Source: a virus
Direction: 5' to 3' (one strand)
IMG/VR virus record: IMGVR_UViG_3300044522_000307
Coordinates: 1 to 35,179 of that record
DNA: 35,179 nucleotides
The translations under genes were made by a program, and so were the position numbers. Under the pieces are notes generated by a model, which saw only the letters and a list, made by a program, of their open reading frames with translations, was not told the origin of the DNA and made no database searches. This document shows, piece after piece, positions 1 to 35,179 of this stretch (position 1 is the first letter of the stretch; each line of letters begins with the position of its first letter).

Positions 1-127
1 AAGAAACAACTGCAGCGTTCCCTCCGCTACCACCGCCACCGCCGCCCCCAACAGTTCCGTTATTTGTAATAACGGTTGTTCTTGCAACACTTACAGCAGG
101 GCCGCCACTACCTGCATTTGTACCGCC
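1..127. repeat. Terminal overlap, left copy (circular contig)
   Basis: These 127 bases are identical to 35053-35179. An exact overlap of 127 bases matches a common assembler k-mer length, so it reads as a circularisation artefact of assembly and not a biological terminal repeat. A coding frame continues correctly across the joined ends, which supports a unique genome of 35,052 bp. Confidence 0.93.
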
Positions 128-421
128 GGTAGCACCTTTACCGCCAGCACCGCCCGCACCAACAATAAATCCGTTATTAACAACGGTAACAGTATCCCCT
201 ACCGCCCATGATGAATTGACTGTAAGCGCATAAGAACCTGTGGACGCAGAGCCAATATAAATACCGCTATTAATTACTAAAGTTACATCAGTTTTACCCG
301 CTGAGTAGCCAGTAACTTTTGCAGTGTTTAATAGGTAGTTTTGCGTGTCTGCGCTAATCGTAATTGTCTGAGCAACACGAGCAATTGCGGCAGTTAACAG
401 AGAGTTTCTAGCGGCAAACAT
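1..421 (-). CDS. Glycine-rich tail adhesin-like protein, N-terminal part (continues at 35052)
   Basis: The ATG at 421-419 shares its A with the TAA stop of the tail fibre gene (TAATG). The frame leaves the window at base 1 and, after removing the 127-base overlap, continues from 35052 to the stop at 34712, giving 253 aa. The first ~90 residues are ordinary and beta-rich (start MFAARNSLLTAAIARVAQTI). After that come runs such as VGAGGAGGKGATGG and GGGGGGGSGG. Known biology: polyglycine-rich proteins encoded just after a long fibre act as receptor-binding tips (gp38-type adhesins of T-even phages). Its place directly after the fibre gene fits that role. Adhesin function is inferred; no family was identified by name. 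Confidence 0.85.
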   Translation of the reverse strand, partial: MFAARNSLLTAAIARVAQTITISADTQNYLLNTAKVTGYSAGKTDVTLVINSGIYIGSASTGSYALTVNSSWAVGDTVTVVNNGFIVGAGGAGGKGATGGTNAGSGGPAVSVARTTVITNNGTVGGGGGGGSGGNAAVVS

Positions 422-1863
422 TATGGGGTATACCCTTGTGTGTAAGAACCGTACCAGTTTGTACCATCAGCAATAAACGACAAAATATCCATCTTGCCAG
501 CGGTAGCAGTGATTGTTGGCGCACCAGCCGCATTAAATTTAACACCTGTAAATGTTGCTGTTCCGTTACCTGTAGTTGCTGCTTGCTTGAGCAACAATAC
601 AAAAGACTTTCCAGCAGTTGCTGTAGGCATTGTGAATGTACAGGCTGTGGATGCTGTCAGGGTTGCTGTCTGAACAGTGCCGTTAGTCAGTGCAAGAGTA
701 GATGCGCTATTCACTGTACCAATAGCTACAACTGTCTCAACATAGCTGGTTACTGTTGGGTTAGTTAATGTCTTGTTAGTTAAGGTCTCTGTACCTGTAT
801 AGGTAGCAATTGAAGCACCAGCTAAAGTGGTTGCTCCTGTGCCTCCTGACCCAATTGCAAGAGTAGTTGAAAGACCAGCAGCAGTTCCAGAAGTATTCTG
901 ATTAAAGGTAGGCCAAGTAAATGTCCCTGTACTAAAGTTTCCTGAAGTGGGTGTACCTAATAATGGAGTTACAAGTGTTGGGCTTGTATCTAAAACAACA
1001 CTTCCTGAGCCTGTAGATGTGGTTGAGCCTGTGCCTCCATTAGCCACTGGAAGGGCTGTACCTGACAGCGTAATAGCGAGAGTGCCTGAGCTTGTTATTG
1101 GGCTTCCTGCCACTGACAGGAATGAAGGCACTGTTGCAGCAACTGATGTCACTGTTCCGGGGTTGCTTGTCACTGTCCCCCAAGAGGTTGCTGTTCCGTC
1201 AGTAGTTAGAAACTTACCTGAGTTGCCTGTCTGAGACGGAGTGAAGCTAGCAGCTGTTGTTGCACTGTTAGCAGCATTGGTAGCAGATGTCGAAGCAGCA
1301 CTAGCAGATGATGCAGCATTAGTAGCACTTGTTGAAGCGTTAGATGCCTGTGTTGTGGCTGTAGAAGCTGACCCAGAAGCACTAGTTGCACTGTTGGAGG
1401 CATTGGTAGCAGATGTAGAAGCTCCTGATGCGCTAGTAGCAGCATTGGTTGCTTGAGTTGTTGCTATCCCTGCTTGTGTGGTAGCTGTTGAAGCTGATGT
1501 TGCAGCGTTGGTTGCGCTTGTTAAAGCATTAGATGCTTGAGTAGTCGCTGTAGATGCTGATGTCGAAGCATTAGAAGCTGATGTGGAGGCTGCTGATGCG
1601 CTTGTGGAGGCATTAGAGGCACTTGTAGCAGCCCCTGACGCACTGGTTGAGGCTGCACTAGCCGAGCTGCTTGCGGACGAAGCAGAGGAGCTAGAACTAG
1701 CAGCACTATTAGCGGCATTGGTCGCACTAGTGTCTGCATTAGTTGCTGATGTAGCTGCACTTGCAGCTGAAGCAGCAGCAGCTGCTGTAGAGGCAGCAAT
1801 GGTGCTCACTTCAATATCTGATGTGGCATCTCCTCCACCACCGACACCACGATAGATTGTCAT
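421..1863 (-). CDS. Tail fibre protein with alanine/serine heptad shaft
   Basis: 480 aa. The N-terminus MTIYRGVGGGGDATSD resembles the virion-attachment start of many podovirus tail fibres. Residues ~26-200 are about 25 uninterrupted seven-residue units of the type A-S/T-x-A-x-T-S, for example ASNASTS, ATNAATS and ASTATTQ, with Ala at positions 1 and 4. This is the pattern of a long fibrous, probably trimeric, rod. After it come Thr/Ser/Gly-rich beta segments with NGGTGSTT and GGTGATTL motifs, then a small C-terminal domain ending in NWYGSYTQGYTP. The start overlaps the upstream 52-aa gene by ATGA and the stop overlaps the glycine-rich gene by TAATG, so the three are translated together. The low-complexity DNA creates long false ORFs on the other strand. 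The receptor is unknown. Confidence 0.88.
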   Translation of the reverse strand: MTIYRGVGGGGDATSDIEVSTIAASTAAAAASAASAATSATNADTSATNAANSAASSSSSASSASSSASAASTSASGAATSASNASTSASAASTSASNASTSASTATTQASNALTSATNAATSASTATTQAGIATTQATNAATSASGASTSATNASNSATSASGSASTATTQASNASTSATNAASSASAASTSATNAANSATTAASFTPSQTGNSGKFLTTDGTATSWGTVTSNPGTVTSVAATVPSFLSVAGSPITSSGTLAITLSGTALPVANGGTGSTTSTGSGSVVLDTSPTLVTPLLGTPTSGNFSTGTFTWPTFNQNTSGTAAGLSTTLAIGSGGTGATTLAGASIATYTGTETLTNKTLTNPTVTSYVETVVAIGTVNSASTLALTNGTVQTATLTASTACTFTMPTATAGKSFVLLLKQAATTGNGTATFTGVKFNAAGAPTITATAGKMDILSFIADGTNWYGSYTQGYTP

Positions 1864-2018
1864 TCTGTTTCCTTCTTTTTTGTTTTCACAGGCTGTTGTA
1901 CAACTTCTTGTACAGGTTCTTCAACAGCAACATATTCAGCGTGTTTTAACATCTCTCTGATGTCTTGTTCAACTATATATTCGTAAACTTGTCCGGTGTG
2001 TACACATTTAAATTTCAT
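1860..2018 (-). CDS. Small protein upstream of the tail fibre (52 aa)
   Basis: Starts MKFKCVHTGQVYEYIV and ends in a charged tail PVKTKKKETE. A strong ribosome binding site AAAGGAGAACCT sits directly before the ATG. Its TGA overlaps the tail fibre ATG (ATGA), which argues strongly that it is real. It is the first gene after the terminator behind the capsid gene. The middle is Glu/Val/Gln-rich and may be helical. Function unknown; a small virion or head-tail protein is possible but not shown. Confidence 0.72.
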   Translation of the reverse strand: MKFKCVHTGQVYEYIVEQDIREMLKHAEYVAVEEPVQEVVQQPVKTKKKETE

Positions 2019-2057
2019 AGGTTCTCCTTTATGGAACGCTCTTAATAAAAGCCCTCT

Positions 2058-2089
2058 AAAAAGGAGAGAGTCCTTTTGAGACTCTCCCC
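2058..2089 (-). terminator. Rho-independent terminator after the major capsid gene
   Basis: Read on the minus strand: a 10-bp stem GGGGAGAGTC / GACTCTCTCC with one G-U pair, a 7-nt loop, then TTTTT. It begins 9 bases after the capsid stop codon. It probably ends or attenuates transcription, so the capsid gene would be made in excess of the tail genes that follow. Confidence 0.85.
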
Positions 2090-2098
2090 TCTTGTCAC

Positions 2099-3022
2099 TT
2101 AGGCTGGAACAGCCAAGGCAACAGCTGCGCCATCACGCAACTCTTTAACACCGTACAAGGTATCAGCAGTAAACAGAGTACCGAGGTATTCTTGTTTGTA
2201 CTGAGTTTGTGAACGGACACCCATTTGCTCTGCCAACACAGCGAAGTCTTTATGACCCATCAATGCGACACGAGCTGCTGTGCTACCGGAAGTGGTATCA
2301 GCGTTGTTTGTGACGAACACAGGAACGCCATAAACATTACCGATTTCACCGTTACGGATGGTGTTGCTAGAACCCATTTCACCAACAAAGGCTTGCTCAG
2401 TGAAACGAGCAATACCCATCAAGGTGTTACGGCTTGAAGGAGGAACAATGAGGAAGCGACCATCCATAGGAACATCAGCGTCATCAAGACGTTGAATACT
2501 ACGGCGAATAGCAGCATCAGTCAAAGCACCCAAGCCAGTGTTAGCAGCAGCAACATAAGCAGTTGTACCGTCAGCACCAGAGAAAGCACCGGAGTAAGCA
2601 GTAGTACCGCCACCACCTTGAACACCACGGCCCAAAGCAACCAAATCGCTATCTACTTGACGAGCCAAGGCATAGCCAGCATCTTCAGTGTAGAAAGCAC
2701 GGAGCGAAGACAATGCTTGTGTTTCCACAATGTCTTCAATCAAGCGACTATATTCATAGTGCTTGTCGATAGTGACAACAACTTCGCTCTCAGTTGCAGC
2801 AATCAGTGTTACCTGAGTAGAAGCAGCTTTAGCAGAAGCAGAACCACGGGTGGGAGCAGGAATGTGAACGGAGTCACCTTTCTTGCCTTTGAAGCTCATC
2901 TTTTTGATGAGGTTAGCGAGAACCAGATTCTTCTGGTAAGCAGCAACGATTTCATCCGACCAAATTGCGGGGATGAAGGTTGCAGCAGTCGTCTTAGTGA
3001 CGTGAGCAGTACCGAGAGCCAT
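2099..3022 (-). CDS. Major capsid protein (HK97-fold type)
   Basis: 307 aa, starting MALGTAHVTKTTAATFIPAIWSDE. This N-terminus, the internal stretch SFKGKKGDSVHIPAP and the following TESEVVVTIDKHYEYSRLIED are typical of coat proteins of the P22/N4-type HK97-fold superfamily. Later segments such as GRFLIVPPSSRN and GEIGNVYGVPVFVTNN also match the family layout. The gene lies directly after the scaffold-like gene and is followed at once by a terminator, the usual position for the most abundant virion protein. Ribosome binding site AAGGA lies upstream of ATG 3022. Length is normal for a small T=7 capsid. Confidence 0.9.
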   Translation of the reverse strand: MALGTAHVTKTTAATFIPAIWSDEIVAAYQKNLVLANLIKKMSFKGKKGDSVHIPAPTRGSASAKAASTQVTLIAATESEVVVTIDKHYEYSRLIEDIVETQALSSLRAFYTEDAGYALARQVDSDLVALGRGVQGGGGTTAYSGAFSGADGTTAYVAAANTGLGALTDAAIRRSIQRLDDADVPMDGRFLIVPPSSRNTLMGIARFTEQAFVGEMGSSNTIRNGEIGNVYGVPVFVTNNADTTSGSTAARVALMGHKDFAVLAEQMGVRSQTQYKQEYLGTLFTADTLYGVKELRDGAAVALAVPA

Positions 3023-3079
3023 ATTAAAATATCCTTAAATTAATTAATTATGTCACCAGCGGCGGGAGCCGTAGGCGAC

Positions 3080-3847
3080 CTATTTAACCCTGTTTTCGTT
3101 ATATGCAGCTAGGATGTCTTCCGACAAGGCTTCATATCGTCGAGGGTCAGTCATGCGTAGCCGAATGAGGTCAGCACGTCTATACACTTTCTGTGAAGTT
3201 TCTCCAGAACCGCCTGTGTCTACACCAACTGCTCTCAAGTTCTGTTTTAGGACTTGTTGTCCATCAGCACGAGTTTGTTGGCTTTTAACAGAGCGAATCT
3301 GTTTGAATGTTGAAAGAAGCTCGTCAGCAGCTTGCAGGTCATATTGAGCATCAGCTTGTGCGTATAAATTTAAGCGCACAGGCGAAGCCTTAACCCACTC
3401 AATAAACTCTCCGTCTTTTACTACTTCTGCCATGTCAGGGTGCTTTTTGTTAAGCATTTCCTGAGTACGCATATTTCGCATCTCTTGTGCTGCTTGTTTA
3501 GCGGCAAGCACATCGGGGTGTTTATCTACTGCATTGCGAACAGCCTTCTGGGGGTCTTCAAAGAAGTCGTATTCGTTTTCTTGTACAGAGTCTTGTTGCT
3601 TAGGAGCGAGTTGTTGTTTAATGAGTTCATCTGCGAGTTTACGAACCTCACCTACTTCTTGTGCCTGTCGCCCAATTAGCTTTTCAGCCTCTTGGTGCAT
3701 CGTCACAATGTCCTCTAGACTCTTGCCCGAATATTTATCGGGAATCTTAGGCTTTTCAGCTACTACTTCCTCTACATTCTGAGAGTCAGTTTTCGTAATA
3801 TCATCAAACTGTTCATTAGACAGTTCTTCTTGTTCAATCAGTGCCAT
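3080..3847 (-). CDS. Capsid scaffolding/assembly protein
   Basis: 255 aa, acidic and helix-rich. Residues ~37-75 read PDKYSGKSLEDIVTMHQEAE followed by a coiled-coil-like stretch, a pattern shared by podovirus capsid assembly proteins. The C-terminus (VYRRADLIRLRMTDPRRYEA, then a basic end) resembles the coat-binding helices of scaffolds. The position between portal-side genes and the major capsid gene is the classical scaffold position. It should be present in procapsids and lost or rearranged on maturation. No protease motif is visible. Confidence 0.82.
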   Translation of the reverse strand: MALIEQEELSNEQFDDITKTDSQNVEEVVAEKPKIPDKYSGKSLEDIVTMHQEAEKLIGRQAQEVGEVRKLADELIKQQLAPKQQDSVQENEYDFFEDPQKAVRNAVDKHPDVLAAKQAAQEMRNMRTQEMLNKKHPDMAEVVKDGEFIEWVKASPVRLNLYAQADAQYDLQAADELLSTFKQIRSVKSQQTRADGQQVLKQNLRAVGVDTGGSGETSQKVYRRADLIRLRMTDPRRYEALSEDILAAYNENRVK

Positions 3848-3908
3848 GTATACCTTTCATCCTGCCCACAAGGGTTTTAGGACATTTAAATATGAATCCA
3901 GCTTGTGC

Positions 3909-4142
3909 CTATTCAGCGGCTGTCTTCTGTTCTTGTTTAAGTTTCTCAGCTCGCTTTCTTACCCAAGCATCTGCTGCTCCGGGGAAAGCTCCTGTAATGC
4001 CTTCAAGGGCAATGCGGGGCTTAGAAACAATCCGTAAAGCATCCTTGCCGCAAGTAGAGCACTTGTCAGTTCGGATGGCTTCATCTACATACCGTTCAGT
4101 GATGTGTGAGTTGTCGCAAAGAAATTCAAATATTCGTTTCAT
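3909..4142 (-). CDS. Small zinc-ribbon-like protein (77 aa)
   Basis: Begins MKRIFEFLCDNSHITERYV with Cys9, then Cys28-x2-Cys31 (CSTCG), followed by a segment ending GITGAFPGAADAWVRKRAEK and a charged tail. Cys and His positions suggest one small metal-binding ribbon similar to FmdB-type regulatory proteins. The same combination of a short zinc ribbon and a GAFPGAAD-like segment is recalled from other phages in the head gene region. It overlaps the upstream gene by 17 bases. A 61-base gap separates it from the scaffold gene. Function unknown. Confidence 0.78.
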   Translation of the reverse strand: MKRIFEFLCDNSHITERYVDEAIRTDKCSTCGKDALRIVSKPRIALEGITGAFPGAADAWVRKRAEKLKQEQKTAAE

Positions 4143-4368
4143 TTACAATGTCCTCATACACTTCTTCACACATCGCCTTGCGGTTTAAAACTAAATCAAT
4201 GATGTCCAACTGGCCTTGGCGAAACTTCAATTGTTGTTCGTCCTTCACCTTGTAGATGTCATTGATAGAGGTTTTAATCTTTTCAAAATCCTCAATGAGA
4301 GCCTTCCAACCTTCGGTAGCCATCATTGAGAATGTTTCTTCGTAATATGTTTGTAACTCAGCGTCCAT
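4126..4368 (-). CDS. Small helical protein between portal and scaffold (80 aa)
   Basis: Start chosen at ATG 4368 (MDAELQTYYEETFSMMATEG) because GGAG lies 9 bases upstream; an upstream in-frame ATG at 4389 lacks a clear site. The protein is almost all alpha-helical by composition, with Glu/Lys/Ile-rich stretches. It overlaps the HNH gene by 11 bases and the zinc-ribbon gene by 17 bases. Similar short proteins occur next to portal genes in other podoviruses (recalled). Function unknown; a head-assembly accessory is possible. Confidence 0.78.
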   Translation of the reverse strand: MDAELQTYYEETFSMMATEGWKALIEDFEKIKTSINDIYKVKDEQQLKFRQGQLDIIDLVLNRKAMCEEVYEDIVNETNI

Positions 4369-4774
4369 CTGATTTCTCCAAATAATCAACCATTTTTACC
4401 AGCAAAGCAGTATTGTCTTTTACTGCACCTAAAGTAACATTACAACGAGTACATAGGAGTCCTCGTACTTTACCTGTTGTGTGGCAATGGTCAATAGCGA
4501 GGCGTCTATATTCGCCTTCTTTCCAATTATTTAGAGTAGTTTCTGCTTCGTTACAAATTGCACATTTATTTTCCTGTGTTTCAACAAGAGTTAAATACTG
4601 TTCTTTAGTTACCCCGTACTTTGATTTAATTTGATTAAAAAAGTATTTCTCTGGGTTATCTAAGTACCATTTTTTAGCTCTAGCTGAAGCACATACTTTA
4701 CACAGATGACCCTTATTTGTTGATTTAGGGTGCTCTGTTGTTTTACACTGTGGGCACGGAAACTCTTTATCCAT
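4358..4774 (-). CDS. HNH endonuclease, endonuclease VII-like
   Basis: 138 aa. Two N-terminal CxxC pairs (CPQC, CKVC) are followed by a basic linker and the segment KYGVTKEQYLTLVETQENKC. The core is CAICN ... LAIDHCHTTGKVRGLLCTRC, with the D-H-C-H and C-x2-C residues expected for the phage recombination endonuclease VII family (PF02945). Such proteins either resolve branched DNA before packaging or act as homing endonucleases. It lies among the head genes and is more AT-rich than its neighbours, which favours a mobile or homing origin. A second member of this family lies at 17762-18184. Confidence 0.88.
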   Translation of the reverse strand: MDKEFPCPQCKTTEHPKSTNKGHLCKVCASARAKKWYLDNPEKYFFNQIKSKYGVTKEQYLTLVETQENKCAICNEAETTLNNWKEGEYRRLAIDHCHTTGKVRGLLCTRCNVTLGAVKDNTALLVKMVDYLEKSDGR

Positions 4775-4792
4775 ATAGGAGAGTCCTTTCTG

Positions 4793-6790
4793 TTATTTTT
4801 TAATCATTTGTAGCTGTGCAATTCGTTCGTTAGAGCGAATGTCAGCTTCTTTCAAATTCACTTGTTTTTCTTTCAGCATCATGTCAGCTAGTTTTAGACG
4901 CTTCTCAAAGTCTCCTCCGTTGTCGAGGTTTGTAGCGGCGGCTGTAACCATCTTCACTCGTTGTTCAACAGGAAGGAGTTGGGTCTCCATCTGTGTCTTC
5001 TGAGCATCGGCTGCTTTAGACGCTGCGCTTGCCTGTAGGTCAGCTGTTTGAGCTGCTGCAAGGGCTGCTGCTGCCTCTTGTTGCTGTTGTGCTGCTTGTG
5101 CTGCATTAGGGTCAGGCTGACTCATCTGCTCAAGCGTAGACATAAGCTCTGCTCGGTTAGACAAGCTGCTGTTAGCAAGGATGCCTTTAAGCAAGACAGG
5201 GAGGACAGGAGTGTTAGGGCCAAGCGTTTGCAAGAGACCAATCATCTGCTGCTGTTCAAACTCACGAGCCAAGATGCCAAGGGTGGCAGTTGGAATGAAT
5301 GTGACATCAACTGACGGATAACGCTCAGGGTCAAACTGCATATAGCGGTAGGCAGCTTTATAGATGAAAGGCATCATAAAGTCTTCTTGGAAGTTCACCA
5401 AGGTACGCTTGTACTTCTTGATGATTCCAGCCATCGCCATCGACATTCCCTGAGAGCCACCTTCTCGTGGCACATTGGAGGGAAGACCTGCACTATCCAC
5501 TGTTCCTGTCGCTTGGAGCAACATACGCTCAAAGTTTTGGGCTGCTGCTGGAGCGTCCTGTGTGCTTTGACCGAAGTGGAAGGGGAACAAGATGTCAGCA
5601 GGAGGGCCGTTTGTCAGGAAGCTCTTACCGGGCTTAATTTCAAACTTAGCACCTCGTGGAAGCCGTGTAGCATCCATACCCATCATAGGGGCTGTTGTAA
5701 GGGCTACAGAGTCCATATGAGCACGAAGCTGCCCATCAATAGCCTTCTGCATATTGTAGGCTTTTTCAACCGTTCCACGCCCATAGAAGCGTCCCGGCAC
5801 TGTGTCGTCTTGATAAGCTACTAGTGGCCTATCCTTCATCATGTAAGGGTTTTCTTCAGCCTTCAGGAGTAAGGAGTCATTAGCAATGACGATGATGGCT
5901 TCTACCAGCTCCGAGTAGTCGTCAGCTAAAGAGTCTTCGGGGAACAAGTCCACCATCTCTACTTCGCCTTCTTCCAGCTTCATCAGATATTCTTTAGGGA
6001 CAAGGCCGTAATAGGTAAGAACCTTTACTTTGTCGTCCTGAAACTGAACCATCTCTTGTGTTGGCTCTAGCTCTGTGTCGTCATAGGTGGTTCCAATATC
6101 AACCTTACGGTAGATACCTTTTTCCATGCCTTCGACAATCTTGTGAATAGAGACATATTTCTCAATTGCACAGCCCATTGCATCTTCAATGGTTTCAGCA
6201 TTGGGGTCAATAAGGAAGTTCTTGGGGTTTACTGGCTTCAGAGCCACGCTCATGCGTGTTCCTTCCATTACACCAATAGCAGCAGTTCCTTGAGCACCGG
6301 GGATAGGCTGAGTGGAAGGCTTTAGCTGTTTTGTCTCTTTAATGACAATTTCACCAATACCTGTACCATAAATCTCTGCCATCAACTCGATGTGGTCAAT
6401 GCTTTTCTTAATCTTGTCCCGCTTGAAGTCTTCCATCAGGAGAGCCTTCAGAGCCTCTACATCCATTGGATTACCGTCCACATCCTTCAGGTCGTCCTGA
6501 ATGTCAAAGAACTCTCCTTGACCGAAGATGGCTTCTACAATTTCAGCATGGCGTGTCTCAACGGCTTGCTGTGTTGCAGGGGAGATGATACGGCTGCGTT
6601 CGCTGTCTCGTGTCTTGTCTTCAGCAGCCCATTGACCACGGAAGATGCGCTCATATTCTTCCCAATCACGCATGAAATTGGTATCACGATAGTCACGCCA
6701 ACGGTCAGTGTGTGAGACCACCCATTCGGTTAGTTCCTTGTCATTGTCTGAAGGTTCTTCCCACTCAGGCATTTTAGGTTTAGTTGCCAT
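4793..6790 (-). CDS. Portal protein
   Basis: 665 aa, normal for a podovirus portal (ring of 12 at the capsid vertex; DNA channel and packaging dock). The N-terminal part carries WRDYRDTNFMRDWEEYERIF and RSRIISPATQQAVETRHAEI, and the middle carries PVNPKNFLIDPNAETIEDA, typical of large podovirus portals. Residues ~560-665 form a long Ala/Gln-rich helix and coiled coil, as expected for an internal barrel or crown. It directly follows the large terminase gene, with AGGA before ATG 6790. Confidence 0.92.
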   Translation of the reverse strand: MATKPKMPEWEEPSDNDKELTEWVVSHTDRWRDYRDTNFMRDWEEYERIFRGQWAAEDKTRDSERSRIISPATQQAVETRHAEIVEAIFGQGEFFDIQDDLKDVDGNPMDVEALKALLMEDFKRDKIKKSIDHIELMAEIYGTGIGEIVIKETKQLKPSTQPIPGAQGTAAIGVMEGTRMSVALKPVNPKNFLIDPNAETIEDAMGCAIEKYVSIHKIVEGMEKGIYRKVDIGTTYDDTELEPTQEMVQFQDDKVKVLTYYGLVPKEYLMKLEEGEVEMVDLFPEDSLADDYSELVEAIIVIANDSLLLKAEENPYMMKDRPLVAYQDDTVPGRFYGRGTVEKAYNMQKAIDGQLRAHMDSVALTTAPMMGMDATRLPRGAKFEIKPGKSFLTNGPPADILFPFHFGQSTQDAPAAAQNFERMLLQATGTVDSAGLPSNVPREGGSQGMSMAMAGIIKKYKRTLVNFQEDFMMPFIYKAAYRYMQFDPERYPSVDVTFIPTATLGILAREFEQQQMIGLLQTLGPNTPVLPVLLKGILANSSLSNRAELMSTLEQMSQPDPNAAQAAQQQQEAAAALAAAQTADLQASAASKAADAQKTQMETQLLPVEQRVKMVTAAATNLDNGGDFEKRLKLADMMLKEKQVNLKEADIRSNERIAQLQMIKK

Positions 6791-6792
6791 GT

Positions 6793-8043
6793 TTAATATC
6801 CTGCCGTAACATCGTAAGTTTCATATTCTTCTTCCTCATAGTCTGAGTTGTAAGTGCTAATGGCGAGTTGGTCAACATATGACAAGGCGTCAACCAAGTC
6901 ATCGTGTACGCCTGAAGTGGGGAACATAACCAGCTGGTCTTTGAACTCATCCCATTCCTCGTCTTCATTGAAGGACACCTTGCCGTGTTCCATGCGCCCT
7001 TGTAAGGCCCAGACCACCCTGTCTGTCTTCTTCTTGTTGCCGTGGGTGAGTTCATGGATGTGGGCGTAGGTGTTGTACTTCCGCATAAAGTCTGTTAGGT
7101 AGGGCAGAACAGCGTTTCTAGCCATTCCACGCTCGCAGCCTACAGCTATGGGTTGATACTCCTTAATGTTCTTCAGGAGCCTTGTAGCCGTGTCCTTGAT
7201 GTCCCAACGACCACTCTCTATCTTTCGTACCCACCATTCACCATTGTCTGTCACCTTGACGATGGCAATGGCAGTGCTGTCCAAATGCTTCTTAACGGAA
7301 GCACCAACAGCCTCGAAACCAGCCAAGTCGAAGGCCATGACATAAGCACCGTCTTTAGGCTCAGGGGCTGTCTTAAACCAGCTCTCCTTGAATATGTCAC
7401 TACCAGCTGTGTCGAAGGAACTTAAATACTCCTGCTTGAAGGCAAAGGAGCTTAGTGTGCGTTTAGCTGCTTCAATTTCCTTTGGGTCAATGGTTTCATT
7501 GTCCTCAGTGGTGAAGTGCCAGCTTTTCCATTCTTCGTCTGTCTCATCTCGTCCGAGCTTGTAGACATCGTAGAACCAATTTCGTCCGCTTGGGGTGGAA
7601 ATGAACAAGGCTCGTCCTTTTTTGTCAGACAAAGAAGCTCGAACAATTTTCTCCCACACATCTTGTTTAATAAACGCACATTCGTCAAGAACGGCGTAAG
7701 TCAGAGACACACCTCGCAGGGAATCCGGGTTGTCTGCTCCTCTAACGAGAATCTTCCGACCATTGATTAGTGTAATTTCCAAATTGTTTACGTGAGAAGA
7801 CTTAATTACCTGCCGACCAAGGTCATGCAGCAAGTCCCAGATAATAGTACGAGCTTGCCCGATGGTAGGGGCAATGTACATCACTGCACTCCCTTCCGGG
7901 CAGTTCAGAGCCTCAATGAGCAAGGTGATGGCAGACAAGCGGCTCTTTCCACAACGACGACCAGCAGCTACAATTTTAAACCGCTTATCGCTTTTAAACA
8001 CCTCTTGCTGCCATTTGAGCAATTCAAAGTTTAGAGCTGTCAT
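6793..8043 (-). CDS. terL: Terminase large subunit
   Basis: 416 aa. The ATPase domain shows Walker A AAGRRCGKS (about residues 26-34), Walker B AVLDECAF (about 115-122) and a coupling motif FISTPSG. The C-terminal RNase H-like nuclease shows the first acidic residue in AFDLAGF, the middle ERGMA segment and the last acidic cluster HDDLVDALSY. It powers DNA packaging through the portal and cuts the concatemer. The protein is on the short side for TerL but has both domains complete. It overlaps the small subunit by ATGA (8040-8043), and the portal follows 2 bases after the stop. Confidence 0.95.
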   Translation of the reverse strand: MTALNFELLKWQQEVFKSDKRFKIVAAGRRCGKSRLSAITLLIEALNCPEGSAVMYIAPTIGQARTIIWDLLHDLGRQVIKSSHVNNLEITLINGRKILVRGADNPDSLRGVSLTYAVLDECAFIKQDVWEKIVRASLSDKKGRALFISTPSGRNWFYDVYKLGRDETDEEWKSWHFTTEDNETIDPKEIEAAKRTLSSFAFKQEYLSSFDTAGSDIFKESWFKTAPEPKDGAYVMAFDLAGFEAVGASVKKHLDSTAIAIVKVTDNGEWWVRKIESGRWDIKDTATRLLKNIKEYQPIAVGCERGMARNAVLPYLTDFMRKYNTYAHIHELTHGNKKKTDRVVWALQGRMEHGKVSFNEDEEWDEFKDQLVMFPTSGVHDDLVDALSYVDQLAISTYNSDYEEEEYETYDVTAGY

Positions 8044-8411
8044 ATGTCTATCACATCCTGTGTGTTCACTGTCGGGGATGTCAGACCAGTAATGTTAATG
8101 CTAATGGTCGGGGTTTGTCCTCCCTGCTTTGCAGCCTCGAAGGTCGACATTGGCAACATACGGTCTATAGACATTTTGATTGCAGCCATCTGACCGGGGT
8201 GAGTGTCATCTAGCGCTATTCGTATCATTGTGTCTAATATTCGTGTGCCGCCTGTAGCCAGAAGCCTCTGTTTGAATTCTTCAATACGACCAGCATCACC
8301 AATAGGACGACCAATCTTCCCCTTGGTTCTTTCTTTAACAGCTATTAGGTCAGCTTTAGGGGGACGCCCTTTGCCTCTTGTTTTAGGGACTATCCCTTTT
8401 GTTTGTTCCAT
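8040..8411 (-). CDS. terS: Terminase small subunit
   Basis: 123 aa. The N-terminus is basic and holds two AT-hook-like segments (GKGRPPK and GKIGRPIG) that could bind DNA in the minor groove. The middle (LLATGGTRILDTMIRIALDD, then HPGQMAAIKMSIDRMLP) matches small terminase proteins recalled from other podoviruses. It should recognise the packaging site and dock TerL. It is the first gene of the leftward unit and overlaps terL by ATGA. AAGGA precedes the ATG, about 160 bases downstream of the predicted start of the late transcript. Confidence 0.83.
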   Translation of the reverse strand: MEQTKGIVPKTRGKGRPPKADLIAVKERTKGKIGRPIGDAGRIEEFKQRLLATGGTRILDTMIRIALDDTHPGQMAAIKMSIDRMLPMSTFEAAKQGGQTPTISINITGLTSPTVNTQDVIDI

Positions 8412-8446
8412 GTGTCTTTATCCTTTAAGGAGACTGTTTTCTCTTT

Positions 8447-8480
8447 AAAGTCTTATAGTCTATTAGACTATGAAGACTTT
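8447..8480 (-). promoter_or_regulatory. Hairpin in the late leader near the terS start
   Basis: Inverted repeat AAAGTCTTATAGTC / GACTATGAAGACTTT, a 14-bp stem with one bulged base and a 5-nt loop. It lies 36 bases upstream of the small terminase start, inside the predicted 5' leader of the late transcript. It may shield mRNA or affect translation. No U-tract follows it on the minus strand, so a terminator is less likely. Confidence 0.6.
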
Positions 8481-8517
8481 AATGTTATTGTTATTTATAA
8501 ATTATAAAAACCATTGC

Positions 8518-8543
8518 TTTAAAGCCTTCATAGTGGCTTTAAA
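8518..8543 (-). promoter_or_regulatory. Second hairpin in the late leader
   Basis: Perfect 9-bp inverted repeat TTTAAAGCC / GGCTTTAAA with an 8-base loop. It lies about 30 bases downstream of the predicted late transcript start. Part of its stem is the CTTTAAAG palindrome that recurs at 8443, 12618, 12963, 13003 and 13021. Confidence 0.55.
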
Positions 8544-8579
8544 CATCTTAGTTGCTCTTTAGTTTTTTCTATAGCATAT

Positions 8580-8608
8580 ATTATAGCACACTTTTGTCTA
8601 AATGTCAA
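8580..8608 (-). promoter_or_regulatory. Leftward (late) sigma70 promoter, perfect consensus
   Basis: On the minus strand: TTGACA (8608-8603), a 17-base spacer, then TATAAT (8585-8580), with TGC before the -10 box (extended -10). Both hexamers match consensus and the spacer is ideal. Transcription should start near 8573 and give a leader of about 160 bases before terS. This points to transcription by host RNA polymerase. Confidence 0.88.
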
Positions 8609-8862
8609 GCTGTTTGTTACGAATAGTAGTAAATAGTTCGATGTTCTAGACTTTTTAGTCTTTGTAGTTCCCCTTTGGGAGTGCATTTTGTCCTATAGGG
8701 GTCTTTTAGTCTTTTCTTTAATGAAATCAAGGGTCTCCAGAGGTCTATTAGGTCTCTAATTATCCTCCTTTTTAGCTTTTTGTAAGGCTATTAAGGCCCT
8801 GTAAAAGTTTCATAGCCTACTAAGCCCTCCCCCCCTGTGTATAACCTGTTAGTAACTATATA

Positions 8863-8963
8863 GACTGATGAGTCACAATGTAGACTGATGAGTCACTAAT
8901 GACTGATGAGTCAGTAGTAGATGAGAATGGTTCTCATTAGCATCTGTTAATGACTTTGGAGTC
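8863..8963. repeat. Four GACT-N4-AGTC palindromes (possible operators or iterons)
   Basis: Copies at 8863-8874, 8883-8894 and 8901-8912 (all GACTGATGAGTC) and at 8952-8963 (GACTTTGGAGTC). The first three are 20 and 18 bases apart, about two helical turns. A perfect dyad ATGAGAA-TGG-TTCTCAT lies between copies three and four (8921-8937). The fourth copy keeps the arms but changes the spacer, which suggests that the arms are what is recognised. Confidence 0.7.
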
Positions 8964-8983
8964 AGTAGTGTGAGGGGCGATGA

Positions 8984-9148
8984 TGCACCATATAAGTGCA
9001 CCTAAGGGTTTACCCTAATAGCACCAATGTAGTGCATTGATGCACCAATGTAGTGCTATAAGGGTTTTCCCTGATATGTCATAAGGTTATAAGCAATAGA
9101 CCATTTTGGATATATAAGGGTAAATACCTAGTGCACCCTTTTAGTGCA
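8984..9148. repeat. Four GCAC-N7-GTGC palindromes (possible operators or iterons)
   Basis: Copies at 8985-8999, 9021-9035, 9042-9056 and 9133-9147. Copies one and four extend to TGCAC-N7-GTGCA. Copies two and three are an exact 15-base direct repeat spaced 21 bases apart. Spacer sequences otherwise differ while arms and spacer length are kept, as expected for a dimeric DNA-binding protein. Confidence 0.7.
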
Positions 9149-9405
9149 TCACCATACACCAGTGCATTGTTGCAGCGCAGCATAGACAAGTGCATAGGCA
9201 AGAAGCATACCAATCAAGAATCATGCCAAGCCATAGAACGGCCTATAATGCAAAAACGCATGGTGCATAGGTATTGGTATCAAAACAAATAGATTGTCGA
9301 TTCCCCACAATGTGAAATATTTTAGCATTTGTTGGCATGGTTGTTGCTATGTTATGCCAATAGCATTTGCCTATGAGTTTGTCTAAATCGATAGAAAAGT
9401 ATTTC

Positions 9406-9433
9406 TTGACAACATAGGAAACAATGCTATAAT
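9406..9433 (+). promoter_or_regulatory. Rightward (early) sigma70 promoter, perfect consensus
   Basis: TTGACA (9406-9411), a 16-base spacer, TATAAT (9428-9433), with TGC before the -10 box. The predicted start is near 9440, so the ATG at 9440 would be leaderless and the ATG at 9485 is the likely first start codon. It drives the early unit with host RNA polymerase. Confidence 0.88.
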
Positions 9434-9484
9434 TAAGCCATGCCAAGCAATAACGCAAGGCATACACTTCAAAGGAAACACACA

Positions 9485-9727
9485 ATGGCTAAAGCAATTA
9501 ATCTCAAAGACCTATACATTGGTCAGCTCATCACACGAGGCGAACATAGTGACGCTCAGGTGTACACCATTGCAGAGATTGGTATTGCGGTGGTGCTGCT
9601 TAAATGGAAAGAGGGCAACAATGATTGCGAACAATGGTCTGATTATAGTGGCTGCTATGTGCCTACCATAAAGCAGATTGAGTTTTCAATCAATAACAAT
9701 GGCGCCTTATTTCCAGTTAGTGTATAA
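9485..9727 (+). CDS. First early protein, unknown (80 aa)
   Basis: Starts MAKAINLKDLYIGQLITRGE. ATG 9485 is chosen over ATG 9440 because AAAGGAAAC lies just upstream and 9440 coincides with the predicted transcript start. The protein looks like a small beta-rich domain (GQLITRG, VVLLKWKEG, WSDYSGCYVPTI). As the first gene behind the strong early promoter it is a candidate host-takeover protein, by position only. No family recognised. Confidence 0.75.
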   Translation: MAKAINLKDLYIGQLITRGEHSDAQVYTIAEIGIAVVLLKWKEGNNDCEQWSDYSGCYVPTIKQIEFSINNNGALFPVSV

Positions 9728-9757
9728 TTCCCTAATCAACTTAAAAGGAAAAGCATT

Positions 9758-9949
9758 ATGATTCTCGACACACCTGAAACACTTAAAGCACTAGGTCGCA
9801 CCAATGATATCGCCAAGGTACGCAAGCTGGCCTTGAACAAAATCAATATGCAGATGCGTAACGCCAGCAGCCTTGAAGGTCTCAAGCAAACCATTGAACA
9901 AATATTGGTTGAAACTGATACAGTCGAACGTAACATTGTAAAAAGCTAG
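9758..9949 (+). CDS. Small early helical protein, unknown (63 aa)
   Basis: Starts MILDTPETLKALGRTNDIAK after a clear site AAAAGGAAAAG. The sequence is rich in Leu, Lys, Asn and Glu and looks all-helical. It sits between two copies of the sequence TAGTGTATAATTC (9718 and 9948), the second overlapping its stop codon. It is a candidate early host-interaction protein by position only. Confidence 0.72.
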   Translation: MILDTPETLKALGRTNDIAKVRKLALNKINMQMRNASSLEGLKQTIEQILVETDTVERNIVKS

Positions 9950-9951
9950 TG

Positions 9952-9987
9952 TATAATTCTATCTAAGCCCTTCAATCGAGGGCTTAG
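9952..9987 (+). promoter_or_regulatory. -10-like box followed by a 5' hairpin
   Basis: TATAAT at 9952-9957 is followed by a perfect 9-bp stem CTAAGCCCT / AGGGCTTAG (9963-9971 and 9979-9987) with a 7-base loop. A transcript starting 6-7 bases after the box would begin at the hairpin. There is no convincing -35 box and no U-tract after the stem. Promoter use is uncertain; the stem itself is clear. Confidence 0.5.
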
Positions 9988-10041
9988 GTGGCAATTCTGC
10001 CAAGCAAAGCCGATAGGCTTAAAAGTATAGGAACCCATACA

Positions 10042-10689
10042 ATGATCCGCATATCAAACACTTCTAAACTAAACGCCCGCTCATGGAGCTTGCAAGCCTT
10101 GGAAACGTGCCCGGGCAGCTTGGCTTCTCCCGGTGTTTTGGTTGACGCTTGCAAGGGATGTTATGCAACCACGGGAAATTACAATTACCCTAATGTAAAA
10201 GCTCCAAGGGCTGAGAATAAGACAGATTGGCAGCGTTTAGAATGGGTTTCAGATATGGTTGCGGAGCTTGAAAACGATAGATTTTTCCGTTGGTTCGATA
10301 GCGGTGACATTTATTCGCTTGGCTTGGCGGAGAAAATTCTAGAAGTAATGGTTCAAACCCCATGGTGCAAGCACTGGTTGCCTACTCGTATGCATAAATT
10401 CCCTAAGTTCGCCATGGTGCTAGCTGAAATGCAAGCCTTGGACAATGTAATGGTTCGTTTCTCCAGCGATAGCATTGTGGGCGAATATATCGAAGGTTTA
10501 CATGGCAGCGTTATCGGGGCGGATGCTGAAACCTTCCAAGCTAGGGAAGGTGTACAATTGTGCGAAGCCTATGCACATGGCGGGAATTGTAACGGATGCC
10601 GGGCTTGTTGGTCGAAAACAGTGCCAGTGATTGCTTACCCGGCACACGGGCGCAAAATGCTGAAGGTTATCCGCATCATGTCAGCTTGA
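10042..10689 (+). CDS. GP88-like cysteine-rich protein
   Basis: 215 aa from ATG 10042 (MIRISNTSKLNARSWSLQAL), preceded by AGGAA; a GTG at 9988 would begin right after the hairpin and is less likely. Cys23, Cys37 and Cys40 (CPGS ... CKGCYA) form an N-terminal cluster, and a second cluster lies near the C-terminus (VQLCEAYAHGGNCNGCRACW). The middle carries FFRWFDSGDIYSLG and WLPTRMHK. This layout matches the phage family Gene product 88 (PF17338), recalled to resemble radical-SAM or Fe-S proteins. The chemistry is unknown. It is one of the larger proteins of the early region, isolated by hairpins on both sides. Confidence 0.78.
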   Translation: MIRISNTSKLNARSWSLQALETCPGSLASPGVLVDACKGCYATTGNYNYPNVKAPRAENKTDWQRLEWVSDMVAELENDRFFRWFDSGDIYSLGLAEKILEVMVQTPWCKHWLPTRMHKFPKFAMVLAEMQALDNVMVRFSSDSIVGEYIEGLHGSVIGADAETFQAREGVQLCEAYAHGGNCNGCRACWSKTVPVIAYPAHGRKMLKVIRIMSA

Positions 10690-10692
10690 TGC

Positions 10693-10727
10693 TATAATGT
10701 AGCCTGAAGCTCTCATTGTGAGAGCTT
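10693..10727 (+). promoter_or_regulatory. Extended -10 box followed by a 5' hairpin
   Basis: TGCTATAAT (TATAAT at 10693-10698) overlaps the end of the GP88-like gene and matches the -10 of both main promoters. A perfect 9-bp stem AAGCTCTCA / TGAGAGCTT with a 3-base loop follows at 10707-10727. The arrangement repeats that at 9952-9987. No -35 box is evident. Confidence 0.5.
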
Positions 10728-10779
10728 TGGAGTACACTATCGTACTATGCCGAAGGGCTTTTCTTAGGGGTTTATATAT

Positions 10780-11016
10780 ATGACGAATGTTCTAATGCGG
10801 GTTTTATTGTCCAGTGGAAATTATGCGCTGTATGATGTACAGCCAAACCATGTTCCAAGGGATGACATCCCACAATCGATAGAATGGCCTGTTATGTATG
10901 GCACACAAATAGCCCATGAGTCACAAGGGTTATGGTTTTACCCTAATGGCTGGAATAGAATAGAAGATGAAAAGCTTTGCATCATGTTCAATAATTGTGC
11001 AAAGGTAGAAGCATGA
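10780..11016 (+). CDS. Small early protein, unknown (78 aa)
   Basis: Starts MTNVLMRVLLSSGNYALYDV, with AGGGG upstream. It contains a Trp/Pro-rich segment (LWFYPNGWNRIED) and ends NNCAKVEA. Its stop overlaps the next start (ATGA at 11013-11016), beginning a chain of coupled small genes. No domain recognised. Confidence 0.7.
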   Translation: MTNVLMRVLLSSGNYALYDVQPNHVPRDDIPQSIEWPVMYGTQIAHESQGLWFYPNGWNRIEDEKLCIMFNNCAKVEA

Positions 11017-11165
11017 AACCGCTAAAATCTGAGCTTTCAAAGGGGTTTTTGTTGGTTATGGTTTGCGCCATGTACCAATATGAAAAGCAAAATAAAAGCC
11101 CTGTTTTGCTTACCGATGCCGAGATTGAAGATTTTTATTTAACCTATATGGGAGCACTCGCATGA
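11013..11165 (+). CDS. Small early protein, unknown (50 aa)
   Basis: Starts MKPLKSELSKGFLLVMVCAM, with an N-terminal hydrophobic stretch FLLVMVCAM and a charged C-terminal half. ATGA overlaps on both sides (11013 and 11162) support translation. Function unknown. Confidence 0.6.
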   Translation: MKPLKSELSKGFLLVMVCAMYQYEKQNKSPVLLTDAEIEDFYLTYMGALA

Positions 11166-11248
11166 GCTTTAAAAACGCTATTGCTTCAGCTATAATGGCT
11201 GGCCTGTTGGCCTTGCCTTTTGTCTTATATTTCGCTAGCATGCGCTAG
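11162..11248 (+). CDS. Tiny membrane peptide (28 aa)
   Basis: Reads MSFKNAIASAIMAGLLALPF followed by VLYFASMR. One hydrophobic segment fills most of it. It is supported only by its ATGA overlap with the preceding gene and its fit into the gap before 11267. Possibly an inner-membrane early peptide; function unknown. Confidence 0.45.
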   Translation: MSFKNAIASAIMAGLLALPFVLYFASMR

Positions 11249-11266
11249 CTTTTGGGAGCATTTAGA

Positions 11267-11449
11267 ATGAAATATCAAGTTCAATATGTACGCATCGAAA
11301 ACCATTTATATTTATTAGAGGTTGAGGCAGAAAACCAAAAAGAGGCTGAGAAAAAAGCCAGTGAAGAATTTTCAGGAAGTGAGAATTACGAGGTAGTTCA
11401 TGCTGAAGAATTTATCCATGATGTGATTAAACTAAACGAGGGAGCATGA
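11267..11449 (+). CDS. Small early protein, unknown (60 aa)
   Basis: Start at ATG 11267 (MKYQVQYVRIENHLYLLEVE) with GGGAG upstream; a TTG at 11252 is less likely. The pattern of a beta strand, then AENQKEAEKKASEEF, then YEVVHAEE resembles the 48-aa protein at 15322 (MNLYEVW ... AENADEALDKYYDE ... YEVVVELMEE), so the two may be distant paralogues. Function unknown. Confidence 0.68.
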   Translation: MKYQVQYVRIENHLYLLEVEAENQKEAEKKASEEFSGSENYEVVHAEEFIHDVIKLNEGA

Positions 11450-11453
11450 CGTA

Positions 11454-11681
11454 ATGATTGACCTATTTTTAAGCCCTTTAACGCTAATTGAAAAGGGAAA
11501 GCAACATATCAAACTGGCAGATGTGCAACAGGCTTTATTTGCAGCGTATGACCTAAAAAACGCAATGACTAAAGCAGATATGCGTAGACCCACGGAAAAC
11601 GACAATATGGGCGAATGCCTGACAGAAATAATCGAATTTTTGGAGAGTTTAGAAAAAGAAACCGAAACAAGGGGTTTATAA
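11454..11681 (+). CDS. Small early protein, unknown (75 aa)
   Basis: Starts MIDLFLSPLTLIEKGKQHIK, with GGGAG further upstream. Helix-rich; ends IIEFLESLEKETETRGL. Its TAA overlaps the next ATG (TAATG at 11679-11683). No recognised domain. Confidence 0.68.
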   Translation: MIDLFLSPLTLIEKGKQHIKLADVQQALFAAYDLKNAMTKADMRRPTENDNMGECLTEIIEFLESLEKETETRGL

Positions 11682-11824
11682 TGTACCTAGTAAAATACGC
11701 CAGTAGCGGCATTGTAGCTGCACGTTTTCTGCACCGAATAGACGCTAAAGATTTTATCTTAAACAATGAAGACTTAACGCTATCGGTTGGTTTATTTGTA
11801 ATCGTTAAGGAGTGGACAAAATGA
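11681..11824 (+). CDS. Small early protein, unknown (47 aa)
   Basis: Starts MYLVKYASSGIVAARFLHRI and ends GLFVIVKEWTK. The TAATG overlap at its start and the ATGA overlap at its end (11821-11824) support it. It looks like a small alpha/beta fold. A longer reading from an upstream codon (11615) is possible but would overlap the previous gene by 67 bases. Confidence 0.6.
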   Translation: MYLVKYASSGIVAARFLHRIDAKDFILNNEDLTLSVGLFVIVKEWTK

Positions 11825-12045
11825 ATGAATACACTAAAACATTGTATGATGATGCAGTGCAGCATACTAAAGCGCAAGACAATGGTAAATTGTCTCAGAT
11901 TGAATTGAATCATATTTGTGCCAGTGTCTTTGCAGCTTTGCTTATAAAGGAATGCTTGGCAATATGCGAAGATAAGGGCGATAAGGGGCTTGATGGTCAT
12001 TATTGCGCTGATGCAATTGTTTTAAAATTTAAGGGTACGCTATGA
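11821..12045 (+). CDS. Small early protein, unknown (74 aa)
   Basis: Start at ATG 11821 (MNEYTKTLYDDAVQHTKAQD), coupled by ATGA to the previous gene, with AAGGAG 9 bases upstream. Helix-rich, with three Cys in the second half (HICASVFAALLIKECLAICE and HYCADA). Coupled by ATGA to the next gene. Function unknown. Confidence 0.7.
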   Translation: MNEYTKTLYDDAVQHTKAQDNGKLSQIELNHICASVFAALLIKECLAICEDKGDKGLDGHYCADAIVLKFKGTL

Positions 12046-12266
12046 ATGACATTTTAACTTATAGAGGCATAGAATGGGAATGCTTTTATGAATATGATGC
12101 GCCCCAAGCTGAGACCGATACAGACCCGCCTTTAAGGGGCATTGCAACCATTTATATGCTCTACATTAGAGACAAAGGGGTAAGAATCAAAAAAGACCTA
12201 ATAGAGCATATTGATGCCCACACAATTCACGCATTGGAGAGAGAGCTTGAAGACATTAACGAATAA
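12042..12266 (+). CDS. Small early protein, unknown (74 aa)
   Basis: Starts MNDILTYRGIEWECFYEYDA. The first half looks beta-rich and is followed by a helical end (LERELEDINE). It overlaps its neighbours by ATGA in front and by about 20 bases behind. The Y-R-G-I-E-W-E-C segment followed by acidic residues is recalled from other small phage proteins of unknown role. Confidence 0.68.
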   Translation: MNDILTYRGIEWECFYEYDAPQAETDTDPPLRGIATIYMLYIRDKGVRIKKDLIEHIDAHTIHALERELEDINE

Positions 12267-12501
12267 TTTAGCCCTTGGAGCATTGATAGCGTCTAGCATA
12301 CTTTTTGCCTTTATATTGGGCAGGGAATATTCTACCTTTGAAGCTGAATTGGAATATGCTCAGGCCAAAGGGCAATGCTATAGTACGGAAGCTAAAACCC
12401 GCTATGCGGCAAAGGACAGCGATGGGTGGGTTTGCTTTATCCAGCATTGGGAAGACAAACGGAAGCCTAGAATTACCATGTCGAGGCTAACAATTGAATG
12501 A
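12247..12501 (+). CDS. Small membrane-anchored early protein (84 aa)
   Basis: A TTG start at 12247 is preferred because GGAGAGAG lies just upstream; ATG 12214 is the alternative and would overlap the previous gene by 53 bases. From the TTG the protein begins KTLTNNLALGALIASSILFA, an N-terminal transmembrane or signal-anchor segment with a lysine before it. The rest is soluble and contains two Cys (GQCYSTEAK and GWVCFIQHW). It is probably in the inner membrane with its soluble part outside. It couples by ATGA to the next membrane peptide. Confidence 0.6.
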   Translation: MKTLTNNLALGALIASSILFAFILGREYSTFEAELEYAQAKGQCYSTEAKTRYAAKDSDGWVCFIQHWEDKRKPRITMSRLTIE

Positions 12502-12602
12502 GTTTTTACACTTTTCTGCTAATTCTTGATGGCATTGGCATTGCTGTCCTACTGATAGGCTATTGGTTCCTTTGGAACCGAGGAGCTGAAAGCGACTATT
12601 AG
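12498..12602 (+). CDS. Tiny membrane peptide (34 aa)
   Basis: Starts MSFYTFLLILDGIGIAVLLI and ends NRGAESDY. One transmembrane segment covers residues ~4-26. Its ATG overlaps the previous stop (ATGA). The coding DNA includes the hairpin GGTTCC-TTT-GGAACC at 12565-12579. Function unknown. Confidence 0.5.
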   Translation: MSFYTFLLILDGIGIAVLLIGYWFLWNRGAESDY

Positions 12603-12704
12603 ATAGTGTTTAAACGGCTTTAAAGGCCTATTTATGCTGCTTTATTAACAAACCAAGGGGTGTGGTGCTTGAATGCCTTAAAACCCCTTAAAACAAGGAA
12701 ATTT

Positions 12705-12959
12705 ATGAAATGCGTTTGCTGCAACAAAAACCTGAGCGACTTCGAGGCTACACGCCGACACGCTTTGACCAATGACTTTTTGGATATGTGCAAAAGCTGC
12801 CTGAGCGAAGTGCAAAGGCTGTCACCATTGGCGACTAAAGACCGGATGGATTTAGACCACGAAGGGGAAGACTACGATGAGCCAGTGACCATTGATGATG
12901 ACGACCATCCTTGGAGCAATGTCAAAAACATTGTCGAAGATGAACAGCTCGGTCTATAA
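12705..12959 (+). CDS. Small zinc-finger-like protein (84 aa)
   Basis: Start at ATG 12705 after AAGGAAATTT. The N-terminus MKCVCCNKNLSDFEATRRHA plus CKSC at ~29-32 forms one four-Cys metal site (C3/C6 and C29/C32). The second half is very acidic (EGEDYDEP, DDDDHPW). Similar short proteins with this start are recalled from T7-like phages. A DNA- or protein-binding early regulator is plausible but not shown. Confidence 0.78.
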   Translation: MKCVCCNKNLSDFEATRRHALTNDFLDMCKSCLSEVQRLSPLATKDRMDLDHEGEDYDEPVTIDDDDHPWSNVKNIVEDEQLGL

Positions 12960-13078
12960 AGCCTTTAAAGTAACAGCTATTATAGTTTAATACCCTAAAA
13001 GCCTTTAAAGCCTTTATAGTCTTTAAAGAGCAAGAACCATGCCAACTACTAGCAACATCATGCTAAAAAAGGAAATAT

Positions 13079-13264
13079 ATGAAAGTAAAAGACGCATTAG
13101 CAGCTGAATTTGAGACCACAAAGGAAGAAGATGAAGCCTTTGAGGAAATGCACTACAGAACAACATTAAACAATGTTGCCTTTTTGGTCGTAAAACATGG
13201 AAAAGACAATGTATTGGCTGAAATTGATGCTTATTTGGCATTAAAAGACATTAAAGGGGACTAA
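13079..13264 (+). CDS. Small protein before the primase, unknown (61 aa)
   Basis: Starts MKVKDALAAEFETTKEEDEA after AAGGAAATAT. Acidic at the N-terminus and helix-rich, with a hydrophobic middle (NNVAFLVVKHGKDN). The region before it (12960-13078) has no gene and carries three CTTTAAAG palindromes. Function unknown. Confidence 0.68.
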   Translation: MKVKDALAAEFETTKEEDEAFEEMHYRTTLNNVAFLVVKHGKDNVLAEIDAYLALKDIKGD

Positions 13265-13318
13265 ATGCTTTTAGGTCTCATTATTATTGTTTGCATTATT
13301 AACATCATAGTGGAATAG
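13265..13318 (+). CDS. Possible 17-aa hydrophobic peptide
   Basis: MLLGLIIIVCIINIIVE lies exactly between the preceding stop (13262-13264) and the primase start (13320). It is nearly all Ile/Leu/Val, like a minimal transmembrane peptide. Support is only its position and composition; it may merely be a leader that couples translation of the primase. Confidence 0.3.
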   Translation: MLLGLIIIVCIINIIVE

Positions 13319-13319
13319 C

Positions 13320-14903
13320 ATGACTGAAAGTAAACTATTATCTAAAGGGCCATGTCCTGATTGTGGGTCGTCTGACGCTTGCTGCACTTATGACGATGGA
13401 CACACCCATTGTTTTAAATGCAACACCACTAAATCAGGAGCTAAGGGCATGAGCCTATCGGCGAGTCCTAGTCCTGGCAAACCAAAAGAGAAACTTATGG
13501 AAAACTTACAGCCGAAAGGCGAAATTAAGGGCATTGCTGACCGAGGCATCACCCGCAGCACCTGCGAACGCTACAAGGTTTACACCGAGGCCGACAAGCA
13601 GCATTACAGCTACAAGAATGGCATTAAGACAAGGGTTGTCGCTACTAAAGAGTTTTTTAGTACCGGAAAGCTAGACACCCTGTTTGGTCAGGAGCTGTTC
13701 CCCACTGGTGGTAAGACAGTGACTATCACTGAAGGTGAGCTGGACGCTCTAGCAGCCTTTCAGATGCAAGGAAGCCTCTACCCTACTGTCTCAGTGCCAA
13801 ATGGCGCAGCAGGGGCTTTAAAGGCTTGTAAACAGGCTTTTGAATGGCTAGACACCTTTGACCTAGTGGTGGTGTGCTTTGATGGGGATGAGCCGGGGAT
13901 TAAGGCAGCAAGGGAAGTGGCAGACCTGTTCGCAGGTAAGAGCAAAGTTATGAAGCATATTGATGGCTTTAAGGATGCTTGCGACTACTTGGTGGCAGGG
14001 AAGGGGAAAGAGTTTGTAAACGCTTGGTGGAAGGCAGAAGAACATAGACCGGAAGGCATTGTAAGCGTCCATGACATTATGGACAGGCTTCTTGCTCCTC
14101 CAGTGGAAGGTGTGCCGTGGGCATTCCCAACATTGACGCAGCTCACCTATGGGCGGCGCAAGGGCGAGCTTTATGGCTTTGGTGCAGGGGTTGGTGTTGG
14201 CAAGACAGATGTGTTCACCCAACAAATTGCTTATGACATTGATGTTCTGAACGAGAAGGTAGGGGTTATTTACCTAGAGCAGAATGTCGTAGAAACTGCA
14301 CAGCGAGTAGCGGGTAAGCTAGACAAACGGCTATACCACATCCCTGATGCTGGCTGGACACGAGAGCAATATGAGCAGAGCATTGAGAGCTTGGATAAGC
14401 GTGGGCAGCTGTACATGATGGAGCACTTCGGTGCTATGGATTGGGCAAGTGTGAAGAAAATCATTCGTTATTTCGCTAAGGCGTATGACATTAAGATGAT
14501 TTATTTAGACCACCTGACAGCGTTGGCAGCTAATGAGCAGGACGAACGGAGAGCTTTGGACGGCATCATGGCAGACATGGCCTCCCTTGCACAGAGCGAT
14601 GGGCTAATCATCCACTTTGTGTCTCACCTCACCACACCGGAGGGGAAGGCACATGAGGAAGGCGGCAGGGTGCTGGAGAAGCACTTTACAGGCAGCAGAG
14701 CCATTGCCCGATGGAGCCACTATATGTTCGGCTTAGAGCGTAATAAACAGGCAGAAGACCCTATTGTGCGTCAAACCACAACATTTAGGGTGCTGAAAGA
14801 CCGCTTTGCTGGAAGTGCTACTGGTGAGAAGTTTGGAATATGGTATAATAGAAGCACAGGGATTTTAGAAGAGAAACCTCTTAATGTATTGGAAGAATTA
14901 TGA
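13320..14903 (+). CDS. DNA primase-helicase (T7 gp4-like)
   Basis: 527 aa, close to T7 gp4 in length. The N-terminal zinc site is C12-x2-C15 ... C31-x2-C34. A TOPRIM primase domain follows (VTITEGELDALAAFQ, then VVVCFDGDEPGIKAA). The C-terminal RecA-like DnaB-family helicase has Walker A GAGVGVGKTD, then VGVIYLEQNV, a Walker B-like IYLDHLTAL, and FVSHLTTPEGKAHEEG. It unwinds DNA at the fork and makes primers for the phage polymerase. It heads the replication block. Confidence 0.94.
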   Translation: MTESKLLSKGPCPDCGSSDACCTYDDGHTHCFKCNTTKSGAKGMSLSASPSPGKPKEKLMENLQPKGEIKGIADRGITRSTCERYKVYTEADKQHYSYKNGIKTRVVATKEFFSTGKLDTLFGQELFPTGGKTVTITEGELDALAAFQMQGSLYPTVSVPNGAAGALKACKQAFEWLDTFDLVVVCFDGDEPGIKAAREVADLFAGKSKVMKHIDGFKDACDYLVAGKGKEFVNAWWKAEEHRPEGIVSVHDIMDRLLAPPVEGVPWAFPTLTQLTYGRRKGELYGFGAGVGVGKTDVFTQQIAYDIDVLNEKVGVIYLEQNVVETAQRVAGKLDKRLYHIPDAGWTREQYEQSIESLDKRGQLYMMEHFGAMDWASVKKIIRYFAKAYDIKMIYLDHLTALAANEQDERRALDGIMADMASLAQSDGLIIHFVSHLTTPEGKAHEEGGRVLEKHFTGSRAIARWSHYMFGLERNKQAEDPIVRQTTTFRVLKDRFAGSATGEKFGIWYNRSTGILEEKPLNVLEEL

Positions 14904-15031
14904 CACACATGAGCACGAAGTGCGAAACATGGCCTTTTCCACCAGCTACAGGAGCCGTCCCTTGGACTAAACAACAAGAGAAGGCATATGAGCAGAAGAA
15001 ACAAGAGCAGCTCCCTGCTGCGCCCTTTTGA
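14900..15031 (+). CDS. Small proline-rich protein after the primase (43 aa)
   Basis: Begins MTHMSTKCETWPFPPATGAV and ends QLPAAPF; Lys/Glu/Gln-rich in between. Its ATG overlaps the primase stop (ATGA). It is too short to assign. Probably translated by coupling. Confidence 0.55.
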   Translation: MTHMSTKCETWPFPPATGAVPWTKQQEKAYEQKKQEQLPAAPF

Positions 15032-15076
15032 GGGGGTTCCGAAGGAACCGAGCATTACTGATATTAAGGACAAGAA

Positions 15077-15325
15077 ATGAACCAAGAACTAATTATTGAA
15101 TTAGCCTTTAAAGCTGGTTTTGTAGAGTATGAGCTGGATGATGGAACTACCGCTGCTTTTGACAAGCGTTATGAAAAGTTTGCCGCCCTAGTAGCAGCAG
15201 CCGAGCGTGAGGCGTGTGCAAAAGTGTGTGACCAACTAGACGAGGACTTTGAGGGGCCAGACACTTGGGATTGGCATTCCAAAGATTACGCAGCCGCCAT
15301 CAGAGCAAGAGGAGAAACGAAATGA
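15077..15325 (+). CDS. Small protein, unknown (82 aa)
   Basis: Starts MNQELIIELAFKAGFVEYEL, with AAGGA upstream. The middle (AALVAAAEREACAKVCDQLD) and end (DYAAAIRARG) match a very common type of short phage protein with an AAAEREACAKVC-like helix. The role of that family is not known to me. It couples by ATGA to the next gene. Confidence 0.75.
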   Translation: MNQELIIELAFKAGFVEYELDDGTTAAFDKRYEKFAALVAAAEREACAKVCDQLDEDFEGPDTWDWHSKDYAAAIRARGETK

Positions 15326-15468
15326 ACTTATACGAAGTATGGACAGAGCGAGGCACATACGAATACGAAGCAGAGAACGCAGACGAGGCTCTCGACAAGT
15401 ATTACGATGAGCATAACGGCTCAGGAGACTACGAGGTGGTAGTGGAGCTGATGGAAGAAAACCTGTGA
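15322..15468 (+). CDS. Small protein, unknown (48 aa)
   Basis: Starts MNLYEVWTERGTYEYEAENA, then ADEALDKYYDEHNGSGDYEV. The ATGA overlap sets the start; GAGG lies upstream. The strand-helix-strand pattern is like the 60-aa protein at 11267. Function unknown. Confidence 0.68.
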   Translation: MNLYEVWTERGTYEYEAENADEALDKYYDEHNGSGDYEVVVELMEENL

Positions 15469-15495
15469 GCTATGCTCACCCTATGAAAGAACGAA

Positions 15496-16065
15496 ATGCT
15501 TATTTACATTGCAGAGTCTAAAGAACAGAAAGATGTTGCAAATAACATAGTGATGAAGTTTCACAGCTATGTAAAAAGCCCTCGAACTGTTGGTAGATGT
15601 ATCAAATACTTAATTGAAGATGATAATGAAATTGTTGGAACATTTTGGCTTGGTAGTGGTTTTAAGCCCACTCCAAAAGCAATTCTGAACTATATGGACA
15701 TGGGACAAAAACAGTTTGATTTAATCTTTAATGAAGTGGCTGATAACAAACGATTCTGCATGGCAAAGAGCATTCCAAATTTTGGTAGTCAGGTCTTAAA
15801 GGAAATAAGAAACAGGGCAAAAGCAGACTGGTTCAGGTTGTATGGAAACAATTTACAGGCTATTGTCACTACGATTGGTAACGACAAAAAGGGAAGCGTA
15901 TACCTTGCAGACAATTGGGTAAAAATTGGTGAAACAGCTGGACTACCTGCAAACAGAAAGTCAGTAAGTATGAAATGGGACGATGCCGAAGGAATCAAAG
16001 AAAAGTATGCAAAACCCACTGGAGAAAACAAGAAAACAATTCTTATAACCAAACGACTTTTTTAA
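15496..16065 (+). CDS. DruA/Mom-like protein, candidate DNA-modification enzyme
   Basis: 189 aa. The order of motifs matches, from memory, the DUF4338 (Druantia DruA) and phage Mu Mom group, which share a GNAT-like fold: VGRCIKYLIEDDNEIVGTFW, then FNEVADNKRFCM (compare NNTRFLI in DruA proteins), then FGSQVLKEIRNRAKADWFRL, then KGSVYLADNWVKIGETAGLP (compare GTxYxAANWxxxGxTxG). Mom modifies adenine in phage DNA to block restriction; DruA is part of a bacterial defence system. The gene sits between primase-helicase and polymerase genes and is more AT-rich than both, as for an acquired gene. Only its C-terminal half aligns well by eye, so the assignment to either subgroup and the reaction are inference. 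Confidence 0.65.
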   Translation: MLIYIAESKEQKDVANNIVMKFHSYVKSPRTVGRCIKYLIEDDNEIVGTFWLGSGFKPTPKAILNYMDMGQKQFDLIFNEVADNKRFCMAKSIPNFGSQVLKEIRNRAKADWFRLYGNNLQAIVTTIGNDKKGSVYLADNWVKIGETAGLPANRKSVSMKWDDAEGIKEKYAKPTGENKKTILITKRLF

Positions 16066-16077
16066 ACGAGAAACAAC

Positions 16078-17790
16078 ATGAGGCTCATCCTCGACATTGA
16101 GACAAACCTAGCCCATACTAAAATATGGCTTGTATGCACGAAGAACATTGACACCGGAGAGAAGAAAACATGGAAAGAAGCAAGCAGCCTGTCGGACTAT
16201 TTAAAGGACGCTACTCAAGTTATAGGCCAAAACATATTGGCGTTCGATGCACCGATGTTGAAAGCTATTTGGAAGATAGAGATAGCTACGAGCCTCTTGT
16301 ACGATACGTTGATAGTAAGTCGGCTGTTAGAGCCGAGCAAAGAGAATGGTCATTCATTAGAAGCGTGGGGAAACAGGCTAGGGACACAGAAGACAAGCTA
16401 TAGCTCTGCTTGGTCGTGGTTGATGGGACGCAGGGAGGAATACAAGGGGGAGTGCTTCGATAGTCCTCACCTTGGTCTCCTGGAAAACTATTGCCAGCAA
16501 GACTGTGAGGTGACACACAAGCTATACGAGCATGAGCTTCAAGAGCTTGTAGAGAAGGGCTTTAGTGAGCAAAGTGTGCTGTTGGAGCACGAAGTGGCTC
16601 TCATCATTGCTGAACAGGAACGGAACGGCTTTAAACTGGATATACCATATGCAACCTGCCTACTTACTGACATCAAAGGAAAATTGGATGCTTTATATGA
16701 ACAAATGCAAGAACGATGGCCTCCTGTCGTCATTAAACGAACCAGCGACAAAACTGGAAAGCCTCTCAAAGATGGGTTGGCTTCTTTTAATCCCGGCAGC
16801 AGGAAGCAAATTGGAGAAAAGCTCATTGAGCTTGGATGGAAGCCTGACAAGCACACAGAAACCGGACAGCCCATAGTCGATGAAGGTGTGTTGTCGAAGA
16901 TAGACCTGCCGGAAGCAGCTCCCATTGTGGAATATTTGATGCTACAGAAGCGTGTGGCTCAAATAGAAAGCTGGTTGGAGGCTGTAGGCAAAGACGGAAG
17001 GGTACACGGCAAGGTGGTTACTAACGGAGCTGTAACAGGGCGTATGACGCACAGCAGCCCCAACATGGCACAGATACCGAATGCAGGGAGTGTTTATGGC
17101 CCTGAGTGTCGTGAGTGCTGGACAGTCGAAGACGGACAGGTATTGGTAGGAATTGATGCTAGTGGTTTAGAGCTACGAATGTTGGCTCATTACATGAAGG
17201 ACAAGAACTATGTCAGAACAGTATGTGAGGGAAGCAGCAAAGAAGGTACGGATGTACACACAATCAATCAACGAGCAGCTGGACTACTTACTCGTGATAG
17301 CGCAAAGACTTTCATCTATGCCTTTTTATATGGAGCTGGAGATGCAAAAATTGGTAGCATCGTTGGAGGAAACGCTCGAAAGGGTGGAGAGCTTAAAAAG
17401 CGATTTCTCTCACAGACACCAGCTCTAGCCAAGCTCATAGCTAGAGTAGCATCTTATGCTGCCAACGGCGATGTACCGGGCTTAGACGGAAGGAAGATTT
17501 GGATACGCTCTGAACACGCAGCCTTAAACAGCTTGCTGCAAGGGGCAGGGGCAATTGTTATGAAGAAGGCTTTGTGCATCTTTTACAACAAATGCAAGGA
17601 AAATTCTTTAAAAGTTAAGTTTGTTGTGAACTGCCACGATGAATTTCAGTTAGAATGTTCTCCTGAGATAGCCGAAATAGTAGGTAAAACAGGTGTACAA
17701 TGTATCCAAGAAGCAGGTGAGTTCTATGGCTTGCGTTGTCCACTAACAGGGGAGTATAAAATTGGAAAATCGTGGAGAGATACCCACTAG
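16078..17790 (+). CDS. DNA polymerase, family A (T7 gp5-like)
   Basis: 570 aa. The 3'-5' exonuclease domain has D6-I-E8 (MRLILDIETN), QNILAFDAPM (exo II) and YCQQDCEV (exo III), so proofreading residues are present. The polymerase domain has motif A GIDASGLELRMLAHYM, motif B RDSAKTFIYAFLYGAG and motif C VNCHDEFQLE. It is about 130 residues shorter than T7 gp5, whose thumb insertion binds host thioredoxin; whether this enzyme uses a host processivity factor cannot be told. It replicates the phage genome together with the primase-helicase and SSB. The end overlaps the next gene by 29 bases. Confidence 0.95.
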   Translation: MRLILDIETNLAHTKIWLVCTKNIDTGEKKTWKEASSLSDYLKDATQVIGQNILAFDAPMLKAIWKIEIATSLLYDTLIVSRLLEPSKENGHSLEAWGNRLGTQKTSYSSAWSWLMGRREEYKGECFDSPHLGLLENYCQQDCEVTHKLYEHELQELVEKGFSEQSVLLEHEVALIIAEQERNGFKLDIPYATCLLTDIKGKLDALYEQMQERWPPVVIKRTSDKTGKPLKDGLASFNPGSRKQIGEKLIELGWKPDKHTETGQPIVDEGVLSKIDLPEAAPIVEYLMLQKRVAQIESWLEAVGKDGRVHGKVVTNGAVTGRMTHSSPNMAQIPNAGSVYGPECRECWTVEDGQVLVGIDASGLELRMLAHYMKDKNYVRTVCEGSSKEGTDVHTINQRAAGLLTRDSAKTFIYAFLYGAGDAKIGSIVGGNARKGGELKKRFLSQTPALAKLIARVASYAANGDVPGLDGRKIWIRSEHAALNSLLQGAGAIVMKKALCIFYNKCKENSLKVKFVVNCHDEFQLECSPEIAEIVGKTGVQCIQEAGEFYGLRCPLTGEYKIGKSWRDTH

Positions 17791-18184
17791 GCATTGCGTC
17801 GATTGTGGTATAATATCTGAGACTCTTTCTTTATTTGTTAAAAGTAAAGTGAGTAAATATGGAGTTAGAAATCTTTGTATCTCGTGTGGCGTTAAGCGAA
17901 CAACATCGTATGCGAAATATAAGGACTGGAAAACTGACCATCAAACGAAGAAGCGTTACGGCGTAGATGTAGAGACATATAAAAGACTCATGTCTACTAG
18001 TAATTGCTGTCAAATTTGTGGTAACATGGAGGAATTGTGCTACGACCACTGTCATAGTACAATGAAATTTAGAGGTATTCTTTGTAGGGGATGCAATCGT
18101 TCTTTAGGTCAACTGGGTGACAACCTAGATGGGATAAAGAAAGTTGTGGCTTACTTAGAACGAGAAAATATTGAAACACATTGA
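17762..18184 (+). CDS. Endonuclease VII-like HNH protein
   Basis: 140 aa from a TTG start (17762) preceded by GGGGAG; no in-frame ATG lies before the first zinc pair. CVDCG and CISCG form the N-terminal pairs. The catalytic region is CCQICG ... LCYDHCHSTMKFRGILCRGC, with the D-H-C-H and C-x2-C residues of the endonuclease VII family (PF02945). It may be the Holliday-junction resolvase of the replication block or a homing endonuclease inserted after the polymerase gene. It is related to the protein at 4358-4774 (both have KYGV/RYGV, then a D-H-C-H core, then CxxCN). Confidence 0.87.
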   Translation: MENRGEIPTRHCVDCGIISETLSLFVKSKVSKYGVRNLCISCGVKRTTSYAKYKDWKTDHQTKKRYGVDVETYKRLMSTSNCCQICGNMEELCYDHCHSTMKFRGILCRGCNRSLGQLGDNLDGIKKVVAYLERENIETH

Positions 18185-18214
18185 GCCGCAAGGCTTGCTT
18201 AAAAGGAAACTAAA

Positions 18215-18631
18215 ATGACTGCAAAACCTATCTCAATCACCGGACAGCTTTACTACGCTTCTGACATGGTTCAATTTAACCAATACACAGAAGCCTCTAA
18301 GAAGTATTTGGTGAAGCTAGGAAATCTATCTCCTGAAGATGTAGCTAAGGTGGAAGCCCTTGGTGTTCATGTAGGCGAGAACGACAACATGGGACGTTTT
18401 GTCACGTGTAAGAGCAACTTCGCTATTCAGCCTGTGGATGATGACGGCAAGAACATTGACCCGAAGACCATTGGCAACGGCTCCAAGGCAACATTGGTGC
18501 TTGCAACATACGAATGGAAGTTCGCTAAGAAGACAGGCGTTGCTGCCTCTGCCAAGCGTGTAGTGGTTACAGAGCTTGTCACCTATGTCCCTTCTGCTAA
18601 GGTGGAAGAAGAAGCAGACATGGAGCTGTAA
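18215..18631 (+). CDS. Single-stranded DNA-binding protein (gp2.5-like)
   Basis: 138 aa, beta-rich (OB-fold-like) and starting MTAKPISITGQLYYASDMVQ, with a segment IGNGSKATLVLATYEWKFAK typical of phage SSBs. It ends in an acidic tail EEEADMEL, the feature T7 gp2.5 uses to contact polymerase and helicase. The position between polymerase and exonuclease genes fits. AAAGGAAAC precedes the ATG, and TAATG couples it to the exonuclease. Confidence 0.85.
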   Translation: MTAKPISITGQLYYASDMVQFNQYTEASKKYLVKLGNLSPEDVAKVEALGVHVGENDNMGRFVTCKSNFAIQPVDDDGKNIDPKTIGNGSKATLVLATYEWKFAKKTGVAASAKRVVVTELVTYVPSAKVEEEADMEL

Positions 18632-19329
18632 TGGCTCTGCCTCCTAAACCAACGGAGGCTGTCATTGATGCCGACTTCTTGGTCTATTCCGTTGCCTTCT
18701 CATGTAAAGATGTAGAGGAACAATGGGCTAAGAATCGGCTCACTGAATGGCTGACCGACATGGTGTACATTCGTCTCAAATGTACTGATTACAAGGCGTT
18801 CATCACTGGTAAATCAAACTTCCGGTATGACCTAGCTAAGACAGTGCCTTACAAGGGGAACAGGAAAGATGTAGAGAAGCCTGAACATTACGAGGCTTTA
18901 AGAAAGCACCTAACACGGCTGGAGGCTGTAACAACAGAGGGTGAAGAAGCTGATGATGCTGTTGGCATTGAAGCAAACGGCAAGAGCGTGTGGATTGTTC
19001 ATGTGGACAAAGACCTAGACCAACTACCGGGGTGGCATTACAACCCTGTAAAGGACTTGGAATATTTTGTAACCGAACAGGAAGGACTCAAGAGCTTCTA
19101 TTTGCAAATGCTGACAGGAGACCGAATTGACAACATCCAAGGGCTTAAAGGCATTGGGCCTGTAAAGGCTGCTAGGCTGCTCAAGGGGCTGACAGGCGAC
19201 AAGGAGATGTATGAGGCTGTTGTAGAGGCTTATAAGGCTGCTAAAGAGCCTGTAGAGCACATCTTAGAGAACGGACAGCTGTTGTGGCTACGGCGTGAGA
19301 AAGGACAGACATGGCAACCTCCAGCGTAA
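18631..19329 (+). CDS. 5'-3' exonuclease (T7 gp6-like, FEN/PIN fold)
   Basis: 232 aa. Acidic residues of the FEN-type active site are visible in VIDADFLVYS (residues 11-20), GEEADDAVG, VHVDKDLDQLPG and LTGDRIDNIQG. The last is followed by a helix-hairpin-helix GLKGIGPVKAARLLKG. It removes RNA primers and degrades DNA from 5' ends during replication and recombination; T7 gp6 is the model. It overlaps SSB by TAATG and the HNH gene by 19 bases. Confidence 0.9.
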   Translation: MALPPKPTEAVIDADFLVYSVAFSCKDVEEQWAKNRLTEWLTDMVYIRLKCTDYKAFITGKSNFRYDLAKTVPYKGNRKDVEKPEHYEALRKHLTRLEAVTTEGEEADDAVGIEANGKSVWIVHVDKDLDQLPGWHYNPVKDLEYFVTEQEGLKSFYLQMLTGDRIDNIQGLKGIGPVKAARLLKGLTGDKEMYEAVVEAYKAAKEPVEHILENGQLLWLRREKGQTWQPPA

Positions 19330-19697
19330 GGAAGTACAATGGAGGGGAATGGACGGAGGCTCGCTTCAAGAGTTTTGTTGTGTCGGCATTACGAACAGCA
19401 ACACAGAGGTGGCCTCCTAAATATGCTGTCTTAGATGCTGCGTTTACACAGAGGAAGACCAATGTGAAGACAGGGAAACTTGCTAAACACTTTGAGTGCA
19501 ACGCTTGTAAAGGCGAGTTTGTAGCTAAAGAGGTGCAGGTTGACCACAAGAATCCAGCTGTAGACCCAAAGAAGGGATGGCAAGGATGGGACACATTCAT
19601 TGACAGGTTGTTCTGTGAGGAGCCAAACCTACAAGTGTTGTGTAAGCCCTGCCATGTCATCAAGAGTGCTAAGGAAAAGGAACAAAGGAAAAAATAA
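19311..19697 (+). CDS. HNH nuclease-like protein
   Basis: 128 aa. The core is CNACKGEF ... VQVDHKNPAVDPKKGWQGWD ... LQVLCKPCHVIKSAKEKEQ. It has two CxxC pairs, the DH dyad and the final H of the HNH fold. Proteins of this type in T7-like phages sit near the exonuclease gene and are often called HNH or endonuclease-like without a known role. TAATG couples it to the next gene. Confidence 0.85.
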   Translation: MATSSVRKYNGGEWTEARFKSFVVSALRTATQRWPPKYAVLDAAFTQRKTNVKTGKLAKHFECNACKGEFVAKEVQVDHKNPAVDPKKGWQGWDTFIDRLFCEEPNLQVLCKPCHVIKSAKEKEQRKK

Positions 19698-19864
19698 TGG
19701 CATCTATATCAATGTGTGAAGGGCATGGTTGCCCAATTAAGACGGAATGTGCTAGGTTTACCTCTAAAGCCTCTGAATGGCAGACATTTCTTGTTGTCTC
19801 CCCTTATGACCATAGGTTAAAGGAATGTGAGATGTTTATTGACAATACTAAGGAAGCAGCATGA
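19697..19864 (+). CDS. Small four-cysteine protein (55 aa)
   Basis: MASISMCEGHGCPIKTECAR, then LKECEMF: Cys7, Cys12, Cys18 and Cys44 could hold one metal or Fe-S site. The pattern C-x4-CP-x4-CxRF is recalled from other small phage proteins. TAATG in front and ATGA behind support it. Function unknown. Confidence 0.68.
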   Translation: MASISMCEGHGCPIKTECARFTSKASEWQTFLVVSPYDHRLKECEMFIDNTKEAA

Positions 19865-20178
19865 CAAATAAGTTTACATTTAAAGAAGAAGACGACATTG
19901 AGAACAAGGACATCACCTTTGTCGTAAGTTACGATGATGGCACTCCTTGGCCTAAAGTGCTACAAGACTTCATCTTCTTCTTAGAAGCAACAGGCTATGT
20001 CGGTGTGCATCAGAAGGTGCGTATTGAGTATTCTCCTTTCCGTGAAGAAGGCTGGCATGGAGAGTATTACGACAATGAAGAAGAAGACATCTTGGCTTGG
20101 GAAAAAGAATATGAAGACGACAAGTGGTTGCAGCAACACCTACGAGAAACTAACGATGAAAATCCTAGTAATTCCTGA
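19861..20178 (+). CDS. Acidic protein, unknown (105 aa)
   Basis: Starts MTNKFTFKEEDDIENKDITF and is strongly acidic throughout (YYDNEEEDILAWEKEYEDDK). It contains VLQDFIFFLEATGYVGVHQK, which suggests a small alpha/beta fold. Coupled by ATGA to the previous gene; its end overlaps the phosphoesterase start by 23 bases. It might mimic DNA by charge, but nothing shows this. Confidence 0.72.
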   Translation: MTNKFTFKEEDDIENKDITFVVSYDDGTPWPKVLQDFIFFLEATGYVGVHQKVRIEYSPFREEGWHGEYYDNEEEDILAWEKEYEDDKWLQQHLRETNDENPSNS

Positions 20179-20920
20179 TACCCAGTGTAAGCCTGATACG
20201 CCTACCAAGCACCTGACATGGGCTGGTAAGGCTATCTGTGACTACAAGCCCGACATTGTTATACACCTTGGAGACCATTGGGATATGCCTAGTCTCTCAA
20301 GCCATGACAAGGCAGGTAGCAAGTATTTTGAAGGGAAACGCTACCTTGCAGACATAGAGGCTGGTAATGTGGGCATGGAAGCCCTCCTAGCCCCTGTTAA
20401 AGCCTTGCAGAAGACGCAGAAGGAGAACAAGCACAAGGTGTATAAGCCTCGTATGGTGTTCTTGAGGGGCAACCATGAGAACCGCATTGTACGAGCCATT
20501 AATAACAACCCGATGCTAGAAGGACTGATGACGTATGACCATTGCAACACAAAAGATTGGGAAGTACATGACTTTCTTAGGCCAGTGTTTATTGCTGGTG
20601 TTGGGTTTTCTCATTATTGGCCTGTGGGTGCAATGGGTCGTCCTGCCGCTTCTCCTGCTGCAATTATTAGTAAGCTACATATGTCTTGCGTGGCGGGACA
20701 CCAACAAGGAAAGCAAATAGCATATGGAAAGCGAGCTGATGGTAAGCCTATTTGTGCTATTGTTGCTGGTAGTTATTATCTACATGACGAAGATTATATG
20801 GACAATCTTTCTAACAGGCATTGGCGAGGACTAGTTGTCCTAAACGATGTGCATGATGGTGGGTTTGATGAAATGCTCTTATCTATCGAATACTTAGAAC
20901 GCAAATATGGACTTGAGTAA
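20156..20920 (+). CDS. Calcineurin-like metallophosphoesterase
   Basis: 254 aa from ATG 20156 (MKILVIPDTQCKPDTPTKHL). Metal-binding motifs appear in order: D8-T-Q, HLGDHWDMPS, FLRGNHENR and CVAGHQQGK. This is the di-metal phosphoesterase fold of phage lambda phosphatase and related enzymes. The substrate in this phage group is not known; removal of phosphates from nucleotides, RNA or proteins is possible. Its reading frame extends upstream within the previous gene, but the start motif fixes the true N-terminus. Confidence 0.87.
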   Translation: MKILVIPDTQCKPDTPTKHLTWAGKAICDYKPDIVIHLGDHWDMPSLSSHDKAGSKYFEGKRYLADIEAGNVGMEALLAPVKALQKTQKENKHKVYKPRMVFLRGNHENRIVRAINNNPMLEGLMTYDHCNTKDWEVHDFLRPVFIAGVGFSHYWPVGAMGRPAASPAAIISKLHMSCVAGHQQGKQIAYGKRADGKPICAIVAGSYYLHDEDYMDNLSNRHWRGLVVLNDVHDGGFDEMLLSIEYLERKYGLE

Positions 20921-21110
20921 CAAACAATATATCTCTCTTTCTTCCTTATCGAATGAAGATGGAGTTTATACTGTTCTTTGTCCTTGTGGTCAAAGACATC
21001 GACATAGTGAGAATAGTAATAAACCGTTTTTAAGAGTTAGTCACTGTGACTTACATATAACTTATTGGGTTGTACCCACAAAGGAAAATAATGAACAAAG
21101 CACAATATAA
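20907..21110 (+). CDS. Small Cys/His-containing protein (67 aa)
   Basis: Starts MDLSNKQYISLSSLSNEDGV; CPCGQRHRH and SHCDLH hint at a small metal site. It overlaps the phosphoesterase end by 14 bases and the next gene by 20 bases. Function unknown. Confidence 0.6.
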   Translation: MDLSNKQYISLSSLSNEDGVYTVLCPCGQRHRHSENSNKPFLRVSHCDLHITYWVVPTKENNEQSTI

Positions 21111-21525
21111 AGAAAGCTGCTCTCGACTAGGAGTGCCATATTATGAAGAAGATTATTATGAGAAAACACGAGAATATATCCGTAGCATATTGGAGCAACC
21201 CATGAGCGAGAAAGAGGAAAATAAAACTTTTGGTGTTAAGTTTGACATGGGCAAGCCTCAGTGGTCATTAGTCCCTCCTGGGCCAATGGAAGAAGTTGTA
21301 GAGGTGCTCACCTATGGTGCTAACAAATATAGCCCTGATAATTGGCAGCACGTTGATGACCCTGACACTCGTTATTTCAATGCTGCTATGCGTCACATTT
21401 GGGCATGGCGACAAGGAGAGCAATTTGATACTGAAAGCCATAAGAGCCATTTAGCACACGCTGTGTGTTGCTTGCTGTTCTTGATGGCTTTTGATGAAGA
21501 CGCAGAAGATGACAGTGCTTTTTGA
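21091..21525 (+). CDS. dATP/dGTP diphosphohydrolase-like protein (DUF5664)
   Basis: 144 aa from ATG 21091 (MNKAQYKESCSRLGVPYYEE), preceded by AAAGGAAAATA. The core reads VKFDMGKPQWSLVPPG, VLTYGANKYSPDNW, RYFNAAMRHIWAWRQGEQFD and SHLAHAVCCLLFLMAF. This is the signature of the DUF5664/PF18909 family, related to MazG-like nucleotide pyrophosphohydrolases and to MazZ of cyanophage S-2L. It probably adjusts dNTP pools by cutting dNTPs to dNMPs. The next large gene is the ribonucleotide reductase, consistent with nucleotide metabolism. No PurZ-like gene is present. Confidence 0.82.
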   Translation: MNKAQYKESCSRLGVPYYEEDYYEKTREYIRSILEQPMSEKEENKTFGVKFDMGKPQWSLVPPGPMEEVVEVLTYGANKYSPDNWQHVDDPDTRYFNAAMRHIWAWRQGEQFDTESHKSHLAHAVCCLLFLMAFDEDAEDDSAF

Positions 21526-21664
21526 GGAACTAAAAGAGAAGCTAGAAAGGCTTGATGAGATTTCCCTGCTGGAGCTGTTGAATGTCAGCAGCAGAGACCT
21601 CATCAATGCCTTTGCAGATACAATAGAAGATAATATGGACAAGTTTTTAAAGGAAGTAGAATAA
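21509..21664 (+). CDS. Small helical protein before the reductase (51 aa)
   Basis: From ATG 21509: MTVLFEELKEKLERLDEISL, then LELLNVSSRDLINAFADTIE, ending FLKEVE. An in-frame ATG at 21494 would add five residues; neither has a strong ribosome site. All-helical and acidic. It overlaps the previous gene by 17 bases and ends one base before the reductase start. Function unknown. Confidence 0.65.
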   Translation: MTVLFEELKEKLERLDEISLLELLNVSSRDLINAFADTIEDNMDKFLKEVE

Positions 21665-21665
21665 T

Positions 21666-23309
21666 ATGAGCATGAGCGAATTTCGTAATAGTTTTGCAGA
21701 GAATGTGTTTCGTTTCAAGTATGCCCAAGGGCCGGGAGACACATGGGCTAAGTTGTCAGAGCGTTTAGTTGAAGATGTATGTGGAAGCCGTGAAGGTACA
21801 ATTGCCACTCTTATGTCTGAACCTGACCGCAAGCAGCTGACTCAATATATCAAGGAGATGAAGTTTCTGCCCGGAGGTCGTTACCTGTACTACGCAGGTC
21901 GTCCGTTCAAGGCATATAACAACTGTTTCCTGCTTCGTGCTGAAGAAGACACACGAGAGGAATGGAGCAATGTTACATGGCGAGCAATGAGCTGTTTAAT
22001 GACAGGTGGAGGCATTGGTATTGACTACAGCCGTCTCCGTCCGTCAGGGAAGGCTCTGAGTCGTACAGGAGGCACTGCCAGCGGCCCTATTCCATTGATG
22101 AACGCTATCAATGAGATTGGACGCAATGTGATGCAAGGAGGAAGCCGTAGGTCTGCCATCTATGCAAGCCTTAATTGGAAGCATGATGACATTCAGCAGT
22201 TTCTGACCATGAAGAATTGGAATGAAGACATCAAGGCCATGAAGCTGAAGGATTTTAATGCCTCTGCTCCCTTGGACATGACTAACATTTCAGTGAATTA
22301 TGACGATGCTTCGTTAGTAGGTGGTCTGGAGAACAACGCTGTGTTTAAGCAGAATGTACGACAGGCTATGGAGACAGCAGAACCCGGCTTTAGCTTTAAC
22401 TTTGGAGACAAGCAGAATGAAACGCTTAGAAACGCTTGTACTGAGGTTACATCAGAAGACGATAGTGATGTTTGCAATTTGGGGTCAATTAATATGGGCA
22501 ACATCACGAGTTTGGAGGAGTTCAAGTCCGTTGTGGAACTTGCCTCTAAGTTCTTGGTCTGTGGTACACTCCGGGCTGATCTTCCCTACCAAAAAGTATA
22601 TACAGTTCGTGAGAAGAATAGACGACTTGGACTTGGACTTATGGGAATCCACGAATGGCTCCTTAAAAAGGGATACGAGTACGAAGTGACTCCTGAGCTT
22701 CACAAGTGGTTGAAGGTATACAAAGATGAAAGCAAACGAGCAGCAGATGAACATTGTGACCGATTCTTTATTAGCCGACCAAAAGCATATCGAGCTATTG
22801 CGCCTACAGGCAGCATTGGCATTCTTGCAGGGACGACTACAGGAATTGAGCCACTCTTTGCTGTGGCATATAAACGAAGGTTTCTTACAGAAGGAACGAA
22901 GTGGAAGTATCAGTATGTCATTGACGGAACAGCTCAAATCCTTATCGAACAATATGGAGTTGACCCAAGCAAGATTGAAAGTGCTATTGACCTAAGCGAA
23001 GACTATGAAAAACGAATCAAATTCCAAGCAGACATCCAAGACTATGTTGATATGTCAATCTCCTCGACTATCAACCTCCCATCTTGGGGAACTAAGTTCA
23101 ATAACGAAGGCGAAGTTGACAAGTTCACTAATGTGCTTGCAAAGTATGCCCCTCGTTTGCGTGGTTTTACCTGCTATCCTGATGGAAGCCGTGGTGGTCA
23201 GCCTCTGACCTCTGTGCCTTACGAGGAAGCTCTACGACATAAGGATGTAGTTTATGAAGAAGTTGATGTATGTGAAATCACTGGTAAAGGCGGTTCCTGT
23301 GGTGTGTAA
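21666..23309 (+). CDS. nrdJ: Ribonucleotide reductase, class II (adenosylcobalamin-dependent)
   Basis: 547 aa, the compact single-chain form found in marine podoviruses and cyanophages. Visible features: FLPGGRYLYYAGRPFKAYNN with the Cys after it, SCLMTGGGIGIDYSRLRPSG, NACTEVTSEDDSDVCNLGSI with the active-site Cys region, APTGSIGILAGTTTGIEPLF, and a C-terminal tail ending GKGGSCGV. No small radical subunit (NrdB) gene is present, as expected for a B12-dependent enzyme that works alone. It converts ribonucleotides to deoxyribonucleotides for phage DNA synthesis. The host must make or take up cobalamin. The tail shows a single Cys where many reductases have two. Confidence 0.93.
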   Translation: MSMSEFRNSFAENVFRFKYAQGPGDTWAKLSERLVEDVCGSREGTIATLMSEPDRKQLTQYIKEMKFLPGGRYLYYAGRPFKAYNNCFLLRAEEDTREEWSNVTWRAMSCLMTGGGIGIDYSRLRPSGKALSRTGGTASGPIPLMNAINEIGRNVMQGGSRRSAIYASLNWKHDDIQQFLTMKNWNEDIKAMKLKDFNASAPLDMTNISVNYDDASLVGGLENNAVFKQNVRQAMETAEPGFSFNFGDKQNETLRNACTEVTSEDDSDVCNLGSINMGNITSLEEFKSVVELASKFLVCGTLRADLPYQKVYTVREKNRRLGLGLMGIHEWLLKKGYEYEVTPELHKWLKVYKDESKRAADEHCDRFFISRPKAYRAIAPTGSIGILAGTTTGIEPLFAVAYKRRFLTEGTKWKYQYVIDGTAQILIEQYGVDPSKIESAIDLSEDYEKRIKFQADIQDYVDMSISSTINLPSWGTKFNNEGEVDKFTNVLAKYAPRLRGFTCYPDGSRGGQPLTSVPYEEALRHKDVVYEEVDVCEITGKGGSCGV

Positions 23310-23587
23310 TGGCTGTTGCTAAACTGGCAATACCTAGCACCTTCTCATTGGCTGGAAGTGAATGGACTGTTAAACTAGTCCCTGAAATGACCGACTTGGG
23401 GAGGTGCGACCCCGCCACCTTTACTATTTATATCAAAGAAGGGCTGCATAAAACCTATGCGGAACAAACCTTCTTTCACGAGCTAGTTCATGCTATCATG
23501 TTCACTATGGGTCATAATGAGCATGACGAGGTATTTGTTGATTGTTTTGGTGTCTTTTTACATCAATTTAATAGGAGTAAGAAATAA
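23309..23587 (+). CDS. Small HExxH zinc metalloprotein
   Basis: 92 aa with H57-E-L-V-H61 (FFHELVHAIMFTMGHNEHDE), the gluzincin/SprT/ImmA-like zinc site, and an acidic residue downstream (EVFVDCFGVFLHQF) as a possible third ligand. This is about the minimum size for such a fold. TAATG couples it to the reductase and to the next gene. Whether it cleaves a host or phage protein is unknown. Confidence 0.78.
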   Translation: MAVAKLAIPSTFSLAGSEWTVKLVPEMTDLGRCDPATFTIYIKEGLHKTYAEQTFFHELVHAIMFTMGHNEHDEVFVDCFGVFLHQFNRSKK

Positions 23588-23781
23588 TGCAAATTGATTT
23601 TGACTGGATTTCAGGACTAGCTGTTGGCATTGAAGCAGGAGCTGCTTACGAGATGGATGACGATGGGAACATTGATGACAGCTCTGTGGTAGAGAACATC
23701 ACTGTCTCCCTTGGCTTCTTCCGAATGGAGATATACTTCGGTGGAGGTGACGGAGGGAATCCTGTAGAGAAACAGGCATAG
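23587..23781 (+). CDS. Last protein of the rightward unit, unknown (64 aa)
   Basis: Starts MQIDFDWISGLAVGIEAGAA; acidic, with a beta-like segment ITVSLGFFRMEIYFGGGDGG. TAATG overlap in front. The terminator stem begins 3 bases after its stop. Function unknown. Confidence 0.7.
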   Translation: MQIDFDWISGLAVGIEAGAAYEMDDDGNIDDSSVVENITVSLGFFRMEIYFGGGDGGNPVEKQA

Positions 23782-23783
23782 AA

Positions 23784-23817
23784 AAAGCCGCTAGAGGGAA
23801 GTCCCTTTAGCGGCTTT
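23784..23817. terminator. Bidirectional terminator between the converging units
   Basis: A 15-bp stem AAAGCCGCTAGAGGG / CCCTTTAGCGGCTTT with one G-U type mismatch and a 4-base loop. The stem ends in A-rich and T-rich arms, with TTTTTC after it on the minus strand. It lies between the last rightward gene (stop at 23781) and the last leftward gene (stop at 23835), so it can end both transcripts. Confidence 0.88.
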
Positions 23818-23834
23818 GTTGTTTGTGGAGGCGA

Positions 23835-24245
23835 CTATTGCTTGCTACGAATCTCCATGATTTTCTCTAAGGTTCGTCCACCAAAGTAGGCAGACATCAC
23901 CAGCATTCCCCATTGACCTAACAGCTCAACATAGCTTGCCTGTGCGTTGTAGCCAAAGGCAGACATCATGGCAAATAGGAAGTAACCCACGAAAATAGCT
24001 ACAAGAGCCATAGGTCGTATGTTCTTAGACAGCCAGCTGTCAGAAGCCATGTCAGCGTCCCAACGCTCAGAGACCCCTGCCTGTTCGGTCTTGTAGAGGT
24101 CAGTTTCGTTAGCCATCTTAGCCAGTTCACCGCTTTGAGCAAGAACGGCTAGGTCTAGCTGTGCCTTTGCTTTAGCTTCAGGGTCGGGAATGAGCTTGTC
24201 GATGAGTTTACCACCTACAGCGAGAAGTCCTGTAATATCAAACAT
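23835..24245 (-). CDS. Holin-like protein (GTA 3TM holin type)
   Basis: 136 aa from ATG 24245 (MFDITGLLAVGGKLIDKLIP), fixed by a TAATG overlap and GGA upstream. The segment LIPDPEAKAKAQLDL and two C-terminal hydrophobic stretches (~78-97 and ~103-122) match the gene-transfer-agent release holin family (PF11351). The N-terminal helix may give a third membrane segment. It should form the hole that lets the endolysin reach peptidoglycan. It ends the lysis cassette and the leftward unit. Confidence 0.82.
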   Translation of the reverse strand: MFDITGLLAVGGKLIDKLIPDPEAKAKAQLDLAVLAQSGELAKMANETDLYKTEQAGVSERWDADMASDSWLSKNIRPMALVAIFVGYFLFAMMSAFGYNAQASYVELLGQWGMLVMSAYFGGRTLEKIMEIRSKQ

Positions 24246-24715
24246 TAGTGTCCTTTCAATTCTAGTATGCCCCAACCAACTAGGGCAAATATAGCGGCTG
24301 CAACAAGGACACAAAGAGCCATTGTCACAACCTCATCTATTTCATTCTTCCTATTCTGTGCTGCTTTAGCGTCCAATATCTCCTGCACCTTACGGCGTTG
24401 CACAAGGCTGTTACGCTCCTGCACTATCTGACCCCATAGAGCACTCTGTCCTTGGTTGATGAAGTGCCATTTAAGCTCCTCCTCAGCCTTGTTAAGCTCA
24501 TGGAGCTGCATCACTGTGCTCATGGCTTGACTAGTGTCGGAGGAGTATTTCTTCTTGGGGTCTTTAATAGCCTCCTTAGCTACAGCGTCCTTGGCATCAA
24601 AGAACTTCATAACGTCATGCGTTATGCCCTGAATGTCCTTCCCCATCTTTATAGCAGCTTGTATCCCTTTTATAGCCCCCTGTGCTACAGCAAAGGCCGT
24701 TAGTGGGTCTATCAT
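24245..24715 (-). CDS. Membrane protein of the lysis cassette
   Basis: 156 aa, starting MIDPLTAFAVAQGAIKGIQA. A long, charged, coiled-coil-like middle (LHELNKAEEELKWHFINQGQ) leads to one transmembrane segment near the C-terminus (~131-150, MALCVLVAAAIFALVGWGIL). A short phage protein of this type is recalled beside endolysin genes. It could take part in lysis (spanin-like or anti-holin) or be a virion protein. An i-spanin normally has the membrane segment at the N-terminus, so that role is not supported. TAATG couples it to the holin. Confidence 0.72.
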   Translation of the reverse strand: MIDPLTAFAVAQGAIKGIQAAIKMGKDIQGITHDVMKFFDAKDAVAKEAIKDPKKKYSSDTSQAMSTVMQLHELNKAEEELKWHFINQGQSALWGQIVQERNSLVQRRKVQEILDAKAAQNRKNEIDEVVTMALCVLVAAAIFALVGWGILELKGH

Positions 24716-24722
24716 ATATGCC

Positions 24723-24881
24723 TTATGTTTTCTTTACTATAATAGTCCATTGACATATCTTCCCATCCTTTATGAACTCATTAGCCCCATAGGTGGAGCT
24801 AGGCTTAATCTCTCTGCAAATAAGCACTAGCTGCTGCTGTGTATTGGGCCAAGGAGCTGCTGCTGAGACAGGAACTATCAA
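24723..24881 (-). CDS. Short ORF after the endolysin (52 aa, TTG start)
   Basis: From TTG 24881, which overlaps the endolysin stop, it reads IVPVSAAAPWPNTQQQLVLI, then CREIKPSSTYGANEFIKDGK, then ICQWTIIVKKT. A stop codon lies three codons upstream, so no longer start exists. The stop is 7 bases before the next ATG, so the ORF fills the gap exactly. Two Cys and a compact size are notable. No ATG and a weak ribosome site lower confidence. Function unknown. Confidence 0.45.
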   Translation of the reverse strand: MIVPVSAAAPWPNTQQQLVLICREIKPSSTYGANEFIKDGKICQWTIIVKKT

Positions 24882-25255
24882 CCGTATTTAGCTTTAGAGA
24901 GCTGGAAATGTGGGCCGTCCTTGAAATTTGGGAAATGTCCTCCCCATTCCAAGTCAACACCCATGTCCTTAGCCACACCGAGAATGTGCTTTGCCAGCTC
25001 CTCATACTTGTGAAACTCCCATGAAGCCTTCCCATCAATTAGCACACAGACATCCACAGCTTTACCTGTTAAATGTCTGCTGTTCATGGTCTTGCTCTTA
25101 CCAGCCGCTACAAGCTCTTTCTGGCGTTCTAGGGTGCGTAGGCCGTCTGTGATGCTGAAGTCGTAAGGAGGGGCTTCTATGGCCTTGTGCATCACCTTCT
25201 GTAGGTCTTCATGCACACAGGCTAAGAAAGCCTCACTTTTAGTACCAAAGTTCAT
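24878..25255 (-). CDS. Endolysin, M15 peptidase (L-alanyl-D-glutamate type)
   Basis: 125 aa. The zinc peptidase motif S59-R-H61-x2-G-x-A-x-D68 (SRHLTGKAVDV) and the distal H116 (DGPHFQL) are the metal ligands of the VanY/T5 endolysin family (PF13539). SITDGLRTLERQKELVAAGK precedes the motif as usual. It cuts cross-peptides of the cell wall at lysis. There is no signal peptide, so it needs the holin. ATGA couples it to the upstream virion gene. Confidence 0.92.
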   Translation of the reverse strand: MNFGTKSEAFLACVHEDLQKVMHKAIEAPPYDFSITDGLRTLERQKELVAAGKSKTMNSRHLTGKAVDVCVLIDGKASWEFHKYEELAKHILGVAKDMGVDLEWGGHFPNFKDGPHFQLSKAKYG

Positions 25256-27507
25256 TTCAACCTCGCAATTTCATTGTTAAGGGCATCAATGTCTCCTTGC
25301 TCCCTCATCTGTTCTTCAGGAGTGGTTGCAGCTTGTAGCCGAGCATTAGCCTTTTGAAGCTCATTGTTAAGAATGAAAGCTCTGTCCTTTTCAGCAGGAG
25401 TTGAGGCAAACTTACTAACAGGAGCACCAAACACACCTTCAGGAATGGCTGGCATACCTTCTGCTGCTGGAGCAGCTGGCTCTGTTGGTTGAGTCTCAAA
25501 GACACCTGCTGGAATCTCAGGGAAAGTTCCTTCAGGAATCTCTGGCATACCTTCAGGCGCAGGTTGCTCAAAGCCAATTGCTTTATTTGCTGCTCCTGTT
25601 GCCGCTGCTGCCATATAAGGGCTTTTGAATGTTGCAGGTAGCTCCGCTGCTTTCACTGCTGTAAGAGCTTCTAATGTTTTAGCAGAAGCAGGAGACATTG
25701 CTGCGTTCTTCAAGAAAGAAGCACCTTCAGGCGTAAGCAAAAGACGCATAGTTTCTTCATCATTTAGACCTGTCTTAGCCAATGCTTTAATTGCATCCTT
25801 ACCTAACTGACCTACTTGATATACAGTTCCCCCTGCAATAGCTCCACCTGTTCGTGCCAAATCTCGACCAATTGTCTCTATATTAGCAAGAGACTCTCCT
25901 ACTGGTTGACCGACACTCATTCTACGAGTAAAGATAGAAGCATCTTTCATTCTCTTTGAGAACTCATCTGCATTCTGACCCACTGCCAAAAGAAGTGCTG
26001 ATTTATCTCCAGCTTTGAGAGAATTCCAATTGTCTGTCATTGCGCTTAACGAAACATTGAATGTTCCATCCGGCAGCTTTTTTCGTGCTGATTCCACAAA
26101 GTCTTGATATACACGGCTATCTAAATTCTTTAACGCTTCAGGTTCAGTAGCATTAATCATTGTTCTTGTGGATGCTCTTTCATACTCACTCATTGAACGG
26201 TATTTAGTATACAACTCATCAAAATCAACTTCTTTAATCGACTGGTTTTGTAAGAAAGCAGGAAGTCCTTTAGCTCTAGCTGTCGATGATAAGTCAGCAG
26301 ATTTAGCAGCAAGGTCTCTAGCTTTAATTAACAAGTCGGTAGCAGCTATTTCGTCTTTTGTTTGAGCACCTAAACGAGCAGCTCTTAAATCATCTTTCAA
26401 TGTTCCAAAGATAGCGGAACTAATTCTTTTTTCATCAGTTAAAGACACATCTTTAAGAATGTTGTCTCCCATTGATGATTTTTTACCAAACTCACTCAAT
26501 AAGCTCTGTACTTCTTCTGTTGTTAGTTTCCACTTATCACTACTCTGAGAAGCAGGAACAAGTTTATCTTCAAGCCGTTGCAAGAAAGACAAAGCAGCTT
26601 CAGAACTTGGAGAGGCTTTTTTAGCAAAGTCTCCCTTTAATTTAGCAATTTCTACTCGTAGAGAAGCTGGTTCAATAATTCTGTCGCTACCTCCGTACTC
26701 AAAAGCCTTGGTAAAAGCACGACCAGCAGCTTCGCTTTCTTTTAGGCCAGCATTATCTACTTTGTTCTGAACTGCTCCATAGATGCCTTTTGCTGCTACT
26801 TGCTCATCAATACGGCTTGCAGCAGGAGTCATCCCGGCTGTTGCTGCTTTAGTTGCTCCTGCCTGTAAGTTAGAGAATATTTCAGCATACTCAGGGTTGC
26901 TTGAAAGTTTCTGTAAGACAGCAGCCATTCGTGGGTCAGAACTTCCCTGACCTTTGAGCATAAAATCCTTAAAGATGTTAGCTTCATCAGGTGGAAGGGA
27001 ATCTGTAAAGGCTTTCACCTTACGGTCTTTAAAATAGCTCTTAGCACCCTTAAATCCACTCTTTAGCAACGAAGCAATACCATATGCGCCTAATGCTACA
27101 TCAGGGCCATAGAAGGCCGCTGTTGCTTGTCCCGATGTAGGGGCAGAAGGAACACCCGCTGCCTCCATAGCCATTGGGTACAGTTGTGGAATGTCAGGAT
27201 ACTGAGACCCTGTAGAGAACAACCTGTTCTTAGCAAAATTCAATGCAGGAGATAACAAGTCAGGAATACCTGTAAGTCCCCCGACAACAGTGCTCATTAG
27301 CCCTGTACCAATTTCACCTAAAGTTCCAACTCCACGTAGTTGTGTGTCTATTGCTTCCATCTTTTTAAATTCAGGAAGTTTAATAATATCACGACTATCG
27401 GTAATACCTTTCTCTTTAATGGCCTTATTCAAGGCAATACGAGCTTCGTCTTTCTGCTTTGTTAAGCCAGCAAGAGCTTGCTCTCTTGTTGAGTATGTAG
27501 TAGCCAT
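25252..27507 (-). CDS. Large internal virion/DNA-ejection protein candidate
   Basis: 751 aa, largest in the genome. It starts MATTYSTREQALAGLTKQKD with coiled-coil-like helices. Weakly hydrophobic Gly/Ala-rich stretches lie near residues ~45-70 and ~565-590 (GRDLARTGGAIAGGTVYQVG). Near the C-terminus a Pro/Glu-rich linker repeats the unit P-x-I-P-x-G-x-F three times (PEIPEGTF, PEIPAGVF, PAIPEGVF), followed by a final helix. Three to four large Ala/Gln-rich proteins before the lysis genes are the usual set of internal proteins ejected with DNA in podoviruses (T7 gp14-16, P22 gp7/16/20). No transglycosylase motif was seen. The function is inferred from position and composition. Confidence 0.72.
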   Translation of the reverse strand: MATTYSTREQALAGLTKQKDEARIALNKAIKEKGITDSRDIIKLPEFKKMEAIDTQLRGVGTLGEIGTGLMSTVVGGLTGIPDLLSPALNFAKNRLFSTGSQYPDIPQLYPMAMEAAGVPSAPTSGQATAAFYGPDVALGAYGIASLLKSGFKGAKSYFKDRKVKAFTDSLPPDEANIFKDFMLKGQGSSDPRMAAVLQKLSSNPEYAEIFSNLQAGATKAATAGMTPAASRIDEQVAAKGIYGAVQNKVDNAGLKESEAAGRAFTKAFEYGGSDRIIEPASLRVEIAKLKGDFAKKASPSSEAALSFLQRLEDKLVPASQSSDKWKLTTEEVQSLLSEFGKKSSMGDNILKDVSLTDEKRISSAIFGTLKDDLRAARLGAQTKDEIAATDLLIKARDLAAKSADLSSTARAKGLPAFLQNQSIKEVDFDELYTKYRSMSEYERASTRTMINATEPEALKNLDSRVYQDFVESARKKLPDGTFNVSLSAMTDNWNSLKAGDKSALLLAVGQNADEFSKRMKDASIFTRRMSVGQPVGESLANIETIGRDLARTGGAIAGGTVYQVGQLGKDAIKALAKTGLNDEETMRLLLTPEGASFLKNAAMSPASAKTLEALTAVKAAELPATFKSPYMAAAATGAANKAIGFEQPAPEGMPEIPEGTFPEIPAGVFETQPTEPAAPAAEGMPAIPEGVFGAPVSKFASTPAEKDRAFILNNELQKANARLQAATTPEEQMREQGDIDALNNEIARLK

Positions 27508-27516
27508 GTATTTCCT

Positions 27517-28737
27517 TTATTTGCCTTGAGCCTTAGCCGCTGCGGTAAACTGTTCAAGAGTGTAGTTAGCCCATTTTGGGTCAGCTGCTTGTGCTCGTTT
27601 AAAAGCTGCGGCGTAGTCTGTTTGACCTGCTGCTGGAGGCGCAGTAGTTGTAGGTTTTTTAGCATTAGGATTGCGAGCCGTTTCATAGGCTACATTAGAC
27701 TTAATCACATTTTCTTGTGCTGTCTTCAGCCGATTTAATGCAGCAGCAGCTCCAGCGTTAGTATTTAGCTTCAGCATCCCTTGAATTTGCTCTTTTGCCC
27801 TTGCAGCGTCATCCTTAGCCTGAACACCTTTAGCTTCATTCAGTACAGCATTAATTCCTTCTATCAAATGAGCACGAACTTCATCTTGTGCTAATGTGTT
27901 ATCTGAAGGCTCTCCAAGGAATCCTGTACTTTCTGCCCATCCCTTAAAATTAGAGACAGGGCCAAAGAACACTGTTGGTTTATCTCCACCTACTTTGGAT
28001 AACAAGTCTTTAGTTTTATCAAGACCAGAAGAAGCTATTGATGTTGAAGCTGCTGTTTTAGCCATTCCTTCAGCACCTTTATCGGAAGGCATTTCATTAA
28101 TCTGTTTTACTCTTGCAATAAATTCAGGGGTTCCACGGACAAGTCCTTCTTCACTAGCTCTTTTACCTGCTGGAGATAATGCTTGTGCTCTCGCTTTAGG
28201 GTCTCGCTCATCTAACAAGCCGTAATCAGGGACACCTGAATCAATAGACTCGGCATATGCTTGTACGCTAGCTGTCGTGTATAAACCCGGATTAATCTTA
28301 CCAATACCACCAGTACCGCCTTCTTTAGCCTTCTTCATGGCTGCTTCACCTCTGTTGGTGTAGTAGCCAGCCTGTGCGCTCTTGAGTTTAAATTCTTCTG
28401 CTTTTGCTGCAATATTTACTGCCTCTTGTGCATACCCCTTTTCACCAAGAGCCTTTGCTGCTCCCTGTAAACCTTCATAAGTAGTTGGGTCAAAGTTCTT
28501 CAAAATAGATTGAATATCAGCAGCTTTCTTCATCTGAGGGTCTTCAACGCCCATCAGACCAGCAATGCCGCCACCAAGCTGACTACCAGCCATATAGAGA
28601 CCACTCCGTGCTCTATCGAAGCCATAGGGGTCGTTGGGGTTGGTTCTGCCATAAGCATCTGCTGCCGTGGCTAGTTGTGCTTGTCGTTCTTGTTGTAGCT
28701 CGTAAGGGGAGCTTCCAAATAAACCTGTTGTTGCCAT
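27517..28737 (-). CDS. Internal virion protein candidate
   Basis: 406 aa, starting MATTGLFGSSPYELQQERQA. Ala/Gly/Lys-rich and mainly helical, with a disordered-looking Thr/Pro/Ala segment near the end (KKPTTTAPPAAGQTD) and a last segment AQAADPKWANYTLEQFTAAA. It lies between two other probable ejection proteins with only ~9-base gaps. The role is inferred from neighbours; no domain recognised. Confidence 0.7.
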   Translation of the reverse strand: MATTGLFGSSPYELQQERQAQLATAADAYGRTNPNDPYGFDRARSGLYMAGSQLGGGIAGLMGVEDPQMKKAADIQSILKNFDPTTYEGLQGAAKALGEKGYAQEAVNIAAKAEEFKLKSAQAGYYTNRGEAAMKKAKEGGTGGIGKINPGLYTTASVQAYAESIDSGVPDYGLLDERDPKARAQALSPAGKRASEEGLVRGTPEFIARVKQINEMPSDKGAEGMAKTAASTSIASSGLDKTKDLLSKVGGDKPTVFFGPVSNFKGWAESTGFLGEPSDNTLAQDEVRAHLIEGINAVLNEAKGVQAKDDAARAKEQIQGMLKLNTNAGAAAALNRLKTAQENVIKSNVAYETARNPNAKKPTTTAPPAAGQTDYAAAFKRAQAADPKWANYTLEQFTAAAKAQGK

Positions 28738-28746
28738 ATTATTTCC

Positions 28747-29748
28747 TTAACTGAGCCAAGAACCAAAGAGACCACCTAAGCCACTAATGACTGAAGGGTT
28801 AGAAGCAGCTCCTTGTAGGACAGATTCCCACGGATTGTAGCGATTAGCCTGAGCCTGTGAAGCTGTGCCGATGTTAGACAACACACCTGCCTTATAACCT
28901 GCATCTGCACCAGCAGTGCCTAACGCCTGACTTACAGCCATAGGAGCAGCTGCTTGGCCTTCTAAGCCTGAAGCAACACCAAAGGCAGCCTTGTAGGGGT
29001 CGTATGCAGCCGATTGAGCACCATATGTGCCTGACAGGGTGTTGAGACCTGTACCAACCAAACCTGCACCAAACTGAGTGGCTTGTCGTCCTTGCTCTTG
29101 TGCAGAAGCAGCTAGTTGTGCGTTCTGTTGTGCGAGGGCGTTGTAATAGGCTTGAGCCTCTGGGTTAGCAGAGCCGAGGTTGCCTCCCTGTGCCACAGAC
29201 AAACCAGCTCGTCCTGTGTTCTGTAGGCCCTGCTGTAGCTGTCCATACGAATAGTCACGAGAAGGCTGCAAGAGAGCTTGTTGACTTGTCATCCAATCCT
29301 GAGCAGCTTGCTGTGGGCTAGTAGCTAAGTATTGATTACCAAGGTTGAACATACTCTGAACAGCCTGTGACGCAGGAGCTGTTGCATATGCTCCCTGTCC
29401 TGCTTGGCCTAAGTAGCCTCCTGCTTGCTGAATGGCTCCTTCTCGCATTGCTGCAACATCAGGAGCAGCTTGGTAGCCAGCCCCAATGAGTCGTCCATTA
29501 GCATCGTAGTTGTAGCCGCTTTGACCAAACCTAGAGGTAACTCCTACAGGTCGAAACTGAGCACCTGCCGCAGCTCCAAACTGCTGTTGAGCAGCTGTAT
29601 TAGCTGCATTGGTGGCACTCTGTCCGCCTAGATAGCCTCCTATTGTGTTTAGGAGACCTCCACCAATAGTGCTCATAGCAGTGTTGGGTGTCTTGTTTGT
29701 GAGAGCAGCATACTGGTCTGCACTAATTGTTACATCGCCTATTGCCAT
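28747..29748 (-). CDS. Internal virion protein candidate, Ala/Gln/Gly-rich
   Basis: 333 aa. The N-terminus MAIGDVTISADQYAALTNKT is followed by a Gly/Ala-rich segment (GGGLLNTIGGYLGGQSATNA) that could insert in membranes. Later parts are rich in Gln and Ala (ALAQQNAQLAASAQEQGRQA). It ends SGLGGLFGSWLS. The composition resembles small DNA-ejection proteins that form a channel through the cell envelope. Inferred only. Confidence 0.7.
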   Translation of the reverse strand: MAIGDVTISADQYAALTNKTPNTAMSTIGGGLLNTIGGYLGGQSATNAANTAAQQQFGAAAGAQFRPVGVTSRFGQSGYNYDANGRLIGAGYQAAPDVAAMREGAIQQAGGYLGQAGQGAYATAPASQAVQSMFNLGNQYLATSPQQAAQDWMTSQQALLQPSRDYSYGQLQQGLQNTGRAGLSVAQGGNLGSANPEAQAYYNALAQQNAQLAASAQEQGRQATQFGAGLVGTGLNTLSGTYGAQSAAYDPYKAAFGVASGLEGQAAAPMAVSQALGTAGADAGYKAGVLSNIGTASQAQANRYNPWESVLQGAASNPSVISGLGGLFGSWLS

Positions 29749-29757
29749 TGTGTTTCC

Positions 29758-30441
29758 TTAAAATGGGGTTCCGGTACGACCTGAGTCATACCCGGTGCTG
29801 TCACGCCTACCTGTGTCACCATAGCCGGGGTTGTTACCTCCAAAAGCTCCTCCAACATCCCCACGGCTTTCATATGCACGCTCAATGGCAGCAGCCTGTG
29901 CAGCTTGCATTGGGTCTACCACTTGATTGACAATTGGTACGCCAGCTAAAGTTCCTTCAGGGTTAGGAGTTACACCCATAGCAATAGCTCGTTGATTAGC
30001 TACGAAATCAGGTACAAGTTTATTCTGAAGCATCCCTAATGAAGTATTACCCCATAAATTTTGCAATGTCTGAGTAATGGAAGCCATTGTGGGGTTGTTA
30101 GCGTAATAGTTTGCCTTCTCAGCGTCTGTCATGTTTGTCCATGCAGGATTACTATCTACATATCCACGACTTCCACCTCCTCCTCGTGTCTGAGGATAAA
30201 GGTCTTCAAACAGCCCACCAACAACACTTTGTTGTGCAGAAGGAATGACAGCTGTTGGAGCAGAGGCAGCAGCCCCATACCATTGCTGCAAAGCCTGTTG
30301 ATACTCAGGGGTTAATGTCCCTGTAGTGGTTTGCTGTGTCTGTGGGTTATATGTTTGTTGTTGAGGGAAATACATGGCATAGGCATCTGCCATTGCCTTC
30401 AAGTATTCAGGGGTAACGCCGGAACTAAATAGTTGTGCCAT
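29758..30441 (-). CDS. Virion-associated protein, Gln/Tyr-rich, unknown
   Basis: 227 aa, starting MAQLFSSGVTPEYLKAMADA. Residues ~25-60 are Gln/Thr-rich (FPQQQTYNPQTQQTTTGTLT). The C-terminus is Gly/Arg/Asp-rich and looks disordered (GGNNPGYGDTGRRDSTGYDS). It lies 2 bases after the tail-collar gene and just before the internal-protein group. A structural or ejected protein is likely from context. No family recognised. Confidence 0.7.
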   Translation of the reverse strand: MAQLFSSGVTPEYLKAMADAYAMYFPQQQTYNPQTQQTTTGTLTPEYQQALQQWYGAAASAPTAVIPSAQQSVVGGLFEDLYPQTRGGGGSRGYVDSNPAWTNMTDAEKANYYANNPTMASITQTLQNLWGNTSLGMLQNKLVPDFVANQRAIAMGVTPNPEGTLAGVPIVNQVVDPMQAAQAAAIERAYESRGDVGGAFGGNNPGYGDTGRRDSTGYDSGRTGTPF

Positions 30442-30443
30442 GT

Positions 30444-31220
30444 TTATGTCTTAATAATGAAGAAGATACCCAAATAAGGAGGGAGATTTGCATTAGTGCC
30501 TGAAGCCCCTGCGGATGCAACTGTTGTAGAAGTTGCTACAGAAATACCTGTAGAAGCGCCGTTTGTACTACCTGACGCAGGAGTGGTTCCTGCTATAGCA
30601 AAAGTTCCAGCGGGAGTACCACCTGTTGTAGCAGGGATGCTGTGTGAATGTCCGGGGTCTGTAACAGTCGATGTGGAAGTAGCTGTGTGTGTATGGCTTA
30701 CAGCAATTGCATCTTTTGAACCGCCTGTGCTATTAGCACTATATGTTGTTCCAGCACCTACTGGGAAACGGTCTCTAAAGTCTGGAAGATTAAAAGTTGT
30801 GCTCCCATCTCCAACACCAAATGTAGTGCTTGTTACAGCAAACAAAGTAGCATATGTAGAACGACTAACTGCCTGTCCGTTACATAGTAAATATCCGCTA
30901 GGTGCTGTTCCTGTAGGCCACAGTAATAAACTACCACTAGTGACGCTAACAGGGATAGCTGCAATAGCTGTAGCAACAAAAGCTGTTGTAGCAAGAGCTG
31001 TAGTGTTATTTCCAGCTGATTGTGTTGTAGCCAATGTCCCTGTTGGAAGAACAGGAGTTCCTGTAAAGGTAGGAGACAAGCTATTAGCCTTTGTAGCTAT
31101 AGCCGTTACGAGGTTATTAAACTCTGTATCAATTTCAGTGCCTTTAACAATCTTTAGGGCATTGCCAGTGGAGAGACTGTCCTTAGATGCAAAGTTCGTA
31201 CTTTTTGTATAATCTGTCAT
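30444..31220 (-). CDS. Tail collar-domain fibre protein
   Basis: 258 aa. The N-terminal third is a short stalk with LSPTFTGTPVLPTGTLATTQ. The middle has the phage Tail Collar signature (PF07484): GTAPSGYLLCNGQAVSRSTY, then FGVGDGSTTFNLPDFRDRFP. After it comes a His/Thr/Gly-rich tip (SHTHTATSTSTVTDPGHSHS), as in short tail fibres where His residues bind metal. It ends NLPPYLGIFFIIKT. It is a probable receptor-binding or short-fibre protein, separate from the long fibre at 421-1863. Confidence 0.88.
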   Translation of the reverse strand: MTDYTKSTNFASKDSLSTGNALKIVKGTEIDTEFNNLVTAIATKANSLSPTFTGTPVLPTGTLATTQSAGNNTTALATTAFVATAIAAIPVSVTSGSLLLWPTGTAPSGYLLCNGQAVSRSTYATLFAVTSTTFGVGDGSTTFNLPDFRDRFPVGAGTTYSANSTGGSKDAIAVSHTHTATSTSTVTDPGHSHSIPATTGGTPAGTFAIAGTTPASGSTNGASTGISVATSTTVASAGASGTNANLPPYLGIFFIIKT

Positions 31221-31228
31221 GTGTGTCC

Positions 31229-32770
31229 TTAAACAATCTTGCCGTTCTTGGCGTGTATCTCGATTTTTTGGATACTTAAAGCACTTCCATAAATTTCGCT
31301 CTCATACCCTGTCTGTATTACTTTGCCGCTTCCTGTCGGATAGGCTACAATAGTTGTTAATACTGTTCCATCTGTATACTCACCAATATTATACTCTGAA
31401 ACTCCGTAATATGCAACACTTTGTGTAAGAATCTTTACGTTCTGTGCATAATAATTACCAGTGAAATCATAGCCCCATTTAACTGTTACAAACTGGTCAC
31501 TACCGCCAATAACTACTGTTGATAGTTTCTTTAATACTGTAGTGACTGAAGGCTGTCCAAGGTCAGTATGGTTTGTAAAGTATTGGAACCGATAGCTTGC
31601 TGTGTTGTCTAAATAGCCTGTGTATTTACCAATATAGCCAGCTTTACCGATTAAGAGGCTTCCATCCCTACGGCTACAGAAACAAGCAGGGGTCATGCTG
31701 TCCCATGTTGTCACTCGTGCGCTGCCGTCCTGTAGGGTCTGTTTTAGGTCAAAACAATAGACTATGCTTAGGGAGGGTACTGTGAGCAAATAAAAGCTCT
31801 CTAAGGGGCTGTATACGCTCTTTACGAGGCTTAAATCAGCACCGTCATATGCTCTCATCAAGTCATCACGGACATTCTTGCTGAGGTCTCTAAGTGGAGC
31901 ACTCTTTTCCTGTATGGTTCGGAGAATGCTTCGTACACCTGTCTTAGACAAGAAGATGACATCAGTACCTGTATTCTGCACACTATCTCTAGCAATGCAG
32001 CCGATACCAGTAATTGTATCAGACAGTACCATCGTTGAGGGACTATTTGCTCCTGAATATACTAATATATTTTCAGTACCAAGAATAAATAAGAAATCAT
32101 TATGTGCAGCAAGGGCAACAATTGTGTCATTACCGTTAGGCCACACAGTTGTTGTGTCTAATGTTCCAGCACTTCCTGTAGCATATTTCTGAGGGCTTGA
32201 AATGTCGCTCCATTGAATAAGACTTTTATCGGTTGTTGTGTCTACATTCCATACACGACCAAAAGCAGCTATAGCGAAATTGGATTGCTGAACTGTGCCG
32301 TTATACCCTGAAAGCTCACTAATACGGCGATATGTTGTGGTAGACAAAGCAGCATCAAATACTAATGGGTCATGGCCTCGTTGGAAGGCATATGCTGCAC
32401 CTCCTAGATGACACACGCTCCAATTATCTCCTGTAATGGTTGGAGCTGTTCCACCGCCTCCGTAGGTCATTTCTACAAGAGCACCACCATCAAGTTTAAA
32501 CACCTTGTTGTTGCCAGCTGCCATTGTATATGGCGTACCGTCATCACTAATATGCTCAGAGATTGTCCTAATAACAGCTGTGCCTAAAGCCCCTGAAGCT
32601 GAGTTCTGTGGAGACCAGCCTTTACGAGCACCAATACGACCAAACTTATCAATCACTGCGTTATTAGCAACAAGAGCAAAACCAGAAGCTAGGTCTAAGC
32701 TGCTGTCTTGTGTGTTTAGTCCAAAGAAGCCGGGAGCTGTAATGCTATAAGTTTGTATTTGTTGTGTCAT
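31229..32770 (-). CDS. Large tail (nozzle/stabilisation) protein candidate
   Basis: 513 aa from ATG 32770, set by an ATGA overlap with the adaptor gene. The start TQQIQTYSITAPGFFGLNTQ, then FALVANNAVIDKFGRIGARK, is typical of a conserved podovirus tail protein that follows the adaptor. Repeated short beta segments (for example NDFLFILGTENILVYSG) suggest a beta-propeller, as in T7 gp12 or P22 gp10 nozzles. It should lie below the portal and adaptor. The exact homologue is not certain. Confidence 0.78.
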   Translation of the reverse strand: MTQQIQTYSITAPGFFGLNTQDSSLDLASGFALVANNAVIDKFGRIGARKGWSPQNSASGALGTAVIRTISEHISDDGTPYTMAAGNNKVFKLDGGALVEMTYGGGGTAPTITGDNWSVCHLGGAAYAFQRGHDPLVFDAALSTTTYRRISELSGYNGTVQQSNFAIAAFGRVWNVDTTTDKSLIQWSDISSPQKYATGSAGTLDTTTVWPNGNDTIVALAAHNDFLFILGTENILVYSGANSPSTMVLSDTITGIGCIARDSVQNTGTDVIFLSKTGVRSILRTIQEKSAPLRDLSKNVRDDLMRAYDGADLSLVKSVYSPLESFYLLTVPSLSIVYCFDLKQTLQDGSARVTTWDSMTPACFCSRRDGSLLIGKAGYIGKYTGYLDNTASYRFQYFTNHTDLGQPSVTTVLKKLSTVVIGGSDQFVTVKWGYDFTGNYYAQNVKILTQSVAYYGVSEYNIGEYTDGTVLTTIVAYPTGSGKVIQTGYESEIYGSALSIQKIEIHAKNGKIV

Positions 32771-33426
32771 GCCCAATTCCAACTATCTAGCTCGTTATAT
32801 CGGCTCTGTTCAATGGCAATGTAGTCTGACAATGCGCTCTTGAACATTCCGTATGCTTCGCTATTTGTTAAGCCGCCGTCTTCACCACGCTCCACTAACG
32901 ACCGAGCAAGAGCTAACAGAATGACAGGTTCTTTAGGAACAATCATTGTAGCTGCATCAGTTGCTAATTCATCTTGTGGCTGATAGATGTTGAAGTATAT
33001 TGTATATACACCATCAGGGATGGGGAACAAGTCTACCTGTGTGTCTCCGTTACTATCTACACCATTAAAGTTGTAATAGTTAGGAGCACCCTTCTGTGGG
33101 TTTGGAGAGCTTAAAAAGCTCTGAGTCATATTAACACCGTCACGGCTCTCTAAGTGATAGCGGTTGGTGTTGTTATAAATCTCAATAACTTTGAAGCGAG
33201 AGCCTGTACCTACAAGGGCGTAGTTGAAGATGCCATCAGAGGTGTTTGCTGTCAGCGTTGTTGTAAGAGAGTTCCAATCGTAGGAGTCTTCAACCTGTCG
33301 TTTAGCATCGTTTACAAACTTACCGACCAGCTTGGATAGAACATTCTCGTTGACAGTGGTAACTTCTGGCTCACGCAAGCGAACAAGAACATCATTCACT
33401 AGGGATAGGAAAGTTGGGAGTGCCAT
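32767..33426 (-). CDS. Head-tail adaptor (gp11/tail-tubular-A type)
   Basis: 219 aa, starting MALPTFLSLVNDVLVRLREP. The run FVNDAKRQVEDSYDWNSLTT and the later segments PNYYNFNGVDSNGDTQVDLF and YTIYFNIYQPQDEL are typical of podovirus adaptor proteins (T7 gp11, SU10-type), which bind the portal with a helical bundle and the nozzle with a beta domain. The next gene is the nozzle candidate, as expected. Confidence 0.85.
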   Translation of the reverse strand: MALPTFLSLVNDVLVRLREPEVTTVNENVLSKLVGKFVNDAKRQVEDSYDWNSLTTTLTANTSDGIFNYALVGTGSRFKVIEIYNNTNRYHLESRDGVNMTQSFLSSPNPQKGAPNYYNFNGVDSNGDTQVDLFPIPDGVYTIYFNIYQPQDELATDAATMIVPKEPVILLALARSLVERGEDGGLTNSEAYGMFKSALSDYIAIEQSRYNELDSWNWA

Positions 33427-33428
33427 GT

Positions 33429-33620
33429 TTATTTCTTCTTAGGTTTGCTCTTACCTGCCTCTGAGAGGGCAATGGCAATTGCTTGTTTTGGATTCTTAAC
33501 TACAGGGCCACCTTTGCCTGAATGGAGGGTTCCCTCTTTGTATTCCTTCATAACCTTCTCTGTCTTTGTTTTAGCTTTATGGGTCGCTGTACGCTGACCT
33601 CGCATTGGCATGGCTTTCAT
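33429..33620 (-). CDS. Small basic protein (DUF6496-like)
   Basis: 63 aa, very rich in Lys. MKAMPMRGQRTATHKAKTKT is followed by EKVMKEYKEGTLHSGKGGPV and then KNPKQAIAIALSEAGKSKPK. The VM-x-E-x-K-x-G-x-LHSG and KQAIAIALSEAG motifs match DUF6496, a small family frequent in phages and bacteria. A DNA-binding or packaged protein is possible. It lies 2 bases before the adaptor gene. Confidence 0.82.
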   Translation of the reverse strand: MKAMPMRGQRTATHKAKTKTEKVMKEYKEGTLHSGKGGPVVKNPKQAIAIALSEAGKSKPKKK

Positions 33621-33629
33621 ATATTTCCT

Positions 33630-33866
33630 TTAGTTAATTCCGTGATTGAATAGAAATTCTTTAAATACATAAAAAATCCCTAATATGCCCATCCAAACTA
33701 AACCAATTAATGTCTTCTCAATGATAGCTTCTCTTAGTTTAATGCTCTGAGCTTCTTTCCTAATTGCTAGTCTCACCCATTGCTGTTCTTCATCAGAGAG
33801 GTGGGCGGAGCTTTTAAGAGCTTCTGTTAGGTCTGCTATTAGTTCTAGGCGTTCATCTGCTGTCAT
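33630..33866 (-). CDS. Small protein with a C-terminal membrane segment (78 aa)
   Basis: Starts MTADERLELIADLTEALKSS, then HLSDEEQQWVRLAIRKEAQS and a hydrophobic segment TLIGLVWMGILGIFYVFKEF (about residues 52-71). One helix is soluble and acidic; the membrane anchor is C-terminal. Similar proteins are recalled from tail gene regions of other phages. It could be a second holin-like or infection-stage membrane protein; unknown. Confidence 0.72.
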   Translation of the reverse strand: MTADERLELIADLTEALKSSAHLSDEEQQWVRLAIRKEAQSIKLREAIIEKTLIGLVWMGILGIFYVFKEFLFNHGIN

Positions 33867-33882
33867 TATGTTTTCTCATATA

Positions 33883-34401
33883 TTAAGTTAATACTTTCCA
33901 AAACTGATGTACGGTTGTTGTACCATTAGCAACCATAGTTGCCACATTATCTATAAGAATAAAAACATCAAAATCTTGGCAGGTGTTGCCATTAACTGTG
34001 TAGTTTCCAGATACTACCGCAATCTGCCCTTTTTCTACAACAAGAGACTGTCCTTGTTCCAATAATGTAGCACTATGCTCTATGCGCCCCCCATTCTTAG
34101 GAACAACACAAAGATACTCACTATTGTCTTGTGTGGCAGTTATTTTAAAAAAAGCAGTTTTGCGTTCTTGAGCAGGAGGCCATATTGTTCCTACAGGACG
34201 CTCATCAACCTCATCGGTAAGTTCTTTAAAGGTAGCATTAAAACTTCCTTTTGTAACTAGATGTTTCCGTGCATAGGTATCAGCAGAAATAGAGGATTTG
34301 GAAAGCGTCCTATCAATACTATCCCCATTGCTTTCATACTGAGTTATGTTTATTGCCATCCCCAATTCAGGATATGATAGAAGTTTTCCAGCTTTTACCA
34401 T
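33883..34401 (-). CDS. Virion-region protein, unknown (172 aa)
   Basis: Starts MVKAGKLLSYPELGMAINIT, with TAATG overlap with the upstream gene and AGG in front; an internal ATG at 34359 is an alternative start. Later parts look beta-rich (AFFKITATQDNSEYLCVVPK, SLVVEKGQIAVVSGNYTVNG). It may be a small decoration, fibre or chaperone protein, given the fibre genes before it. No family recognised. Confidence 0.68.
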   Translation of the reverse strand: MVKAGKLLSYPELGMAINITQYESNGDSIDRTLSKSSISADTYARKHLVTKGSFNATFKELTDEVDERPVGTIWPPAQERKTAFFKITATQDNSEYLCVVPKNGGRIEHSATLLEQGQSLVVEKGQIAVVSGNYTVNGNTCQDFDVFILIDNVATMVANGTTTVHQFWKVLT

Positions 34402-34712
34402 TACAGAACCTGTATGTTTGGAACAATGTCCACTACATTAGATGCTGGAACAACAGGTGCTACAACAACTGGCGTTTGAACTTGAGCCAAGATAGCATCA
34501 AAGCCTGTTGCTGTCTGAACTTCTTGTGTTCGCTCAAGCAACCAAAGAGGCGCTCTGTGCTGTATCTCTATCGCTAGAGCGTCACCAGTAATGAAGGCTC
34601 CGTCAACCACTGGTACATCCATTGCGTATGTAGCAATATCAACCCCATTGCTTGAGTATGTAACCTGAATCTGACCCATTGCTGCATCAGCAGCTACAAT
34701 TTTATAGTCCAT
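34401..34712 (-). CDS. Small protein after the adhesin, possible fibre chaperone (103 aa)
   Basis: Starts MDYKIVAADAAMGQIQVTYS. The middle APLWLLERTQEVQTATGFDA, followed by a Val/Pro-rich end, recalls short proteins encoded after tail fibres or adhesins that help fibre assembly. It overlaps the glycine-rich gene and the next gene by TAATG, so all are co-translated. The chaperone role is a guess from position. Confidence 0.68.
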   Translation of the reverse strand: MDYKIVAADAAMGQIQVTYSSNGVDIATYAMDVPVVDGAFITGDALAIEIQHRAPLWLLERTQEVQTATGFDAILAQVQTPVVVAPVVPASNVVDIVPNIQVL

Positions 34713-35179
34713 TATGTCTGACCTCCAAAAGTTGTTCCCGTAATCCCCGCACCTGTATTAACAAATGATTTACCTGATAGGCAAGCACCTCCAGTGCCCA
34801 CAGAGCCGCTACCACCACCTCCTCCAGCTGCTCCGGTAGCCCCTAACGAACCTCCAGTACCGCCATTGTATACAGGGCCTCCACCGCTCTGACCCGCACC
34901 TCCACCTCCACCTGCTGTTTTTGTGCCAGCATTTCCAGCAGAGGCTCCCTGCCCAACGCCCACAGAGGTGCCAGCAGCCCCTCCAGCTCCTCCGTTGTAT
35001 CCTTGCCCACCACCACCGCCACCGCCACCGTAGTAAAGGGTGGTGCCTTTAAAAGAAACAACTGCAGCGTTCCCTCCGCTACCACCGCCACCGCCGCCCC
35101 CAACAGTTCCGTTATTTGTAATAACGGTTGTTCTTGCAACACTTACAGCAGGGCCGCCACTACCTGCATTTGTACCGCC
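34712..35179 (-). CDS. Glycine-rich tail adhesin-like protein, C-terminal part (starts at 421)
   Basis: This is the C-terminal part of the 253-aa protein whose N-terminus lies at 421-1; bases 35053-35179 repeat 1-127. From 35052 downward the sequence is a chain of polyglycine motifs (YYGGGGGGGGQGYNGG, TKTAGGGGGAGQSGGG, GAAGGGGGSGSVGTGG) and ends GITGTTFGGQT. Such runs can pack as polyglycine-II helices, as in the tips of gp38-type adhesins. A GTG at 34963 would give a false 83-aa ORF if the ends were not joined. It couples by TAATG to the gene at 34401. Confidence 0.85.
   Translation of the reverse strand, partial: GGTNAGSGGPAVSVARTTVITNNGTVGGGGGGGSGGNAAVVSFKGTTLYYGGGGGGGGQGYNGGAGGAAGTSVGVGQGASAGNAGTKTAGGGGGAGQSGGGPVYNGGTGGSLGATGAAGGGGGSGSVGTGGACLSGKSFVNTGAGITGTTFGGQT
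35053..35179. repeat. Terminal overlap, right copy (circular contig)
   Basis: Identical to 1-127; see that entry. It should be removed once before any whole-genome analysis. Confidence 0.93.

What the first reader, a model, noticed from the sequence alone, without database searches (positions are those of the whole stretch)
15496..16065. Phage-encoded DruA/Mom-like protein inside the replication block
The C-terminal half keeps, in order, the landmarks I associate with DUF4338 (DruA) and Mom proteins: YLIEDDNEIVG, ADNKRFCM, a Ser-x-Val-Leu helix ending in DWFRLYG, and KGSVYLADNWVKIGETAG. Mom converts adenine to a modified base that blocks restriction. DruA belongs to the Druantia defence system and its role is poorly known. 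A short stand-alone version between primase-helicase and polymerase suggests DNA modification coupled to replication. The gene looks AT-richer than its flanks, as if acquired.
Basis: partly seen in the sequence, partly recalled or inferred. Interest (0 to 1): 0.78.

Follow-up and report, generated by a model that had tools for sequence, protein, structure and literature searches.

The report
Phage DruA/Mom-type acyltransferase as swappable cargo
An uncultured water phage carries a recently acquired gene, sitting between its DNA-copying genes, for a small enzyme related to the bacterial defence protein DruA and shaped like phage Mu's Mom, so it probably decorates DNA bases to dodge restriction; this points to what the poorly understood DruA domain may do.

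Summary
The ORF is real: 15496-16065 (+), 189 aa, 12 bp before the polymerase gene. The DruA/Mom resemblance is also real. The protein alone misses the Pfam DruA threshold, but a profile of bacterial DUF4338 proteins hits it at 61 bits, its family profile aligns to DUF4338 at E 1e-18 and to Mom at E 4e-10, and its AlphaFold2 model (pLDDT 90) is a GNAT fold whose top VIA-align match is Mu Mom (8bv8, Z 15.1). Mom's His48, Tyr49, Arg101, Ser114 (the residue mutated in the inactive 8bv8 protein) and Tyr149 map to conserved residues. Mom's invariant Asp139 is Gly or Ala in all 23 aligned family members. By sequence and tree it belongs with DruA/DUF4338, not Mom. The family is common in uncultured viral contigs but had no significant match in 50,697 phage records. 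Here it is swappable cargo: the close relatives carry other genes in the slot. In T4-like contigs it often sits in the replication block, and in 9 loci beside a true Mom gene. Most likely it is a DNA-base acyltransferase giving restriction resistance; that function is inferred. Against it, GATC avoidance is not relaxed in this phage.

The parts
15496..16065 (+). DruA/DUF4338-type GNAT-fold acyltransferase, 189 aa
15562..15570 (+). codons of H23-S24-Y25, equivalent of Mom H48-Y49 (His in all 55 aligned proteins, Tyr in 54)
15787..15789 (+). codon of S98, Ser/Thr in all groups; equivalent of Mom S114, the residue replaced by Ala in 8bv8 ('inactive mutant S124A')
15877..15879 (+). codon of G128, at the position of Mom's invariant D139; Gly/Ala in 23 of 23 members of this family
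15901..15903 (+). codon of Y136 in the YxAxNW motif, equivalent of Mom Y149; at the usual GNAT alpha-4 tyrosine position (general knowledge)
13320..14903 (+). DNA primase-helicase, upstream side of the block
   Evidence: phrog_239, E 1.1e-158
15077..15325 (+). 82-aa ORF of unknown function inside the variable slot
15322..15468 (+). 48-aa ORF (MNLYEVWTERGTYEYEAE...) kept in several close relatives; marks the upstream edge of the swappable slot
16078..17790 (+). family A DNA polymerase, starts 12 bp after the gene; downstream edge of the slot

Best explanation
The gene encodes a stand-alone, single-domain GNAT-fold acyltransferase of the DruA/DUF4338 family, a sister group of Mom. It most likely binds an acyl-CoA in the loop before the long helix (S91-S98), uses the His/Tyr/Ser/Tyr set shared with Mom (H23, Y25, S98, Y136), and transfers a small acyl-derived group to a base in DNA. 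Made together with the replication proteins, it would mark phage DNA so that host restriction enzymes do not cut it. It is accessory cargo acquired by a few members of this phage lineage. Shown: ORF, homology, fold, conserved residues, purifying selection, cargo status. Inferred: CoA use, DNA as substrate, restriction protection. Unknown: which base and which group; loss of Mom's Asp argues against assuming Mom's exact product.
For: Bacterial DUF4338 HMM hits P0001 at 61 bits. Family profile versus DUF4338: prob 99.1, E 1e-18; versus Mom: prob 96.7, E 4.2e-10. 33 of 39 relatives match Pfam DruA at E <= 1 (best 6.9e-23) and 11 match Pfam Mom. AlphaFold2 pLDDT 90, pTM 0.84 with GNAT strand order. 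Best VIA-align match is Mom 8bv8_A, Z 15.1, 166 residues aligned, next GNAT 14.1; Foldseek puts Mom at rank 2, E 7.7e-6. A second model, of a bacterial DUF4338 protein, has Mom as top hit by both methods (Foldseek E 2.9e-7; Z 14.7). Active-site mapping, including the residue mutated in inactive Mom. Basic protein, pI 9.5, and all 23 aligned family members have pI 8.9-9.9. In 9 loci a true Mom gene (PF25680; the members scanned gave E about 1e-44) is directly adjacent on the same strand, overlapping or 3 bp away, upstream in one subfamily and downstream in another. Replication-module neighbours in several phage types: between gp33-like and gp59-like genes in T4-like contigs, beside DnaB-like helicase, beside helicase and exonuclease, beside thymidylate synthase. 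The lineage is under restriction-like pressure: GATC 2 found, 61 expected.
Against: No activity or modified base has been shown for any DUF4338 protein that I could find. Mom's invariant D139 is missing. GATC and CGCG are as avoided in this phage as in its closest relatives without the gene, so the gene has not relaxed restriction avoidance, though it may be too recent. The reverse association is weak: only 1 of 120 Mom loci drawn by motif has a weak DruA-like hit nearby. A GNAT fold fits many substrates, and Mom's lead over ordinary GNATs is only about 1 Z unit. P0001 alone has no Pfam DruA hit.
Confidence: 0.57

Rival explanations
1. It is an acyltransferase acting on a host or phage protein, or on tRNA, as a host-takeover factor.
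For: The fold is a generic GNAT and nearly all listed PDB matches other than Mom are protein, polyamine or drug acetyltransferases with Z only slightly lower. Phage GNATs that acetylate host RNA polymerase are described (PMC7824862).
Against: Sequence profiles point to DruA and Mom. Adjacent Mom genes in 9 loci. Setting among DNA replication genes.
Confidence: 0.22
2. It is a counter-defence decoy: a phage copy of DruA that interferes with a host Druantia system, without needing catalysis.
For: Same family as DruA; phages do carry homologues of defence proteins, including DruA-like ones in Synechococcus phages (PMC12774648).
Against: His, Tyr, Ser/Thr and Tyr catalytic-type positions are kept across the family; several relatives sit next to a Mom gene; DUF4338 proteins also occur outside Druantia, in insertion elements.
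Confidence: 0.08
3. It is a DNA-recognition or recombination accessory, as DUF4338 may be where it is fused to ISAs1 transposases or placed next to integrases.
For: Bacterial DUF4338 fused to a DDE transposase (L133) and next to an integrase and IS91 transposase (L132).
Against: No transposase gene next to this one; the slot swaps whole small genes; conserved active-site-type residues.
Confidence: 0.07

Closest known systems
DruA / DUF4338 family (PF14236), incl. Druantia type I DruA and insertion-element DUF4338 proteins
   Same: Homologous over most of the protein: hhalign E 1e-18, HMM 61 bits; shared H.Y, N-x-(G/A)-S/T, T-F/T-V/I, YxAxNWxxxGET motifs; same clade apart from Mom.
   Different: Single domain of 189 aa without the N-terminal helical region seen in the bacterial model; Gly at the DruA/Mom Asp position; phage-specific C-terminus (GLPxxKSxSMKW...KPTGENKK); no Druantia partner genes.
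Mom of phage Mu (PF25680, PHROG 1384, PDB 8bv8), which makes N6-methylcarbamoyl adenine (PMC8281217)
   Same: Best-matching solved fold; His48, Tyr49, Arg101, Asn111, Ser114, Tyr149, Ala151, Asn153 positions conserved; basic protein.
   Different: 11% identity in the structural alignment; invariant Asp139 replaced by Gly; E98-L99 replaced by (N/D)-N; Mom's C-terminal His173 and Tyr207 without clear equivalent.
DruA-like proteins of six Synechococcus phages (Phold paper, PMC12774648)
   Same: Phage-encoded proteins with DruA-like predicted structure (TM-score 0.73, 12.7-17.1% identity to DruA).
   Different: No sequence match to this family was found in the 50,697 phage records at the thresholds used, so this clade is separate or very distant.

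Membership tests
DruA/DUF4338 (PF14236) | Pfam DruA model reached at its curated cut-off (27 bits) by this protein | tested here: not met
   P0001 alone: no DruA hit at E <= 10; relatives at 44-50% identity do pass, e.g. L027 38.8 bits, L014 30.7 bits
DruA/DUF4338 (PF14236) | Homology to bacterial DUF4338 proteins across the domain | tested here: met
   HMM of six bacterial DUF4338 proteins hits P0001 at 61.3 bits, E 3.7e-17; hhalign prob 99.1; tree
Druantia type I defence system | Partner genes, above all the large DruE helicase | tested here: not met
   Largest window ORF 751 aa; no Druantia hit in PADLOC among the window proteins scanned
Mom (PF25680) | GNAT fold with Mom as nearest structure | tested here: met
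   8bv8_A Z 15.1, rmsd 3.3, 166 aligned; Foldseek E 7.7e-6
Mom (PF25680) | Recognised by Mom sequence profiles | tested here: inconclusive
   PHROG 1384 E 8.7e-5, but no Pfam Mom hit and no hit with my 13-sequence Mom HMM
Mom (PF25680) | Invariant residues H48, Y49, S114, D139, Y149 | tested here: not met
   All kept except D139, which is Gly128 here and Gly/Ala in the whole family
Mom (PF25680) | N6-methylcarbamoyl adenine in DNA | not testable with these tools
   Needs nucleoside mass spectrometry
GNAT superfamily | GNAT strand-helix order with CoA loop before the long helix | tested here: met
   Secondary structure and fold matches; CoA binding itself not tested

The most novel reading that the evidence does not exclude
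The short phage clade is a new kind of DNA-base acyltransferase with chemistry different from Mom (conserved active-site-region Asp lost) that acts alongside Mom in some phages, and by homology the DruA protein of Druantia is itself a Mom-type nucleobase-modifying enzyme.
Probability: 0.27. Interest if true: 0.78.

Novelty: new variant of a known kind. Interest (0 to 1): 0.52.

Why it matters
DruA is known as a defence component whose job is unclear. Finding that DUF4338 proteins and Mom share fold, active-site-type residues and, in some phages, an operon gives a direct, testable idea of what the DruA domain does. The clade seems widespread in uncultured phages yet missing from the phage records searched, so a possible DNA modification may have been overlooked. 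The small, single-domain phage version is a convenient protein for the experiment.

Tried and rejected
Direct Pfam, NCBIfam and PADLOC searches with P0001 gave no useful hit; the T4 IPI and type III methyltransferase matches are chance-level. Phage records: only weak, partial hits to Arthrobacter phage Wayne and a Microbacterium phage, the former across gene boundaries, dismissed. Bacterial genomes: the single-sequence scan failed; the profile scan found 7 loci, most of them distant DUF4338 proteins. A second modification gene in the window was sought with a Mom profile: none. Relaxed palindrome avoidance as a sign of modified DNA was tested and not seen. General association of Mom with DruA-like genes was tested from the Mom side and not seen (1 of 120), so the pairing is a minority trait. 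Papers joining DruA or DUF4338 with Mom: none found in the library. The main paper on the Mom active site is not held, so Mom residue roles other than the S124A mutant rest on conservation.

Full report
WHAT IS THERE. The window (a 35,179-base uncultured virus record) holds an open frame at 15496-16065 (+), 189 aa. It lies between a DNA primase-helicase (phrog_239) and a family A DNA polymerase (phrog_17) whose closest cultured relatives are Pelagibacter phages HTVC103P and HTVC104P at about 47% identity. The gene has the lowest GC (0.363) of the 31 window genes compared.

RELATIVES. The single protein gives only PHROG 1384 'Mom-like' (E 8.7e-5). A degenerate DNA pattern for its YxAxNWxxxGETxG motif in viral contigs fetched 120 loci. 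The encoded proteins were recovered. About 80 align over most or all of their length at 40-76% identity, and others follow at 27-35%, then Mom-like ones. The pattern selects for the motif, but the alignments extend well beyond it. The nearest, L001/L143, is 99% identical and comes from the same phage type. In 50,697 phage records nothing matched significantly, so the clade is essentially known here only from uncultured material.

FAMILY. Of 39 diverse members, 33 match Pfam DruA at E <= 1 (best 6.9e-23) and 11 match Pfam Mom (best 1.7e-4); relatives at 44-50% identity to P0001 pass the DruA cut-off. Keeping the P0001 family apart from the targets: against six bacterial DUF4338 proteins hhalign gives prob 99.1, E 1e-18; against 13 Mom proteins prob 96.7, E 4.2e-10. 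An HMM of the bacterial proteins hits the window ORF at 61.3 bits, while the Mom HMM does not reach E 1e-3 anywhere in the window. In a 55-sequence tree the phage groups and bacterial DUF4338 fall together apart from Mom.

STRUCTURE AND ACTIVE SITE. The model (pLDDT 90, pTM 0.84) has the GNAT order. VIA-align ranks Mom 8bv8_A first (Z 15.1, rmsd 3.3, 166 aligned; next 14.1), and Foldseek ranks it second (E 7.7e-6). A separate model of a bacterial DUF4338 protein (L131) gives Mom first with both programs (Z 14.7; E 2.9e-7). In a joint alignment Mom His48 corresponds to H23 (His in all 55), Tyr49 to Y25 (54 of 55), Arg101 to R86, Asn111 to N95, Ser114 to S98 (Ser or Thr in every group), Tyr149 to Y136, Asn153 to N140. 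Mom Ser114 is the residue changed to Ala in the 8bv8 'inactive mutant' (one search shows Ala there). Mom Asp139, invariant in 13 Mom proteins and Asp or Glu in the bacterial set, is Gly/Ala in all 23 members of this family. So the machinery is largely shared but one conserved acidic residue is gone, and the C-terminus differs. I therefore do not file it as a Mom, and I do not predict Mom's exact product.

GENOME SETTING. Eighty loci were fetched with the polymerase. Only the window and L143 carry the DruA-like gene. In relatives whose polymerase is 83-94% identical, the slot between a 48-aa ORF and the polymerase holds a 56-aa ORF, an unrelated 139-143-aa ORF, or a 139-aa plus a 109-aa ORF. 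So this is swappable cargo that is under purifying selection. Elsewhere the family occurs in other replication or nucleotide settings: in T4-like contigs directly after a gp33-like late regulator in 23 loci and before a gp59-like helicase loader in 14 (10 have both); beside a helicase and an exonuclease (L109), a DnaB-like helicase (L057), thymidylate synthase (L102) or terminase (L118). In nine loci a Mom-family gene is the immediate neighbour on the same strand (PF25680 E about 1e-44 for L026, L045 and L063). Starting from Mom instead, only 1 of 120 loci has a weak DruA-like hit.

FUNCTION. Taken together, the most likely role is acyl-CoA-dependent modification of a DNA base to block restriction. 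This rests on homology and context; no activity is shown. A caution: GATC is almost absent in this phage (2 found, 61 expected), CGCG is absent (0 of 25) and ACGT is depleted (16 of 82); GATC and CGCG are equally avoided in close relatives lacking the gene. The lineage is thus under restriction-like pressure, which makes an anti-restriction gene plausible, but the gene has not relaxed that avoidance, as expected if it is recent, partial in effect, or not anti-restriction at all.

NOVELTY. DruA-like proteins in phages have been noted by structure (PMC12774648), and Mom enzymes in phages are known (PMC7824862). What appears new here is the abundant short clade, its missing Asp, its pairing with Mom, and the fold and active-site link between DUF4338/DruA and Mom, which I did not find stated in the papers searched. 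The library misses most subscription journals, so this is not proof of priority.

Noticed in passing
L026:7298-8510, L063:1335-2544, L075:2372-3593, L121:7690-8914, L055, L028:4899-6426, L045:4951-7233, L104:7385-9670, L066: A true Mom-family gene (PF25680) directly next to a DruA-like gene on the same strand, upstream in one subfamily and downstream in another; L045 and L104 have two Mom genes in tandem after it.
   Followed up: partly
L133:3884-5218 and L132:5608-8810: Bacterial DUF4338 domain fused to an ISAs1-type DDE transposase (PF13808, PF01609), and a free-standing DUF4338 gene next to an integrase and an IS91 transposase, on plasmids of Candidatus Thiodictyon.
   Followed up: partly
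window 1-35179: Extreme avoidance of some palindromes: GATC 2 of 61 expected, CGCG 0 of 25, ACGT 16 of 82; ACGT depletion is shared by L143 and L142 but much weaker in slightly more distant relatives, suggesting a lineage-specific restriction pressure.
   Followed up: partly
L144:5146-5577, L148:3134-3553, L149:2396-2821, L150:5598-6017: An unrelated 139-143-aa gene (MTTTWN.DAFG...) without PHROG match (L144 tested) occupies the same slot before the polymerase in sister phages; possibly alternative anti-host cargo.
   Followed up: no
window 21070-21525: MazG-like protein matching phrog_801 (dATP/dGTP pyrophosphohydrolase), a family linked to 2-aminoadenine genomes, but no adenylosuccinate-synthetase-like (PurZ) gene was apparent in the ORF list.
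   Followed up: no
window 4358-4774 (-), 17762-18184 (+), 19311-19697 (+): Three HNH-type endonuclease genes (the third tested with PHROGs, the others by eye); the first two share the unusually low GC of the DruA-like gene, as for mobile cargo.
   Followed up: no
window 9988-10689 (+): GP88 protein (PF17338, phrog_1392), function unknown, alone at the edge of the early region.
   Followed up: no
L126:3004-3699 (+): A 44%-identical relative on a contig binned to a Bacilli genome from horse faeces, showing that the family also reaches gut habitats.
   Followed up: no
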